A stretch of DNA of 64,000 nt from Haloplanus sp. XH21 (GTDB lineage Archaea; Halobacteriota; Halobacteria; Halobacteriales; Haloferacaceae). Both the position numbers and the translations under genes were made by a program. This document shows positions 1-64,000 of this stretch, piece after piece. Under the pieces are notes generated by a model. It did not search any database and was not told the DNA's origin. It was given only the letters and a program-made list of their open reading frames with translations. The stretch spans positions 1,860,001-1,924,000 of the forward strand of contig NZ_JALLPL010000001.1 of NCBI RefSeq assembly GCF_023276355.1. The letters are read 5' to 3'. Position 1 is the first letter of the stretch; each line of letters starts with the position of its first letter.

Positions 1-1371
1 GAGGAACACGAGGGCAGCCCCCAGATCGAAGTCGAGTCGCTCGCTCGCCTGACCGGCGAGGCGGCCGAAACCGTGGCAGAACGCGTCGACGAGGGCCTGA
101 CCGAGCGCGCGAAGCCCCACGATGTCGAGCCGCTGGTCGAGTGGGACGCCTTCGAGAAACTCCGCCCGGATCTCGAGGCGGTCGCACAGCAACTCCGCCG
201 GACCGTCCTCGAAGGCCGACCGATCCGCGTCCGCCACCACGCCGACGGCGACGGGATGTGCGCCTCCCTCCCCGTCCAGGTGGCGCTCGAACGCTTCATC
301 GAAACGGTCCACGACGACGAGGACGCCCCCCGACACCTCATCAAGCGCCTCCCGAGCAAGGCGCCCTTCTACGAGATGGAAGACGTCACCCGTGACCTCA
401 ACTTCGCGCTCGAAGGCCGCGAGCGCCACGGACAGCAACTCCCCCTCCTGCTCATGCTCGACAACGGGAGCACGGAGGAGGACGTCCCCGCCTACGAGAA
501 CCTGGCTCACTACGACGTTCCCATTCTCGTGGTGGACCACCACCACCCCGACCCGGACGCGGTGAACCCCCTGCTCGACGGGCACGTCAACCCCTATCTC
601 CACGGCGAGGACTACCGCATCACCACCGGGATGATGTGTGTCGAACTCGCGCGCATGATCGACCCCGACATGACCGACGAACTCCAGCACGTTCCCGCCG
701 TGGCGGGGCTCTCGGACCGATCGAAAGCCGAGACGATGGAGGCGTTCATCGAGTTGGCGAACGACGCGGGCTACGACCGCGAGGATCTGTTCCGCATCGG
801 CGAGGCGCTGGATTACGCCGCCCACTGGCTCCGCTACAGCGAGGGTGAAACCATCGTCAGCGACGCGCTCAACGTCGACTGCGACGACGAGCGCCGCCAT
901 CAGGAACTCGTGGACTTCCTCGCCGACCGCGCGGAACGGGACATCGACCGCCAGCTCGCCGCGCTCGACCCACACGTCGAACATGAACGCCTCGACAACG
1001 ACGCCCACCTCTACCGGGTCGACCTCGACGACTTCGCCCACCGGTTCACCTATCCCGCGCCCGGGAAGACGACCGGCAACCTGCACGACCGCAAGGTTCA
1101 GGAAACGGGCGATCCGGTCATCACCATCGGCTATGGCCCCGATTTCGCCGTGCTCCGGTCCGACGGCGTCCGTCTCGACATCCCCGAGATGGTAGCCGAA
1201 CTCGACGAGGAGGTCATTGGCGGCGGCGTCTCGGGTGGCGGCCACCTCGTCGTCGGGTCCATCAAGTTCGTGAAGGGGATGCGAAGCGAGGTCATCGAGA
1301 GCCTGGTCGAGAAAATGTCCGACGCCGAACTCGACGAGGCGCTGTCGAGCGCGACGGCGCTCGACACCTAA
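1..1371 (+). CDS. DHH-family phosphoesterase (RecJ-like), 5'-truncated by window edge
   Basis: The frame is open from base 1, so the gene starts before the window; a GTG at 73 is in frame but is probably internal. The DHH-superfamily hallmarks are visible: HADGDG (about 235-252), a DHHH block (about 535-546) and a C-terminal DHHA1-type GGGH glycine motif (about 1237-1248). These residues bind metal and the phosphodiester substrate in RecJ/NrnA-type nucleases. Haloarchaeal relatives are annotated as RecJ-like single-strand exonucleases with an N-terminal nucleic-acid-binding part, which would lie outside the window. The role in DNA repair or replication is inferred from the family. The gene converges on the PLD-fold gene, overlapping it by 4 bp. 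Confidence 0.85.
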   Translation, partial: EEHEGSPQIEVESLARLTGEAAETVAERVDEGLTERAKPHDVEPLVEWDAFEKLRPDLEAVAQQLRRTVLEGRPIRVRHHADGDGMCASLPVQVALERFIETVHDDEDAPRHLIKRLPSKAPFYEMEDVTRDLNFALEGRERHGQQLPLLLMLDNGSTEEDVPAYENLAHYDVPILVVDHHHPDPDAVNPLLDGHVNPYLHGEDYRITTGMMCVELARMIDPDMTDELQHVPAVAGLSDRSKAETMEAFIELANDAGYDREDLFRIGEALDYAAHWLRYSEGETIVSDALNVDCDDERRHQELVDFLADRAERDIDRQLAALDPHVEHERLDNDAHLYRVDLDDFAHRFTYPAPGKTTGNLHDRKVQETGDPVITIGYGPDFAVLRSDGVRLDIPEMVAELDEEVIGGGVSGGGHLVVGSIKFVKGMRSEVIESLVEKMSDAELDEALSSATALDT

Positions 1372-2978
1372 CGCTCGAAGCGGATCGTTTTGCGGGCGAC
1401 GACGAGGGCGAGCACCAGCGCCGCGAGGGCACCGGCCGCGACGATCCACGTCGTCCGGTCGATCCCCTGCTTCCAGTCCGCCTCGAACACCTCCCGGAAG
1501 TAGGTCGCTAGCCGCTCGCTGCGGACGGCGACGGCCACCTCCCGGTTCTGGGTGGCCGCGTTCGCGTTCCAGTTGAGGCTACCGACGACCACTACGTCGT
1601 CGGCGACGACTCCCTTGGCGTGGATTTTCTCGAAGCGGCCCCGTGGTTCGGCGACCCGCGCCGACAGCGGCAACCCTCGCCGCTCGGCGATGCGGTTCAG
1701 CCAGTCGACGAGGGCGGCGTTCTCCTCGACAGCGTACCAGGCGCCCGAGAGGAGGATCCGAACCTCGGCGCCGCGCTCGGCGGCACGGATCGTCGCGTCG
1801 AGCAACGGCCCGTCGCGCCGCCCGATAGAGGGCTGGATCACGTCGACGCGCTCCGTGGCGCCGTCGATGACGCCGACGAGTGCCGATTCGGCGTTCCCCG
1901 GTGCAGTGAACACCTGGATGTCGGTGGCGGTCGCCGTCATCGGCTCGGTGTTCGAGGGATAGGTCCCGTTCGCTGGCGGAACGGGGTCGAATCGCTTCCC
2001 CCGTCGGAACCGCGTCCAGGGGATCGCGTCCGTCCACCCGGTGTCGATCCGGAACAGGCCCGCGAGGTCGGCGGCGACGGCCGACGAGTCGACGACGACG
2101 CCCCAGCCCCGACTGCTCCTTCCGCCGACGCCCGCGGGCTTCCAGTTCTCGGTCATGACGAGCGCCCGGTCATCGACGACGGCGTATTTCGGATGGTGGA
2201 AATTAAAGCGGGCCCGTGGGCCGCCGATGACCGCTACCTCGACGCCGGCGTTGGCGATCCGGTCGAGTGTGGCCGCGCCCCGGGCCGACCGGCCGCCGAC
2301 GGGGTCGCCGTCGACGAGGACGCGAACCGTAACGCCGCGTCGCTCGGCGGCGATGAGGGCGTCGGCGACGCGTTCGCTGGTGAACGTATAGCCAGCTAGG
2401 AGGATGCGCTCGCGCGCACTGCGGAGCGTCGCCACCGGCGTAGCCGGCGAATCGGGGAGGACGAACCCGGTGACGGTCGCCCGGCCGTGCGTGTGAACGT
2501 CACGAGGGGAGAACCCGACCGGACGCCACTCGGTTCCGGTATCGGCCCGGACGAGTCGCTGTCCCTCCGGAGCGTCGCGGTAGTCGAGCGTATCGACGAC
2601 AGTGCCGTTGCGGCGGAGGCGGAGGCGCTCACCACTGTTCGAGAGCGAGAGGTGAGTCACGCCGACGACCGGCGCGTCGGTGATGTTCCGCGCCGCGGCG
2701 GGATCGTCGCTGACGGCGACGGTCGAGGCGGATCGGTTCGACGGCACGGCGACGACATCCTCGCCGTCGTCGAGCGTCCAGTTGCCCCCGGGAGACGCCC
2801 GTATTACGACGAACTCGCCCGCGTCGCCGTCGGCGACGGGGTTCGGGACGGCAGCGCGGATGGCGGCGTCGGCGCTCGACGTGGCGGCCGGGGCGTCGGC
2901 AGCGGCGACGCCGGCCGGCATCGCCGAAAGGGAGAGGACGAGGACGGCGACGACGGCAAGGTTGTGGACGACGGGCAC
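1368..2978 (-). CDS. Secreted, membrane-anchored phospholipase D-fold protein with lamin-tail domain
   Basis: The predicted order is signal peptide, lamin-tail-like beta domain (about residues 40-140), two phospholipase D half-domains and a C-terminal membrane helix followed by a short basic tail. The HKD motifs appear as HHPKYAVVDD and, better preserved, KIHAKGVVADD followed by GSLNWN. This predicts a cell-surface phosphodiesterase (nuclease or phospholipase). A GTG start at 2978 is chosen because it places the signal peptide at the very N-terminus and lies 28 bp from an A/T box at 3004-3008, fitting a leaderless mRNA. An upstream ATG at 3050 would add 24 residues and overlap the divergent gene. 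The first HKD lacks the clean spacing of the second, so activity may need both halves. Confidence 0.8.
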   Translation of the reverse strand: MPVVHNLAVVAVLVLSLSAMPAGVAAADAPAATSSADAAIRAAVPNPVADGDAGEFVVIRASPGGNWTLDDGEDVVAVPSNRSASTVAVSDDPAAARNITDAPVVGVTHLSLSNSGERLRLRRNGTVVDTLDYRDAPEGQRLVRADTGTEWRPVGFSPRDVHTHGRATVTGFVLPDSPATPVATLRSARERILLAGYTFTSERVADALIAAERRGVTVRVLVDGDPVGGRSARGAATLDRIANAGVEVAVIGGPRARFNFHHPKYAVVDDRALVMTENWKPAGVGGRSSRGWGVVVDSSAVAADLAGLFRIDTGWTDAIPWTRFRRGKRFDPVPPANGTYPSNTEPMTATATDIQVFTAPGNAESALVGVIDGATERVDVIQPSIGRRDGPLLDATIRAAERGAEVRILLSGAWYAVEENAALVDWLNRIAERRGLPLSARVAEPRGRFEKIHAKGVVADDVVVVGSLNWNANAATQNREVAVAVRSERLATYFREVFEADWKQGIDRTTWIVAAGALAALVLALVVARKTIRFER

Positions 2979-3048
2979 GGGGGGTCTGGCCGCGGAATCC
3001 GAGATAAATGTTCGGTGGCTTTTTGTCGTCGACCGCCGCCCATCTGAC

Positions 3049-3291
3049 ATGGTCGCGGTAGGGAACGCGCTCCGACTGCTCGGCTCGGCGCTCGGCGCAC
3101 TCGGCGGCGCACTGGTGTTCGTCGAATTCTTCCAGATGCCGAACTACGTGGAGTACAACGCGGAGTTTCAGGACTACCGGATCGACACCAACCAGACCGA
3201 GGTGCGCGAACACACGTGGATCGGCCGCGTCGGCGGGTTCTGCATCGCGCTCGGCTTCTCGCTGCTGTTCGTCGCGACGCTGGTTGAGTGA
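3049..3291 (+). CDS. Small two-helix membrane protein, unknown function
   Basis: This 80-residue protein has a hydrophobic helix at each end (about residues 5-25 and 60-78) separated by a polar stretch rich in Asn, Tyr and Glu. I do not recognise the family. It is divergent from the PLD-fold gene, and its ATG at 3049 follows a T-rich box at about 3018-3024. That spacing fits leaderless transcription. Gene status rests on the sensible membrane topology and the fit between the two neighbours. Confidence 0.6.
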   Translation: MVAVGNALRLLGSALGALGGALVFVEFFQMPNYVEYNAEFQDYRIDTNQTEVREHTWIGRVGGFCIALGFSLLFVATLVE

Positions 3292-3331
3292 TCGGCGAGA
3301 GAGTTATGCCACTGTCGCGTGTCCGTGACGT

Positions 3332-4648
3332 ATGGGCTCGGAACGCTTTCTCTTCGTCTCTGCCGACGCGGCGCTGATCACCGACCTCGCGTGGCAGATC
3401 CACCGCGAGGGCTACGACGTGAAGTACTACATCGAAGCCGAGAGCGATCAGGAGATCGGCGACGGCTTCGTACCCAAGACCGACGATTGGCGCGCGGAAG
3501 TCGACTGGGCCGATGTCATCATTTTCGACGACATCTGGGTCGGCTCCGACATCGGGACTGGCGCGCTCGCTGAGGAACTCCGCGAGGACGGGAAAGCCGT
3601 CGTCGGCGGGACGCCGAACACCGACCAGCTCGAAGAAGACCGTGGCTACGCAATGGACGTTCTCGAAGACCACGGTGTGAATACCGTCGAACACCACGTC
3701 TTCCACGACTTCGGCGCAGGGATCCAACACGTCCAGGAGAACCCTGCTCCGTACGTGATCAAGCCCCTCGGCGAGGTGCAGAACGTCAAGCGCTTGCTCT
3801 ACGTCGGCAACGAGGACGACGGCAGCGACATCGTCGACGTGCTTCGGGCGTACGAGAAGGCGTGGGGGCACCGCATGAAGGGGTTTCAGCTGCAGCGAAA
3901 GGTCGAGGGCGTCGAGGTCGCCGTCTGCGGGTTTTTCGACGGCAATGAGTTCATTGACCAAGTCAATTTTAATTTTGAGCATAAGAAATTATTTCCCGGA
4001 AATATCGGCCCCTCGACCGGCGAGATGGGAACGTCGATGTTCTGGGCGGGCCGGAACAAATTGTTCGAAGAAACCTTCGGCAAACTCGAAGACTGGCTCG
4101 CCAACGAGGGCTACGTCGGAAGCATCGATCTGAACTGCATCGTAAACGAGACCGGGATCTATCCGCTGGAGTTCACCCCGCGGTTCGGATACCCGACGAT
4201 CGCGCTGCAGGAAGAGTCCATCGAGTCATCTACTGGCAAGTTCTTCTTCGATCTCGCTCACGGCAACGACCCCGTGTTAGACGTTCACAACGGCTACCAG
4301 ATCGCCGTTCGAATCGTCCTGCCACCGTTCCCGTTCGACGACGAGAAGACGTACGACGAGAACTCGCGGAACGCGGCGGTGGTGTTCGAGACGGAGAGCC
4401 GCGAAGGCATTCACCTCGAAGACGCGAAGAAGATCGACGGCCAGTGGCGTGTGGCCGGCGACAACGGGATGCCGATCGTCGTGACCGGCAAGGGCGACAC
4501 GATGCACGCCGCCCGTGAGCAGGCGTACGATCGGATCGACGACATCGTGATGCCCAACATGTACTACCGGGACGACATCGGCGAGCGGTGGATCGGCGGT
4601 GACGGCGACCGGCTGCAGGCGTGGGGGTATCTCGGGCCGCAGAGCTAG
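3332..4648 (+). CDS. ATP-grasp ligase, PurD-like (phosphoribosylamine-glycine ligase homologue)
   Basis: The 438-residue protein has the layout of GAR synthetase: an N-terminal Rossmann-like part, a central ATP-grasp fold and a C-terminal PurD-C-like part. ATP-grasp features include PYVIKPLGE and an acidic metal site near GSIDLNCIVNETG followed by PLEFTPRFGYP. It differs from canonical PurD at the N-terminus (MGSERFLFVSAD instead of a GGGGREHA-type loop), so it may be a paralogue with a different amine or acid substrate. The start at 3332 lies 28 bp from an AGTTATG box. A strongly A/T-rich block at 3945-4010 interrupts otherwise GC-rich codons without breaking the frame. Confidence 0.7.
   Translation: MGSERFLFVSADAALITDLAWQIHREGYDVKYYIEAESDQEIGDGFVPKTDDWRAEVDWADVIIFDDIWVGSDIGTGALAEELREDGKAVVGGTPNTDQLEEDRGYAMDVLEDHGVNTVEHHVFHDFGAGIQHVQENPAPYVIKPLGEVQNVKRLLYVGNEDDGSDIVDVLRAYEKAWGHRMKGFQLQRKVEGVEVAVCGFFDGNEFIDQVNFNFEHKKLFPGNIGPSTGEMGTSMFWAGRNKLFEETFGKLEDWLANEGYVGSIDLNCIVNETGIYPLEFTPRFGYPTIALQEESIESSTGKFFFDLAHGNDPVLDVHNGYQIAVRIVLPPFPFDDEKTYDENSRNAAVVFETESREGIHLEDAKKIDGQWRVAGDNGMPIVVTGKGDTMHAAREQAYDRIDDIVMPNMYYRDDIGERWIGGDGDRLQAWGYLGPQS
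3945..4010 (+). other. A/T-rich codon island inside the PurD-like gene
   Basis: For about 65 bp, codons such as AAT, TTT, CAT, AAA and TTA replace the C/G-ending codons used elsewhere, while the reading frame stays intact (protein segment VNFNFEHKKLFPGNIG). GC falls to roughly one third by eye. There are no flanking repeats. Confidence 0.6.
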
Positions 4649-4672
4649 TCGTGTGCGAGCGCCTGCGCGGCG

Positions 4673-6952
4673 TCACCGCTCGGCGTCGACGCCCGTGATC
4701 TCGAATCGCGCGCCGCCGTCGGCGGATTCGGTGACGCTGATCTCCCATCCGTGGGCCTCGACGATCTGTTTGACGATGCTCAGCCCGAACCCCCGCCCGC
4801 TCTCACGAGTCGAGTAGCCGGCGTCGAACACGTGACTGCGTTCGTCTTCGGGGATGCCGGGGCCGTCGTCGGCCACGTAGAAGCCGCCGTCCAGGTCGCC
4901 GACCGTGACGGTCACGTCGTCGCCGCCGTGTTCGACCGCATTCCGAATGAGGTTCTCGAACAGCTGTTTCAGGCGGCTCTCGTCGGCGAACACGGTCCGG
5001 TCCACGTCGACGGTGAGCGTCGCGTCCGCGGTGTCGACGTTCCCCCAGCACGCCTCGATGACGGACGCGAGATCGACAGGGTGGCGGTCGATGGCGGCGT
5101 CGCCCTCCCGGGCCAGCGTGAGGAGGTTCTCGATCAGCGTCCGCATTCGGGTGTGTGCCTGTTCGACGGCGTCGAGATGCTCGTCGCCGCCCGTCTCGCG
5201 GGCCAGTTCGAGTCGTCCCTCGGCCACGTTCAGTGGGTTCCGGAGGTCGTGAGAGATGACGCTGGCGAACTGCTCGAGACGGTCGTTCTGCCGGCTGAGT
5301 TCCCGTTCTCGGTCGCGAAGCCGCGCGGTCTGATCGACCTGTTCCAACGCTGTCGCGATGTTACTGGCCAGGATCTCACCGAGCAGGACCTGTTGCTGGT
5401 CGAACGCGTCGACGGTCGTCGACCCGGCGAGCAAGACCCCGTACTCGCCGATGGGCAAGTAGAGTTCGCTCTGGACCGACGTGTCCGTCCGATATCGGTC
5501 CGGATCGGCGTGGACATCGCCGACTGCGAGCGATTCGCCCCCCTGATAGACGCGCCACGCGATGCTGTCGTCGCCGGTAAACGTCGGCGGCTCGCCGACG
5601 AGTTCGAAGACAGCGTCGGTGGCCGCGACGGGTGCCAGACCCACGTCATCGTCGTACAGGTGGATCGAGTTCGCCTCCAGGTCGAGGATGTCCTTGGCCA
5701 CGTCGACGCCGATCTCGGCGACTTCGTCGGTGGTTTCGGCGGTCAGCAAGCGCTGTGTCGCCCGGTTGAGTGCCTCCAAGCGGCCCTCGTGAGTCACCCG
5801 GTCGGTCACGTCGCGATAGACCCAGAGATGGCCCGCGTCGTCGGGGAGTTCGATCGGTCGGTAGGTTCGCTCGAACGTCCGGCCGTCGGCGAGCGTCAGC
5901 GTCTCGCCGTCGACGGGGTCGCGGTCGGCGATCACCTCGTCGATCCGGTCGACGAACCGGTCCGAGTCGCCGAACTGCTTGCTCGCGACCTCGGCCAACC
6001 GTTCGCAGTCGGATCCGACGAGCTCCGCCGGCGAGCCGGCCAGGTCGAACAGCGCGGTGAGCCGCTGGTTGGCTGCTAGCACGTCACGTGACTCGTCTTC
6101 GGCAAGGACGCCCTCGGGGAGTGCGTCGAACAGCGTCGACAGCAGCGCGTTCGTCCGTTCGAGTTCGCGCTCGTGGCGTTTGCGCTCGCTGATGTCGCGA
6201 ACGACACCCACGACGCCCTCGATTGACCCCGCGACGTCCAGCGGGGTTAGCTGATACTCCAGCACGGCGTGTCCGTGATCGGGGAAGTCCCGCTCGATCT
6301 CGCCGCGGAGTTGCTCGCGCTCTCCGTCGAGCAGTTCCCGATACGGGTCGCCGTCGGCCTCCTCCCGGATGTAGGCGATGAGGTTGCTGCGTTCGCCCTG
6401 GATGGCGTCACGGGTCGTGTCGTACCAGTCGGCAGTGAATTCGTTGACGATTTCGAACCGGCCCTCGGCGTCGTAGATACACGCCGCTTCCTGCATCGAG
6501 TTGACCATGCGTTCGTACTTCCGGAGCGTCCGGTTGCGTTCGGCCAGCGCCTGCCGCGACCGGTAGGATTCGACGGCGTTCGTGATCCGGTTGGCCAACA
6601 CGGCGTACTGGTCGGTACCAGTCTCCTTCTGGAGGTAGTCGGTGACGCCCGCCGAAATCGCGTCGCTCGCGACCTGTTCCGAGCCTTTGCCGGTGAAGAG
6701 GATGAACGGAAGATCCGGGTGCGTCTCGCGCACGTCGCGGAGGAACTCGATGCCGTTCTGTCCGGACATGTCGTGATCCGAGACGATACAGTCGATGTCA
6801 CGGTCGTCCAGAAGGGCCATCCCGTCGTCGGCGTCGGTCGCCGTTTCGACGACGATGCGCTCGTCCGCCCGCTCGAGAAACGTCGCCGCCAGGGTCACGA
6901 AATCCGGATCGTCGTCGACGTGAAGAACGAGGATCTCGCCGGTCATGGTCAT
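4673..6952 (-). CDS. Hybrid sensor histidine kinase: receiver-PAS-PAS-GAF-HisKA-HATPase
   Basis: An N-terminal response-regulator receiver has the DDD pocket (LHVDDDPDF) and a phospho-acceptor Asp in IVSDHDMSGQNG. Two PAS regions follow (about residues 145-270 and 275-390), then a GAF-like region (about 395-530). The kinase core has an H-box SVISHDLRNPLN, an N-box LFENLIRNAVEHGG and a G-box ADDGPGIPEDE. There is no membrane segment, so it senses a cytosolic signal. This receiver-first layout is common in haloarchaea. The ATG at 6946 is as likely as 6952. No cognate regulator is adjacent. The ligand is unknown. Confidence 0.9.
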   Translation of the reverse strand: MTMTGEILVLHVDDDPDFVTLAATFLERADERIVVETATDADDGMALLDDRDIDCIVSDHDMSGQNGIEFLRDVRETHPDLPFILFTGKGSEQVASDAISAGVTDYLQKETGTDQYAVLANRITNAVESYRSRQALAERNRTLRKYERMVNSMQEAACIYDAEGRFEIVNEFTADWYDTTRDAIQGERSNLIAYIREEADGDPYRELLDGEREQLRGEIERDFPDHGHAVLEYQLTPLDVAGSIEGVVGVVRDISERKRHERELERTNALLSTLFDALPEGVLAEDESRDVLAANQRLTALFDLAGSPAELVGSDCERLAEVASKQFGDSDRFVDRIDEVIADRDPVDGETLTLADGRTFERTYRPIELPDDAGHLWVYRDVTDRVTHEGRLEALNRATQRLLTAETTDEVAEIGVDVAKDILDLEANSIHLYDDDVGLAPVAATDAVFELVGEPPTFTGDDSIAWRVYQGGESLAVGDVHADPDRYRTDTSVQSELYLPIGEYGVLLAGSTTVDAFDQQQVLLGEILASNIATALEQVDQTARLRDRERELSRQNDRLEQFASVISHDLRNPLNVAEGRLELARETGGDEHLDAVEQAHTRMRTLIENLLTLAREGDAAIDRHPVDLASVIEACWGNVDTADATLTVDVDRTVFADESRLKQLFENLIRNAVEHGGDDVTVTVGDLDGGFYVADDGPGIPEDERSHVFDAGYSTRESGRGFGLSIVKQIVEAHGWEISVTESADGGARFEITGVDAER

Positions 6953-6990
6953 AGCTAGTGAAGGGTGAGTAAAGAACTACACCACGACGC

Positions 6991-7842
6991 TCACGCCGAG
7001 AGCCGCGCCATCTCCGCGTCGGTGAGATCCAGCGCCGCGCTCGCGACGTTGGCTTCGAGATGGTCGACGCTCGACGTGCCGGGGATGGGGAGGACGACCG
7101 GCGAGCGTTCGAGCAGCCACGCGAGCGCGACCTGTTGGCGAGTGGCGTCGTGGGCGGCGGCGATATCGTCGAGTACCGACGCCTTCGTGCCCAGGTCGCC
7201 ACCTCCGAGCGGGAAGTAGGGAATGAATCCGATGCCCTCGTCTTCACACACCGCGAGCACGTCGTCGTGGGTGCGGTCGGCGACGTTGTACTCGTTCTGG
7301 ACCGTCGCGATGGGCACCACGTCGCGGGCGCGTTCGAGCTGGTCGACGGAGACGTTGCTCACGCCGATATGCTCGACGAGGCCGCGGTCCTGAAGGGCGG
7401 CTAGGGCGGCCATCGACTCCTCGATCGGTACGTCGGGGTCGGGAGCGTGGTACTGATAGAGGTCGATCGTCTCCACGCCGAGTCGGTCGCAGCTACAGAG
7501 CGCGGCGTTCGTGAGGTAGTCGGGGTCGCCGTGGCGGAGCCAGTCGCCGTCGGGCGACCGCAGGAGGCCGCCCTTGGTGGCTACGACGGCGTCGGCCGCC
7601 GCGGGCGTGATCGTCTCGCGGAGCAGGCGCTCGCTCGTTCCCGGGCCGTACGAGTCCGCGGTGTCGACGAAATCGACACCGAGTTCGAGTGCGCGCTCGA
7701 GGACACGGCGCGCTTCGGCGAGGTCGGCCGGTTCGCCGAGGACATCCGGCCCAGTGATGCGCATCGCGCCGAGGCCGAGCCGGTGGACGGTCAGGTCGCC
7801 GCCGATGTCGAAGGTGTCGCACGTCTCGTCGAGCGGTTGCAT
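6991..7842 (-). CDS. Aldo/keto reductase
   Basis: This is a TIM-barrel NADP(H)-dependent oxidoreductase. The catalytic tetrad region is recognisable: DTADSYGPGTSE (Asp and Tyr), VVATKGG (Lys) and LYQYHAPD (His). The C-terminal cofactor-binding part contains LPIPGTSS. I start it at ATG 7842 (283 residues), not at 7887, because 7842 lies 28 bp from a TATAACT box at 7866-7872 and the extra 15 residues look non-coding. It is downstream of the membrane histidine kinase in the same direction, with its own promoter inside the 41-bp gap. The substrate is unknown. Confidence 0.85.
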   Translation of the reverse strand: MQPLDETCDTFDIGGDLTVHRLGLGAMRITGPDVLGEPADLAEARRVLERALELGVDFVDTADSYGPGTSERLLRETITPAAADAVVATKGGLLRSPDGDWLRHGDPDYLTNAALCSCDRLGVETIDLYQYHAPDPDVPIEESMAALAALQDRGLVEHIGVSNVSVDQLERARDVVPIATVQNEYNVADRTHDDVLAVCEDEGIGFIPYFPLGGGDLGTKASVLDDIAAAHDATRQQVALAWLLERSPVVLPIPGTSSVDHLEANVASAALDLTDAEMARLSA

Positions 7843-7883
7843 ACGGGACCGGTCGAGAGCCAGACAGTTATAGCCAGTCCCGG

Positions 7884-8969
7884 TCACTCGCTCGGTGGCC
7901 GTTTCCCCGGCGGCGGCCGGCGGAATCGGACGACGACATCGGTCCCACGGGGGTCGTTGTCGCGCGCCTCGATGTCGCCGCCGTAGTGGTTCATGAGCGT
8001 CTTGACGAGCGCGATGCCGCGGCCCTCACCGGATTCGATGGGCGAGTCGAAGAGGCGGCGTTTCATCGGCTCACGGACTCCGGGGCCGTCGTCCGCGATG
8101 TGGACCGACACCCAGCGCGTGGTGGACTCGATCCACATCGACACCGTCGGCGACGCCGCGTCGTTGTGTTCGACCGCGTTCTGCAGGAGGTTCGCGAAGA
8201 CGGCGGCGACGGCGTCGGTCGCCATGACGTACACGTCGGCCGAAACGTCGACATCGAACGTGGCGTCCTCGTGTCGCTCGCGGGCGGCCGCGACTTCGCG
8301 GAGGATGATGGGCGAGATGTCGGTCGGCGTCGGCGAGTGGTCGCCCGAGAAGACATCGGCCAGCGGTTTCACGTCACCGATGAGCGAGGCGATGGTGTCG
8401 GTGCGGCGCTGTATCGGCTCGAGATACTGTTCGTTGCCCTGGGTCCGCTCGGCGAGGAGCGAGGCGTACCCCTGGATGACCTGCGTCGCGTTCAACACGT
8501 TGTGCCGGAGGTGGCTGTTCAGAAAGACCAGCGCGTCGCGGCGGCGGTCGGCCTCGCGAGCGGAGCGGTTCGCACGGATGGAGTTGATGCCGGCCACGCC
8601 GCCGCCGACGCCGCCACCTGCGGCCATGACGAGGACGACGAGAGCGGCGTCGCCGACGGCGTGACCCTCGCCGACGCGGATGGCGACCGTCACCACCGAC
8701 AGCAGGGCGAAGGCGACGAAGCCGCCGACACACCACCGAACCACGGCCCACGCGTCGTCGGGCCGGAGGTCACGTCCGGCCAGCCAGTAGCTCAGTCCGA
8801 ACAGCCCGGCCGCGAGCGCGAGACAGAGACCGAGGCCGGCCACAGCAAAGACGCCGACGCCGGCGGCGAGCACCTGGGCGACGCCGGCGACGATGACGGC
8901 GGTTCCGAGGAGCGCGAGCAACGCGGGAGCGTGGGGCGCGAGTCGCCGTTCCCACGCCGATACGTCCAT
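7884..8969 (-). CDS. Membrane sensor histidine kinase
   Basis: The N-terminal half has about five hydrophobic helices (residues about 15-140) forming an integral sensor. The kinase domain follows: H-box FLNSHLRHNVLNA, N-box NLLQNAVEH, a G1 box ADDGPGV and a G2-like GEGRGIALVKTL. The variant H-box (HLRHNVLN) is typical of a large haloarchaeal kinase group. The start at 8969 is fixed by a Shine-Dalgarno match 11 nt upstream, where most genes in this window look leaderless. No response regulator is adjacent, so the partner is unknown. Confidence 0.85.
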   Translation of the reverse strand: MDVSAWERRLAPHAPALLALLGTAVIVAGVAQVLAAGVGVFAVAGLGLCLALAAGLFGLSYWLAGRDLRPDDAWAVVRWCVGGFVAFALLSVVTVAIRVGEGHAVGDAALVVLVMAAGGGVGGGVAGINSIRANRSAREADRRRDALVFLNSHLRHNVLNATQVIQGYASLLAERTQGNEQYLEPIQRRTDTIASLIGDVKPLADVFSGDHSPTPTDISPIILREVAAARERHEDATFDVDVSADVYVMATDAVAAVFANLLQNAVEHNDAASPTVSMWIESTTRWVSVHIADDGPGVREPMKRRLFDSPIESGEGRGIALVKTLMNHYGGDIEARDNDPRGTDVVVRFRRPPPGKRPPSE

Positions 8970-8980
8970 ACTACCGCATG

Positions 8981-8991
8981 AATCACCTCCT
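8981..8991 (-). promoter_or_regulatory. Near-perfect Shine-Dalgarno site for the histidine kinase gene
   Basis: The minus-strand sequence AGGAGGTGATT is fully complementary to the conserved 3' end of archaeal 16S rRNA. It lies 11 nt before ATG 8969. A dummy ATG-CGG-TAG mini-ORF sits between them at 8979-8971. It decides the start and marks this as a leadered mRNA. Confidence 0.6.
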
Positions 8992-9078
8992 ACAAAACGG
9001 TTGCCCGAATCGGCCGAGGAGGATGAAAGTCGTGAGGGTTCTGCTGGGTTTACCCGTCTGGACGCCGAACGGCGAGCC

Positions 9079-11259
9079 ATGACCGCGCCGACACAGCGGA
9101 ACCGCCTCGACGAGGAGGCCAGTCCGTATCTCGAACAACACGCGGACAACCCGGTCAACTGGCAGCCGTGGGACGAAACAGCGCTCGAAACCGCCCGCGA
9201 ACACGACGTGCCGATCTTTCTCTCGGTCGGCTACGCCGCCTGCCACTGGTGTCACGTGATGGAAGACGAGAGCTTTCAGGACGAGGAGGTGGCGGCGGTC
9301 CTCAACGAGCGGTTCGTCCCCATCAAGGTGGACCGCGAGGAGCGCCCGGATGTCGACAGCGTCTACCAGACCATCTGCCAACTGGTTTCGGGCGGTGGCG
9401 GCTGGCCCCTCTCGGTCTTCCTCACGCCCGAGGGCAAGCCGTTCTACGTGGGGACGTACTTCCCCCGCGAACCCCAGCGGGGTCGTCCCGGCTTCATGCA
9501 ACTGCTGAAAGACATCTCGAACTCGTGGAACGAGGACCGCGAGGAGATAGAGAACCGCGCCGACCAGTGGACGGCGGCGATCCGTGACGAACTCGAATCG
9601 ACGCCCGACCAGCCAGGAGGACCACCCGAATCCGACGTGCTGGGGTCGGCGACGGCGGCGGCGATCCGGAGCGCCGACCGCACCCACGGCGGGTTCGGCT
9701 CCGGCGGCCCGAAGTTCCCCCAGCCCCGACGGCTCGAACTGCTGCTCCGGGCGGCGACGCTCGACGGCGACGAGGCCGCGGGCGAAGTAGCGGGCGAGGC
9801 GCTCGACGCGATGGCGACCGGCGGCCTCTACGACCACGTGGGCGGCGGCTTCCACCGCTACGCCACCGACCGCGAGTGGACGGTGCCCCATTTCGAGAAG
9901 ATGCTCTACGACAACGCGGAACTCCCCCGCGTCTACCTCGAAGCGGCGCAGGCGGCGGGCGACGACCGCTACGCCCGAATCGCTCAGGAGACCATCGCCT
10001 TCCTCGAGCGCGAACTCCAGCACCCCGACGGAGGCTTCTTCAGCACGCTCGACGCCCAGAGCAAGCCGCCCGTGTCGCGGCGTGACGGCGACGAGGGAGG
10101 GAGCGAGGACGCGGAGGGCGCCTTCTACGTTTGGACGCCCGAGGAGGTCGACGACGCGGTGGCCGGTGACTCCATCGACGGCGTGGATAGCGAGACGGCG
10201 GCCGACCTGTTCTGTGACCGATACGGCGTCGAATCCGGCGGCAACTTCGAGGGCGGCACGACCGTGCTCACGGTCAGCGAGAGTTACGAGGACCTCGCCG
10301 AGGCGTACGACCTCTCGGTCGAGACGGTGGCGCGCGTGCTCATGACGGCGCGGACGCGGGCGTTCGACGCGCGGTCGGAGCGCCCCCGCCCGGCTCGCGA
10401 CGAGAAGGTGCTCGCGGGATGGAACGGCCTCGCGATTTCGGCCGTCGCCGCCGGCGCGCGCGTTCTCGACCCCGCGCTCGCGGAGACGGCGACCGACGCG
10501 CTCGGCTTCGTCCGTGAACATCTCTGGGACGAGGACGCGCAACGGCTCTCCCGGCGGTACAAGGGCGGAGATATCCAGGTCGACGGCTACCTTGACGACT
10601 ACGCCTTCCTTGCGCAGGGCGCGTTCGACTGCTATCAGGTCACCGGCGAGGTGGAGCATCTCGCCTTCGCCGTCGACCTCGCCCGTGTCATCCGGGCGGA
10701 GTTCTGGGACGCGGAGGCGGGCACGCTCTACTACACGCCCGAGAGCGGCGAGGGACTGGTGACCCGTCCCCAGGAGTTGAACGACCAGTCGACGCCGTCG
10801 AGTCTCGGTGCCGCGGCCAGCCTGTTCGACGATCTGGATCTCTTCCTGCCGAACGAGGACTTCGGGTCGATCACCGAGACGCTCCTGTCGACCCACGCCG
10901 ACCGCATCCGGAGCAGTCCGCTCGAACACGCGTCGCTCGTGCTCGCGGCGGACGCCCACACCCGTGGCCCGGTCGAACTGACGCTCGCTGCGGACGAAAT
11001 ACCCGAGTCGTGGTGGGAGACGCTCGCCGAGACGCCGCTTCCCGCGGGCGTCGTCGCGCCCCGGCCGGCCGCGGAGGCAGACCTCGATTCGTGGCTCGAC
11101 GCTCTCGGTATCGACGAAGTGCCGCCCATCTGGGCGAACCGCGAGGCACAGAACGGTGAGCCGACGGCCTACGCGTGCCGGTCGTTCACCTGCTCGCCGC
11201 CCCAGACCGATCTGGACGCGGCGCTGTCGTGGCTGTCGGAGAACGATAGGAGCGCTTGA
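9079..11259 (+). CDS. Thioredoxin-domain protein of the DUF255/YyaL (SPATA20) family
   Basis: The N-terminal thioredoxin-like domain carries the family signature ACHWCHVM (about residues 50-57) and VDREERPD. A six-hairpin-glycosidase-like (alpha/alpha) toroid fills the remainder, including PHFEKMLYDNA and the C-terminal YACRSFTCSPP. The family is widespread and poorly characterised; a thiol-dependent or carbohydrate role has been proposed. At 726 residues the length is normal. ATG 9079 follows a GTTTACC box at 9045-9052. The stop codon lies inside the left arm of a palindromic element shared with the convergent thioredoxin gene, so the last three codons before it (Arg-Ser-Ala) come from that element. 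Confidence 0.85.
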   Translation: MTAPTQRNRLDEEASPYLEQHADNPVNWQPWDETALETAREHDVPIFLSVGYAACHWCHVMEDESFQDEEVAAVLNERFVPIKVDREERPDVDSVYQTICQLVSGGGGWPLSVFLTPEGKPFYVGTYFPREPQRGRPGFMQLLKDISNSWNEDREEIENRADQWTAAIRDELESTPDQPGGPPESDVLGSATAAAIRSADRTHGGFGSGGPKFPQPRRLELLLRAATLDGDEAAGEVAGEALDAMATGGLYDHVGGGFHRYATDREWTVPHFEKMLYDNAELPRVYLEAAQAAGDDRYARIAQETIAFLERELQHPDGGFFSTLDAQSKPPVSRRDGDEGGSEDAEGAFYVWTPEEVDDAVAGDSIDGVDSETAADLFCDRYGVESGGNFEGGTTVLTVSESYEDLAEAYDLSVETVARVLMTARTRAFDARSERPRPARDEKVLAGWNGLAISAVAAGARVLDPALAETATDALGFVREHLWDEDAQRLSRRYKGGDIQVDGYLDDYAFLAQGAFDCYQVTGEVEHLAFAVDLARVIRAEFWDAEAGTLYYTPESGEGLVTRPQELNDQSTPSSLGAAASLFDDLDLFLPNEDFGSITETLLSTHADRIRSSPLEHASLVLAADAHTRGPVELTLAADEIPESWWETLAETPLPAGVVAPRPAAEADLDSWLDALGIDEVPPIWANREAQNGEPTAYACRSFTCSPPQTDLDAALSWLSENDRSA

Positions 11260-11325
11260 AACTCATCGCACACCCAATCCAGGACTCCGTACAAGTGGGT
11301 GTGTAGACAGTTTCAAGCGATACTA
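11247..11325. repeat. Stop-codon palindrome A (79 bp)
   Basis: This is a member of a dispersed palindrome family. The arms TAGGAGCGCTTGAAACTCAT and, read from the other end, TAGTATCGCTTGAAACTGTC pair except at the family's conserved mismatch block. The inner stem is CACACCCA/TGGGTGTG. The right end touches the TAA stop of the convergent thioredoxin gene (TTA at 11326). The left flank is CGA, so no target duplication is preserved, and the upstream gene now stops within the arm. Confidence 0.8.
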
Positions 11326-13833
<2,508 letters not shown>

Positions 13834-13866
13834 TCCATCACCGATTTAGGCGCCGGTCTCGAACCG

Positions 13867-14769
13867 ATGGCCATGCACGAGAGCATTCTCGACGCCATCG
13901 GCTCTCCGCTCGTCCGCATCGACTCCCCGCCGGAGACGACGGTGGCGGCGAAAATCGAGTCGAAAAACCCCGGTGGCTCCGCGAAGGACCGCCCAGCGAA
14001 GGCAATGGTCGAGGCGGCGGAGCGCGAGGGCGAACTCGAACCGGGCGACGCCATCGTCGAACCGACGAGCGGGAACACGGGCATCGGCCTTGCCGTCGTC
14101 GGCGCGGCCAAGGGCTACGACGTGACCGTCGTGATGCCCGAGTCGAAATCGCCGGAGCGGCGGGCGATCATGCGCGCCTACGGCGCCGACATCGAACTCG
14201 TCGACGGCGAGATGACCGAAGCGCGGGAGCGCGCCGACGAACTCGAGCGCGAGCAGGGAATGGTGCAGATGCACCAGTTCGAGAACCCCGCCAACCCCAA
14301 GGCGCATTACCGAACCACGGGCGAGGAGATCCTCGAACAGACCGACCGCCCCGTCGACGCGCTGGTCTGTGGCGTCGGCACCGGCGGCACCATCTCGGGG
14401 ACGGGCCGCCGGCTCAAGGAGACCTACCCCGATCTGACCGTCGTCGGCGTCCAGCCCGAATCGAACCAGTTTCTCACCGGCACGCCCGGCGATGACGATT
14501 TCCAGGGGATGGGTCCGGGCTTCATCGCCGAGAACGTCGACGTCGACCTCATCGACGACGTGGAGAGCGTCTCGCTTTCGGCCGCCGAGGAGGAGTGCCG
14601 GCGCCTCGCCCGCGAAGAGGGCATCCTCGTCGGGCAGTCGAGCGGCGCGTCGAGCCTCGGCGCGAAACGCGTCGCCGAGCGCCTCAGCGAAGTCGTCGAC
14701 GACCCGCTTGTCGTGACGGTGTTCTGGGACAGCGGCGAGCGGTACATGTCGACCGGGCTGTTCGACTGA
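13867..14769 (+). CDS. cysK: Cysteine synthase (O-acetylserine sulfhydrylase) or related PLP beta-family enzyme
   Basis: This fold-type II PLP enzyme would condense O-acetylserine (or O-phosphoserine) with sulfide to make cysteine. The PLP lysine lies in NPGGSAKDRPA, the substrate loop is PTSGNTGIGLA, the phosphate-binding loop is GVGTGGTISGTG and the C-terminal site is GQSSGAS. A second in-frame ATG at 13873 fits the ATTTAGG box at 13843-13849 slightly better (27 bp). The serine acetyltransferase partner is encoded at 53.3-54.2 kb. The TGA stop codon is followed directly by palindrome I, which was later split by an IS6-type unit. Confidence 0.9.
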   Translation: MAMHESILDAIGSPLVRIDSPPETTVAAKIESKNPGGSAKDRPAKAMVEAAEREGELEPGDAIVEPTSGNTGIGLAVVGAAKGYDVTVVMPESKSPERRAIMRAYGADIELVDGEMTEARERADELEREQGMVQMHQFENPANPKAHYRTTGEEILEQTDRPVDALVCGVGTGGTISGTGRRLKETYPDLTVVGVQPESNQFLTGTPGDDDFQGMGPGFIAENVDVDLIDDVESVSLSAAEEECRRLAREEGILVGQSSGASSLGAKRVAERLSEVVDDPLVVTVFWDSGERYMSTGLFD

Positions 14770-14780
14770 GACGGATCGTT
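14770..14780. repeat. Left fragment of stop-codon palindrome I
   Basis: GACGGATCGTT directly follows the cysK TGA. Joined to 15982-16047 it rebuilds a 77-bp family member. The last 8 bp (GGATCGTT, 14773-14780) are the target duplication of the IS6-type unit. Confidence 0.75.
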
Positions 14781-14905
14781 GGCTCTGTTGAAATCCTATT
14801 AGCGCGACACATACTTACTGAAACAGGCATCAGGTCGTATCTATGTGGCTGACTCGAATTGATCTTTGAGACGGGGGGTCGCGCTCGGAGTTGGTGAGGG
14901 AGATG

Positions 14906-15418
14906 TCACACCAACAGAACTATTCCGGCTATTAATGCGATGAAGGCCCCCCACGAAATCATGGCTCCCTTCCTTCCGCCAAGCTCGACAGCGACGATAC
15001 CAATAATACTCATCAGGACAACGGTCCACGTCTCTAAAGCACTCTGTTCTATTGCTCCTCCATTTTTACACTTATAGTATAGATACCCGGGGACGACTAA
15101 TCCAACGGGAAATGTAAGTAATGCGATGGCTCCAGCGCCCAACCATTGAAGTGGCGAATACTTATCAGTTAGCCCATAGTCTTTTGCCCTTATTTCCGCA
15201 GGTTTGGTTTCACCACAACTGGGGCACGCGTCATCCCCAACCGGAGTGCCACACTCCGGACAGTGTTCCCTCACGGTAGAACACGAGGGGCACAACCAAT
15301 CACCTTCGTCAAATTTTGTGTTGCAAGAAGAGCAGTGTTCGTCTATGATACCGCAATCCGGACATTTTAATCCGGACTCAATTTCAGTGCCGCAGTTCGG
15401 ACAGTATGTCGTACTCAT
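14906..15418 (-). CDS. Multi-zinc-ribbon membrane protein (transposon cargo)
   Basis: Three paired CxxC zinc-ribbon modules occupy residues about 5-75 (CPNCG...CPDCG, CSSCN...CPSCS, CPECG...CPSCG). A linker and three hydrophobic helices follow (about 90-170). It lies wholly within the IS6-type unit, directly downstream of a second zinc-ribbon gene. ATG 15418 is preferred over a TTG at 15427 that overlaps the upstream stop. The function is unknown; the zinc ribbons predict protein or nucleic-acid contacts at the membrane. Codon use is more A/T-rich than in the neighbouring chromosomal genes. Confidence 0.75.
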   Translation of the reverse strand: MSTTYCPNCGTEIESGLKCPDCGIIDEHCSSCNTKFDEGDWLCPSCSTVREHCPECGTPVGDDACPSCGETKPAEIRAKDYGLTDKYSPLQWLGAGAIALLTFPVGLVVPGYLYYKCKNGGAIEQSALETWTVVLMSIIGIVAVELGGRKGAMISWGAFIALIAGIVLLV

Positions 15419-15423
15419 TAGAA

Positions 15424-15777
15424 TCAATTAGTGAAGCTACTGAGCAGTTTCCCAAGTGCGTCAAAACTATCAACTTCTTTCACTTGGGCATTCCCGGGCA
15501 AAGCCGATATTTCTCCGGAGCCTGAGGAACTCGTCTCGATGTACTCAAGCCGTTCTGTGGGGTAAATTCTCTTCGAGCCATCCTCCATTCGGGCCCTGAT
15601 CCAGTTTCCACCCATTGATGGATAGCTGATACTCTTGCAGACGACAGGTTCCTCCTTTTCCCGAAGGTGGATCCGCGCCTCTTCTGTTGACTCAACACCT
15701 CCGACATCCGCACCACAATTACGACAAAAGTCCTCCGCATCTCCCACTTCACTGCCGCATTCTGGACACAGTGCCAT
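15424..15777 (-). CDS. Zinc-ribbon protein (transposon cargo)
   Basis: The 117-residue protein begins with a zinc ribbon (CPECGSEVGDAEDFCRNCG) followed by a compact domain of unknown type (SISYPSMGGNWIRARMEDGS). It is likely co-transcribed with the downstream zinc-ribbon membrane protein, separated by only 5 bp. ATG 15777 lies 27 bp from a TTTTATTACC box at 15799-15808, fitting a leaderless mRNA, so the cargo operon carries its own promoter inside the mobile unit. I do not recognise the C-terminal domain. Confidence 0.7.
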   Translation of the reverse strand: MALCPECGSEVGDAEDFCRNCGADVGGVESTEEARIHLREKEEPVVCKSISYPSMGGNWIRARMEDGSKRIYPTERLEYIETSSSGSGEISALPGNAQVKEVDSFDALGKLLSSFTN

Positions 15778-15981
15778 ACAGAAGCGGTTATTTCAGAGGT
15801 AATAAAACTGGGGACAGCGGTAACGTTCAGCCCAGCAGATTTTGTGAGACAGATCATAGCCGTCTCGACCTTTTGCTGCGGTCGCTCGCTTCGTTCGTTC
15901 GTGGTGAGTGGCTCGTCTGTACTGAGCGAACTCAGATCAGAATATGTCTCTTACTGAGGATTTCAACAGGTCCGGATCGTT

Positions 15982-16047
15982 GTAACTGTTTCCCGGTGGT
16001 TCACCGACCTCTCTTGGCGAATCATCGGTACCGACGTACGAACCGTC
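15982..16047. repeat. Right fragment of stop-codon palindrome I
   Basis: It continues the element begun after the cysK stop codon and contains GTAACTGTTTCCCGGTGGTT and a weaker right arm. The TGA at 16048-16050 matches the cysK TGA at 14767-14769, giving the family's 3-bp flanking duplication. The arms are more diverged than in other copies. Confidence 0.7.
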
Positions 16048-16052
16048 TGAGG

Positions 16053-16517
16053 TCATTCGCGACCGGGGTGATCGAACTCGGCCTCAGTCACGCGGACGAC
16101 GACGGTGTCGTCGACGGATCGGCGGTCGTACTCCGGCACGCCGCTGTCGGTCCGGGTGGCGTTCATCGGTTCGACGAGGCGGTCGTCGGCGAGGCCGTAC
16201 ACGCGGAGATACCGGCCGGTCGCCTCGGGCGACAGGTCGCCGTCGCGGACGGCGCTCGCCAGGTCACGAGAGAGCCACTCGTCGGTCGAGACGCTCGGTT
16301 CGCGGACGAACGCGGAGTCGACGAAGCGGACGAGATACCAGTTCAGATCGTTCAGAAGCGAGACTGCGGCGCCGAGGCTGACGGTGTCGACGGCGACGGA
16401 GTTCACGAACGGCTCGCGGAGGTCGTAGGTCGCGAGCGCCGCCCGCGCCGTCTCTCGCGAGAGCAGTTCGTACCGGAGGTCGACGTCGTCCGCGCCGACG
16501 AGACACACCTGCGTCAC
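16053..16517 (-). CDS. Haloarchaeal conserved protein (DUF5804-like)
   Basis: The 154-residue acidic protein has the conserved opening TQVCLVGADDVDLRYELLSR and YDLREPF, which I associate with the haloarchaeal DUF5804 family. The function is unknown. It begins 23 bp downstream of thiI in the same direction, so the two are probably co-transcribed; a link to tRNA thiolation is only a guess from this position. Its TGA lies 2 bp beyond the flanking duplication of palindrome I. Confidence 0.7.
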   Translation of the reverse strand: MTQVCLVGADDVDLRYELLSRETARAALATYDLREPFVNSVAVDTVSLGAAVSLLNDLNWYLVRFVDSAFVREPSVSTDEWLSRDLASAVRDGDLSPEATGRYLRVYGLADDRLVEPMNATRTDSGVPEYDRRSVDDTVVVRVTEAEFDHPGRE

Positions 16518-16540
16518 GAGCGGAGCATCGATACACTGGC

Positions 16541-17734
16541 CTAAAGCGGTTGCGACGATTCCGCGCCGACGATCCGCAGGTCGTCGACGGCGGCGGCCGC
16601 GCGGTCGAGGAAGCCGTCGGGTTCCGCGGCTTCGACGGCGGTCCGCGTCGCCCGCGTCTCGGGGAAGGGCGGATCGAGGCGTTCACAGCCGACCGGGATC
16701 GACGAGTCCTCGTAGGTGCCGATGGCGCGCGCTCGCTCCGTGATGTCGTGTTTGTCCCAGGCAAAGAGCGGGCGGTGGACGGGACAGTCGACCGCCGCGT
16801 CGGTGGCCGCGAGGTTGGCGGCGGTCTGACTCGACTTCTGGCCCATCGCCTCGCCGGTGACGACGCCGACGGCACCCTCGCGGTCCGCGACGGCCTCGCC
16901 GATCCGGAGGATGGCGCGCCGCCAGGAGAGCATGCGGGTGTCTTTCACGTCGTCGAGCAGCGTCGCCACGAGGTCGCCGCCGGGGACGACCCGGAGCCGG
17001 CAGTCGACGTTCGGGGCGTGGCGGGCGAGGGCGTCGACGGTCGCCGCCGCCCGCGCCTCGTGATCCGGGCCGCCGTAGGCGCCGAGACCGACGTACACCG
17101 GGATCACGGGCGCCCCGCGGCGCATCGCCTCGTAGGCCGCGACGGGAGAGTCGTGCCCCCCGCTGACGAGGGCGACGAGGGGATCCTGCGTGCCGAGCGG
17201 CAATCCGCCGGGACCCTCGTAGGTCGTCAGGGAGACGTGTGCTCGTTCGTCGCGCACCTCGACGTGGTAGGTGCGGTCGGGGTCGTCCAGGTCGACCGCG
17301 GCGTCGGTGGCTTGGCCGACGGCAGTCCCACCCTCGCGTTCGAGGTCGGGGCTGGAAAAGTGGTGCTCGTCGCCGCTACGGCGCGCGCGGACGGCGTAGG
17401 TGTCGACCGGCGGCGCGTCGCGAGCGAGGCCGTCGAGGACCGCGCGGATGGCGTCGAGGTCGGCCGGACATTCGACGGCGGGACGCGCCCAGACGACGCC
17501 CATCGCGTCGGCGGCGACCTGCGCGGCCCGGTCGGGGTCGGCGGCGTGGACGACGATCCGGGACCACTCCCGGTCGACGGTGGCGTCGACGCCGCGAGCG
17601 TCGAGGAGGGCAGCGACGTTGTCCCGGAGGCGTCGCGCCATCTTGACGCGCACCTCGCGGCTCTTGGTGCCGATGTCGCCGAAACTCACGAGGACGACAT
17701 CCGGCGAGGGGGCGGGGTTCGTATCGGGGGCCAC
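16541..17734 (-). CDS. thiI: tRNA 4-thiouridine synthase (THUMP + PP-loop)
   Basis: This enzyme adenylates tRNA uridine 8 for sulfur insertion and may also feed thiazole synthesis. An N-terminal ferredoxin-like region and THUMP domain (residues about 10-180) precede a PP-loop ATPase with SGGHDSPVAAY at about 190-200. A conserved C-terminal part includes GEAMGQKSSQT and PLFAWDKHDI. There is no C-terminal rhodanese domain, as is usual in archaea, so sulfur must come from another carrier. It is followed by the DUF5804-like gene. Confidence 0.92.
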   Translation of the reverse strand: MAPDTNPAPSPDVVLVSFGDIGTKSREVRVKMARRLRDNVAALLDARGVDATVDREWSRIVVHAADPDRAAQVAADAMGVVWARPAVECPADLDAIRAVLDGLARDAPPVDTYAVRARRSGDEHHFSSPDLEREGGTAVGQATDAAVDLDDPDRTYHVEVRDERAHVSLTTYEGPGGLPLGTQDPLVALVSGGHDSPVAAYEAMRRGAPVIPVYVGLGAYGGPDHEARAAATVDALARHAPNVDCRLRVVPGGDLVATLLDDVKDTRMLSWRRAILRIGEAVADREGAVGVVTGEAMGQKSSQTAANLAATDAAVDCPVHRPLFAWDKHDITERARAIGTYEDSSIPVGCERLDPPFPETRATRTAVEAAEPDGFLDRAAAAVDDLRIVGAESSQPL

Positions 17735-17810
17735 GGTTACGAGCAGCCTACGGCGCGAGAGTACTAGGGTGGTTCGATGCGCGGGCGAGACGCTCGACCC
17801 GCAGACAGTC

Positions 17811-19031
17811 TCAGAACGTGCGGATGTCGCCCTCGATCACGTCGCGGGTAACGTCGGTGACCCCGGCGAGTTCCTCGTCGATGATGGCCTCGACATCGCT
17901 CTCGATGTCGGCGAGGGCGACACCGTCCTCGGTGACGACCGAGGCGTCGGCGACGTGTGGGCGGTCGATGGGGCGCCCGATCTGGCTGAGCAGACGCACC
18001 CGCAGGTCGCGGATGCCGTCCACCTCGTCCACGACCGACGCCGCGATGCGCGTACTGAGGAGGTTGTAGATCTTCCCGATGTGGTTGACGGGGTTCTTGC
18101 CACTGGTGGCCTCCATGCTCATCGGGCGGTTGGGCGTGATGAGGCCGTTCGCGCGGTTACCCCGGCCGACGGAGCCGTCGTCACCCTGTTCGGCGCTTGT
18201 CCCCGTCGTCGTGAGGTAGATGGAGTCCGTGTCGTAGTCGTCGGCGGTGTTGACCTCGACGGCGACGCTCCGGTCGGTGTGGGACTCGGCGAGATCGGTG
18301 ACGGCCTCGCGGACGTCGGCCACCGCGTCGCGGTACGCCTCCATCCCGTCGAGATAGCGGTCGATCATCGCGGCCGCGACCGTGAGGTCGATGTGGTCGC
18401 CCTCGCGTTTGCCCATGATCTTCACGTCGGGGCCGAGTTCCGGGTGGCTGTCGGCGTACGGACCGTTGAGATACTCCTCGGCGTCGAGGACGATCCGCTC
18501 GGTCTCCGAGAGCGGCGCGTGAGCGACGCCGAAACTCGTGTCGTTGGCCATCGGCACGGCCGCGCCGTCCTCGCCGAAGACCGTTTGGAGGTCGCCGCTG
18601 CCCTCTCCGAGGCGGACATCGACCACCACGTCGGTGCCGAACTCGAGTTCGGGGACGGTCTTGGCCAGGTAGTCGCGGGCAGCCGACAGCGCCACCGAGT
18701 CGACGGGGAGAGTGTACTCGGTGCCGTCCGGCCCCTCGTACTGCCGGGTCGCCCGGCCGACGATCAACACGTGGATTGGTTCGATGACTTCGCCGCCGCC
18801 GAAGGCGGGGGCGGCGTTGCCCGCCGCCAACTGCGTCTCGTCGGTGTTGTAATGCAGTACCTCGCCGACACGTTCCAGATAGAGGTTCGAGAGGGCTCGC
18901 GAGACGCTCTCGGCGATGCCGTCACAGAGGGAGTCGGGATGGCCGACCCCTTTCCGCTCGACGATCTCCACCTCTTGATCTTCGACCGCGCGCCGATCGA
19001 CGGACTCGATCCGGATGTTCCGTTCGGTCAT
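17811..19031 (-). CDS. mat: Archaeal-type S-adenosylmethionine synthetase
   Basis: It makes S-adenosylmethionine from methionine and ATP. The archaeal MAT family signature is clear: [27 protein letters not shown], GREDxI-like [12 protein letters not shown] and [19 protein letters not shown]. At 406 residues the length is typical. The start at 19031 lies about 29 bp from a GTTATAGC box at 19057-19064. Methionine for this enzyme would come from the metE pair at 34.8-36.8 kb. Confidence 0.95.
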
Positions 19032-19114
19032 TGCTCCCGAGTTCTCGCTGCCGGATGCTATAACTTGCGGAAACCTTTCGCGCCGATAGTATTACTGTAG
19101 GGTATAATCTCGGC

Positions 19115-19648
19115 CTACTCTAGAAGGAGTCCGAGATACGAGGTGCGGATCTGGTCGTCGGGGTCGAGGCCGAGTTCGCGGAGTCGCGCGGCCGCACCCT
19201 CACGGACCGGCTCGATGTCTCCTTCGGGCGCTTCGCGCTCGATTTCGACGAACTCGCCGAGGTCGGCGACGGTGTCCAGGGTGACGGTGTAACCGTCGAG
19301 CCGGTACCGGTCGCGCTCTTTTTCCACGATGGCGGCGGAGTCGAAGCCGAGCGCGCCCAGGATGTCGTTCATCTCGTCGCCGTCGTCCACGCCGGTCTCT
19401 AGCTCCCGGCGGGTTTTCGACGCCGCCTCGACGAGCGGTCCCTTGTAGGTGACCCGCGTCGCGGCGTCGCCGTCGCGCTCCTCGCGGCGAAGACGGAGGG
19501 CTTCGTCGGTCTCGCCGAAGTCGCGGTGGGGCGCGTCGTAGTAGGTATCGATCTGCGTGACCGTGCCGACGTGGGTCGCGTCGAGTGCCGACAGGCGCTC
19601 GCGAACCGCCTCGTGGGTCGCCCGCACTTTCATCTCGACTTCGTACAT
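19115..19648 (-). CDS. cyaB: CYTH-domain protein, class IV adenylate cyclase (CyaB) family
   Basis: The 177-residue CYTH tunnel-fold protein begins with the ExExK-like strand YEVEMKVRA and has QIDTYYDAPHRDF, ALRLRREE, RVTYKGP and KxRxE-like SKTRRELE. Family members cleave triphosphates (adenylate cyclase, thiamine or inorganic triphosphatase), and the archaeal substrate is usually unknown. ATG 19648 is chosen because homology starts there and an A/T box lies at about 19673-19679. It is divergent from the FKBP gene. Confidence 0.85.
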   Translation of the reverse strand: MYEVEMKVRATHEAVRERLSALDATHVGTVTQIDTYYDAPHRDFGETDEALRLRREERDGDAATRVTYKGPLVEAASKTRRELETGVDDGDEMNDILGALGFDSAAIVEKERDRYRLDGYTVTLDTVADLGEFVEIEREAPEGDIEPVREGAAARLRELGLDPDDQIRTSYLGLLLE

Positions 19649-19742
19649 GGCCGACCCGTCGCGTGCGGGGGCGAAAAAGTCCACCGAGTCGGGACAGACG
19701 GGAAACGTGATTCTTAAGGGTCGCACGGGAGTTGTGGCGTGT

Positions 19743-20723
19743 ATGAGTGACGAACAGGCCGAATCGGCGGACGAGCCGGTCGACGCCGACGCGGCCGATG
19801 ACCCAGACGCGGAGACAGACACCGAAACCGAGACGGGGCTGCAGGAGGGGGACTTCGTCCGCCTCGACTACACCGTTCGCATGGTCGACGACGACCAGGT
19901 CGTCGACACGACCAGTCAAGAGGTCGCCGAGGAAGCCGGCATCGACGAGGAGGGCCACGAGTTCGAGCCCCGAACCATCGTCATCGGCGAGGGACACGTC
20001 TTCCCCGACGTCGACGAAGATCTGATCGGGCGCGAGGTCGGCGAGGAGTCCACCGTCCACATCGACGCCGCCGACGCGTTCGGCGAGTTCGACCCTGACG
20101 AGGTCCGCACCGTCAGCGCCGACAAGATCGACGAGGACGACCGCTACCCCGGCGCTCGCGTGACCGTCGACGGCCAGCAGGGTCACGTCGAGACCATCAT
20201 CGGCGGGCGCGCCCGCGTCGACTTCAACCACCCCCTCGCCGGCGAGGACCTCGAATACGAGTACGAGATCCTCGACGTCGTCGAGGACCGCGAGGAACAG
20301 GCCAAGAGCCTGCTCGGCATGCATCTCGACCACGCACCCGAAGTCTGGATCGAGACCGACGAGGTCGAAGAGGAGGTCCAGGTCGAAGGCGACGAAGAGG
20401 GCGAACCCGAATACGAGGCCCAGACGGTCGAGAAAGAGACGCTGTACATCGAGGCCAACCCGCAGATGACGATGAACCAGCAGTGGCTCTTCCAGAAACA
20501 GCAGATCGCCCAGCAGATCATGGACCGACTCGGCCTCGACCGCGTCATCGTCCAGGAGACCATCGACGGCACGGGCGGCATGATGGGTGGCATGGGCGGT
20601 ATGATGGGCGGCATGGGTGGCGCCGGCGGCGCCGATGTCGAGGAGGCCCTCGAAGACGCCGATGTCGACGCCGATGAACTCGTCGAAGAGATCGAGGAAG
20701 GCGACGTCGACCTCGAAGAGTAG
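19743..20723 (+). CDS. FKBP-type peptidyl-prolyl isomerase (SlyD-like) with GGM-rich tail
   Basis: An acidic N-terminal leader (about 35 residues) precedes an FKBP domain with an inserted IF chaperone domain (GDFVRLDYTVR, VGEESTVHIDAADAFGEFD, NHPLAGEDLEYEYEI). An additional C-terminal region follows, with a run of Gly-Gly-Met repeats at residues about 279-296 and an acidic end. It is expected to catalyse proline isomerisation and assist folding in the cytosol. The GGM tail resembles the C-terminus of GroEL and some thermosomes. ATG 19743 lies 28 bp from a TTCTTAAG box at 19713-19720. Confidence 0.9.
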   Translation: MSDEQAESADEPVDADAADDPDAETDTETETGLQEGDFVRLDYTVRMVDDDQVVDTTSQEVAEEAGIDEEGHEFEPRTIVIGEGHVFPDVDEDLIGREVGEESTVHIDAADAFGEFDPDEVRTVSADKIDEDDRYPGARVTVDGQQGHVETIIGGRARVDFNHPLAGEDLEYEYEILDVVEDREEQAKSLLGMHLDHAPEVWIETDEVEEEVQVEGDEEGEPEYEAQTVEKETLYIEANPQMTMNQQWLFQKQQIAQQIMDRLGLDRVIVQETIDGTGGMMGGMGGMMGGMGGAGGADVEEALEDADVDADELVEEIEEGDVDLEE

Positions 20724-20769
20724 CGCCCCACACCACCGCGTTCTTGTATCGGCCGGGCGTCGATCACGT

Positions 20770-21030
20770 ATGGATCTCCCAGAGGAGGTGGCGGCGGATC
20801 TCCAGGTCGCGGCCGTGGCGGCGGCCTGTACCCTCGCGCTGTCGCTGTCGCTCCGCTACGGGTTCGGGGTCGCCGCCAGTCCGCTGCTCCGACTCTCGCC
20901 AGTCGCGATGTACTTCGGCTACCTCTTTCTCGGCAAGGGATCGACCGGGAGCGCGTTCGAGAACCCGCGCCTCTGGATGCTGGCGACCGTCGTCGTCACC
21001 GTCGCCGCGGCGGTGTACGCGCTCGGATGA
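20770..21030 (+). CDS. Small membrane protein, unknown
   Basis: The 86-residue protein has a short amphipathic start and about three hydrophobic segments (AAVAAACTLALSLSL, LSPVAMYFGYLFLG, MLATVVVTVAAAVYAL). I do not recognise a family. It follows the FKBP gene by 46 bp and converges with the RecA-fold gene, leaving a 3-bp gap. Support is topological only. Confidence 0.6.
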   Translation: MDLPEEVAADLQVAAVAAACTLALSLSLRYGFGVAASPLLRLSPVAMYFGYLFLGKGSTGSAFENPRLWMLATVVVTVAAAVYALG

Positions 21031-21033
21031 CGG

Positions 21034-21657
21034 CTACGCGATGTCGCGGCTGGTGTCGATCGTGACGCCGTCGGTGAGTTTGAGCTTGATCGTCTCTTCG
21101 AGCGCGCCGCCGCCGCGGAACTTCGGCACGGCCAGGCGGTTGACGATCTGTGACCCGCTGGTGTCGGTGCGGAGGTCGAAGACCACGTCCGACATGTGCT
21201 CAGTGAGGGTCCGATTGGTCGGCGGGTCGCCGTGCATCGCGTGCAACACGGCGATCGAGTCCGTGTTGACCATATGCGTCTGGAGTTCGTTGAGGAACTT
21301 CCGGAACCGGGTCGGATCCGTCTCTTCCAGCGGATCGACCACGTCGACGATGAGCGTCGCGTTCTCCGGCAGGTCGCGCACGAGTCGCGTGGCGTTGTCG
21401 ATGGGCGGATAATCGCCCGCATCGCGGATCGTCAACTGGTCGAGGCCGCCGCGGTATCGGTCGATCGCATCGCGGACGGCTCCCTCCGAACGGACGGTCG
21501 TGATGTAGAGCGTCCGGCGTTCGGCGGCGATTTCGTAGAGTAGGGACTCCGACTGACTGGCTGGGTCCGCGCTCAACAGCAGGATGCTTCCCGCCGGGAT
21601 TCCGCCATCGAGTTGCCTGTCGAGGACGGAGATCCCCGTCGGGAGACGGTCCGCCAT
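21034..21657 (-). CDS. RecA/RAD55-like HTR-type protein with degenerate Walker A
   Basis: The 207-residue KaiC/RAD55-like fold starts with the family phrase LPTGISVLDRQLDGGIPAGS, but the P-loop reads SADPASQSE and lacks the GKT/S lysine. A Walker B-like strand ATLIVDVVDPLEE is present. Loss of the lysine suggests it binds a partner and does not hydrolyse ATP. It belongs to the haloarchaeal HTR-like group (often labelled DUF7504), whose roles are not established. It follows the MinD-like gene by 21 bp in the same direction; a better-preserved paralogue lies at 26543-27208. Confidence 0.65.
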   Translation of the reverse strand: MADRLPTGISVLDRQLDGGIPAGSILLLSADPASQSESLLYEIAAERRTLYITTVRSEGAVRDAIDRYRGGLDQLTIRDAGDYPPIDNATRLVRDLPENATLIVDVVDPLEETDPTRFRKFLNELQTHMVNTDSIAVLHAMHGDPPTNRTLTEHMSDVVFDLRTDTSGSQIVNRLAVPKFRGGGALEETIKLKLTDGVTIDTSRDIA

Positions 21658-21678
21658 GGTGTCCAGTACGACGGCGGT

Positions 21679-22305
21679 TCATAATAGGCCTTCGGCCAAA
21701 TCGTCTGCGAGCCGCCGATACGCGTCGCGAACGTCCGAGTCGCGGAGCACTGGCGGCTCCGCGGACGGAATCGAGGCTACCACGGGGCAGTCGAGCAGGT
21801 CGGTAACGGCGGCGGGCGCCGACCGTGTGCGCGTCAGCACGGCGCCCCGAACCGGCGTGTCGAGCGTGCGGGCCATCGCCGCCGTTTTGGCGGCGTCGCG
21901 GAGCGCCGGCGCACAGAGCGTGGTGACGACGAGCGCCGCGTCGGCCCGGCGAAGTGGGGTGGCGGCGTCCGGGCCAGCCCCGCCGGGACAGTCGACGATG
22001 GACGGTCGATCGGTGGCAGCCAACCGGGTGAGCGACCGGTCGATAGCGTCGTCGGTGATGCCGATTCGTGGCGCCGGGAGGACGGCCACGTCCGACTCGT
22101 CGGGGTGGGACTGGGCCACCGTCTCGACGGGTCCGGCACCGATGTCGGCGAGCGTCGGTTCGCGGCCGACGCCTGCGAGCGCGTGGAGGTTCGGCATGTC
22201 CGGATCGGCGTCGGCGGCGACGACAGGGATGTCGAGCGCCGCCGACAGGCCGAGCGTCGTAGTCGTCTTGCCGACTCCACCCTTTCCGCCGGCGATGGCG
22301 AGCAT
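21679..22305 (-). CDS. MinD/ParA-family ATPase
   Basis: It has a deviant Walker A, AGGKGGVGKTTTT, at residues 5-17 with both signature lysines, a switch region VVAADADPDMPN and PSIVDCPGGAG. The length (208) is short for MinD, and no C-terminal amphipathic membrane-targeting helix is obvious. Haloarchaea have several MinD-like proteins used in positioning machinery. Its operon with a RecA-fold protein missing the catalytic P-loop lysine, and a YlbF protein upstream, suggests a small regulatory or positioning module. The cargo is unknown. Confidence 0.8.
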   Translation of the reverse strand: MLAIAGGKGGVGKTTTTLGLSAALDIPVVAADADPDMPNLHALAGVGREPTLADIGAGPVETVAQSHPDESDVAVLPAPRIGITDDAIDRSLTRLAATDRPSIVDCPGGAGPDAATPLRRADAALVVTTLCAPALRDAAKTAAMARTLDTPVRGAVLTRTRSAPAAVTDLLDCPVVASIPSAEPPVLRDSDVRDAYRRLADDLAEGLL

Positions 22306-22344
22306 GGGCCGGGGTGGCCGCGCTTCCGGATATGAATCTCCGGA

Positions 22345-22719
22345 TCAGTCGTGACAACAGCCGCCGGCCTCGCCGCCGAAGTCGACGTCGAGCGGCGCAG
22401 AAATGGATCGGTTGACGGCTTCGAGTTGGTTCTGCAGTGCCTCCTGAGCGTTCAGATACTCCTCCATCACGGGCATTCCGTGGAGTTCGTTCTGGGCCTG
22501 CTGGAGCTTCGAGACGTGTTCCTGGCTGGCCTCGCCGGCCTCGCGCGCGGCGACGAACTCGTCGCGGAGGCGTTCGACCTCCGCGATGCGCTCCTGGGCG
22601 TCGGCGTCGTTCTCGACGGCCGCTTTGGCCTCTTCGAAGCGCTCGTACGCGGGCGATTCGGCGATGGCTTCGCCGAGTTCCGTCCCGAGTTCCTCCAGCT
22701 GCGACGTGGTCGTGCTCAT
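22345..22719 (-). CDS. YlbF/YmcA-family protein
   Basis: The 124-residue, almost entirely helical protein has the YlbF fold pattern (LGEAIAESPAYERFEEAKAA...). In bacteria the YlbF-YmcA-YaaT complex modulates RNA turnover. Archaeal copies are known but uncharacterised. The C-terminus GGEAGGCCHD could bind metal or form a disulfide. It reads toward the MinD-like gene 39 bp away and probably shares its transcript. It is divergent from the hydantoinase operon. Confidence 0.75.
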   Translation of the reverse strand: MSTTTSQLEELGTELGEAIAESPAYERFEEAKAAVENDADAQERIAEVERLRDEFVAAREAGEASQEHVSKLQQAQNELHGMPVMEEYLNAQEALQNQLEAVNRSISAPLDVDFGGEAGGCCHD

Positions 22720-22806
22720 GCACTCTCGTTACGCGTGCGGTCGCTTCAATTTGCCGTCTCGATTCGGGACCGGGCTTTATCACCCACACCATCCTGCCCC
22801 ATCGGT

Positions 22807-24840
22807 ATGGAGATGGACACGCGGGTCGGCGTCGATGTCGGCGGGACGTTCACCGACGTCGTCGTCGCCGACGCCGACGGACTCTCGATGCTGAAAGTCC
22901 CCTCGACGCCGGACGCGCCGGACGAGGGCGTCCTCGACGGCCTCGACGCGGCGGGCGAGCAAGCCGACCTCGACCCCACAGCGACCGATTTCTTCGCTCA
23001 CGGGACGACCGTCGCCACGAACGCCCTGCTGGAACGACAGTGGGCCGAGACGGCGCTGGTGACGACCGAGGGGTTCCGCGACACGGTCGAAATCGGCCGG
23101 CAGACGCGCCCGGATCTGTACGATCTTCACGCGGAGAAACCGACACCGGTCGTCGACCGGGACCGGCGGTTCGAGGTGCCCGGGCGTCTCGACCGCCGGG
23201 GCGACATCGTCGAACCGTTCGACGAGGACGCCGCCCGCGCCGTCGCGGACGCCGTCGCCGACGCCGATGTCGAGAGCGTCGCCATCACCTTCCTGTTCGC
23301 CTTCGAGGACGACACCCACGAACGGCGGATGCGCGAGATCCTCCGCGAGGCGGGCGTCGACTGCGAGACGTCGCTGTCGAGCGAGGTGTTGCCCGAGATT
23401 CGCGAGTACGAGCGCACGCTCGCGACGGCGATCAACGCCGCGCTCAAGCCCGTGATGAACCGGTATCTCGGCCGGCTGGAGGAGGGCATCGCGGACGCGG
23501 GCGTCCCCGCTCCCCTGCGCGTGATGCAGTCGAACGGCGGCATCGCGTCGGCGTCGGTCACCCGCGAGCGCCCGGTGAACACCTTGCTTTCGGGGCCCGC
23601 CGCGGGTGTTCGGGGCGCCGCACACGTCGCCGGCGAGGCGGGCTTCGACGACGTGCTCACGATGGACATGGGCGGCACGTCGTGTGACGTGTCGCTGGTC
23701 CGCGACGGCGACCCCGTCGTCTCGACGGAGGGGAGCGTCGGCGACTACCCCGTGACCGTACCGATGGTCGACGTTCACACCATCGGCGCCGGGGGCGGGT
23801 CCATCGCCTGGGTGGACGAGGGCGGCAGCCTCCGCGTCGGCCCTCGCTCGGCCGGCGCCGACCCCGGCCCCATCTGTTACGGCCGGGGCGGGACGGAGCC
23901 AACCGTGACCGACGCCCACCTGTTGCTCGGGCGCATCGATCCCGGCGCGTTCTTCGAGGGGAGCGCCGACGAGGCGACGGTGCGCCAGGCCGTCCGGGAC
24001 TCCATCGCCGAGCCGCTGGAGATGAGCGTCGAGGCCGCGGCCCAGGGGATCCTCGACGTCGCCAACGCCAACATGGAGCGCGCCCTGCGGGTCGTCTCGG
24101 TCGAACGCGGGCACGACCCCCGGGCGTTCTCGCTGGTGGCCTACGGCGGCGCCGGCCCGCTGCACGCGGCGGAACTCGCCGCCGAACTCGACGTGCCGCG
24201 GGTGGTCGTCCCCCGCTCTGCGGGCGTGCTCTCCGCGCTCGGCCTCCTCATCAGCGACGTGGTGTACGAGGAGGGCGTCTCCGCGGTCCGGCCCTGGACA
24301 GCAGTCGACCCCGCGGACCTCCAGCTCCGGTTCGAACGCCTGGAACGCGAGCGCCGCGAGCGCCTCGAGGGCGAGGGCTACCCCGCCGAGCGCCGGCGGT
24401 TCGAACGCGCCGTCGACCTCCGGTATCGGGGGCAGTCGTTCGACCTCCGGGTGCCGGTTCCAGGAGACGAACTCGACGGCGACGCCCTCGACGCCATCGC
24501 CGAGCGCTTCCACGAGCGCCACGAGCGCCGATACGGCCACGCCTCCCCGGACGAACCGATCGAACTCGTGACGATACGCTCGCGCGCCCGCGGTCTGGTC
24601 GATCCGCCCGATCTATCGATGGACTGCGGCGGGGAGACCGATCCCGTCCCCCGAACGACGCGGAAGACGGTGATGGACGACGAGCGCCGCGCGACGCCCG
24701 TCTACGACCGGGCGGCGCTCGGCGTCGGCGCCACCCTCGACGGTCCGGCCGTCGTCGAGGGTGTCGAGAGCACGGCCGTCGTGCCGCCGGGCGCGACAGC
24801 GACCGTCGACGACCTGGGCAACGTGGTGATCGAGCCATGA
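22807..24840 (+). CDS. hyuA: Hydantoinase/oxoprolinase A subunit (N-methylhydantoinase A)
   Basis: This ATP-dependent amidohydrolase subunit opens 5-oxoproline, hydantoin or related rings. ASKHA-fold motifs are present: DVGGTFTDVVVAD at the N-terminus, HGTTVATNALLER, MDMGGTSCDVSLV and GPICYGRGG. ATG 22807 lies 28 bp from a CTTTATCA box at 22775-22782; ATG 22813 is also possible. The stop overlaps the start of hyuB (ATGA), so the two subunits are translationally coupled. The true substrate cannot be told from sequence. Confidence 0.9.
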   Translation: MEMDTRVGVDVGGTFTDVVVADADGLSMLKVPSTPDAPDEGVLDGLDAAGEQADLDPTATDFFAHGTTVATNALLERQWAETALVTTEGFRDTVEIGRQTRPDLYDLHAEKPTPVVDRDRRFEVPGRLDRRGDIVEPFDEDAARAVADAVADADVESVAITFLFAFEDDTHERRMREILREAGVDCETSLSSEVLPEIREYERTLATAINAALKPVMNRYLGRLEEGIADAGVPAPLRVMQSNGGIASASVTRERPVNTLLSGPAAGVRGAAHVAGEAGFDDVLTMDMGGTSCDVSLVRDGDPVVSTEGSVGDYPVTVPMVDVHTIGAGGGSIAWVDEGGSLRVGPRSAGADPGPICYGRGGTEPTVTDAHLLLGRIDPGAFFEGSADEATVRQAVRDSIAEPLEMSVEAAAQGILDVANANMERALRVVSVERGHDPRAFSLVAYGGAGPLHAAELAAELDVPRVVVPRSAGVLSALGLLISDVVYEEGVSAVRPWTAVDPADLQLRFERLERERRERLEGEGYPAERRRFERAVDLRYRGQSFDLRVPVPGDELDGDALDAIAERFHERHERRYGHASPDEPIELVTIRSRARGLVDPPDLSMDCGGETDPVPRTTRKTVMDDERRATPVYDRAALGVGATLDGPAVVEGVESTAVVPPGATATVDDLGNVVIEP

Positions 24841-26546
24841 GCGACGAGGATATCGACCCCGTCACGCTGGAGGTGTTGCGCAACGCCTGCGTCGCCGTCG
24901 CCGAGGAGATGAACGCGACGCTCGTGCGCACGAGTTACTCGCCGAACATCAAGGACCGCCGGGACTGCTCGTGTGCGCTGTTCGACGTGGCGGGCGACGA
25001 CGGCGCCGCGGAGATGATCAGCCAGGCCGAGAACATCCCGGTCCACCTCGGCGCGATGCCGTACTCCGTGGCCGCGGCCATCGAGGCGTTCCCGCCCGCG
25101 GAACTCAAAGACGGCGACGCCATCCTGCTGAACGATCCGTTCCACGGCGGCGCCCACCTCCCCGACATGACGCTCGTGACGCCCGTGTTCGTCGACGGGG
25201 AACTGGTCGCCGTCGCCGCGAACCGCGCCCACCACGCCGACGTGGGCGGGGGGCAGGCCGGCAGTGTCGCCGCCGATTCGACGGAGATCTACCAGGAGGG
25301 ACTTCGGGTGCCGCCCGTGAAACTGTACGACGGCGGCGACCCCGTCGAGGACGTGTTCGACCTCCTGCTGACGAACGTGCGGACGCCGGACGAGCGCCGC
25401 GGCGATTTCCGCGCCCAACGGGCGGCCAACCGGACGGCGGTCGAACGGGTCCGCGACCTGACGGAGCGCCACGGCCTCGACACACTGCGTGCGGCGACGA
25501 ACGAGATCAAGGATTACGCCGAGCGCCGGATGCGCGCCGAAATCGACGACCTGCCCGACGGGACGGTCCGGTTCGAGGACGTCCTCGACGACGACGGACG
25601 GGGCCACGAGGACCTCCGCATCGCCGCCGCGGTGACCGTCGACGGCGACGCCCTCGTCGTCGACTTCGAGGGGACCAGCGAGCAGGTGGCGGGTCCCATC
25701 AACGCCCCCCTCGCGGTGACGGCGTCGGCGACGTACTACGCGATCCGCTGTGTGACCGATCCGGACGTGCCGCCCAATGCGGGCACGTACCGTCCTATCG
25801 AGATCCGAGCGCCGGAAGGGACGGTCGTCAACGCACAACCACCGGCGGCGGTCGTCGGCGGCAACCTGGAGATATCCCAACGCGTCGCGGACGCGCTCCT
25901 GGGGGCGTTCGGGACGGAAACGCCCGAGCGCTCCGTCGCCGCCGCCCAGGGGACGATGAACAGCGTCACCTTCGGCGGGACGGACAGCGATGGCGACGCG
26001 TTCGCCTTCTATGAGACGGTCGGCGGCGGCTACGGCGGCCGGGCCGGCGCCGACGGGATGGACGGCGTCCACGCCCACATGAGCAACACCCTCAATACGC
26101 CCGCCGAGGTGCTGGAGACCGCCTATCCCCTCCGCATACGCCGGTACGAATACCGTGACGACTCCGGCGGCACCGGCGAGTTCCGCGGCGGACTCGGCCT
26201 CCGCCGGGATATCGAAGTGCTGGCCGACGGCGTGGCCTTCAGCCTGCTCGCCGACCGCCGGCGACACCGGCCCTACGGTCTCGCCGGTGGCGACGCGGGC
26301 GCGGCCGGCGCGGACTATCTGGACCGCGCGGCCGACGACGACCGCGTGCAGATCCCGGCCAAATCGACACACGAACTCGACGCGGGCGACGTGGTGAGCG
26401 TCCGCACGCCCGGCGGCGGCGGGTTCGGTGATCCCACGGACCGCGATCCAGCCGCCGTGCTGCGCGACTGGCGCCTCGGAAAGGTGTCGGCGGCGACGGT
26501 GCGGGAGGTGTACGGACTCGATCCGGGCGAGGAGAGCGACGACTAG
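24837..26546 (+). CDS. hyuB: Hydantoinase/oxoprolinase B subunit
   Basis: The 569-residue partner of HyuA has conserved blocks IDPVTLEVLRNACVAVAEEM, SPNIKDRRDCSCALFD, LNDPFHGGAHLPDM and a C-terminal RTPGGGGFGDP. HyuA and HyuB form a complex, HyuA probably handling ATP and HyuB the ring substrate. The 4-bp overlap with hyuA supports co-translation. The 3' end overlaps the convergent RecA-fold gene by 4 bp. Confidence 0.9.
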   Translation: MSDEDIDPVTLEVLRNACVAVAEEMNATLVRTSYSPNIKDRRDCSCALFDVAGDDGAAEMISQAENIPVHLGAMPYSVAAAIEAFPPAELKDGDAILLNDPFHGGAHLPDMTLVTPVFVDGELVAVAANRAHHADVGGGQAGSVAADSTEIYQEGLRVPPVKLYDGGDPVEDVFDLLLTNVRTPDERRGDFRAQRAANRTAVERVRDLTERHGLDTLRAATNEIKDYAERRMRAEIDDLPDGTVRFEDVLDDDGRGHEDLRIAAAVTVDGDALVVDFEGTSEQVAGPINAPLAVTASATYYAIRCVTDPDVPPNAGTYRPIEIRAPEGTVVNAQPPAAVVGGNLEISQRVADALLGAFGTETPERSVAAAQGTMNSVTFGGTDSDGDAFAFYETVGGGYGGRAGADGMDGVHAHMSNTLNTPAEVLETAYPLRIRRYEYRDDSGGTGEFRGGLGLRRDIEVLADGVAFSLLADRRRHRPYGLAGGDAGAAGADYLDRAADDDRVQIPAKSTHELDAGDVVSVRTPGGGGFGDPTDRDPAAVLRDWRLGKVSAATVREVYGLDPGEESDD

Positions 26547-27208
26547 TTGGAAAGCGCCATCCACACCGGATCGACGCTGTCGAGCCCCCGCACCCGAACC
26601 TCGCGCTCGGCATCGACCTCGCGGACATCGATCACGGCGTCGAAAATCGAGGTGACGACGTTGACGAACTTCTCGTCGTGGGTCGTGGGATCGATGCTGT
26701 AGACGCCGAGGTAGCCCGCGGCGCTCGACCGACGCAAGAGGACGTGCAGAAACGAGAACGTCCGCTGATCGTCGACGTACTGGAGGAGCGTCGAGATGGA
26801 GAGAAAGCCCACGCGGGCCGTCGATGGCGTTCCCATGCCGTCCACGGCGCGCGTAAAGCCAACGCCCATGCCGGTGAGGTTGCCGGGCGACGAGAGGCGT
26901 TCGACCACCGGGTCGTCGTCGCCAGGTGCCCCCGAGGCGTCGACGATTCGGACGGTGGATGGATCGACCGAAACGCCCCGGTCCTCGAACTGAGCGCGGA
27001 CGCGCGCCGCCGGATCGTCGGTCGTCAGCACGACGATCGGATCGTGCGGTTGGGGCGGGGGTGCCAGGAGGTCGAACACCAGTCGGCGCTTGCCCGACAT
27101 CGCCGGGCCGGACACCAGCACGTTCATCCCGGCATCGAGATCGTCGACACTGATCGGGAGGGTGTCGGCGATCGAGTAGCGGTGGGATCTGGCGTCGTGG
27201 GTGGGCAT
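26543..27208 (-). CDS. RecA/RAD55-like HTR-type protein with intact P-loop lysine
   Basis: The 221-residue RecA-superfamily protein carries a Walker A-like SGPAMSGKRRLVFDLL at about residues 33-48 and a Walker B-like hydrophobic strand around ARVGFLSIST. It belongs to the same haloarchaeal HTR-like/DUF7504 group as the protein at 21.0-21.7 kb, which has lost the lysine. These are small KaiC-like proteins often found near sensory genes; the function is unknown. It is divergent from btpA across a 219-bp gap containing a minus-strand A/T box near 27289. Confidence 0.65.
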   Translation of the reverse strand: MPTHDARSHRYSIADTLPISVDDLDAGMNVLVSGPAMSGKRRLVFDLLAPPPQPHDPIVVLTTDDPAARVRAQFEDRGVSVDPSTVRIVDASGAPGDDDPVVERLSSPGNLTGMGVGFTRAVDGMGTPSTARVGFLSISTLLQYVDDQRTFSFLHVLLRRSSAAGYLGVYSIDPTTHDEKFVNVVTSIFDAVIDVREVDAEREVRVRGLDSVDPVWMALSN

Positions 27209-27427
27209 GTGCGCGTCGGGAACCGCGTCAGTAGCGTGCGTCTACGGCGATTCTCACCGTCGTACGTGGAGTTCCGCGTCACCTGGCATAAATCATCCGT
27301 TGAGCGAGACGGACGGTTGCACGTCATTCCGACGGTCGCCACCGCTGCGGTCGGTGACCGCCGGGATACAGGGACACCGGTCCGTCCGAGTCGGAGACTT
27401 TTGTGGCCGGCGGTCGAACGCCGAGCA

Positions 27428-28201
27428 ATGACTGCACTCCCCCGGATCGTCGGCATGGTCCACCTGCCGCCACTCCCCGGCGCACCGCGGTTCGACGGTG
27501 ATCGTGAAGCGCTCCGCCGGCGCGCACGGCGTGACGCGCACACCCTCGTCGACGGTGGCGTCGACGCACTCCTCGTCGAAAACTACGGCGACGCGCCGTT
27601 CTACCCCGACGAGGCGCCCGCCCACGTCGTCGCGTCGATGACCCGCCTGGTCGGCGCCGTTCGGCGCGAAGTCGACTGCCCGGTGGGCGTGAACGTCCTC
27701 CGAAACGACGCGCGAGCGGCGATATCGATCGCCGCTGCGGCCGGCGCCGACTTCGTCCGCGTCAACGTCCACACGGGCGCCCGGGTCACGGATCAGGGCG
27801 TGATCGAGGGGCGCGCCCACGAGACGCTCCGCCTGCGCGACCGCCTCGATGCGGACGTGTCGATCCTCGCCGACGCCGACGTCAAACACTCCGCACCGCT
27901 CGGAGCGGGACACGGCGAACCGATCGCCGACGTGGTGGACCGCGGCCTGGCCGCCGGCGTCGTCGTCAGCGGCGAGCGAACGGGCGAGACCGTCGCAACG
28001 GAGCGGCTCACCGCCGCCGCCGAGCAGTGTGCGGATCTGGACGTTCCGCTGTACGTCGGGAGCGGCGTCACACCCGAGACGGTCGGAGAGACGTTGGCTG
28101 TCGCCGACGGCGTGATCGTCGGCACGGCGCTGAAACGAGGCGGAGAGACGACGGCCCCGGTCGACGAGTCGCGGGTCCGGGCGCTCGTCGACGCGGCGTA
28201 G
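27428..28201 (+). CDS. BtpA/SgcQ-family TIM-barrel protein
   Basis: The 257-residue protein has the BtpA signature IVGMVHLPPLPGAP, DALLVENYGDAPFY, PVGVNVLRNDARA and the phosphate-binding end YVGSGVTPETV followed by GTALKRGG. BtpA was linked to photosystem I accumulation in cyanobacteria, while SgcQ is a putative nucleoside or sugar-phosphate enzyme; the archaeal reaction is unknown. ATG 27428 follows an ACTTTTG box about 28 bp upstream. The stop lies 9 bp from palindrome F. Confidence 0.85.
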   Translation: MTALPRIVGMVHLPPLPGAPRFDGDREALRRRARRDAHTLVDGGVDALLVENYGDAPFYPDEAPAHVVASMTRLVGAVRREVDCPVGVNVLRNDARAAISIAAAAGADFVRVNVHTGARVTDQGVIEGRAHETLRLRDRLDADVSILADADVKHSAPLGAGHGEPIADVVDRGLAAGVVVSGERTGETVATERLTAAAEQCADLDVPLYVGSGVTPETVGETLAVADGVIVGTALKRGGETTAPVDESRVRALVDAA

Positions 28202-28210
28202 GTCGGCTCA

Positions 28211-28290
28211 TACGGTTTATTGGAAGTCATCACGGGTGGACCGCTGGGACGGGCCAGCGAACCACCGGTGAACGGTTACAATCATCCGTA
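28211..28290. repeat. Stop-codon palindrome F (80 bp)
   Basis: The arms begin TACGGTTTATTGGAAGTCAT and, from the other end, TACGGATGATTGTAACCGTT. The inner stem is built on GGTGG...CGCTGG/CCAGCG...CCACC. It is flanked by TCA at 28208-28210 and TCA at 28291-28293; the right TCA is the TGA stop of the NADH dehydrogenase-like gene on the minus strand. It lies between convergent genes. Confidence 0.85.
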
Positions 28291-29421
28291 TCAGAGTTCC
28301 TCGCGAGCGAGTTCGACCACACGCGTGATCTCACCGACGGAGGAGAGGTGGCCGGCGCCGACGGTGGCTTTCATCGCTCGGGCCGGCGCGCCCGTGAACA
28401 CCTTTGGGCCGACCGTGGCGACGGCATCGTCGCCGACGGAGACGATCCAGCCCGGCGCGTCGAACCGAAACGGGTCGAGACGCGGGGCGAACCCGTCGGT
28501 CTCGTCGTCGGCTTCCAGCGCGTGTCGCACGAGGCGACCGAGGTTCGTGGCGACGGTCCCTGCCTCGCGGATGGCGGCCGCGGCACTCGCGGGCACGGCG
28601 TCGCCGTCGGCGTCGACGACGCGAGCGGCGTCGCCGACCGCGAAGGTGCGGTCGTCGAGTCGGAGGTCGCCGCGCACGACGGGGCGGTCACCGCCGAGGG
28701 CGTCCGATCCGCGGATGCCGCCCGTCCAGACGAACGTGTCGTAGGGAACGCCGCTGTCGTCGAGTTCGACGGCCTCGCCGGTCGCCCCGGTCACGCGCGC
28801 ATCGGTTCGGACATCGACGCCGGCGGCGACGAGCGCGTCGCGGACGGCGGTCTGGAACGCCTCGGGGAAGGCGGGCGCGACCGAGTCCTGGCGTTCGAGC
28901 AGCGTCACGTCCACGTCGGCGTCGCGTTCGTCGGCGAGCGCCGCGAGTTCGCCGGCGACCTGGACGCCCGAGAGGCCGGCCCCGCCGACGACGATCCGAC
29001 CGTCGCGCTCGCAGGTGTCGAGGGCGTCCTCACGGATTTCCCGGGCGTGGTCGAGGCGTTTCAGCGGCAGGCCGTGGTCGGCGACGCCGGGGAGGTCGTA
29101 GAACGCCGTCTCGGCGCCGAGGCAGACCGCGGCGTAGTCGTAGTCGAGGACGCCGTCGGCGAGGCGGACGCGCCGGGCGTCGCGGTCGATACCCTCGACG
29201 CGGGTCGTGCGGACCGTCGCGCGGTCGAGCGCGTCGTCGAGGGGGACGGTGATGGCGTCGGCCACGGCGGGACGGCGGACGACGCGGTGGAGTTCGTGCT
29301 GCACGAGATGGGTGTCGGACTCGTCGACGACGACGATGTCGGCGGCGTCGGGGAGTCGAGATTCGAGGCGGTGAGCGAGAGTCAAGCCGGCGTAGCCGGC
29401 GCCGAGAACGACGACGCGCAT
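28291..29421 (-). CDS. NAD(P)/FAD-dependent oxidoreductase, NDH-2-like
   Basis: It has two dinucleotide-binding folds: FAD site MRVVVLGAGYAGLTLAHRL at the N-terminus and NAD(P) site IVVGGAGLSGVQVAGEL in the middle, with the FAD-closing motif RTFAVGDAARV. The pattern matches type II NADH:quinone dehydrogenases and sulfide:quinone reductases. The catalytic cysteines of SQR are not seen, so NDH-2-like is preferred. ATG 29421 is chosen, since eight upstream residues precede the Rossmann start. The TGA stop abuts palindrome F. Confidence 0.85.
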   Translation of the reverse strand: MRVVVLGAGYAGLTLAHRLESRLPDAADIVVVDESDTHLVQHELHRVVRRPAVADAITVPLDDALDRATVRTTRVEGIDRDARRVRLADGVLDYDYAAVCLGAETAFYDLPGVADHGLPLKRLDHAREIREDALDTCERDGRIVVGGAGLSGVQVAGELAALADERDADVDVTLLERQDSVAPAFPEAFQTAVRDALVAAGVDVRTDARVTGATGEAVELDDSGVPYDTFVWTGGIRGSDALGGDRPVVRGDLRLDDRTFAVGDAARVVDADGDAVPASAAAAIREAGTVATNLGRLVRHALEADDETDGFAPRLDPFRFDAPGWIVSVGDDAVATVGPKVFTGAPARAMKATVGAGHLSSVGEITRVVELAREEL

Positions 29422-29472
29422 ACCGAGGGTTGGACCGCAGGGCAAAGGACGTGTCGCCGACGGTGGGAGTCG

Positions 29473-30438
29473 TCAGAAGAGCGCTTCGCCGGGGCGGAGT
29501 TCGGCGGGGCCGCCGACCTCCCAGAGACGCGTTTCGACGCCGCAGTCGGCGACCGCGGATTCGACGCGGTCGACGTACTCCGCGGTGGTGTTGACGTAGA
29601 CGCTCGCGCCCGTGTCGGTCGAGAAGTAGACCGGGACGTCCTCCTTCCGGAGCGCGCGCACCGTGTTGAAGACGGCGATGGTGCGGGGTTGCCAGTACAC
29701 CCATCCCGAGGGGCCGGTCATCGTCGTCGCGGCGAGGGAGAGCGAGTCGTGTTCCGCGAGTTCGAACACGCGGTCGAAGTCGGCCGCACGGAGCGCGTCC
29801 TGCATCTCGACCATCTGGTCGTGGATGTGGGCCATCCGCGCCTGGAACATGTGGCTGTCGGCGGCCTCCTCGTGGGCCTGTTCGGTCTCCTTATAGGAAG
29901 GGACGAGCGCGGCGACGACCCGCAGGTCGTCTTCGAGGTCGGTGTCGATGCGCTCGGAGCGGCAGTCCTCGTCGTTGAGACCGGCGTGGAGATGCGAGAA
30001 CGCGCCCGTGACCGCGCGGGCCGCGGAGGACGACCCGCGGCGGGCGACGGTCGAAATCTCGGGGCGCGAGAGGTCGAGGCCGGCGGCCTCACACAGCGCC
30101 ATCGCGGCGGCGGCGAATCCGGACGACGACGAACCGAAGCCGACGTTGGACTCGAAGGAGTTCTCGCTCTCCAGGCGGACGGGGGCGTCGACGTCGGCCA
30201 GGTCGCGGACGTGGTCGACGACGGCGTCGATGCGTTCCGCGCCGCGCCCCTCGACGCGGTCGCCGTCGATCAGGTAGGTGTCCTCGTCGGTGTCGCCGAA
30301 CGCGACGGTCGTGGTGGTCCGACTGGGCGCCGTACAGACGCTGATGCTGTCGTGGTAGGGGAGGCGCAGGTCCGGGTCGCGCATCCCGTGGTATTTCACC
30401 AATCCCTGAATCGGGTGGGCCGTGGCGGTCGCCTTCAT
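29473..30438 (-). CDS. mvaD: Phosphomevalonate decarboxylase / diphosphomevalonate decarboxylase family (isoprenoid lipids)
   Basis: This GHMP-fold decarboxylase opens with ATAHPIQGLVKYHG and has the family loop NVGFGSSSSGFAAAAMA and RRGSSSAARAVTGAF. In Haloferax the orthologous family acts on mevalonate phosphate in the modified mevalonate pathway, and the same is expected here, feeding isopentenyl phosphate kinase and archaeal lipid synthesis. At 321 residues the length is normal. It lies 51 bp upstream of the NDH-2-like gene in the same direction; ubiquinone/menaquinone prenylation is a possible but unproven link. Confidence 0.88.
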   Translation of the reverse strand: MKATATAHPIQGLVKYHGMRDPDLRLPYHDSISVCTAPSRTTTTVAFGDTDEDTYLIDGDRVEGRGAERIDAVVDHVRDLADVDAPVRLESENSFESNVGFGSSSSGFAAAAMALCEAAGLDLSRPEISTVARRGSSSAARAVTGAFSHLHAGLNDEDCRSERIDTDLEDDLRVVAALVPSYKETEQAHEEAADSHMFQARMAHIHDQMVEMQDALRAADFDRVFELAEHDSLSLAATTMTGPSGWVYWQPRTIAVFNTVRALRKEDVPVYFSTDTGASVYVNTTAEYVDRVESAVADCGVETRLWEVGGPAELRPGEALF

Positions 30439-30550
30439 GCTCGGATGGGCGTCGGACGAGCGGATAAACGTCCCGGAACCGGGCGTTCCGTCTCGTCCGT
30501 CGCAGCCGCGAGCGGATCAGATATAAGCGACCCCGGTGCCATCGGCGTGT

Positions 30551-31423
30551 ATGCCGCGCGTGTCACGGCGGAGCGTCCTCGAAGCGTTGAGCGTCGCCGG
30601 TGCCGTCGCCGTCGCCGGGTGTGGCGGCGGGGCGGACGACGCGAACACGACGCCGACCCGGACCGCGACAGCGACGCCGACAGCGACGGCCACGCCGCGG
30701 GCCGCCCCGGGCGAGACGCTCGGCTTCGCCCGGCTGCTCGAACTGACGCCGGCCCATCCCGGGATGACCGCCGAGACGTTCGTCTGGGCGCGCTACGTCG
30801 ACGCCGCGGGCGTGTTGACCGCCGTCGAAGACGAGACGCTGCGGGGGCGCCTGCGGGACGGCTGGCTGGGATCGGGGCCGCCGCAGTACACCGACTCGGA
30901 CGCGTTCGAACTCGTTCACGTCCAGCCCGGCGGCCTCTCGAATCTGACCGTCGGGCGCGGCGATTTCGCCACGGCGACGGTCGTCGAGGGGCTGCGAGAC
31001 GACGGGTGGACACGCGTCGGCACCGCGGACGGCTTCGCGCGCCTCGAACGCGGCGGCTACACGATGGCCGTCGGCGACCGGTTCTGGGTGGTGGTGCAGG
31101 AGACCGAAGCAGGGCACGTCCAAGAACTGATCGAGGCCATCGACGCCGATCCGCTCAGCGGCTACCTGGGCGGGGTCGACGCCGAGGCGATTGCACGGGC
31201 GGGCGACGAACGGGGCAACTACCGCGTCCTCGAACGGGCGGTCGGCGAGGAGGGGTACGCGGCGGGAATCGCCGTCGACCACGCCGCGTACCGCGTGCCC
31301 GTCGGCGTCATGCAGTACGGGACGGGACGCGACTCACCGACGTGGAAGCGAGTCGAACACCGGTTCGAGCATCGGATCGTCGGCGAGGTGCGGAGTGCGG
31401 AGTTCGGTGACGACTTCCGCTAG
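30551..31423 (+). CDS. Haloarchaeal lipoprotein with Tat-type signal
   Basis: The start SRRSVLEALSVAG is a twin-arginine signal, and AVAGC supplies a lipobox cysteine at about residue 24. A Thr/Pro/Ala-rich linker typical of surface lipoproteins precedes a soluble domain of about 240 residues that I do not recognise. ATG 30551 is chosen over 30536 because it lies 28 bp from a GATATAAG box at 30519-30526. It is expected to be folded in the cytosol, exported by Tat and lipid-anchored outside. Confidence 0.8.
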   Translation: MPRVSRRSVLEALSVAGAVAVAGCGGGADDANTTPTRTATATPTATATPRAAPGETLGFARLLELTPAHPGMTAETFVWARYVDAAGVLTAVEDETLRGRLRDGWLGSGPPQYTDSDAFELVHVQPGGLSNLTVGRGDFATATVVEGLRDDGWTRVGTADGFARLERGGYTMAVGDRFWVVVQETEAGHVQELIEAIDADPLSGYLGGVDAEAIARAGDERGNYRVLERAVGEEGYAAGIAVDHAAYRVPVGVMQYGTGRDSPTWKRVEHRFEHRIVGEVRSAEFGDDFR

Positions 31424-31477
31424 CCGGGAGTCGCCACGGCCGACGGTTTAAATATCCCGTCGCCGTACACGTCTGGT

Positions 31478-32086
31478 ATGACCTCCGAGAGCGGAGAGGC
31501 CGACACCGAGAGCGGCGCCGACACCGCAGCGGAGGCGGACCACGCGGTGATCCTCGACTACTTGCCGCACGGACGGCCGAGCGACGACCGCCCGCAGTAC
31601 AAGAAGTCGCCGCTGGCGTACGCCCTCGGGGAATCGGAGTTCCAGCTGCTCGAACTCACGCTCGACGACGACGCCGACGTGGGTATCGGTGACCGCGTCG
31701 TAATCGGACCGGCGGAGGAGCGCGAGGCGGTCGAGCGCGTTCGCGACGTGGACCACGACGACCTGTCGAACGCCGCTCGCTCGGAACTCGACTACGCGGT
31801 CAAAGACATCGTCGAGCGTCACGAACGGCGGTTCGTCGACTTCTACAACGACGCCCAGCCGATCACGCTCCGTCTGCACCAGCTCAACCTGCTTCCCGGC
31901 ATCGGGAAGAAACTCCGCAACGATGTCCTCGACGAGCGCAAGCGCGCGCCCTTCGAGAGCTTCGACGACCTCGAGGAGCGCATCGCCGGACTCCACGATC
32001 CGAAAGGCGTCCTCGTCGATCGGATTCTCGAAGAGCTCCGGGACGAGGACCTCAAGTACCGGACGTTCGTCGAGCGCGAGGAGTGA
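31478..32086 (+). CDS. DUF655 family protein
   Basis: The 202-residue protein has an acidic leader, a small beta domain (HAVILDYLPHGRP...) and a helix-hairpin-helix segment LRLHQLNLLPGIGKKLRNDV, predicting nucleic-acid binding. DUF655 is archaeal and frequently sits next to ksgA, as here, suggesting a role in rRNA maturation or ribosome assembly. ATG 31478 lies 28 bp from a TTTAAATAT box at 31446-31454. It is followed 60 bp later by ksgA, which has its own promoter. Confidence 0.88.
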   Translation: MTSESGEADTESGADTAAEADHAVILDYLPHGRPSDDRPQYKKSPLAYALGESEFQLLELTLDDDADVGIGDRVVIGPAEEREAVERVRDVDHDDLSNAARSELDYAVKDIVERHERRFVDFYNDAQPITLRLHQLNLLPGIGKKLRNDVLDERKRAPFESFDDLEERIAGLHDPKGVLVDRILEELRDEDLKYRTFVEREE

Positions 32087-32146
32087 TCGAATGAGCGGGA
32101 CGTGGGAAGCGGGAAATTTACCCGGGGTCGCGCGCTATCGAAGACG

Positions 32147-33001
32147 ATGACAGCGGGACAGGCGTCGCGCGACCCGGATCGACTGCTCGACCGGGCAGGG
32201 GTGAGTGGCAACCCCGACCGCGACCAGCATTTCCTCGTCGACGAGCGCGTTCTCGACCGGCTCCCCACCCACCTTCCGGCGGACGCCGACCGGAGTCACG
32301 TGCTCGAAATCGGCGGCGGCACGGGCGCGCTCACGGACCGTCTGCTAGCGACGAGCGACCGCGTGACGGTCGTCGAACGCGACCCCGACCTCGCGGCCTT
32401 CCTCCGCGACGAGTTCGCCGCCGCCATCGCGGACGATCGGTTGACCGTGATCGAGGGCGACGCCCTCGAGGTCGATCTGCCGGACGCGACCGCGAGCATC
32501 TCGAATCTGCCCTACGGCGTCTCCAGTGAGATCACGTTTCGACTGCTACCGCTCGGGATTCCGACCGTCCTCATGTTCCAGCGGGAGTTCGCCGAGCGGA
32601 TGGCCGCCGAGCCGGATACGGCCGAGTACGGCCGCCTCTCGGTGAGCGCCCAGCATTACGCCGAAGTCGAGGTGGTAGAGACGGTGCCGCCGACGGCGTT
32701 CTCCCCGCCGCCGGCCGTCGACAGCGCCATCGTGCGGACGACACCGCGCGATCCCGACTACAAAGTCGAGGACGAAGAGTTCTTCCTGCGGTTCGTGAAG
32801 GCCGTGTTCACCCAGCGCCGCAAGACGCTGCGAAACGCCGTCCGCAACACCGTTCACATCTCCGGGATCGAGGATCCGGACGCGGTGGTCGACGCGGCGG
32901 GTGAGGCGCTCATGTCGAAGCGGGCGGGCGAGTTGGCTCCGGACGAGTTCGCGGCGCTCGCCAGCCTCGCCGCCGAGGGGGATGGCCGCTCCGATGGCTG
33001 A
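32147..33001 (+). CDS. rsmA: 16S rRNA dimethyladenosine transferase (KsgA/RsmA)
   Basis: It dimethylates two adjacent adenosines in the 3'-terminal hairpin of 16S rRNA. SAM-site motifs are DQHFLVDERV, VLEIGGGTGALT, VVERDPDL and the catalytic NLPYGVSSE. A short C-terminal helical domain completes the 284 residues. ATG 32147 is preferred to upstream starts because of the AAATTTACC box at 32114-32122. Its stop overlaps the start region of the mscS-type gene. Confidence 0.95.
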   Translation: MTAGQASRDPDRLLDRAGVSGNPDRDQHFLVDERVLDRLPTHLPADADRSHVLEIGGGTGALTDRLLATSDRVTVVERDPDLAAFLRDEFAAAIADDRLTVIEGDALEVDLPDATASISNLPYGVSSEITFRLLPLGIPTVLMFQREFAERMAAEPDTAEYGRLSVSAQHYAEVEVVETVPPTAFSPPPAVDSAIVRTTPRDPDYKVEDEEFFLRFVKAVFTQRRKTLRNAVRNTVHISGIEDPDAVVDAAGEALMSKRAGELAPDEFAALASLAAEGDGRSDG

Positions 33002-34112
33002 TCTCTCAGCGGTGACCGGCGGGACGTTCCTCGGCCGGTTCGTCGCGACGGTCGTCGTCGTCACCGTCGTCCTGCTGGTTCGGTACGCCGCACGAAAGTG
33101 GCGGAAGGGCCGCAAAGACACGGGGGAAAGCACGGCGCCGAAGCTCGCGGTGTCGGCCGGCATCACCCTGATTACGGCGGGCGGCATCGTGGCCGTCGTG
33201 CTCCTGTGGGATCTGGTCGACCCGCTGGCGCGCTCCTACCGGAACCTCGGCTTGCAGGACGTCGCCGGCCGCGTGTTGCTCGGCATCGTTGTGTTGGCAT
33301 CGACGTACGCGCTGACCGGCTTCGTCGGACAGATCATCGGGGAGTTCACGGGCAAGCGATCGGCCGTCAGCGAACACCAGCGCGAGATCGTCTACCGACT
33401 GACGCAGGTGTCGCTGTACACGCTCGCGATTCTCGTCGTCGTCGGCCTGTTCACGCGTGACCTGGGCAACCTCCTCGTCGGGGCTGGCTTTCTCGGCATC
33501 GTCGTCGGGATGGCCGCCCGACAGACGCTCGGGGCGGTGCTCGCTGGCTTCGTCCTCATGTTCTCCCGGCCGTTCGAGATCGGTGACTGGATCGAAATCG
33601 GCGAACGGGAGGGCATCGTCACCGACATCACGGTCGTCACCACGCGCATCCAGACGTTCGACGGGGAGTACGTGATGCTTCCGAACGACGAGGTGAACGC
33701 CCAGCCGATAACGAACCGGACGCGCAAGGGACGCCTCCGCATCGAGGTAGAGGTCGGCGTCGACTACGACACCAACCCCGGGAACGCCGCCGAGATCGCC
33801 CGCGACGCAGTGAAAGGGTTGGACGAAATCCTGCAGGTGCCGACCCCGCAGGTCGTGGCCAAGCGGTTCGGCGATTCGGCCATCATCCTGGGGGTACGCG
33901 TCTGGATCGACAACCCGAGCGCTCGTCGGCGGTGGCGGGCGCGCACAGCGGTCATCGAAGCGGTTACCGCCGCCTTCGACGAGGAGGGAATCAAGATTCC
34001 GTTCCCGCAGCGCGAACTCATGGGGCGGACCGAAGAGGGCGGACTAGCTATCGCGGGCGGCGAACCGCAGGCGGCGCCGACGCCCGACGGCGACGGGCAG
34101 ACCCGTGACTAA
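32994..34112 (+). CDS. MscS-family mechanosensitive channel
   Basis: Three to four hydrophobic helices precede the pore helix (LVGAGFLGIVVGMAARQTLGAVLAGF) and the beta domain (FEIGDWIEIGEREGIVTDI, VMLPNDEVNAQPI). The protein should open under membrane tension and protect against osmotic downshock, a plausible need in a halophile. It overlaps rsmA by 8 bp if ATG 32994 is used; ATG 32982 is the alternative. It overlaps the downstream methyltransferase by 8 bp. Confidence 0.92.
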   Translation: MADLSAVTGGTFLGRFVATVVVVTVVLLVRYAARKWRKGRKDTGESTAPKLAVSAGITLITAGGIVAVVLLWDLVDPLARSYRNLGLQDVAGRVLLGIVVLASTYALTGFVGQIIGEFTGKRSAVSEHQREIVYRLTQVSLYTLAILVVVGLFTRDLGNLLVGAGFLGIVVGMAARQTLGAVLAGFVLMFSRPFEIGDWIEIGEREGIVTDITVVTTRIQTFDGEYVMLPNDEVNAQPITNRTRKGRLRIEVEVGVDYDTNPGNAAEIARDAVKGLDEILQVPTPQVVAKRFGDSAIILGVRVWIDNPSARRRWRARTAVIEAVTAAFDEEGIKIPFPQRELMGRTEEGGLAIAGGEPQAAPTPDGDGQTRD

Positions 34113-34698
34113 CGACTCCGTGGACGACACGACCGCTGCCCTCGCCGACCGCCGGGGGATGGAGACAGCGGTGTATCAACCGGCGGAGGATTCTCGACTG
34201 CTCGCCGAGGCCGCCATCGAACACGCCCGCGGGCGGGCGCTGGAAGTCGGCACCGGATCGGGATGGGTCGCCGAACGCATCGCAACCGAGACGGACGCCG
34301 ACGTGGTCGCCAGCGACTACAACCCGGCGGCCTGCCGGCAGGCCCGCGACCGAGGCGTGCCCGCGGTCCGGGCGAACCTCGTCGAACCGTTTCGGGCCAA
34401 CAGCTTCGACACCGTCGCGTTCAACCCGCCCTACCTCCCGACCGACCCCGAAAACGAGTGGGAGGACTGGATGGAGCGGGCGCTGTCGGGTGGCGAATCC
34501 GGCCGAGCCGTCATCGTCCCTTTCCTCGACACCGTGGGTCGCATCCTCCGTCCCGACGGTGCCGTCCTCCTGCTCGTCAGCAGTCTGACGGGCTTCGACG
34601 CCGTCGTCGACCGCGCCGAGCGCAACGGGTTCGCCGTCTCGACGGTGCGCGAGGAGTCGTACCCCTTCGAGACGCTGTCGATCCTCCGTCTGGAATAA
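34105..34698 (+). CDS. HemK2/Mtq2-type protein methyltransferase
   Basis: The 197-residue class I SAM methyltransferase has LEVGTGSGWVAE, ASDYNPAA and the catalytic NPPYLP. This matches the HemK2/Mtq2 group that methylates the GGQ glutamine of release factor aRF1, with a Trm112-type partner expected elsewhere. A GTG start overlaps the end of the mscS-type gene, so it is likely translated from the same message (DUF655-rsmA-mscS-hemK2). Confidence 0.9.
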   Translation: MTNDSVDDTTAALADRRGMETAVYQPAEDSRLLAEAAIEHARGRALEVGTGSGWVAERIATETDADVVASDYNPAACRQARDRGVPAVRANLVEPFRANSFDTVAFNPPYLPTDPENEWEDWMERALSGGESGRAVIVPFLDTVGRILRPDGAVLLLVSSLTGFDAVVDRAERNGFAVSTVREESYPFETLSILRLE

Positions 34699-34738
34699 CT
34701 GATGGGCATATATAGGTTTAGCAAATATTAAGCAACGG

Positions 34739-34759
34739 CATTACCAAGTATCGGTAATG
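34739..34759 (+). promoter_or_regulatory. Perfect 7-bp inverted repeat covering the metE start codon
   Basis: CATTACC (34739-34745) and GGTAATG (34753-34759) are exact complements around a 7-bp spacer, and the last ATG is the start codon. A TATA-like AAATATTA lies at 34723-34730, so the repeat covers the expected transcription start of a leaderless mRNA. It is a candidate repressor operator for methionine control. Confidence 0.55.
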
Positions 34760-35749
34760 ACCGAACTGGTCGCCACGACACCGGGACTGTATCCGCTCCC
34801 CGACTGGGCGAAAGACGAACTGTCGGACCTGAAGGGACACCAGAAAGGAGACCTCATCAGCGGCGACGAGGGCGGCGAAATCGTCGACGCCTACCAGCGC
34901 GCGCGGACCGAAGTCGTCGACGCGCAGGTCGACGCCCGCCTCGACCGCATCGTCGAGGGACAGCTCCGGTGGGACGACATGCTCGCCCACCCCCTGACCG
35001 TCCACGACAACGTCGAGACGGGCGGCATCGTCCGCTACTACGACAACAACAACTTCTACCGCGATCCGCAGGTGCAGGGCGAACTCACCGCGTCGGGCGA
35101 CGTGGCTGCCGAGTTGGAGAGCGTCGACGCCGACGCCGACGAATTACAGGCGGTCCTCCCCGGTCCGTACTCGCTCGCCGACCTCGCGACCGACGAGTTC
35201 TACGGCGACGAGGCCGGCTTCCTCGACGCCATCGCCGACTTCCTCGTGGGCGAAATCGAGCAGTTCCCGGCCCACGAGACGCTGTTCCTGCTCGAACCGT
35301 CGCTGGTCGAGAACGAACCCGCAGACGACGCGAACGAACACGCGAGCGAGGTCATCGACCGCGTGGCCGCCGCGACGGACGCGAACGTCGTCGTCCACAC
35401 CTACTGGGGTGCGGTTCCGGAGCGAACGTACGCTCACCTGATGGACGCGGATGTCGACGCTATCGGCTTCGACTTCGTGACCGACGCCGACGAGTCGCTC
35501 TACAACATCAACGAGTACGGCACGAAAGACGCGATCGCGATGGGCCTGGTCGACGGCCAGAACACGCTGGTCGAGTCGCCCGAAACCATCCGTGACCGCG
35601 TCGACTGGGTGCTCGAGAACACGCACACCGACTTCGACCTCGCCTACCTCACCTCCAACACGGAACTGTTCTACCTGCCCGTGAACAAGTTCGAGGCCAA
35701 ACTCGGCGCGTTGGGTGACGCCGCGACGCTCGCGGAGGTGGACGCATGA
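34757..35749 (+). CDS. MetE-like methionine synthase, first (N-terminal-type) protein
   Basis: The 330-residue TIM barrel is related to cobalamin-independent methionine synthase (TTPGLYPLPDW, LQAVLPGPYSLA, YLTSNTELFYLP). It lacks the complete zinc-ligand set of the catalytic half and is paired with a second MetE-like protein that starts in an ATGA overlap. Archaeal MetE cores use methyl donors other than folate polyglutamates; the donor is not known here. Its promoter carries an inverted repeat over the start codon. Confidence 0.85.
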   Translation: MTELVATTPGLYPLPDWAKDELSDLKGHQKGDLISGDEGGEIVDAYQRARTEVVDAQVDARLDRIVEGQLRWDDMLAHPLTVHDNVETGGIVRYYDNNNFYRDPQVQGELTASGDVAAELESVDADADELQAVLPGPYSLADLATDEFYGDEAGFLDAIADFLVGEIEQFPAHETLFLLEPSLVENEPADDANEHASEVIDRVAAATDANVVVHTYWGAVPERTYAHLMDADVDAIGFDFVTDADESLYNINEYGTKDAIAMGLVDGQNTLVESPETIRDRVDWVLENTHTDFDLAYLTSNTELFYLPVNKFEAKLGALGDAATLAEVDA

Positions 35750-36796
35750 GCGACAACCGCGAGCAGTTCCGTCCCGACGACCACGCCAACGAACACTTCC
35801 TGCTCACCTCCATCGTCGGCAGTTACCCCAAGCCCAAGTGGCTCAACCGGGTGTCCGACCTGGCCGACGACCCCGACTCGAAGTTCACCGACGAGCATCT
35901 CCACGAGGCCCACGACGACGCCTGCCGCGTCATCGTCGACGAACACGAGCGAACGGGGCTCGACACCGTCTCCGACGGCGAGATGCGCCGCAACGAGATG
36001 GTGGAGTTCTTCGCCGACCGCATCGACGGCTACGAGTTCAACGGGCCCGTCAAGGTCTGGGGCCACAACTACTTCGATAAGCCCTCCGTCGTCGACGACG
36101 TCGAGTACGCCGAGTCGTGGCTGGTCGACGAGTTCGAGTTCACGAAAGACGCCGCCAGCAAGCCGGTCAAGGTTCCCATCACGGGCCCCTACACGCTGGC
36201 GAGTTGGTCGTTCAACGAGGCCTACGACGACGACGCCGAACTCTCCTACGCCCTCGCGGACCTCGTGAACGAAGAAATCGAGGCGCTGGTCGACGCCGGC
36301 GCGCGCTACATCCAGATCGACGAACCCGCGCTGGCGACGACGCCGGACGATCACGCCATCGTCGGCGAATGCCTGGAACGCATCGTCGCGGGTCTGCCCG
36401 ACGACGTGCGCATCGGCCTCCACGTCTGTTACGGCGACTACTCTCGCATCTACCCCGAACTGCTCGACTACCCCATCGACGAGTTCGACCTGGAACTCTG
36501 CAACGGTGACTACGAGCAGATCGACGTCTTCACCGATCCCGAATTCACCACCGACCTGGCGCTCGGCGTCGTCGACGTTCACACGACGGACGTCGAGAGC
36601 GTCGAGGAGATCAAGGAGAACATCAAACAGGGCTTCAAGGTCGTGCCACCGGAGCGCCTGACCGTCAGCCCCGACTGCGGCGTGAAACTCCTGCCGCGGG
36701 AGGTCGCCCGCCAGAAGATCGAGAACATGGTCACCGCGACCCGCGAGATCGAGGCCGAACTCGACGCGGGCGAGATCGACATCGAGGCGCCGGAAG

Positions 36797-36810
<14 letters not shown>
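35746..36810 (+). CDS. metE: Methionine synthase, MetE C-terminal (catalytic) type
   Basis: The 354-residue zinc TIM barrel transfers a methyl group to homocysteine. Visible zinc-site residues are His and Cys in GLHVCYGDY and Cys in VSPDCGVKLLP; the substrate region is QIDEPALATTPDD. With the preceding protein it forms a split MetE. It is translationally coupled to the upstream gene by an ATGA overlap. The product would feed the SAM synthetase at 17.8-19.0 kb. Confidence 0.9.
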
Positions 36811-36941
<131 letters not shown>

Positions 36942-36949
36942 CGTTGGGA

Positions 36950-36982
<33 letters not shown>

Positions 36983-37030
36983 ATTTGTGCGCACTTCTTT
37001 GGGACTTTCGTGAGGGTGTGGGTTCCCCGA

Positions 37031-37985
<955 letters not shown>

Positions 37986-37992
37986 CGCTCGC

Positions 37993-38712
37993 TCACGCTG
38001 GCGTTGCCCGCGACGACGACGCGTAGCGACGGTGGGCTTCGCGGGCACCGGCGGCGAGAAGGACGCCGCCCACGAGCGCCAGCAGGCCGCCTCGGATACC
38101 GACGGGGATGGTGCCGACGACGTTCCAGCCGGCGACAACGCCGAGGACAAATCCGACCTGGAGGAGGCCGACTGCACCGAGTGCGTACCGCCGGGTCGTC
38201 GCATATAGCGATCCCACCGCAGCCGTCTCGGCGGCGGCGTGGACAGCGAGGACGGCCGCGCCGGCGACACCGAGAGCGGCGTCGGCGGCGTAGAGCGTCG
38301 CGAGGGCGATTCCTTCGAGCGCGCGGTGAAGCGTCACCGCGCCGAGGGCGGCGTCCGCACAGACGCCACAGTCGGAGAGGCCGCCGTCTCGCCCGAATAC
38401 CACGATGCCGATGCCGGCGACGACACCGACGGCCGCCACAGCCATTGCCTCGTCGAGTGCGAACGCGACGGAGAGTCCACCGAGTCCGACAAGGAGGAGC
38501 GGAACCGCGCCGTCGAGCGACATCCGGAAGCGGCCCGTGACAGCAAGGACGAAGCCGCCGCCGATTAGACTGGCGCCGACAGAGGCAGCAACGACCGCCG
38601 GAAAGACGAGACCGGACGCGACCGCCGATTCGGTACCGTGGGCGATCGTCGGCGTCGCCGACGCGATAAGGGCCGTACCGACAACGGTGAGGCGCGGGGA
38701 GTGACGATGCAT
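37993..38712 (-). CDS. Multi-helix membrane protein, ZIP-transporter-like
   Basis: The 239-residue protein has a signal-like first helix and about seven hydrophobic segments. Helices four and five carry HRALEGIALA and HAAAETAAVG, reminiscent of the paired HxxxEG metal sites of ZIP transporters, and CGVC sits in the preceding loop. A metal transport role is inferred and is weak. It is the last gene of the amine oxidase-amt-glnK operon (12-bp gap after glnK). Its stop lies at the junction with the truncated tnpB, so the last few residues may have been altered. Confidence 0.6.
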   Translation of the reverse strand: MHRHSPRLTVVGTALIASATPTIAHGTESAVASGLVFPAVVAASVGASLIGGGFVLAVTGRFRMSLDGAVPLLLVGLGGLSVAFALDEAMAVAAVGVVAGIGIVVFGRDGGLSDCGVCADAALGAVTLHRALEGIALATLYAADAALGVAGAAVLAVHAAAETAAVGSLYATTRRYALGAVGLLQVGFVLGVVAGWNVVGTIPVGIRGGLLALVGGVLLAAGAREAHRRYASSSRATPA

Positions 38713-38724
38713 GTGGGACGGCGG

Positions 38725-39072
38725 TCAGACCGCGTCGGGGCCCTCCTTCCCGGTGCGGACCTGAATGGCGTTGTCGACGGGCAGGATGAAGATTTTCCCG
38801 TCGCCGGGTTCGCCGGTGTGGGCGGCCTCGCGGATGGCGTCGGCCACATCCTTGCCTGCAACATCAGCGACCACACACTCGACTTTGGTCTTCTGGTGCA
38901 GGTCGACGGTGTACTCCTCGCCACGCCACTGCCCTTTCTTCGCGGGTTGCGAGCCACGGCCAGAGACGTTCGACACCGTAATCGAGGGAGCGCCGGCCTC
39001 GGCGACGGCCTGTTTCACCGCACCGAGTGTGTCAGGACGGATGTACGCGATCACCATCTCGATTTCAGTCAT
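38725..39072 (-). CDS. glnK: PII nitrogen regulatory protein
   Basis: The 115-residue PII trimer subunit has the T-loop [16 protein letters not shown] with the conserved tyrosine, the B-loop [16 protein letters not shown] and the N-terminal strand [12 protein letters not shown]. GlnK senses ATP/ADP and 2-oxoglutarate and plugs the Amt channel when ammonium is plentiful. It overlaps amt by 8 bp (ATGACTGA), so production is coupled. Confidence 0.95.
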
Positions 39073-40411
39073 CGTCGGCCACCTCACGACGATCGGCCGG
39101 AGTCGTACCCGGCGTGCCGGTGTTGCCGACGGAGTTGTCGCCGAACTCGGGGTAGGTCACGATGCCGTGCTCCGAGGCGTCGAGCCCCTCGCGTTCGTGT
39201 GCCTCGCTCACCCGTGCCCAGCCGAGGGCCTTCAGGAGCCCGTAGACGATGAAGGTGATCACACCGGCCCAAAGCGCGAGCACGATCACACCGACGATCT
39301 GGGTCACCAGCTGGGAGACCGAGAAGGCAGCGGTCGTGTTGACAAACGGGTAGGCGAGGGCGCTGAGGAGGCCCGCAGAGCCATGAACGGGGAAGACCGC
39401 ACACACGTCGTCAATGCCGAACTTCTCCAGCAGGTCGAAGACGAGGACGACCTGCACGCCGGCGATGAAGCCGACGACGAGCGTCGCGGGCCAACTCGCA
39501 ACGGCCGCGATGCTGCAGACGGAAACGAGGCCCGCGAGCAGGCCGTTGGCAGTCATGAGGCTGTCGACCTTGCCGCTACGAGCGACACTGATGGCGGCAG
39601 CACCGATACTACCGGTGCCCATCACCAGCGCGGTGTTGATCGCCACGCGGCCGGCGTAGGCGTAGTCGGCCAGCGCCAGTTCGCCGGCGTCGGTGACCTG
39701 GAACACGTTGACGGCGGTGCCGACGTTGAAGCCGTACCAGCCGAACGCGAGGATGAGCGTCCCGAGGATGGCGTAGGGCAGCGAGTGGCCTGGGATGACG
39801 TTCGGGGTGCCGTCAGCGTCGAACCGGTCGACGCGGGGGCCGACGATGTACGCCGCGACCAGCCCACAGACGCCGCCGGTCATATGGACGACGGCGGCGC
39901 CCGCGAAGTCCTGGAATCCAAGCGTCGCCAGGAAGCCGCCGCCCCACGTCAGGCCGGTCGCGACGGGGTAGATGAGCGCCCCGACGAGCACGGTGAAGAC
40001 GAGGTAGCCACGGAGTTGCGCGCGCTCGGCGACGGCGCCGGAGACGATGGAGGCCGCGACCATTGAGAACGCGGCACCGAAGAGGATGCTCGCCCACGCC
40101 GTCGATCCACCGGAGTAGTAGGCGTAGGCACTCGCGAGGCTGAAGCCACTGCCGGAGGTGACCCCGGCGACGATAGCCGAGACCCCGACGCCGATGATGA
40201 AGTACGCGAGGACGCCGACGCCCCAGGTAAGGACGTTCTTCGTCAGCTGATTGGCGACGTTCTTCGAGCGCACCTGTCCGGATTCGAGCATGCCGAAGCC
40301 AGCGTGCATGAAGAACACGAGGAAGGTGGCGACCATCACCCAGAGGAGGTTGACCCCCTCGGCAATCACCGACGGGTCGGCCTGCAGAACGGATACGTTC
40401 ATCTCAGTCAT
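39065..40411 (-). CDS. amt: Ammonium transporter (Amt/Mep family)
   Basis: The 448-residue membrane protein has 11 predicted helices, with family motifs [31 protein letters not shown] (first pore histidine) and [14 protein letters not shown] (second pore histidine). It imports ammonium, regulated by the GlnK encoded next. The start overlaps the end of the amine oxidase gene (GATGACTGA), so deamination and ammonium transport are translationally linked. Confidence 0.95.
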
Positions 40412-42347
40412 CACCCGTGGACGTCAGGTCGTGTTCGGTGTGACACGGCTCCGGCGGTAGCGAGATCGAGGGGTTGCTGTCGAGGAACCCCTCGGGCTTG
40501 AGGTGGAAGCTCGCGATTTCGACGGGCAGAACCGGCCAGTCCTCCGCGCGGGTGACGTGGTTGACGCCGAGCGTGTACCAGCAGACCACGTCCTCGCCGT
40601 CGAGGTCGCGATCCTTCTCAGCCCATTCAGCCAGCCCCGTCGTCTCGTCGTTCTGGTTGGGGTAGTCGCCGGCCGCGAACTGCTCGTCGGGGTCGTACTG
40701 TGTGGTCCAGAAATTGTTCTGGATGAACCCAGCCCGCTTCTTCGTGCTGGAGTTGGGCCTTGCCGGGGAGTCGACGTTGGTGTGTGGCTCCAGCTTGTAG
40801 CCACAGGGCCGGCCGTAGGAGTTCGTCGTCTCCGTGCTCTCGACCCGCCAGTACTTGCCGGCCAAGGGGTCGATGTCGTCGCGGGCCTCCATCTCGGACT
40901 CCAGGACCGTTTCCTTCGCCGTGAACCCCTTCTTGCGGTCGCTCCCGACGGGTTCGTTGTGGACCTCTTTCACCCGGTTGGGTGTGTCGTCGATGTCGAA
41001 GTCCAGCCGGAAGTTGAAGTGGTGCTGGTGGATGGATGTCTTGACCTGCGGGGCGACGATCTCGTACTCGCCGTTGGTGTCCGTGGCGTCCTCGTCGGCC
41101 GGGACCACCCCGTTGGAGTCGATACCCGTAAGACGGACTTCGCCCTCGATGGAGCCATCGGGGTAGAAGTACCAGTAGAACCCGTAGTCGTAGTTGTAGA
41201 CGGTCGCGATAAAGGAGATGACGAGGCGGCGGCGACGCCGGACTTCGGTGTGTTCCTTGCGCCACTCCGTATGCTTCCAGAGGACGCCGTCGTCCTCCTC
41301 GTGCATGCAGATCGCGTTGGAGAGCGTCTTGGGGTCGCCGTTCGTGTCGTTCATCGCCACGTCGAAGTAGTGCATCTCGCCGAGGCAGTCACACCCCTCG
41401 GTCAGCACGTTCGCCATTCGGCCGACGTGGAACTCGCCGATGTCGAACGCCTCCTTCCAGGAGTGGTTGGGATCGCTATCGCCGTACGGAACGGCCATCT
41501 CCGACGCTGAGGCGCGGTGGAGCACCTTCCGTTTCTCGCCCTCGTCCTCGAACGTGACGTCGTGGAAGACGAGCCCCTCGCGGGGCGTCCAGCCGACCTG
41601 GAACTCCCAGTCCAGCCATTCGACGGTCTGTCCATCTACCTCGAAGCCCGGGCCGTCGGGCTGTACCACGTCGAGGTGTTTGAAGTCGTCTCGCGTGTCG
41701 ACACGGTCGGCCCGAAAGTCGGCGTCCTCGGGCGGGAGCGGGTTGTCCTCGTCGACGACGCCATTGTCCTCTATCTTCACGACTTCCATCTCGTCGAGGT
41801 CGACGAACGCGAACAGACCCTCGATGGGGCGGGCGTAGCCGTTGTCTTCCTCTTCGGTCTTGATCCATGAGAGTGCGCGGACGAGTCGGCGGTCGTCGAA
41901 CTCGTCGGGCTCGAATCCACTCGCGGGCCAGGGGTCGACGATGGCGAGGTCGAAGTTTTCGACGCCACGCTTGGCGGCCGCCTCCTGCCACTCCGGATCG
42001 TTGATGACGACCTCTTCAGACTGTTCGACCTCCGGTGGCGTGATCGCCGGCTGAACGTCCTCGATGTGCGTCACATCGAGGAGTTCTTCCCCCGTAATCG
42101 ACACCGACGCCTCGTAGGTCTCGCCGTCCTGTCGAACGATGATGAACGCCTCGCGATCGAAATGGTCCCCCTCTTCGAACGCCCGGACGAACTCCTTGTC
42201 CGGTTCGTCGAGGACGACGTTGTGGTAGACCGCATTGTCGGCGACATCCCATTCGTCTTCGAGGACGTCGACGGCGGCCGAAATCTCCTCGCGCGCTAGT
42301 GGATCGAGTGGATGACTCACGCCCGTTTTCTCGAGGTCGACTGCCAT
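40404..42347 (-). CDS. Copper-containing primary amine oxidase
   Basis: It oxidises primary amines to aldehyde, ammonia and H2O2. Key residues are visible: catalytic base Asp302 in FDIGEFHVG, the TPQ-precursor tyrosine at about 386 in TVYNYDYG (consensus N-Y-D/E-Y), and copper histidines 440 and 442 in SIHQHHFNF. A probable third His lies in ASFHLKPEGFLDSNPS near the C-terminus. There is no signal peptide, so it acts inside the cell. The 647-residue length is normal. It heads an operon with amt, glnK and a ZIP-like protein. ATG 42347 is set by an adjacent Shine-Dalgarno site. Confidence 0.93.
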   Translation of the reverse strand: MAVDLEKTGVSHPLDPLAREEISAAVDVLEDEWDVADNAVYHNVVLDEPDKEFVRAFEEGDHFDREAFIIVRQDGETYEASVSITGEELLDVTHIEDVQPAITPPEVEQSEEVVINDPEWQEAAAKRGVENFDLAIVDPWPASGFEPDEFDDRRLVRALSWIKTEEEDNGYARPIEGLFAFVDLDEMEVVKIEDNGVVDEDNPLPPEDADFRADRVDTRDDFKHLDVVQPDGPGFEVDGQTVEWLDWEFQVGWTPREGLVFHDVTFEDEGEKRKVLHRASASEMAVPYGDSDPNHSWKEAFDIGEFHVGRMANVLTEGCDCLGEMHYFDVAMNDTNGDPKTLSNAICMHEEDDGVLWKHTEWRKEHTEVRRRRRLVISFIATVYNYDYGFYWYFYPDGSIEGEVRLTGIDSNGVVPADEDATDTNGEYEIVAPQVKTSIHQHHFNFRLDFDIDDTPNRVKEVHNEPVGSDRKKGFTAKETVLESEMEARDDIDPLAGKYWRVESTETTNSYGRPCGYKLEPHTNVDSPARPNSSTKKRAGFIQNNFWTTQYDPDEQFAAGDYPNQNDETTGLAEWAEKDRDLDGEDVVCWYTLGVNHVTRAEDWPVLPVEIASFHLKPEGFLDSNPSISLPPEPCHTEHDLTSTGDD

Positions 42348-42352
42348 TACGC

Positions 42353-42361
42353 GATCACCCC
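42353..42361 (-). promoter_or_regulatory. Shine-Dalgarno site of the amine oxidase operon
   Basis: GGGGTGATC on the minus strand is complementary, with one mismatch, to the 16S rRNA 3' end. It lies 5 nt before ATG 42347 and fixes the start. A TTTTATC box at 42396-42402 (minus-strand GATAAAA) predicts a leadered transcript beginning near 42372. Confidence 0.5.
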
Positions 42362-42374
42362 GCAGGCGCCGCAA

Positions 42375-42583
42375 TTATCCATCCATACGTTTCCTTTTAT
42401 CGAGTTTCGTTCTCCAAATGGCATCATCGACAGAAGAATAGAAAATGATTGGAGATTGTATATCTACTTCACCACTCGAGAGTTGTAAATAAGGACTGTA
42501 ATAATACCCTTATATTCGACCAGGCAGAGGAGACCGGGATTTGCAGGGATAAGACGCAAGTGTAGTCGACATCGAATAGATAT
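42375..42583. promoter_or_regulatory. A/T-rich divergent control region, amine oxidase operon / TrmB regulator
   Basis: The 209-bp gap is far more A/T-rich than the flanking genes. It holds the minus-strand TATA-like box at 42396-42402 and plus-strand candidates TTATATT at about 42510-42516 and GGATAAGA at about 42547-42554. I see no long perfect inverted repeat that would pinpoint the TrmB operator. Confidence 0.5.
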
Positions 42584-43369
42584 GTGAGCACTCAGCCCGA
42601 GATCTACCTGCAAGAGATGGGCCTCTCGGAGTACGAGGCAGCGACGTACGTCGGCCTGCTGCGGGGCGGGACATCGACAGCGAAGGAAGTCGCTTCGTTG
42701 GCGGATGTCCCCCAGTCTCGCGTGTACGATATCCTCGACACGCTGAGTGATAAGGGGTTTGTCGTCATCCAAGAGGGTCGTCCCAAGAAGTTCGGACCGG
42801 TCGACCCGAACCAAGCAGTGTCACAGTTTCGCGATTTTAAGCGTCGCGAACACGTTCGGAAACTCGACGAGATCCAGGGACTCGGCGACCACTTCCTCGA
42901 CGCCATCGAAGAGGCGGAGTACGGTGGGGTTGAGGACGACGCGGTCGCTATCAGCTGGTCGTATCCGAACCGCCACCACATTCTCGAGAAACTCGAACGC
43001 CTCGCCGAGGACGCCACCTCGGAGATTCTCATGATAACGACGCCGGAGAGTTTCGAACGAATCGCCAACCATCACGTTGACCTCCTCGCACGAAAGGCCG
43101 ATGCAGGGGTCGAGATACGGGCGCTCATCTCCGACGACCGTCGACTCGACGGTGCCGTTCGCGACCGGACGACCGAACTGATGGTGATGCGGTTCGTCCA
43201 AGATATCCGGGGGCGACTCTACACCTACGACGGCGAAAACGTCCTGCTGGCGTTCAAGGCGCCGAACGACGACGGCTACGTCGGCATCTCGACCACGAGT
43301 CCGCATCTCTACGCCACTCTCTCGCAACTGTTCGAGTTGCTGTGGGAGGACGGCGAGCCAGTCGCCTGA
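42584..43369 (+). CDS. TrmB-family transcriptional regulator
   Basis: The 261-residue protein has an N-terminal winged helix (GLSEYEAATYVGLLRGG, AKEVASLADVPQSRVYDIL) and a C-terminal phospholipase-D-like effector region characteristic of haloarchaeal TrmB proteins. TrmB members repress or activate depending on a small-molecule ligand. Its divergent position makes it the obvious candidate regulator of the amine oxidase-amt-glnK operon; the ligand could be an amine, which is inference. GTG 42584 begins the conserved region. Confidence 0.85.
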   Translation: MSTQPEIYLQEMGLSEYEAATYVGLLRGGTSTAKEVASLADVPQSRVYDILDTLSDKGFVVIQEGRPKKFGPVDPNQAVSQFRDFKRREHVRKLDEIQGLGDHFLDAIEEAEYGGVEDDAVAISWSYPNRHHILEKLERLAEDATSEILMITTPESFERIANHHVDLLARKADAGVEIRALISDDRRLDGAVRDRTTELMVMRFVQDIRGRLYTYDGENVLLAFKAPNDDGYVGISTTSPHLYATLSQLFELLWEDGEPVA

Positions 43370-43493
43370 GTACTCCAACGAGCCGACACGAGGCCCGCCT
43401 GCACCGAGGGCTCACCTCGACCCGGCAGTCCGACCGCAACGTCGCGTCATCGCCGACGATAATAGTAACGCCGCCGAGAGGTCGCCCGGGCGA

Positions 43494-43958
43494 CTACTCG
43501 TACAGCCAGGTTTCGTCGCCGCGCTCGTAGTCCTGGAGTTCGTCCTCGTCGAAGAAGAGGTCGATCTCCCGTTCGTTCGCGCCGGGGTCCTCGTGGTCGG
43601 AGCCGTGAATGACGTTCCGACCGAGATCCAGACCGAAGTCGCCGCGGATGGTACCGGGGTCGGACTCGGCTGGGTCGGTCTCGCCCATCATGCGGCGGAC
43701 CTGCCGGGTGGCGTCCTGGCCTTCCCAGACCATCGCCATCACGGGACCGGCGGTGATGAAGTCCACGAGGCCCTCGAAGAAGGGTTTGCCCTCGTGTTCG
43801 CCGTAATGCTCGTGGGCGAGGTCGTCGGAGATCTGCATGAACTTCGCGCCGACGAGTTTGAGGCCGCGGTCCTCGAACCGCGAGATGATCTCACCGATGA
43901 GTCCGCGTTGGACGCCGTCGGGCTTGACCATCACGAAGGTTCGCTCGGTGTCGCTCAT
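43494..43958 (-). CDS. ndk: Nucleoside diphosphate kinase
   Basis: It equilibrates nucleoside di- and triphosphates through a phosphohistidine. Motifs are [23 protein letters not shown] and the active-site RNVIHGSD. Its 154 residues are typical. It ends the rpl7ae-rps28e-rpl24e-ndk cluster, a conserved archaeal order, overlapping rpl24e by 4 bp. Confidence 0.96.
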
Positions 43959-44146
43959 TCCTCACCGCCGGCCGCCTGCCCTTCCTCGGTCCATTCGAGG
44001 TCGCGCGGTTCGCGCCCGAGGAAGTAGTTCTTCTCGGCCTTCGAATCCTTGAAATGCAGGATGGTGCCGTCTTTCTTGACGTACATCGTCCCCGTGCCGG
44101 GTTCGATCTCTTCGCCCGTGTAATCGCAGGTGCGTGTGTCGACCAT
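43955..44146 (-). CDS. rpl24e: 50S ribosomal protein L24e
   Basis: The 63-residue zinc-ribbon-like r-protein shows [22 protein letters not shown] and [15 protein letters not shown]. The usual four-cysteine site is reduced here to a single cysteine (Cys7), as in other haloarchaeal copies. It overlaps the rps28e stop by 1 bp and ndk by 4 bp. Confidence 0.93.
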
Positions 44147-44370
44147 TACTGTCCTCCGATGGAGTCGGCGTCACGCTGTGTCTCGCGCAGCTGGAGCACG
44201 TCGCCCTCGCGGACGGGGCCCAGAACGTTGCGCGTGATGATTCGACCCTGATTCGATCCCTCCTGGATGCGACATTTGACCTGCATGGCTTCGCCGTGCA
44301 TGCCGGTCTTACCAACGATTTCGATGACCTCGGCGGGCGTCGATTCGCTGGCACTCTCTTCGGCGCTCAT
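44146..44370 (-). CDS. rps28e: 30S ribosomal protein S28e
   Basis: The 74-residue OB-fold r-protein contains [20 protein letters not shown] and the invariant [22 protein letters not shown]. It sits in the mRNA-exit region of the small subunit. It begins 6 bp after rpl7ae and overlaps rpl24e by 1 bp. Confidence 0.95.
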
Positions 44371-44376
44371 GGTCGC

Positions 44377-44739
44377 TTATCGGAGGTCCTCGACCTTGGT
44401 GGCGATGTCTTCGACCTGTTCCTCAGCGTCGCCCGCGTCGACGATGGCCGCCGCCGCACTACCCACTTCGAGGCCGGCCGCGTGGCCGACGTCGTCCTGC
44501 GTCTCGACGAAGACGTAGGGGATGCCCTTCTCGTCCGCCAGCTCTGGCAGATGCATGACGATCTCTTCGGGCTGGACGTCTTCCGCGATGACGACGAGGT
44601 CGGCGTTGCCGCGCTCGACTGCCTTGGTCGTCTCGTTCGTTCCTTTCTTGACACTGCCTGTGTCTCGCGCTACTTCGAGCGCCTCGATGGCGCTCTCGGC
44701 GAGGTCCGCCGGAACATCGAAATTGACGTAAACTGACAT
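44377..44739 (-). CDS. rpl7ae: 50S ribosomal protein L7Ae (kink-turn RNA-binding protein)
   Basis: The 120-residue L7Ae/L30e-fold protein ([21 protein letters not shown], the kink-turn recognition loop) serves in the large subunit and in box C/D, H/ACA and RNase P particles. ATG 44739 is fixed by GGGAGGT 7 nt upstream. It heads the r-protein-ndk operon with a leader of about 88 nt, unusual in this mostly leaderless window. Confidence 0.96.
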
Positions 44740-44856
44740 GATTTGTACCTCCCGCCCGTGGGCTCGCACACCTCACCAGGCTGAGTCCCTGATGGCGAGG
44801 CGCATCATCAACCCCGGACAGGCTGTACACCCGAATAGCAGCGGCCCCCATAAAAG
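44740..44856 (-). promoter_or_regulatory. Promoter and long 5' leader of the L7Ae operon
   Basis: A minus-strand TATA-like CTTTTATG lies at 44849-44856, predicting transcription from about 44828. The leader has a Shine-Dalgarno GGGAGGT (44747-44753) and foldable stretches, including CTCA...TGAG (about 44788-44775) and a TGATG...CATCA pair upstream. L7Ae autoregulation through a kink-turn in its own leader is known in other archaea; whether this leader folds that way is untested. Confidence 0.45.
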
Positions 44857-44911
44857 CGCTTTCAAAGCCGAGACGGCGTGTGAGGGGGGCACACGCGCCG
44901 AGCCGGACCGG

Positions 44912-45844
44912 TTAGTCGGCGGCGGTCAGTGGCGGGAGTCCCGCTTCGATCTCCCCGCGCCGGTCTTCGAGCCATTCGGGCAGGACGAGGCGTTCGCCCA
45001 GATGCTCGATCTCTTCGTCGACGGTGTAGCCCGGTTCCTTCGTGGCGTACTCGAAGAGGACGCCGCCGTCGGTCCGGGCGTACACCGATTCGAACCACTT
45101 GCGGTCGATGATCTCCGTCGGACGCAGTCCGTGATCGATGAGCACCTCGCGCCACTCGGCCTGATTCTCCTGTGTCACCTGAAAGGCGACGTGGTGGACG
45201 GTGCCCGCGCCGGGGCGCCCGCGCGGCGCCTCCGGATCCTCGTGGAGGTCGACGACGTAGCCCAGGTCGCCGTCGGCCTCGTAGCGTTGCCGGCCGCCGT
45301 CGCTCGTCGTTTCCTCGAACCCCATCGCTTCGAGGAGCGTCGCCGTGCTGTGAGGGTCGACCAGCGAGAGCGTGACGCCGAAGAAGCCGCGGATGGCGTG
45401 TTCGGCGGGGACCGGTCCCTCGGGCGGGTCGCCCGCCGGGGCGTCCGCCCGCCCGACGAGTTCCAGCGGGAGGCCGTCGGGGTCGCGGAAGGGAACGACC
45501 GTGTCACCGAAGCGGTCGTGCGGGTCGTCGACGTCGACGCCCTCGCTTTCGAGGCGGCCGACCCAGTAGTCGATGGCGCCGTCGGGGACGAGAAACTGGA
45601 CCGTGGTGGCCTGTCCCCGGCCGACCTGTCCGGGCGCCGCGTCGGGATAGGGGAAGAAGGTCATGCTCGTGCCCGGCGACCCGCCGTAGTCGCCGTAGAA
45701 CAGGTGATAGACCGACACGTCGTCCTGATTGACGCTCTGCTTGACCAGCCGGAGCCCGAGCGTCTCGGTGTAAAACGCCAGGTTCTCCGCGGGATCGCTT
45801 CCGATGGCGGTGACGTGGTGAATACCGGGAATGTCGGCGGGCAT
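44912..45844 (-). CDS. VOC-family ring-cleaving dioxygenase-like protein
   Basis: The 310-residue protein is a tandem of two vicinal-oxygen-chelate modules (IHHVTAIGSDPAENLAFYTETLGLRLVK and TVHHVAFQVTQENQAEWREVL), with metal-ligand histidines HH and HHV and a C-terminal acidic ligand in VLFEYAT. It resembles MhqO/YdfO-type hydroquinone dioxygenases. The substrate is unknown. ATG 45844 lies 27 bp from a GTTAACTC box near 45871. It is divergent from tmcA. Confidence 0.88.
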   Translation of the reverse strand: MPADIPGIHHVTAIGSDPAENLAFYTETLGLRLVKQSVNQDDVSVYHLFYGDYGGSPGTSMTFFPYPDAAPGQVGRGQATTVQFLVPDGAIDYWVGRLESEGVDVDDPHDRFGDTVVPFRDPDGLPLELVGRADAPAGDPPEGPVPAEHAIRGFFGVTLSLVDPHSTATLLEAMGFEETTSDGGRQRYEADGDLGYVVDLHEDPEAPRGRPGAGTVHHVAFQVTQENQAEWREVLIDHGLRPTEIIDRKWFESVYARTDGGVLFEYATKEPGYTVDEEIEHLGERLVLPEWLEDRRGEIEAGLPPLTAAD

Positions 45845-45928
45845 ACCACGCCATAGGCCAGGGAGCGAGTTAACGACTGGGCCGATCGGATAGCAAGGCC
45901 CTTTGTCGGCGGCGGAGTACGCCGGTCC

Positions 45929-48520
45929 ATGAACCTCGCCGCCGCGGTCGCCGACCTTCGGGCCGAGGCCCGGCGCGCGAACGAGCGGCGACTCCTCGTC
46001 CTGGCAGGCGACCGCGACCGGGGCCTCGACGCCGCGTGGGACGCCATCGCAGTCGGCGACGACGCCGACGCGACGCTCGTCACGACCCGCGAGGGCCGCG
46101 GCGACCGCCTCCACCCGCAACACGCCACGCGCCTCCTCGGACGGACCCGAGACGTCGTCGTCCTCGACGCTCACGAGGGGTTCTCGGCGAACGCGCTGGG
46201 TCGCGTCGTCGGCGCCGTCGACGGCGGCGGCCTCTTCGTCCTCGTGACGCCGTCGCTCGACGACTGGCCGGACCGCCGTACCGACGCCGACGAGCGCCTC
46301 GCCGTCCCGCCGTTTACCGTCGACGACGTGACCGGCCACTTCCGTCGCCGTCTGGTCGAAACGCTCCGAACGCATCCGGGCGTCGCCATCGCCGATGTCG
46401 ACGACGGCGTGCTGGAACGCGACGGACTGACCGACCCACCGCCGGCCCGCCCCCGTCCGGCGGTGGCCGTCCCCGTCGACGCCGCGTTTCCTCGCGAGGC
46501 CTACGAAGCGTGTCTCACGCCCGATCAAGCCGACGCCGTGGCCGCCCTCGAACGCCTCCGAGAGCCGGGAAGCGCCGTCGTCGTCGAGGCGGACCGCGGC
46601 CGCGGGAAATCCGCCGCGGCCGGCCTCGCCGCGGGGAGTCTCGCCGCTGAGGGCCGGGACGTCCTCGTCACCGCACCCGCCTACCGCAACGCCGCCGAGG
46701 TGTGCGACCGCGCTAGCGCTCTCCTGGAGGCACTCGGCGTCCACGACGGCCGCGACGACGAGGCACACGTCCTCCGAGCCACGAGCGGCGGCCAGGTCCG
46801 GTTTTGCGACCCCGAGGCCGCCACCGACCTGCCCGACGACCCCGACGCCGTCATCGTGGACGAGGCCGCCGCGCTGCCGGTCCGCCGACTCGCCGCGTTG
46901 CTGAACGCCCCGGCGACGGCCTTCGTCACGACGGTCCACGGCTACGAGGGCGCCGGCCGCGGCTTCGACGTGCGCTTCCGGGACCGACTGGCCGAGAGCG
47001 ACCGCGACGTGACCGACGCCCGCCTCGACGACCCAATCCGCTACGCCGCGGGTGACCCCGTCGAGGTGTGGGCGTTTCGCGCCCTCCTGCTCGACGCCCG
47101 GCCGGCCGTGGATCAGGTCGTCGCGGACGCGACGCCCGCGGACGCGACGTACCGCGCGCTCGACGCCGAGACGCTGCTCGCCGACGAACATCTCCTCCGG
47201 GAGACGTTCGGTCTCCTCGTCCTCGCGCATTATCAGACGGAACCGGACGACCTCGCCCGCCTGCTCGACGCCCGGCCGGCCGTGGATCAGGTCGTCGCGG
47301 ACGCGACGCCCGCGGACGCGACGTACCGCGCGCTCGACGCCGAGACGCTGCTCGCCGACGAACATCTCCTCCGGGAGACGTTCGGTCTCCTCGTCCTCGC
47401 GCATTATCAGACGGAACCGGACGACCTCGCCCGCCTGCTCGACGCCCGGCCGGCCGTGGATCAGGTCGTCGCGGACGCGACGCCCGCGGACGCGACGTAC
47501 CGCGCGCTCGACGCCGAGACGCTGCTCGCCGACGAACATCTCCTCCGGGAGACGTTCGGTCTCCTCGTCCTCGCGCATTATCAGACGGAACCGGACGACC
47601 TCGCCCGCCTGCTCGACGCGCCGAACCTGCGCTGTCGGGCGCTGCTGATCGACGGCCACGTCGCCGCCGTCGCCCTCCTGGCCCGCGAGGGCGGCCTCCC
47701 CGAGTCGCTGCGGACGGAGATGTACGAAGGCGCCCGCGTTCGCGGCAACATGCTCCCCGACGTGCTGACGAGTCAGTTGCGCGACCTGGCGGCCGGCGCG
47801 CCCGTCGGCTACCGCGTGCTGCGCATTGCCACCCACCACGCGCTCCGGTCGTCTGGATTCGGCTCCCGCCTGCTCGACGCCTGTCACGACGAGTTCGACG
47901 ACGCCGTCGACTGGTTCGGCGTCGGCTACGGCGCGACGCCGCGGCTGGTCCGCTTCTGGGAGCGCAACGGCTACCGGACGGTCCACTGCTCGACGACGCG
48001 CAACGCCTCCAGCGGGGAGTACTCCGCCGTGATGCTCCGGCCGACGAGTGCGGACGGGCAGGCCCTCCACGACCGCCACGCCCGGCGGTTCAAGCGGCGG
48101 ATGCGCGACGGCCTCTGTGACGCGCTCCGGGACCTCGCGCCCGACGTGGCGCGGGCGGTGCTGCGGGCGACGGGTGAGGCCGGCACCGCGTCGCCGACGC
48201 TCTCCGATCACGAGTGGCGCGTCGTCGCCGCTGCGGCCTTCGGACCGGGACTCTACGACGCCGCGCCCGGCGCCTTCCGCGACCTGGCACTCGCCCATCT
48301 CACGGATCCCGTCGCCGACCTCTCGACGGACGCCGAGCGCCTGCTCGTGCGCAAGCCGTTGCAGGCCCACACCTGGGAGCGCGTCGCCGCTGACCTCGAC
48401 TACGTCTCGACTCGCCAGTGTATGCAGGCGCTCGGCGACGCGATGCGACCGCTGGTGGAGCGCTATGGGACCGACACGGCACAGAAGGAGCGACGGCGGT
48501 ACGACGATAGTAACGATTGA
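45929..48520 (+). CDS. tmcA: tRNA(Met) cytidine acetyltransferase TmcA with an internal 3x58-residue tandem repeat
   Basis: It acetylates cytidine in RNA (wobble C34 of elongator tRNA-Met in bacteria; many sites in archaea). The order is an N-terminal DUF1726 domain, an RNA-helicase module (Walker A EADRGRGKSAAAG near residue 223; DEAA box VIVDEAAALP), and a GNAT domain (VLRIATHHALRSSGFGSRLL) with a tRNA-binding tail. Residues 387-560 are three identical 58-residue copies between helicase and GNAT. With one copy the protein would be 747 residues, the normal size. The last codons and TGA lie in the arm of palindrome C. Whether the enlarged enzyme works is unknown. Confidence 0.93.
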   Translation: MNLAAAVADLRAEARRANERRLLVLAGDRDRGLDAAWDAIAVGDDADATLVTTREGRGDRLHPQHATRLLGRTRDVVVLDAHEGFSANALGRVVGAVDGGGLFVLVTPSLDDWPDRRTDADERLAVPPFTVDDVTGHFRRRLVETLRTHPGVAIADVDDGVLERDGLTDPPPARPRPAVAVPVDAAFPREAYEACLTPDQADAVAALERLREPGSAVVVEADRGRGKSAAAGLAAGSLAAEGRDVLVTAPAYRNAAEVCDRASALLEALGVHDGRDDEAHVLRATSGGQVRFCDPEAATDLPDDPDAVIVDEAAALPVRRLAALLNAPATAFVTTVHGYEGAGRGFDVRFRDRLAESDRDVTDARLDDPIRYAAGDPVEVWAFRALLLDARPAVDQVVADATPADATYRALDAETLLADEHLLRETFGLLVLAHYQTEPDDLARLLDARPAVDQVVADATPADATYRALDAETLLADEHLLRETFGLLVLAHYQTEPDDLARLLDARPAVDQVVADATPADATYRALDAETLLADEHLLRETFGLLVLAHYQTEPDDLARLLDAPNLRCRALLIDGHVAAVALLAREGGLPESLRTEMYEGARVRGNMLPDVLTSQLRDLAAGAPVGYRVLRIATHHALRSSGFGSRLLDACHDEFDDAVDWFGVGYGATPRLVRFWERNGYRTVHCSTTRNASSGEYSAVMLRPTSADGQALHDRHARRFKRRMRDGLCDALRDLAPDVARAVLRATGEAGTASPTLSDHEWRVVAAAAFGPGLYDAAPGAFRDLALAHLTDPVADLSTDAERLLVRKPLQAHTWERVAADLDYVSTRQCMQALGDAMRPLVERYGTDTAQKERRRYDDSND
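47087..47608 (+). repeat. Three perfect tandem copies of a 174-bp coding segment in tmcA
   Basis: Copies occupy 47087-47260, 47261-47434 and 47435-47608, with no base difference between them by direct reading. Each starts CTGCTCGACGCCCGGCCGGC, and CTGCTCGACGC recurs just after copy three, a ready seed for slippage. The unit is 58 codons, so the frame is kept. The perfect identity means the expansion is very recent or is an assembly effect. Confidence 0.95.
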
Positions 48521-48670
48521 AAGTCATTGCACAGCTGATCGAAGAACGGCGTACGAGTGGCTGTGCAAACAGTTTCATACGGTTTATTGTAAGTCATTAC
48601 CGGTGGTTCGCTGGGACGGTCCAGCGAACCACCGGTAAACAGTTACAGTAATCCGTATCAATCGCTACTA
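48508..48670. repeat. Stop-codon palindrome C (80 bp), interrupted by palindrome B
   Basis: The left arm TAGTAACGATTGAAAGTCAT (from 48508) and inner stem GCACAGC/GCTGTGC run to TTTCA at 48577. Palindrome B follows, and the outer right arm resumes at 48661-48670 (ATCGCTACTA). Without B and one TCA, C is 80 bp like its relatives. Its two arms encode the final residues and stop codons of both convergent genes: D-S-N-D-stop of TmcA and Y-S-S-D-stop of GNAT. Flanks are CGA and TAG, so no duplication is kept. Confidence 0.8.
48578..48657. repeat. Stop-codon palindrome B (80 bp), inserted in palindrome C
   Basis: The arms are TACGGTTTATTGTAAGTCAT and, from the other end, TACGGATTACTGTAACTGTT. The inner stem ACCGGTGGTTCGCTGG pairs perfectly with its partner. 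It is flanked by TCA at 48575-48577 and TCA at 48658-48660; the latter is the GNAT stop codon (TGA) on the minus strand. It is the best-preserved copy and shows nested insertion. Confidence 0.9.
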
Positions 48671-49407
48671 TAGCCGTCGAGGTACGTCGCGAGCATCACT
48701 TCGTCGACGTAGTCGCCGTCGATGCGGTAGTGGTCCTCGCGGATCGCTTCGACCTCCCAGCCTCGCGATTCGAGAAAGTCGATGGCCGCGTCGTTGGTCG
48801 CCGGGACGCTGTTGTAGAGTTTCTCGAAGTCGTGCTCCCCCGCCCAGCGGACGCCGCGGTCGAGGAGCGCGCTGCCGATGCCGTGGCCGCGGTGATCGGG
48901 GAGGAGTCCTACCGTCAACACGGCCGTGTGTGCCAACTTGTCCATCTCGGGCAGGTCGAGGTGGACCCAGCCGACCACCTCGTCGTCGACGCAGGCGACG
49001 AAGACCATCCGCGACTGCACCTCGTTGTGCCGGAGGACGACCTCCTCGTGATCGAGGAGATCGGCGACCGTCTCCGCCTCGATGTACGTTCCCTCCTTTG
49101 CGACGGCCCGGATGACGTCGATCAGCCCCGACAGATCGCGTTGTTCCGCGGCTCTGATGGTGTACGATACGTCCGCGTCGGCGTGTTCCTCGGCGTCTTC
49201 GGCCTGGTAGGCCACACGGAGATAGTCGCCCTCGCGTCGGAGATAGCCGTCGCGACGGAGGACCGTAACGTGGTGACCGAACGCCTCGGGATCGAGGGAG
49301 AGCGCCCGCCGCGCGGTGTCGGCCCGGACCGTCCCGTGTGCCTCGACGTAGTCGTAGATGTCGCGGCGGTCCTCGTGGTCGAAGTCGAGCTGCTCCGTGA
49401 GTTCCAT
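48658..49407 (-). CDS. GNAT acetyltransferase with N-terminal winged helix
   Basis: Residues 1-75 form a predicted winged helix (TVRADTARRALSLDPEAFGHHVTVLRRDGYLRR). Residues about 80-245 are a GNAT domain with the acetyl-CoA loop VGLLPDHRGHGIGSALL. The HTH-GNAT fusion suggests either a DNA-bound acetyltransferase or a ligand-regulated regulator; the substrate is unknown. ATG 49407 is preferred to 49422. The stop codon coincides with the palindrome B flank, and the final residues YSSD come from palindrome C. Confidence 0.82.
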   Translation of the reverse strand: MELTEQLDFDHEDRRDIYDYVEAHGTVRADTARRALSLDPEAFGHHVTVLRRDGYLRREGDYLRVAYQAEDAEEHADADVSYTIRAAEQRDLSGLIDVIRAVAKEGTYIEAETVADLLDHEEVVLRHNEVQSRMVFVACVDDEVVGWVHLDLPEMDKLAHTAVLTVGLLPDHRGHGIGSALLDRGVRWAGEHDFEKLYNSVPATNDAAIDFLESRGWEVEAIREDHYRIDGDYVDEVMLATYLDGYSSD

Positions 49408-49482
49408 GGTGCCGCATACCACGGGGCAGACCTTAATGGTTTGTCAGGCGGTCACGCACGCGAGACGCGAGCAACGACCGGT

Positions 49483-49938
<456 letters not shown>

Positions 49939-49941
49939 TCA

Positions 49942-50019
49942 TACTGCCGGCTGTAACTGTTTCAAGATGTCCATCACTCCGGGACGACGGATATCTCGAT
50001 TGACTTACAGCCGCGAGTA
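49942..50019. repeat. Stop-codon palindrome H (78 bp)
   Basis: The arms are TACTGCCGGCTGTAACTGTT and, from the other end, TACTCGCGGCTGTAAGTCAA; the inner part is more diverged. It is flanked by TCA at 49939-49941 and TCA at 50020-50022, the second being the AOR stop codon (TGA) on the minus strand. Confidence 0.8.
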
Positions 50020-51696
50020 TCAGTCCGCGCTCGCGCCTACCTCGCCACTATCGGGGACGACGCCTTCGTCGGTCCAGCCCCGTTCGTCGTAGTAGGCGTC
50101 GAGCGCCGTCTCGAAGTTCGGCAGGTCGTACGGCAGGTCGTCGTCCGCACGGTCGAACCCGCGCCGGTTGTTGAAGTGGCGTTCGAGTTCGACCACGCGG
50201 CCACCGACGTCGAGAAGCGCCTCGAAGTCGGCGTCGAACAGCGCCTCGAAGCGCTCCTCGGTCATCATCCCACGGGAGAACCGGCAGACGACGCCGCAGT
50301 CCTCCAGCGCGCGCTTGTTCTCCAGCTCGACGAGTTTGCGGGCCTTGGCCGCGGAGAGACCGGCGGGTTCGAACGCCTCGTCCGGGTCCACGAGCGGGTA
50401 TTCGTAGGCGTAAAACGTCGCGTACATGTGGTCGGCGCCGCGGTTCGCCGTCGCGAAGCCGAGTCCCTGCCCGTTGAGCGTGCGGCCGTCGTGGGCGGAG
50501 AAGGTCATCCCCTTGACCGTCCAGTCCTCGACGCCGAGTGCGTCGTGGAAGCGGTGGATGCCCTCGGCCAACAGGTCGCCGTCGCCCTCGCGGTGGGCGA
50601 TATCTTCCACCGTCTCGTGGATCAGTTCCGAGTCGCCGAAGGCGTCCTCTGCCTTCAGGTAGGCCGCCACAGCGTTGCCACAGGAGATGGTGTCCATCCC
50701 CAGGCGGTCACAGAGGTCGTTCGACTGCATGATGGAGACGATGTCGTCCACCTCGCAGTTGCCGCCGAAGGCCATGATCGTCTCGAACTCCGGCCCCTCC
50801 GTCTCGACGCCGGCCGCCTCGTCTTTCGTCGGCAACTTGCAGGCGAAGGCACACTGCGAACAGGTGCCTTTCTTGTACTTCTTCTCCTCGACCCGGTCGC
50901 CGTTGATCTGCTCGAACCCCTCGAAGCGAACGTCCTCGAAGTAGCGCGTGGGAAACGAGCCGATCTCGTTGGCGAGGTCGGTGACGCTCGCCGTCCCCTG
51001 GCGCTTCATGATGTGGTCGCTGGTGGCCGCCTCGCGGTGGATGGTGGCCGCCTCGGCGTCGACGTCGATGTCGGGCAGGTCATCACCGTCGAAGGTTATC
51101 GCCTTGACGTTTTTCGCGCCCATCACCGCGCCGAGGCCGCCGCGACCGAACGCCCGCGTCTCGCTGGTCATGATCGAAGCGAATCGTACCTGGTTCTCGC
51201 CCGCCGGACCGATGCAGACCAGATGTTCCGCTTCGAGGCCGTGTTCGTCGGCCACGTAGTCGGTGACGGCAGGCACCTCCGCGCCGGCGAGGGCCGGGAC
51301 TTCCTCGAATGAGACGCCGTCGTCCCGGACGTGAACCATCAACGGATCGTCGCTCTCGCCGACGAGTTCGACGACGGCGTTGCCCGTTCCGAGGAGGTTG
51401 CGGGAGACGAAGCCGCCGGCGTTGGTCGACGCCAGGCCGTCGGTCAGCGGCGAGAGCGCCGTTGCCGAGGTGCGCCCGGTGAAACTCATCGTCGACGCCT
51501 GCATCGGCCCGGTGGTGAAGTAGAGTCGGTTCTCCGGGCCGAGCGGATCGGCGTCGAAGGGGATCCGGTCGTGTGCGAGACGGGTGCCGACGCCCCGCCC
51601 GCCGATGTACGTCTCCAGCACGTCGTCGATCGCCTCGGTTTCGACGCGCCGCGAGCCCACGTCGACCGTGAGAAGCGGTCCCTCGAGGTGGAGCAT
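50020..51696 (-). CDS. aor: Aldehyde ferredoxin oxidoreductase (AOR family, tungsten/molybdopterin)
   Basis: It oxidises aldehydes to carboxylic acids, passing electrons to ferredoxin. The 558-residue protein has the AOR N-terminal pterin domain (GGRGVGTRL, SFTGRTSATALSPLT, GRGGLGAVMGAKNVKAI) and [4Fe-4S] ligands C279xxC282xxxC286 with a later cysteine in DCGVVCRF. ATG 51696 lies 27 bp from a GTTTAATAC box at 51719-51727, fitting a leaderless mRNA. The downstream ferredoxin is the likely partner. Its TGA abuts palindrome H. Confidence 0.92.
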   Translation of the reverse strand: MLHLEGPLLTVDVGSRRVETEAIDDVLETYIGGRGVGTRLAHDRIPFDADPLGPENRLYFTTGPMQASTMSFTGRTSATALSPLTDGLASTNAGGFVSRNLLGTGNAVVELVGESDDPLMVHVRDDGVSFEEVPALAGAEVPAVTDYVADEHGLEAEHLVCIGPAGENQVRFASIMTSETRAFGRGGLGAVMGAKNVKAITFDGDDLPDIDVDAEAATIHREAATSDHIMKRQGTASVTDLANEIGSFPTRYFEDVRFEGFEQINGDRVEEKKYKKGTCSQCAFACKLPTKDEAAGVETEGPEFETIMAFGGNCEVDDIVSIMQSNDLCDRLGMDTISCGNAVAAYLKAEDAFGDSELIHETVEDIAHREGDGDLLAEGIHRFHDALGVEDWTVKGMTFSAHDGRTLNGQGLGFATANRGADHMYATFYAYEYPLVDPDEAFEPAGLSAAKARKLVELENKRALEDCGVVCRFSRGMMTEERFEALFDADFEALLDVGGRVVELERHFNNRRGFDRADDDLPYDLPNFETALDAYYDERGWTDEGVVPDSGEVGASAD

Positions 51697-51746
51697 GGTG
51701 GAACGCGGGTGCCGCGGCGTATTAAACAGTGGGCCGTCCGTCGGCG

Positions 51747-53063
51747 CTAAAACACCGCGTCGATGGCGTCGTCGAGCGCATCGACCGCTTGATCGATATC
51801 GGCGTCGGTCACGGCCAGCGGCGGCGCGATGATGAGCTGCGTGCGCGGACGGCCGCCACCGATGAGAACGCCCCGCTCCTGCGCCGCGTCGATGACGTCG
51901 TCGACGGGGTTGTCGCCCGATTCGACCCAGGGGTGGAGGAAGGGATCGCCGGTCTCGAGATCCGTAAACTCGACGCCCCACAGCAGCCCCCGGCCGCGCA
52001 CGTCGCCCACGGCGTCGTGGGCGTCGAGTTCCCGCAGACGGGTTTCGAGGTAGTCGCCGCGCTCCCGCGCGTTGTCGACGAGGCCGTCGGCGTAGACGTC
52101 GATAGCCGCCACGCCCGCCGCACACGCCACGGGGTGGCCCGCGAAGGTCTGCCCCACGTCGATGCCGGTGTCGCGGAGGTGGGCCGCGATGTCCGGTCCC
52201 GTTACGACGCCCGCGAGCGGGACGTACGCGCTCGTGACGCCTTTCGCGAACGTGAGGAGGTCCGGCACCACGTCCTCGGTGTCGATACCGAACCACTCGC
52301 CGCACCGACCGAAGCCGGTGATGACCTCGTCCGCGATGAGCAGGATGTCGTACTCGTCACAGATGTCGCGCACGCGCTGCCAGTAGTCCGCCGGCGCGGG
52401 GTACGCGCCACTCGTCCCGCCGATGGGTTCCATCAGGACGGCTGCGATGGTGTCCGGCCCCTCGTTGTGGATCACGTACTCCAGGTGGTCGGCGGCCTGC
52501 CGGGCGAGTTCGGCGGGCGTGTCGGCGTCGAACGGCGACTGGTGGGCGACCGGCGGGCAGAACTTCGCCGCGCCCGTCGTGGCAACGTATCGCTCCATCG
52601 CGTTGCGCGTCTCGGGGTCACCCGTCAGCGACGCCGCGCCGTACGTGGCGCCGTGGTAGGAGCGATAGCGCGTGAGCACCTTCCGGGCGTCGGTGTACTC
52701 GCGGGCGAACTGGACCGCCGCCTCGTTGGCCTCGCTGCCCGACACCGAGAAAAAGACGTTCGAGAGGTCGCCGGGAGCGATACCCGCGATGCGGCCGGCC
52801 AGTTCCGACCGCGCGTCGTTGTGCTTGGAGGAGGCGACGTACGCAATCGTCGATGCCTGGGCGGTGATGGCGTCGACGATGCGCTCCTCGCCGTGTCCGG
52901 CGTTGACGCAGTAGAGCTGGGAGTTGAAGTCGAGATAGGCGTCGCCGTCGTCGTCGTAGACGGTGACGCCGTCGCCGTCGACCAGCGAGAGGACGTCGTC
53001 GTCGGAGTACCAGTGTGGAATCGCGCCCGAATCGAGTTCGGCGTCTGGAGATGGGTTCGCCAT
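51747..53063 (-). CDS. Class III PLP-dependent aminotransferase
   Basis: The 438-residue fold-type I aminotransferase shows FNSQLYCVNAGHGEERIVDAI, SGSEANEAAVQFARE, the cofactor Asp in LLIADEVITGFGR and the PLP lysine in TFAKGVTSAYVPLAG. It resembles omega-amino acid:pyruvate or related transaminases, so it may turn amines into aldehydes that the adjacent AOR could oxidise; this is inference. ATG 53063 lies 27 bp from a GTTTATTC box at 53086-53093. The aor gene begins 50 bp downstream. Confidence 0.9.
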   Translation of the reverse strand: MANPSPDAELDSGAIPHWYSDDDVLSLVDGDGVTVYDDDGDAYLDFNSQLYCVNAGHGEERIVDAITAQASTIAYVASSKHNDARSELAGRIAGIAPGDLSNVFFSVSGSEANEAAVQFAREYTDARKVLTRYRSYHGATYGAASLTGDPETRNAMERYVATTGAAKFCPPVAHQSPFDADTPAELARQAADHLEYVIHNEGPDTIAAVLMEPIGGTSGAYPAPADYWQRVRDICDEYDILLIADEVITGFGRCGEWFGIDTEDVVPDLLTFAKGVTSAYVPLAGVVTGPDIAAHLRDTGIDVGQTFAGHPVACAAGVAAIDVYADGLVDNARERGDYLETRLRELDAHDAVGDVRGRGLLWGVEFTDLETGDPFLHPWVESGDNPVDDVIDAAQERGVLIGGGRPRTQLIIAPPLAVTDADIDQAVDALDDAIDAVF

Positions 53064-53183
53064 ACACCCCGGTTGGTGACAGGGAGAATAAACGTTCGCC
53101 CGAGACGCCGGTGTTCTCGCACAACACGGTCGGAAACCGTCATCGGTCGGGCGACGTGGTCCGGGTGTGCGATTCTCGACGCC

Positions 53184-53285
53184 GCGCCCGTGGATCCGAA
53201 CGTAGCTGGTCTGCCGGCCTATCTCGGCGTTCTCGGCATGCCCGGGCGAACGGCGTACTTCGGCTTGCTCGACATCGCCGAGTAG
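53184..53285 (+). pseudogene. Fragment of a CurA-type NADP-dependent oxidoreductase
   Basis: The plus strand reads VDPNVAGLPAYLGVLGMPGR and then TAYFGLLDIAE before a TAG. This matches the conserved stretch just before the NADP-binding loop of CurA/zinc-independent medium-chain reductases. The glycine-rich cofactor loop and everything after it are missing, and there is no start in a sensible context. It is a relic in the 251-bp gap between two minus-strand genes; a deletion presumably removed the rest. Confidence 0.6.
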
Positions 53286-53314
53286 CGCGTGTGGCACGGC
53301 TACATCTGCAACAG

Positions 53315-54187
53315 CTACCGGTTCGGTTTCCGCACCTGCTCGGGATGATCGGCGATGAAGACGCTCGTGTTGTCCGGGACGTCGTCGGTGACCCAGGAGT
53401 TCGCCCCGATGCTCACGTGGTCGCCGATATCGACCGGTCCGAGGACGTTGCTTCCGGCCCCGATGACGACGTGATCGCCGATGTCGGGATGCCGCTTGTA
53501 ATCTTTCGCCAGCATATGCTCCTCGCCCTCTTCTTCCTCGAAGTGGAGTGCCCCCAGCGTCACGTTCTGGTAGATCCGGACCCAGTCACCGACCGTGGCC
53601 GTCTCGCCGATCACGACTCCCGTCCCGTGGTCGATGAAGAACTGGTCGCCGAGCGTCGCACCGGGATGGATGTCGATCCCCGTCTCGACTTTCGCGTACT
53701 CGGCGAGTTCGCGGGCGTACTGGACGTGGTCCGCCTCGTAGAGGTGGTGGGCGACGCGGTGGGTGAGGATGGCATGAAAGCCCGGGTACGACCGAATGAT
53801 CTCACAGTAGCTTGTCGCCGCGGGGTCGCCCTTGTACGCGGCCTCGACGTCGCGCTTGAGGGTGCGTCGAATCGCCGGCAGTCGGTCGAGCGCCCGGTCG
53901 ACGACCCCGCTCAACTCGTCCGCGTCACGGTTCGCGTAGGCCGTAATCCCCGTCTGGATGCACGCTCCGAGCGTGCTCAAGTGGCGCCGTGTTTCGGCCG
54001 GATCGTCGATCAGTGCCGTCCCGTTCCAGCACCGGGGGAACAGGAGTTGTCTGAGAAGGAGTGGTTCGTCACGCAGAAAATCGCGGCGCGGATACTCCCG
54101 CGAGTCGTCCGTCGGGAACGGCGATTCGTCTGCTCGATAGGCGTCGACGAGTTCTCGGTGAGCATCGCCGGTGTACTCGTATCCCAT
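53315..54187 (-). CDS. cysE: Serine O-acetyltransferase
   Basis: The 290-residue left-handed beta-helix acyltransferase makes O-acetylserine for cysteine synthase. The N-terminal helical part is followed by hexapeptide repeats (GIDIHPGATLGDQFFIDHGTG, VVIGETATVGD, RIYQNVTLGA, VVIGAGSNVLG). The catalytic His lies in FIDHGTG. ATG 54187 is preferred; an upstream start at 54229 is possible. No clear TATA box was found. The partner cysK lies about 39 kb away. Confidence 0.9.
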   Translation of the reverse strand: MGYEYTGDAHRELVDAYRADESPFPTDDSREYPRRDFLRDEPLLLRQLLFPRCWNGTALIDDPAETRRHLSTLGACIQTGITAYANRDADELSGVVDRALDRLPAIRRTLKRDVEAAYKGDPAATSYCEIIRSYPGFHAILTHRVAHHLYEADHVQYARELAEYAKVETGIDIHPGATLGDQFFIDHGTGVVIGETATVGDWVRIYQNVTLGALHFEEEEGEEHMLAKDYKRHPDIGDHVVIGAGSNVLGPVDIGDHVSIGANSWVTDDVPDNTSVFIADHPEQVRKPNR

Positions 54188-54348
54188 GTGTATGACTGCT
54201 GACGCCGTCGACGGACGTAGTTCTTCCACTTCGTCCCTCTGCTATCGTCAACCATCGCCGGTTCCGACCGGTGGGACCACCTCGGTCTGGATTTACAGTT
54301 GCGGCAGGGTCGGCCGTCGGGGTGCGACGGGCCTGCAACCCGTCTCGC

Positions 54349-56061
54349 CTACTCGTGGGTAAAGTAGGTCACCATCTCGTCGGCGGCCGCCGCATCGACG
54401 CGAGCGAAGCCGACGCGCTCGAACTGGATCACCTCGTCGACGGCCGCGTCACGGAACGCGGGTTCGGCGACGCCGGTCACGTCGCCCTCCATCGTCCGCA
54501 GTCGGACGGGGACGGCGCCCTCGGCGGGCGCCCAGTGGACGACCGAGACGCCCTCCTCGCGGACGGCCGTGATGTCGTCGCCGACGTACTCGAACCCCGT
54601 CGCAGTGTGCCGGACACAGCCGTAGCCCTTGAGCCAGACGCGGTCGCCCACGTCCGGCACGTCGGCGGGTTCGACGACGACGGCACCGGGGACAGGTATC
54701 TCGCGGCGGCCGCGCTCCTCGTGGTCGGGGTGGACCGGCGGGTGGCCGGCGTCGGGCCCGCCCTCGACGGCGTGGGTCACGCCGTTTCGAACGAAGAAGT
54801 AACGGTCGGCTTGGTCGTCGATCAGGTCGCGGTTGTTGGCGTAGACGGCGCTCATCGACAGTTCGACGTTGCTCGTCGAGGTGCCGAGTTCGATCATCGC
54901 GTCGACGATGGCCTCGCCGCGGATGCCGCGCCGGCGCACGCTGGCGAGAGTGGGTGCGCGCGGGTCGTCCCAGCCGTCGAGTTCGCCCGAATCGATCAGT
55001 TCCTTGATCGTCGAAGTGGAGAGGGTGATGTCGTACTCGTCGATCTGGACGTGTCCCCAGTGGATGACCTCGGGGTACTCCCAGTCGAAGTAGTCGTAGA
55101 CGAACTGCTGGCGCTTGGCGGAGTCCTGCAGGTCGATGCCGCGGATGATGTGGGTGACGCCGGTGAGGTGGTCGTCGATGCCCGACTGGAAGTCGAGCAT
55201 GGGCCAGCACCGGTAGTCGGCCGCCTCGGGCCGCGGGTGGGGCGTGTCGATGATGCGGAAGGCCACCCAGTCCCGCAGCGCGGGGTTCTTGTGCGTGATG
55301 TCGGTTCGGACGCGGAGCACCTTTTCGCCCGCCGAATACTCGCCGTCGATCATCGCCTCGAACTCCTCGCGGGTCGTCTCGGCGTCCTTGTCGCGGTGGG
55401 GACAGGCCTCGCCCGCGTTCTTCAGATCCGAGAACGTCTCCTGGGGACAGGAACAGGTGTAGGCGCCGCCCAGCTCGATCAACTCGCGGGCGTGGTCGTA
55501 GTACGTCTCCAGGCGGTCGCTCGCCCGCAACACCTCGTCGGGGTCGAAGCCGAGATATTCGATGTCGTCGAGGATGGCGTCGTAGGCGTCGAGATCCGGG
55601 CGCTTGGTCTCCGGATCGGTGTCGTCGAACCGGCAGATGAACCGCCCGTCGTACCGCTCCTTGTACGTCCCGATGACGGCGGGCATCCGAGCGTGACCGA
55701 GATGCCACGGCCCGTTCGGATTCGGGGCGGCCCGCATCACTACGCCCTCGTCGCCGACGTTCGGCAGGTCGGGCAGCGGATGCTCGTCTTCCGGCTCCTC
55801 GGCCTCGAGTTCTTCCAGTTTCTCGGGGGCGAGATCCGCGAGTTCCTCGCGCCGCTCGGCGTCCGAGAGGTCGTTCACTTCGCTGACGACGCCGGCGACG
55901 ATGCCGGGGATCTCGGCGGAATGCTCGCGGAACTCGGGGTTCTCGCCCATCAGTGGCCCCATGACCGCGCCGACATCGGCGTCGCTGTCGTATTTCACCG
56001 CGTTGAGGAGTGCGTGCGTCCGCGCCGCTCGTTCGACGCGGTCGCGCAGTTCGGCGTTCAT
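54349..56061 (-). CDS. gltX: Glutamyl-tRNA synthetase (archaeal, non-discriminating type)
   Basis: The 570-residue class I synthetase has an archaeal N-terminal extension, the HIGH-type motif PNPNGPWHLGHAR, the zinc-ribbon-like CSCP...CPHRD, the KMSKS equivalent LSTSTIKELI and a beta-barrel anticodon-binding domain. In archaea it charges both tRNA-Glu and tRNA-Gln with glutamate, the latter corrected by GatDE. ATG 56061 lies 28 bp from a TTTTTACC box at 56085-56092. Confidence 0.95.
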   Translation of the reverse strand: MNAELRDRVERAARTHALLNAVKYDSDADVGAVMGPLMGENPEFREHSAEIPGIVAGVVSEVNDLSDAERREELADLAPEKLEELEAEEPEDEHPLPDLPNVGDEGVVMRAAPNPNGPWHLGHARMPAVIGTYKERYDGRFICRFDDTDPETKRPDLDAYDAILDDIEYLGFDPDEVLRASDRLETYYDHARELIELGGAYTCSCPQETFSDLKNAGEACPHRDKDAETTREEFEAMIDGEYSAGEKVLRVRTDITHKNPALRDWVAFRIIDTPHPRPEAADYRCWPMLDFQSGIDDHLTGVTHIIRGIDLQDSAKRQQFVYDYFDWEYPEVIHWGHVQIDEYDITLSTSTIKELIDSGELDGWDDPRAPTLASVRRRGIRGEAIVDAMIELGTSTSNVELSMSAVYANNRDLIDDQADRYFFVRNGVTHAVEGGPDAGHPPVHPDHEERGRREIPVPGAVVVEPADVPDVGDRVWLKGYGCVRHTATGFEYVGDDITAVREEGVSVVHWAPAEGAVPVRLRTMEGDVTGVAEPAFRDAAVDEVIQFERVGFARVDAAAADEMVTYFTHE

Positions 56062-56223
56062 TACCGGCCACTACCGGCCGGTGGGTAAAAACAGACGCGG
56101 ATCGGGGGCCGTGGGTAGGGGTACAGAGCGTGTTAGAAAGTCCCACACAAAACGGTTTCGACGTTTCACGCGACGACTGCGAGAATCCGCAAGGAGTTTG
56201 TCGGTCGACCGGGAGTTGGCCGT

Positions 56224-56946
56224 ATGAAACGCGCACGAATCGCGGTCGACGGCGAGGTTCACGCCGGCGAGTATCGCGACGGTGTCGTGGAGACGGCCGA
56301 CGAGACGTACGTCGTCGGCGAGGACGGCGACCTCGTGGCGCCGTGTGAGCCGTCGGCGCTCTACTGTGTCGGTCGCAACTACGTCGAGACGCTGGACCAG
56401 ATGGAGTACGAGAAGCCGGACCAGCCCGCCTTCTTCATCAAGCCGCCGACGTCCGTTATCCCCCACGAGACGCCGGTGCCGTATCCAACCTTTTCCGACG
56501 AACTCACCTACGCCGGCGAACTCGCGGCCGTCGTCGACGAGCGCTGTCACCGCCTCGACCCCGAGGAGGTGCCCGAGGTGATCCGCGGCTACACCATCAT
56601 GAACGACCTGGACGCCCTCGATCAGCCGGGGCGAACGGCCCGCAAGGCCTTCGACGGGTCCGGGCCGCTGGGCCCGTGGCTGGAAACCGACCTCGATCCT
56701 CACGGTATCGACATGCACACCGACGTGAGCGGCGAGCGACGCCAGGAGTCCAACACCGAACTCATGCTGTTCGACCCCTACGAGATCGTCTCGTTCCTCT
56801 CCGAGCGGTTCACGTTCCGCCCGGGCGACGTCATCGCCTTCGGTAGCCCGGCCAACCCCGGCCTCGTCGAACCCGGCGACACGGTCGAAATCACCTACGA
56901 GGGCGTCGGCACGCTCACGAACGAGATCGCGCCGCCGGACTACTGA
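56224..56946 (+). CDS. Fumarylacetoacetate hydrolase-family protein
   Basis: The 240-residue FAH-fold enzyme has YCVGRNYVETLDQ, PAFFIKPPTSVIP, the metal-site Glu in TYAGELAAVV, and GYTIMNDLDALDQ followed by ARKAFDGSGPLGPW. Family members hydrolyse or decarboxylate beta-diketo acids (oxaloacetate, acylpyruvates, homoprotocatechuate intermediates); the substrate here is unknown. It converges with a 2-hydroxyacid dehydrogenase. The stop TGA is followed immediately by palindrome G. Confidence 0.9.
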   Translation: MKRARIAVDGEVHAGEYRDGVVETADETYVVGEDGDLVAPCEPSALYCVGRNYVETLDQMEYEKPDQPAFFIKPPTSVIPHETPVPYPTFSDELTYAGELAAVVDERCHRLDPEEVPEVIRGYTIMNDLDALDQPGRTARKAFDGSGPLGPWLETDLDPHGIDMHTDVSGERRQESNTELMLFDPYEIVSFLSERFTFRPGDVIAFGSPANPGLVEPGDTVEITYEGVGTLTNEIAPPDY

Positions 56947-57026
56947 TACGGTTTATTGTAAGTCAGTACCGGTGGGTCGCTGGACCGCCTCCGCGAACCA
57001 CCGGTAAACAGTTACAATAATCCGTA
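56947..57026. repeat. Stop-codon palindrome G (80 bp)
   Basis: The arms are TACGGTTTATTGTAAGTCAG and, from the other end, TACGGATTATTGTAACTGTT, with inner stem ACCGGTGG/CCACCGGT. It is flanked by TGA at 56944-56946 (the FAH stop codon) and TGA at 57027-57029. The direct and not inverted flank argues for a target duplication. Confidence 0.9.
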
Positions 57027-57047
57027 TGACCGGTATCGACGCCGCGG

Positions 57048-58016
57048 TCAGCGCTGTCCGTCGACCACCTGATTAGTCAGGCCCTGTGCCGTCCCCGTCT
57101 CCTCCATCAGCCGAACGTTCTCCGCGAGGATGTTCGCCAGACGGTCGTAGTAGTTCGGCGTGTTTCCGGCGTTGTGTGGCGTGATGTGGACGTTCTCGAA
57201 CGACCAGAGCGGGTGGTCCGCCGGCAGCGGTTCGGGGTCGGTCACGTCGAGGGTCGCGCCCGCGATGTCGATGTCACGCAGCGCCGTCACCAAGGCGTCG
57301 GTGTCGACGACGGGGCCGCGCGCGACGTTGACGAGGTAGGCGTCGGTCGGCATCGACGCTAGAGCATCGGCGTCGATGAGGCCCTCCGTGGTGTCGGTAA
57401 GCGGACAGGCGAGGATCACGTAGTCGGCGCCGGCGAGGGCGTCGTGAACGGCGTCGAAGCCGACCACCTCGTCGGTCGGGCCGCCCTTCTCCGGCGTGTA
57501 CCGGACGCCGACGGTGTCGACGCCGAAGGCGTGGAGACGGTCGGTAAGCGCCCTTCCGATGGCGCCGAGGCCGACGATGGCGGCGGTGCTACCCTGGAGT
57601 TCGCCGACCGGATACGCCGCCCAGTGGGCGTCTTCCTGTTGCTTCCAGGCGCGCTTGAACTGGCGTTCGTGGGCGATGAGCGTGCCGATGACGTACTCCG
57701 AGATGTTCGGCCCGTGGACGCCCGCCGCGTTGGTGACGGCGATGCCCCGCTCCTCGAACGACGCGATGTCGAGATGGCCCGTTCCGGCGTACGCACAGGC
57801 GAACAGTTCGAGGTTGGACGCCTTCTCCAGCCAGTCGCTGTCGAAGGTGATGCCGGTCGCGACGCGCGCGTCGGCGATCAGATCCCGTTCCGCTTCGGGC
57901 GTCGACGCGACGGCGATCTCGTGGTCGGGAAGGCGCTCGCGGAGTTTCTCCCCGTACAGCGACGGCGACATTCCGTGGACTTTCTGTCGGAGAACGGCGA
58001 TATCCGGTTCGGTCAT
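57048..58016 (-). CDS. D-2-hydroxyacid dehydrogenase
   Basis: The 322-residue NAD(P)-dependent enzyme has cofactor loop VGLGAIGRALTDRL, the Arg-containing NVARGPVVDTDAL, the Glu of the triad in DVTDPEPLP and the catalytic His in HITPHNAG. It reduces 2-keto acids to D-2-hydroxyacids, or the reverse. Its position, convergent with the FAH-family gene, may be incidental. The substrate is not predictable. Confidence 0.92.
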   Translation of the reverse strand: MTEPDIAVLRQKVHGMSPSLYGEKLRERLPDHEIAVASTPEAERDLIADARVATGITFDSDWLEKASNLELFACAYAGTGHLDIASFEERGIAVTNAAGVHGPNISEYVIGTLIAHERQFKRAWKQQEDAHWAAYPVGELQGSTAAIVGLGAIGRALTDRLHAFGVDTVGVRYTPEKGGPTDEVVGFDAVHDALAGADYVILACPLTDTTEGLIDADALASMPTDAYLVNVARGPVVDTDALVTALRDIDIAGATLDVTDPEPLPADHPLWSFENVHITPHNAGNTPNYYDRLANILAENVRLMEETGTAQGLTNQVVDGQR

Positions 58017-58125
58017 GGGGGAGACTGCACCCGCCTCGATTATAAATTACCGGCGAAACCGCGGTCGGGAACGACGGCGGTCGACAATCGCTACTCTAAT
58101 ACCTCGCCCCGTTGGGGGTTAGGAT

Positions 58126-59496
58126 ATGGAACACGTCGACGTCGCTATCGTCGGCGGCGGGCCCGCGGGCTCGGCCGCGGCACACGCGGCGGCCGAGGCC
58201 GGCGCCTCCGCACTCGTCCTGGAGAAGGGGGTCCCCCGCGAAGACCGGGCGGTGCTCGGCCCGGACTCCACCGACGCCGCCGGCATCCTCGACTACTGGG
58301 TCGACATCATGGGCATCCACCCGGACGAGTTCCCGGATGGGGTGCTCCTCTCGGAACTCGACCGGGCGACGTTCGTCGGGCCGACGGAGTCCTGCACCCT
58401 GCGGAGCACGGGCATCGACTCGTCGTACGACGCCTTCGGCTACACCTTCGACCGTGCGCGCTTCGACGACTGGCTCCGTGACCGCGCCGAGGGCGCGGGC
58501 GCCGAGTACCGCGTCGGCGTCTCGGTCAGGGACGTCGAGACATTGATCGACGGTGATCCGCGTCACACGGTCGAACTCGCCGACGGCGACGCGATCAGCG
58601 CCGACGTCGTCGTGCTCGCCGACGGGCCCCAGCGCACCGTCACGAACCGCGTGCTCGACCGGTATCTCACCGCGCCAGTGACCGACCACCTCGGCACGAC
58701 GACGGCCAACCACATCGCGTATCAGGAGCATCGCAGACTGCCGGCCGCCGTCGCTGAGGACCTGCGCGGAGCCATCACGTTCTGGTGGGGGTACATTCCC
58801 GGCCACACGGCCTACCCCTGGATCTTCCCGAACGACGACGACGTGGCGCGGATCGGTCTCACGATGCCCATCGGCCTCGACCACTCGTCCGTCGCCGATC
58901 CCGAATCCTACGCGCTGCTCCGCCCGGAGGACGACACCGTCCCGAGCGGGAGCGAGTATCTCCGTCGCCTCCTCGAACACGAGTACGGCGACGAGTACGA
59001 CGTGCCCGAGGACTTCCCGCTCGTCGAGGACCGCGGCAAGTCGAAGGGCACCGAAACCTACCCCATCTCCTCGACGCGGCCCGTCGATTCGCCCGTCGAC
59101 GCCGGCATCGCCGTCGTCGGCGGCGCGATGGGCACCACCTCCGCGTTCCACGAGGGCGGCGACCACGTCGCCGTCCGCACCGGCGCCATCGCCGGCGAAC
59201 TCGCCGCATCGGGCGATCTCTCCGACTACAACGCGGCCTGGAGAGACGCCATCGAGGACGAAATCGTGCGGAACGTGACGATGGCCGAGATGGTGCGAGA
59301 CTACAATCCCGCGGACTGGGACCGGATCTTCGGCACCGCGCGGAAGATGCTGGCCGACGAGAACGGTCAGGGGCTGTACGACCAGAAGCTCTCGGCCGGC
59401 TGGGGCGCGATCAAACTGCTCGCCCGCTACAAGTGGCGCAAACGGCAGATTCGGAAGTCGTACGTGAGCATCCGCGAATCCGAGTACGTCTACTAA
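58126..59496 (+). CDS. Geranylgeranyl reductase-type FAD oxidoreductase
   Basis: The 456-residue flavoprotein has the FAD fold VDVAIVGGGPAGSAAAHAAAEAG, a GGR-like active region YPWIFPNDDDVARIGLTM and the second FAD motif GIAVVGGAMGTTSAFHEGG. The family includes digeranylgeranyl-glycerophospholipid reductase, which saturates archaeal lipids, and electron-transfer-flavoprotein dehydrogenases (FixC). GGR-type is favoured but not certain. ATG 58126 lies 28 bp from a TCTAATAC box. Stop TAA is followed immediately by palindrome E. Confidence 0.85.
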   Translation: MEHVDVAIVGGGPAGSAAAHAAAEAGASALVLEKGVPREDRAVLGPDSTDAAGILDYWVDIMGIHPDEFPDGVLLSELDRATFVGPTESCTLRSTGIDSSYDAFGYTFDRARFDDWLRDRAEGAGAEYRVGVSVRDVETLIDGDPRHTVELADGDAISADVVVLADGPQRTVTNRVLDRYLTAPVTDHLGTTTANHIAYQEHRRLPAAVAEDLRGAITFWWGYIPGHTAYPWIFPNDDDVARIGLTMPIGLDHSSVADPESYALLRPEDDTVPSGSEYLRRLLEHEYGDEYDVPEDFPLVEDRGKSKGTETYPISSTRPVDSPVDAGIAVVGGAMGTTSAFHEGGDHVAVRTGAIAGELAASGDLSDYNAAWRDAIEDEIVRNVTMAEMVRDYNPADWDRIFGTARKMLADENGQGLYDQKLSAGWGAIKLLARYKWRKRQIRKSYVSIRESEYVY

Positions 59497-59574
59497 TAGG
59501 GTTTATCGGGGTCGTCAGAGATTCTCGCGGGGACCGTCCCCGAGAGAATCTCTGTACAGTGACGATAATTCCTA
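59497..59574. repeat. Stop-codon palindrome E (78 bp)
   Basis: The arms are TAGGGTTTATCGGGGTCGTC and, from the other end, TAGGAATTATCGTCACTGTA, with inner stem AGAGATTCTC...GGGGA. It is flanked by TAA at 59494-59496 (the stop codon) and TAA at 59575-59577. The inner stem shares AGATTCTCG with palindrome D. Confidence 0.85.
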
Positions 59575-59642
59575 TAACTCGGCCCCGCGTCGCCGGTCGC
59601 AAGGGGTTAAACCACCGAGGCCGTAGAAGCAACTGCGTGCCT

Positions 59643-59766
59643 TTAGTCCCCGCCCGAGCATGCCCACTAGGGCGCGATGACCGCGCGGCGAACCCGGGCA
59701 CGCGACAGGGGAGGTGACGAACCTCCCGCAGCGCTGGCACCGCCAGCGCGTGGCGCCGTCACACGC
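59643..59766 (-). pseudogene. Possible broken haloarchaeal small zinc-finger gene (DUF7563-like)
   Basis: The minus strand reads DGATRWRCQRCGRFVTS (about 59760-59710), matching the start of haloarchaeal one-zinc-finger mini-proteins (CxxCGxFVT...ARVFG...CxxC). The expected continuation appears only after a frame change (RARVRRAVIAP), then an in-frame TAG and WACSGGD-stop, with the last cysteine missing. No good start is seen. The remainder of 59578-59836 shows no other gene; a structured RNA cannot be excluded. Confidence 0.3.
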
Positions 59767-59836
59767 ATCCGACGGTCGCCCGGCACGAGGGTTAGCCGGC
59801 AGACACGGCACGCCGCCAAGGGATGATGCCGGACGT

Positions 59837-59849
59837 TAGTGTTCCGGGC
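59837..59849 (+). repeat. Direct repeat left of the toxin-antitoxin module
   Basis: TAGTGTTCCGGGC is repeated exactly at 60649-60661, 812 bp away. Similarity continues imperfectly for about 20 bp (a run like CACAC.TTCGA and then an A/T stretch). It ends within the toxin stop region. Confidence 0.6.
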
Positions 59850-59862
59850 GCACACGTTCGAA

Positions 59863-60192
59863 TTAGCGCAGATACGTCTCCAGCGCGTCGACGACGCGGT
59901 CTACGAACTCGTCAGTGGCCCGTCCTTGCCACGCGACGAGATCTTCGCGACGGGGTGAATGGACTGCCCACGGCGAGATGAACGACTCGCGGGGGACATC
60001 GCCAACTTCCCACACATCCTCGCGGAGCGGGAGCGAATCGTCGTACTCCTTCGTGGAGATGGCGACTGCGACGTGTTGCTCGTCGGTAAACGGGTGGGTA
60101 CTGTTGTTCACGACTAGCCACGGCCGCTGGCGGTCGGTCCCGAGTTTGAATGGGTCGGCGCTCCTGACGACATCACCGCGTTCGGGCTCCAT
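59863..60192 (-). CDS. PemK/MazF-family toxin
   Basis: The 109-residue protein has the MazF-fold start RGDVVRSADPFKLGTDRQRPWLVVNN and the strand EQHVAVAISTKEYDD. Toxins of this fold are usually mRNA interferases. The gene begins 3 bp after a small winged-helix gene, the expected toxin-after-antitoxin order. The pair lies between 13-bp direct repeats, suggesting it arrived as a unit. RNase activity is predicted from the fold only. Confidence 0.85.
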   Translation of the reverse strand: MEPERGDVVRSADPFKLGTDRQRPWLVVNNSTHPFTDEQHVAVAISTKEYDDSLPLREDVWEVGDVPRESFISPWAVHSPRREDLVAWQGRATDEFVDRVVDALETYLR

Positions 60193-60195
60193 CGA

Positions 60196-60570
60196 TTACC
60201 CGTCCGCGCTCGAATCCTGCTCGCTCGGATGCGGTTGGTCGGGAGCGACAGCATCCCACCTTTCCGAATCGATTCCGCCGTCGGCGTCGTCGAGACGTTT
60301 GCCGATGTCGTGTAAATCGTACGCAGCAGCGGCCCGCTGTTCGTCCTCTGTGATTGCCCAGTACTGGCCCCGGTGGCGGACGAGGTTTCGCTCCTTCAAT
60401 CGCGTGAGTGCGGTGCCGACCGTGTTCGGGTCCTCGTCGATGGCGGTCGCTATCTCCGACCGGGTGAACGCCGCGTCCCGGTGTGTGTAGAGGTACGTAA
60501 CCACCTGCTCGGGCACGCTCGGCCCCTCCGGAAGGTTACCCGATTCGAACTCGTCGATGCTCACGGGCAT
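60196..60570 (-). CDS. MarR-like winged-helix protein, probable antitoxin
   Basis: The 124-residue protein has a winged helix at about residues 18-75 (VPEQVVTYLYTHRDAAFTRSEIATAIDEDPNTVGTALTRL) and an acidic, disordered C-terminus (about 85-124) suited to wrapping the basic toxin. A MarR-like antitoxin in place of an AbrB or RHH antitoxin is unusual for PemK toxins. Palindromic GTAC repeats upstream are a likely autoregulatory operator. Confidence 0.8.
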   Translation of the reverse strand: MPVSIDEFESGNLPEGPSVPEQVVTYLYTHRDAAFTRSEIATAIDEDPNTVGTALTRLKERNLVRHRGQYWAITEDEQRAAAAYDLHDIGKRLDDADGGIDSERWDAVAPDQPHPSEQDSSADG

Positions 60571-60601
60571 ACTGCGGAATTAGCGTGCTCGTGTAATGAA
60601 T

Positions 60602-60622
60602 GTACTGCAGTACTTCAAGTAC
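60602..60622. promoter_or_regulatory. Overlapping palindromes, candidate operator of the toxin-antitoxin operon
   Basis: GTACTGCAGTAC (60602-60613) is a perfect 12-bp palindrome. It overlaps a second, GTACTTCAAGTAC (60610-60622), giving three GTAC units. They lie 32-52 bp upstream of the antitoxin start, where a dimeric winged-helix repressor would be expected to bind. Confidence 0.6.
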
Positions 60623-60648
60623 GGGTTCACTAGTAGATCCTCGCTCGG

Positions 60649-60661
60649 TAGTGTTCCGGGC
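60649..60661 (+). repeat. Direct repeat right of the toxin-antitoxin module
   Basis: This is an exact copy of TAGTGTTCCGGGC at 59837-59849, followed by similar sequence (CACACCTTCGATTTTA). The rest of the 393-bp gap 60571-60963 holds the antitoxin operator and, at 60931-60939, an A/T box for the metal ATPase; I see no further gene in it. Confidence 0.6.
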
Positions 60662-60963
60662 AACACACCTTCGATTTTATCGCGTTCCGCTCACCAGTAA
60701 CGACTCGGCTGAAACACTCCGCAGTCCTGCCAGTCGTCGACGGCCCGTCAGGAAAGGTGCTTCCAGAAATACGGTTGCGCTCATACCACCGCTCGATTGG
60801 GACGACACGGTCGGGAGGACTGCACGCGGCCACGGAACGGATCGATAGTCCACCCACCCACATCCAATTATTAACTAATTCGGATTTTATTAATAGTGAT
60901 AGGGGGAGAAACGGCGTCTCGAAGCAGTCAAGTTAATAATATTGCAGCGAGTAGAGTCGACCA

Positions 60964-63534
60964 ATGACTTCGCCCGGTGATACCCGTGGGGCTTCCTCGG
61001 ACGACGGCGCGGGAGCGAGCGCTGGTGGCCATCCATCCCCGGAGGACGAGCCAGCGTCGGCCGGGCACGAGACGGTACGGCTGTCGGTCCCGTCGATGGA
61101 CTGCCCCTCCTGTGCTGAGACGGTCGAGCGCAGCGTGAGTACGCTCGCTGGCGTCGATTCCGTGGATTCGCGGCCGGCAACGGGGCAGGTCGTCGTCGCG
61201 TTCGACGGCGAGCGAACCGGTCCGGCGGCGATCCGAGAGCGCATCGAGGCGGCCGGTTACGATGTCGAATCGTCGGACCGTACAACGACGAACGTGAACG
61301 TTCCCGGGATGGACTGTGCGTCGTGTGCAAACACGGTCGGCAGCGCGCTGGACCGTCTCGGCGGCATCGAGGCGTACGACACCCGCCCGGCGACGGGAAC
61401 GGTGGTTGTGACGTACGACGCCGACGCCGTCACCGAGACGGACGTCGTGGCGGCCATCGAGAACGCTGGCTACGACGTGGCGGGAACGGACGGCAGCGAC
61501 CCGATCGACGCCGCGGCCGACGACGTCTGGCGGAGTTCGCGTGCGCTCAAGACGGGGATCAGCGGCGTCGTCGTCGTCGTCGGCCTCTGCTTCGAGTTCG
61601 TCCTTCCAGGGGCGAACGTGCCGGTCGCGGCCGGTCTCTTCGTCGCCGACCTGCTCTTCTTGCTCGCCATCGCCATCGGCGGGCAAGAAATCGTGCGGAG
61701 CGGCTACGTTTCGGCGCGACACCTGAGCCTCGACATCGACTTCCTGATGACGACGGCCATCTTCGGGGCCCTGGTGGCGAGTATCGTCTTCGGCGAGGCG
61801 CTCTACTTCGAGGCCGCCACGCTCGCCGTCCTCTTCAGCGCCGCCGAACTGCTCGAACGGTATTCGATGGACCGCGCGCGCAACTCGCTGCGCGAACTGA
61901 TGGCGCTCTCGCCGGACGAAGCCACCGTCAAGCGCGACGGCGACACCGTGACCGTCCCCGTCTCGGAGGTCGCCATCGGCGACGTGGTCGTGGTGAAACC
62001 GGGCGAGAAAATCCCGATGGACGGGCGCGTCGTCGACGGCGAGAGCGCGGTCGACCAGTCCCCCATCACGGGCGAGAGCGTGCCCGTCGACAAGACGACC
62101 GGCGACGAGGTGTACGCCGGGACGGTCAACGAGGAGGGCTACCTCGAAATCGAGGTGACCACTCTGGCGACGGACAACACTATCTCCCGCATCGTCGAGA
62201 TGGTGGAGGACGCCCAGTCGAACAAGACCGAACGCGAGCAGTTCGTCGAGCGGTTCTCGGCGTACTACACGCCCGTCGTCGTCGCCTTTGCCATCTTCAC
62301 GACGCTCGGCGCGCCTGCCCTCCTCGGCGTGACGTGGCCGACGGCGGTCGTCTACGGGTTGACCCTGCTGGTGCTCGCCTGTCCGTGTGCCTTCGTCATC
62401 TCGACGCCCGTCTCGGTCGTCTCGGGCATCACCAGCGCCGCGAAAAACGGCGTCCTGATCAAGGGCGGCAACCACCTCGAAGCGATGGGCGCCGTCGACG
62501 CCGTGGCGTTCGACAAGACGGGGACGCTCACGAAGGGCGAACTCACCGTCACGGACGTGGTTCCGCTGAACGGTAACACCGCAGACGACGTGTTGCGGTG
62601 CGCACAGGGGCTGGAACGTCGGAGCGAACACCCCATCGGCGAGGCCATCGTCGCGGAGGCGGGCCGCGCCGGCGTCGCCAGCGGCGACATCGACGAGTTC
62701 GAGAGCATCACCGGCAAGGGCGTCCGCGCGGAGCTAGACGGGACGCCCCATTTCGCGGGCAAACCGGGGCTGTTCGAGGAGCTGGGTTTTGACCTCTCGC
62801 ACGTCCACGCGACGACCGACGGCGGCACCGTCACGACGACGGCGCGCCAGCTCTGTGACCGCAACGACTGTCTCGACCTCCTGGAAGACACCGTTCCCAC
62901 GCTCCAGTCCCAGGGCAAGACCGTCGTGCTGGTGGGAACGGAAGCGGAGTTGGAGGGTATCATCGCCGTCGCCGACGAGGTGCGCCCGGAGGCGGCCGCC
63001 GCCGTCGCCCGCCTGAAAGACCTCGGCGTCGAACGGACCGTGATGCTGACGGGAGACAACGAACGGACCGCGCGGGCCATCGCGGAGCGCGTCGGCGTCG
63101 ACGACTACCGGGCGGAACTCCTCCCCGAGGAGAAGGTCCGCGCCGTCGACGACCTGGACGCCGAATACGACGGCGGCGTCGCGATGGTCGGCGACGGCAT
63201 CAACGACGCGCCCGCACTCGCCACCGCCACGGTCGGCGTCGCGATGGGCGCCGCCGGCACCGACACCGCCCTCGAAACGGCCGACATCGCGCTGATGGCC
63301 GACGACCTCTCGAAACTCCCCTACCTCTACGAACTCGCCGGCGACGCGAACGGCGTCATCCGGCAGAACATCTGGGCCAGCCTCGCGGTGAAGGCCGGTC
63401 TCGCGCTCGCGGTCCCCTTCGGCTACGTCCCCATCTGGGTGGCCGTCCTCGCCGGCGACGCCGGCATGACCGTCGGCGTGACGGGGAACGCGATGCGTCT
63501 CGCACGGGTCGAGGCGACCGTCGACGAGACCTAG
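60964..63534 (+). CDS. Heavy-metal P1B-type ATPase (Zn/Cd/Pb exporter type)
   Basis: The 856-residue pump has two N-terminal HMA metal-binding domains (MDCPSC at residues 45-50, MDCASC at 116-121) and a membrane CPC site at 473-475. The core has TGES, DKTGTLTKG (phosphorylated Asp), HP in SEHPIGEA and GDGINDAPALA. The CPC helix and the conserved Asp in AGDAGMTVGVTGNAMRLAR near the C-terminus point to the ZntA class over the copper class. It expels divalent metal from the cytosol. ATG 60964 lies 28 bp from a TTAATAAT box at 60931-60938. Confidence 0.93.
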   Translation: MTSPGDTRGASSDDGAGASAGGHPSPEDEPASAGHETVRLSVPSMDCPSCAETVERSVSTLAGVDSVDSRPATGQVVVAFDGERTGPAAIRERIEAAGYDVESSDRTTTNVNVPGMDCASCANTVGSALDRLGGIEAYDTRPATGTVVVTYDADAVTETDVVAAIENAGYDVAGTDGSDPIDAAADDVWRSSRALKTGISGVVVVVGLCFEFVLPGANVPVAAGLFVADLLFLLAIAIGGQEIVRSGYVSARHLSLDIDFLMTTAIFGALVASIVFGEALYFEAATLAVLFSAAELLERYSMDRARNSLRELMALSPDEATVKRDGDTVTVPVSEVAIGDVVVVKPGEKIPMDGRVVDGESAVDQSPITGESVPVDKTTGDEVYAGTVNEEGYLEIEVTTLATDNTISRIVEMVEDAQSNKTEREQFVERFSAYYTPVVVAFAIFTTLGAPALLGVTWPTAVVYGLTLLVLACPCAFVISTPVSVVSGITSAAKNGVLIKGGNHLEAMGAVDAVAFDKTGTLTKGELTVTDVVPLNGNTADDVLRCAQGLERRSEHPIGEAIVAEAGRAGVASGDIDEFESITGKGVRAELDGTPHFAGKPGLFEELGFDLSHVHATTDGGTVTTTARQLCDRNDCLDLLEDTVPTLQSQGKTVVLVGTEAELEGIIAVADEVRPEAAAAVARLKDLGVERTVMLTGDNERTARAIAERVGVDDYRAELLPEEKVRAVDDLDAEYDGGVAMVGDGINDAPALATATVGVAMGAAGTDTALETADIALMADDLSKLPYLYELAGDANGVIRQNIWASLAVKAGLALAVPFGYVPIWVAVLAGDAGMTVGVTGNAMRLARVEATVDET

Positions 63535-64000
63535 CGCTCGACGACCCGGAACTCGGTGTCGGGCGCCATCCGCGCCGTCATCCCGGCGATCATCGGCGGC
63601 TCGGCGGGCGGATCGTCGAGGACGAGGTCGTACTCACGACCGATGATCGCGAGCGCCAGTTGGGCCTCCATGAGCGCGAACTGCCGACCGATACAGCGCC
63701 GCGGGCCGCCGCCGAAGGGGGCGTACGCGAAATCCGGCAGCCGTTCGCGGAGATCTCCGTCCCACCGCTCCGGCCGGAACTCGTCGGGCGCGTCGTAGAA
63801 CCGCTCGTCGTGGTGGACCTGATCCACCGTGAGCCAGACGGGTGCGCCTTCGGGCACGCGGGAGCCGTCGATGGTCACGTCGGTCGCCGCCTCGCGGGGG
63901 ATGGTGTAGACGGGCGGATACTTCCGGAGCGCCTCGGTGACGATCCGTCGCGTGACGGGTAACGATTCCAGGTCGTCGACCGTCGGCGGCCCGGAGAGGG
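63531..64000 (-). CDS. Cytochrome P450, 5' part beyond window edge
   Basis: The frame is open to base 64000, so only the C-terminal 156 or so residues are seen. The K-helix ExxR is EALR in VTEALRKYPPVYTIPREA, then FRPERW and the heme-binding loop FGGGPRRCIGRQFA with the cysteine ligand. It would catalyse monooxygenation of an unknown substrate with ferredoxin or flavodoxin as donor. Its stop overlaps the end of the metal ATPase gene by 4 bp (convergent). Confidence 0.9.
   Translation of the reverse strand, partial: LSGPPTVDDLESLPVTRRIVTEALRKYPPVYTIPREAATDVTIDGSRVPEGAPVWLTVDQVHHDERFYDAPDEFRPERWDGDLRERLPDFAYAPFGGGPRRCIGRQFALMEAQLALAIIGREYDLVLDDPPAEPPMIAGMTARMAPDTEFRVVER

Follow-up and report, generated by a model that had tools for sequence, protein, structure and literature searches.

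To our knowledge, gene cassettes that lack a transposase have been reported for a few bacterial IS, with few descriptions from archaea. Mobile insertion cassettes (MICs), as defined in PMC3129680, carry their cargo between IS ends, have no transposase and are presumed to move in trans; an example, MIC231 of Bacillus cereus, is cited in a passage of PMC6542083. In haloarchaea, the MITEs described from Haloquadratum are mostly short and non-coding, an ORF-bearing ISH2 type being the exception (PMC3119063), and single passenger genes have been noted in transposons (PMC10544981).

Here we analysed a 64,000-nucleotide stretch of DNA from Haloplanus sp. XH21 (the window), which contains a unit with IS-family ends, a target duplication, no transposase and a cargo unrelated to transposition. 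The unit fits the definition of a MIC, with movement in trans presumed. Unlike MICs, however, it is archaeal, its ends are of IS5 type and belong to two distinct, conserved classes (A and B), and units on this one chassis hold dozens of unrelated cargoes. With ISHla2-type IS5 elements and tIS (PMC3129680, PMC7986276) it shares the 17-bp ends, the B end and the 8-bp duplication, and autonomous ISHla2-type copies carry passengers, as tIS do; in contrast to ISHla2-type elements, it lacks a transposase and bears an A end instead of a T end. Haloarchaeal MITEs are likewise transposase-free, with transposon-related ends and a target duplication, but the unit, with its length of 1,193 bp and its two genes, is neither short nor non-coding. 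IS6 elements resemble it in their GG tips, CTGTTG-like motif and 8-bp duplication, whereas their transposase is of PF13610 type and that of the unit's presumed partner is a DDE_Tnp_1 enzyme of the IS5 family.

Integron cassettes carry an attC site and are inserted by an integrase without target duplication. They are alike in outline, as single genes that can be exchanged on a shared mobile format, but the units described here have inverted ends, target duplications and a DDE transposase, with no integrase known to be involved, and the inverted ends together with the 8-bp duplication speak against the window unit being an integron cassette. In the literature that we covered, which is incomplete, we found no description of an asymmetric, cargo-diverse IS5-type cassette family, and haloarchaea seem to hold a large, apparently undescribed population of cassettes that would borrow the transposase of one IS5-type IS.

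Structure, insertion site and cargo of the unit

The unit has the layout B-cargo-A, with B at the left and A at the right (Table 1). Its left 17-bp end (14781-14797, GGCTCTGTTGAAATCCT) and its right one (15957-15973, GGACCTGTTGAAATCCT when read inwards) are identical at 15 of 17 positions, including a perfect 13-bp core, and the 8-bp duplication GGATCGTT is perfect on both sides, confirming the inverted ends and duplication around 1,193 bp that had been read from the sequence originally. The interval then given, 14767-16050, comprises the unit plus the palindrome into which it is inserted. Two end matches were present in the window versus 0.16 expected, and an 8/8 duplication was found at the true position in 53 of 248 end pairs from related loci but in none of the 248 when the compared windows were shifted by 4 to 40 bp as a control, so that chance is ruled out. 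GC content falls from ~0.69 outside to ~0.50 inside the unit, which is flanked by convergent genes. Neither tblastn with an IS5 transposase nor Pfam revealed a transposase or a degenerate remnant of one inside, in line with the original prediction of a gene-carrying, non-autonomous unit, of which the ends, the duplication and the two genes were also verified.

Table 1 Features of the unit and its surroundings, in window coordinates
Feature	Position	Strand	Basis or context
Transposon unit without transposase, 1,193 bp	14781-15973		Between cysK and the DUF5804 gene
Left 8-bp target duplication, GGATCGTT	14773..14780		Sequence
Right 8-bp target duplication, GGATCGTT	15974..15981		Sequence
B-class end	14781..14850	+	Groups with other B ends; conservation in the consensus up to ~70 bp
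A-class end	15917..15973	-	Groups with other A ends; conservation in the consensus up to ~57 bp
Cargo gene 1, 117-aa protein, one zinc ribbon	15424..15777	-	ORF; Pfam Zn_Ribbon_1, 5.6e-7; partner homologue in genome G109
Cargo gene 2, 170-aa protein, zinc ribbon and membrane C-terminus	14906..15418	-	ORF; Pfam DZR, 4.3e-8; haloarchaeal homologues
TATA-like TTTTATTA, putative leaderless promoter	15800..15807	-	Sequence reading
Host palindromic repeat split by the insertion	14766..16051 (arms 14766-14780 and 15982-16051)		Empty-site fold; arm match

Joining the flanks restores an imperfect palindrome of ~85 bp, as had been anticipated, with arms (CTGAGACGGATCGT...ACGAACCGTCTGAG) that match at 12 of 14 positions and a restored empty site that folds at -39.1 kcal/mol over 104 nt. 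The palindrome belongs to a repeat family for which 38 matches were found in this genome at E <= 0.001, several of them full-length at 71-76% identity. Further palindromic intergenic repeat copies lie in the window at 48575-48660, 56995-57025 and 28259-28294, and related copies are present in congeners. Downstream of cysK, all 11 other Haloplanus genomes examined are free of the insert, the zinc-ribbon genes included, and their cysK and DUF5804 genes are less than ~100 bp apart; the palindrome is also missing there, and the pre-insertion site is a reconstruction from the flanks. Because the congeners lack the repeat at this site, the palindrome would have arrived before the cassette in this lineage. 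The position of the unit inside a palindromic repeat recalls the Haloquadratum mobile elements, which tend to target other mobile elements (PMC3119063).

Cargo gene 1 is followed by cargo gene 2 on the same strand after a gap of 5 nt, and the TATA-like motif, 23-30 nt upstream of the ATG of gene 1, has a position compatible with a leaderless promoter; the two genes look as if they form an operon that encodes small zinc-ribbon proteins, of which one is membrane-anchored. In the aligned set, relatives of the 170-aa protein from other haloarchaea are 38-56% identical, mostly aligning over the C-terminal part with its two helices; some of them also have zinc ribbons. A genome-contig search with this protein returned no relatives. 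In genome G109, a zinc-ribbon/membrane protein has as its neighbour a relative that is 39-44% identical to the 117-aa protein, and ends of the window-unit type are absent from that gene pair. Nor did we find these transposon ends near the homologues of the 170-aa protein; none of the cargo homologue loci lies inside such ends. Since the related genes sit without the ends, the zinc-ribbon pair, which resembles ordinary haloarchaeal genes, looks like an existing haloarchaeal module captured by the cassette. A PDB sequence search gave no matches for either protein. AlphaFold models had a mean pLDDT of 41 for the 117-aa protein (two-sequence input), too low to use, and a pLDDT of 70 for the 170-aa protein, with a zinc-ribbon part and long helices. 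Tentatively, the cargo would most likely provide a dispensable accessory function drawn from the haloarchaeal gene pool.

Related units and their end classes

The exact end core occurs in five copies in this genome, versus none for the reversed pattern. Among 170 genomes of the family, 135 contain the end pattern GGNNCTGTTGAAATCCT and none contains a control pattern. From 60 fetched regions and from transposase loci we collected 73 distinct units with an end pair and a duplication; with near-duplicates removed, there were 43 units of at least 290 bp without a transposase and 17 with one. The full list of duplication-verified transposase units has 18 entries, from 1,195 to 3,686 bp, none of which is a bare IS (~0.93 kb expected); a passenger ORF is present in 17, the exception having a second, distant transposase. 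Transposase-free units carry a luciferase-like monooxygenase, acyl-CoA dehydrogenase, GNAT, BrkB/YihY, regulators, HalOD1 proteins and small membrane proteins; the 43 sampled cargo proteins show no defence enrichment. Apart from a few matches that were short or weak, cargo matched only among copies of the same unit and among nested units, and no cargo was common to transposase-bearing and transposase-free units.

Several further observations were made in this collection. A B-A cassette (L303, 2083-3430) carries what by eye are a TrmB/HTH-like and a PIN-domain-like protein, the most toxin-antitoxin-like cargo seen, and a transposase unit with multi-gene metabolic cargo (L279, 3306-6581) has two large passengers, by eye a 408-aa lipoprotein like an iron-transport binding protein and a 298-aa FAD-type oxidoreductase. 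A 125-bp MITE class (L019, L028, L029, L031, L037) likewise has these 17-bp ends, with perfect duplications of 8 bp. Viral contigs gave 112 end-pattern matches, with contig ids that do not identify haloviruses, and the apparent double ends at L317 are explained by an overlap in the assembly, which is marked by N.

The two ends of a unit are of different kinds. In the main subfamily, conservation extends to ~57 bp in A ends (...CCTCAgnAnGTGAtAnaTTCTGncCCgGttGcGGTCAgTACAG) and to ~70 bp in B ends (...CCTATTcTTCAGAcAtaTtntngnCTGAAACAGCcGgTcG), and is near zero beyond these points. Transposase-free units pair as A-B in 24 cases (plus 2 with a less clear A) and as A'-B' in 13, with a few unclassified and no B-B pair. 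Most transposase units combine a B end with a T end, in which the transposase ATG lies at nt 53; A ends were seen only in transposase-free units, and T and A ends, alike over the first ~33 bp, differ beyond ~35 bp. As the class labels were given after clustering, we performed a separate, label-independent similarity test, in which the score was 2.7 for ends within a unit, 6.0 for random ends of different units and 28.0 for the best end in another unit. An automatic two-way split likewise placed all 26 ends of the smaller class (B) opposite an end of the other class (expected 18.1), which was reached in 64 of 20,000 shuffles. The main cargo ORF runs from A towards B in 21 units and in the opposite sense in 16, so the chassis imposes no cargo direction. 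The second subfamily, A'/B' (L274, L275, L276, L284, L289, L299 and others), has a hairpin-like GTGCTGAATACAGAG...ATTCAGCAC; genome G007 has 19 ends of this type, yet no ISHla2-type transposase at E <= 1e-80.

Related units occupy different sites in other genomes: a transposase-free unit of 373/374 bp is present at two sites whose duplications differ (82% identity), and the copies of a 1,463-bp unit with transposase and passenger, at two sites in two genera, are 97% identical. In the genome studied here, the matching transposase is only a remnant between ends (C2:86923-87528, left end of T type); intact IS5 relatives are 35-46% identical. With the matching transposase reduced to a remnant, the cassette is probably immobile here now; several congeners (G068, G069, G071, G074, G076) have a copy of full or near-identical length. 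Units with A- and B-type ends also lie at C2:88662-89312 and, with a perfect duplication (ACTCAGGA), at C2:93908-94570; together with the T-type remnant they form a cluster on this genome's second contig (L331, G000:C2:85000-97000), near an IS5 element at 100141-100953. Elsewhere in this genome, a solo A-class end precedes a small membrane-protein ORF (L001, G000:C1:1712011), where we found no convincing opposite end, and a sister IS5 element (L165, L166), 940 bp long with ends GGCTGTGTTGAATCGC and no room for a passenger, has a 41% identical transposase and, in one copy, the duplication CATCAAAC.

Transposase family and alternative explanations

Elements bounded by the same ends and 8-bp duplications encode a 273-aa DDE transposase (Pfam DDE_Tnp_1) that scores 208-218 bits against NF033579 (cut-off 140; E about 1e-61 to 1e-64), to close relatives of which NCBI gives the name 'IS5-like element ISHla2 family transposase', and all transposases found between these ends belong to the IS5 family. 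Eight IS6-type (PF13610) transposase loci fetched from this genome showed no pair of these ends, only one unpaired site with 4 mismatches, and one IS6-type IS of this genome has different ends (GGCGGTGTTCAGATAA). Because the elements that share the ends encode an IS5 transposase and the IS6 loci lack paired ends, the end family is IS5, not IS6 as originally predicted; a full-length relative with the same 17-bp ends was found, but it is an ISHla2-type IS5 element. An IS6 element that lost its transposase, gained the zinc-ribbon genes and is moved by an IS6 transposase would be compatible with the 8-bp duplication, the GG...CTGTTG ends and the presence of IS6-type transposases in this genome, and the GG tip and cTGTt motif of IS6 ends (PMC7986276) probably explain the misassignment. 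Both the duplication and the GG-tipped ends of 15-20 bp, however, also occur in this IS5 group and do not discriminate, and with IS6 membership contradicted by the IS5 transposases and the different IS6 ends, we consider this explanation extremely improbable. The unit itself encodes no IS5 transposase and is not an autonomous ISHla2-type member.

Another possibility is that the A-B units are decayed T-B transposons, from which the transposase was deleted and in which the passenger was kept, without a separate chassis. Transposase units always carry passengers, and the start of the T end is like that of A, which speaks for such decay; against it, A ends stay conserved well past the point at which they part from T, and the two kinds of unit have no cargo in common, so that we regard decay as unlikely. 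The persistence of the cassette might instead be due to its cargo, if the zinc-ribbon pair were an addiction or virus-defence module, as was also suggested originally. A pair of short neighbouring genes, one of which encodes a membrane protein with a zinc ribbon, would suit such a module, and the passenger of one haloarchaeal transposon has been put forward as a candidate gene for virus exclusion (PMC10544981). PADLOC, however, matched neither protein, PHROGs lent no support to a defence cargo, homologues sit at ordinary sites outside these ends, and the cargo across units is functionally mixed, with metabolic, regulatory and membrane proteins; a defence or addiction role is very unlikely.

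Proposed cassette movement and gene exchange in haloarchaea

We conclude that the window unit is very probably a mobile insertion cassette with A and B ends of ISHla2 type, moved in trans by an ISHla2-type transposase. In this mechanism, passenger genes are enclosed by one A and one B end in the place of the transposase; an autonomous element of the form T-transposase-passenger-B would supply the ISHla2-type DDE enzyme, which would recognise A and B ends in trans and, on moving the cassette, leave the 8-bp duplication. The 17 bp common to all these ends, together with an inner motif that is similar, suggest binding of this transposase to A ends. It is conceivable, if doubtful, that these cassettes amount to a haloarchaeal gene-shuttling system on an IS5-family transposase, in which a long-lived A-B chassis freely exchanges its cargo alongside passenger-bearing T-B elements, as a counterpart of integron cassettes with a specific swap of cargo between fixed ends.

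One IS5-type end is found in four fifths of the sampled genomes of the family, around dozens of unrelated genes. With its A, B and T ends, the transposon system can be tested directly, and the ends are a simple marker by which to find mobile accessory genes; if the transposase moves A-B units, the cassettes would be an overlooked route of single-gene exchange in haloarchaea.
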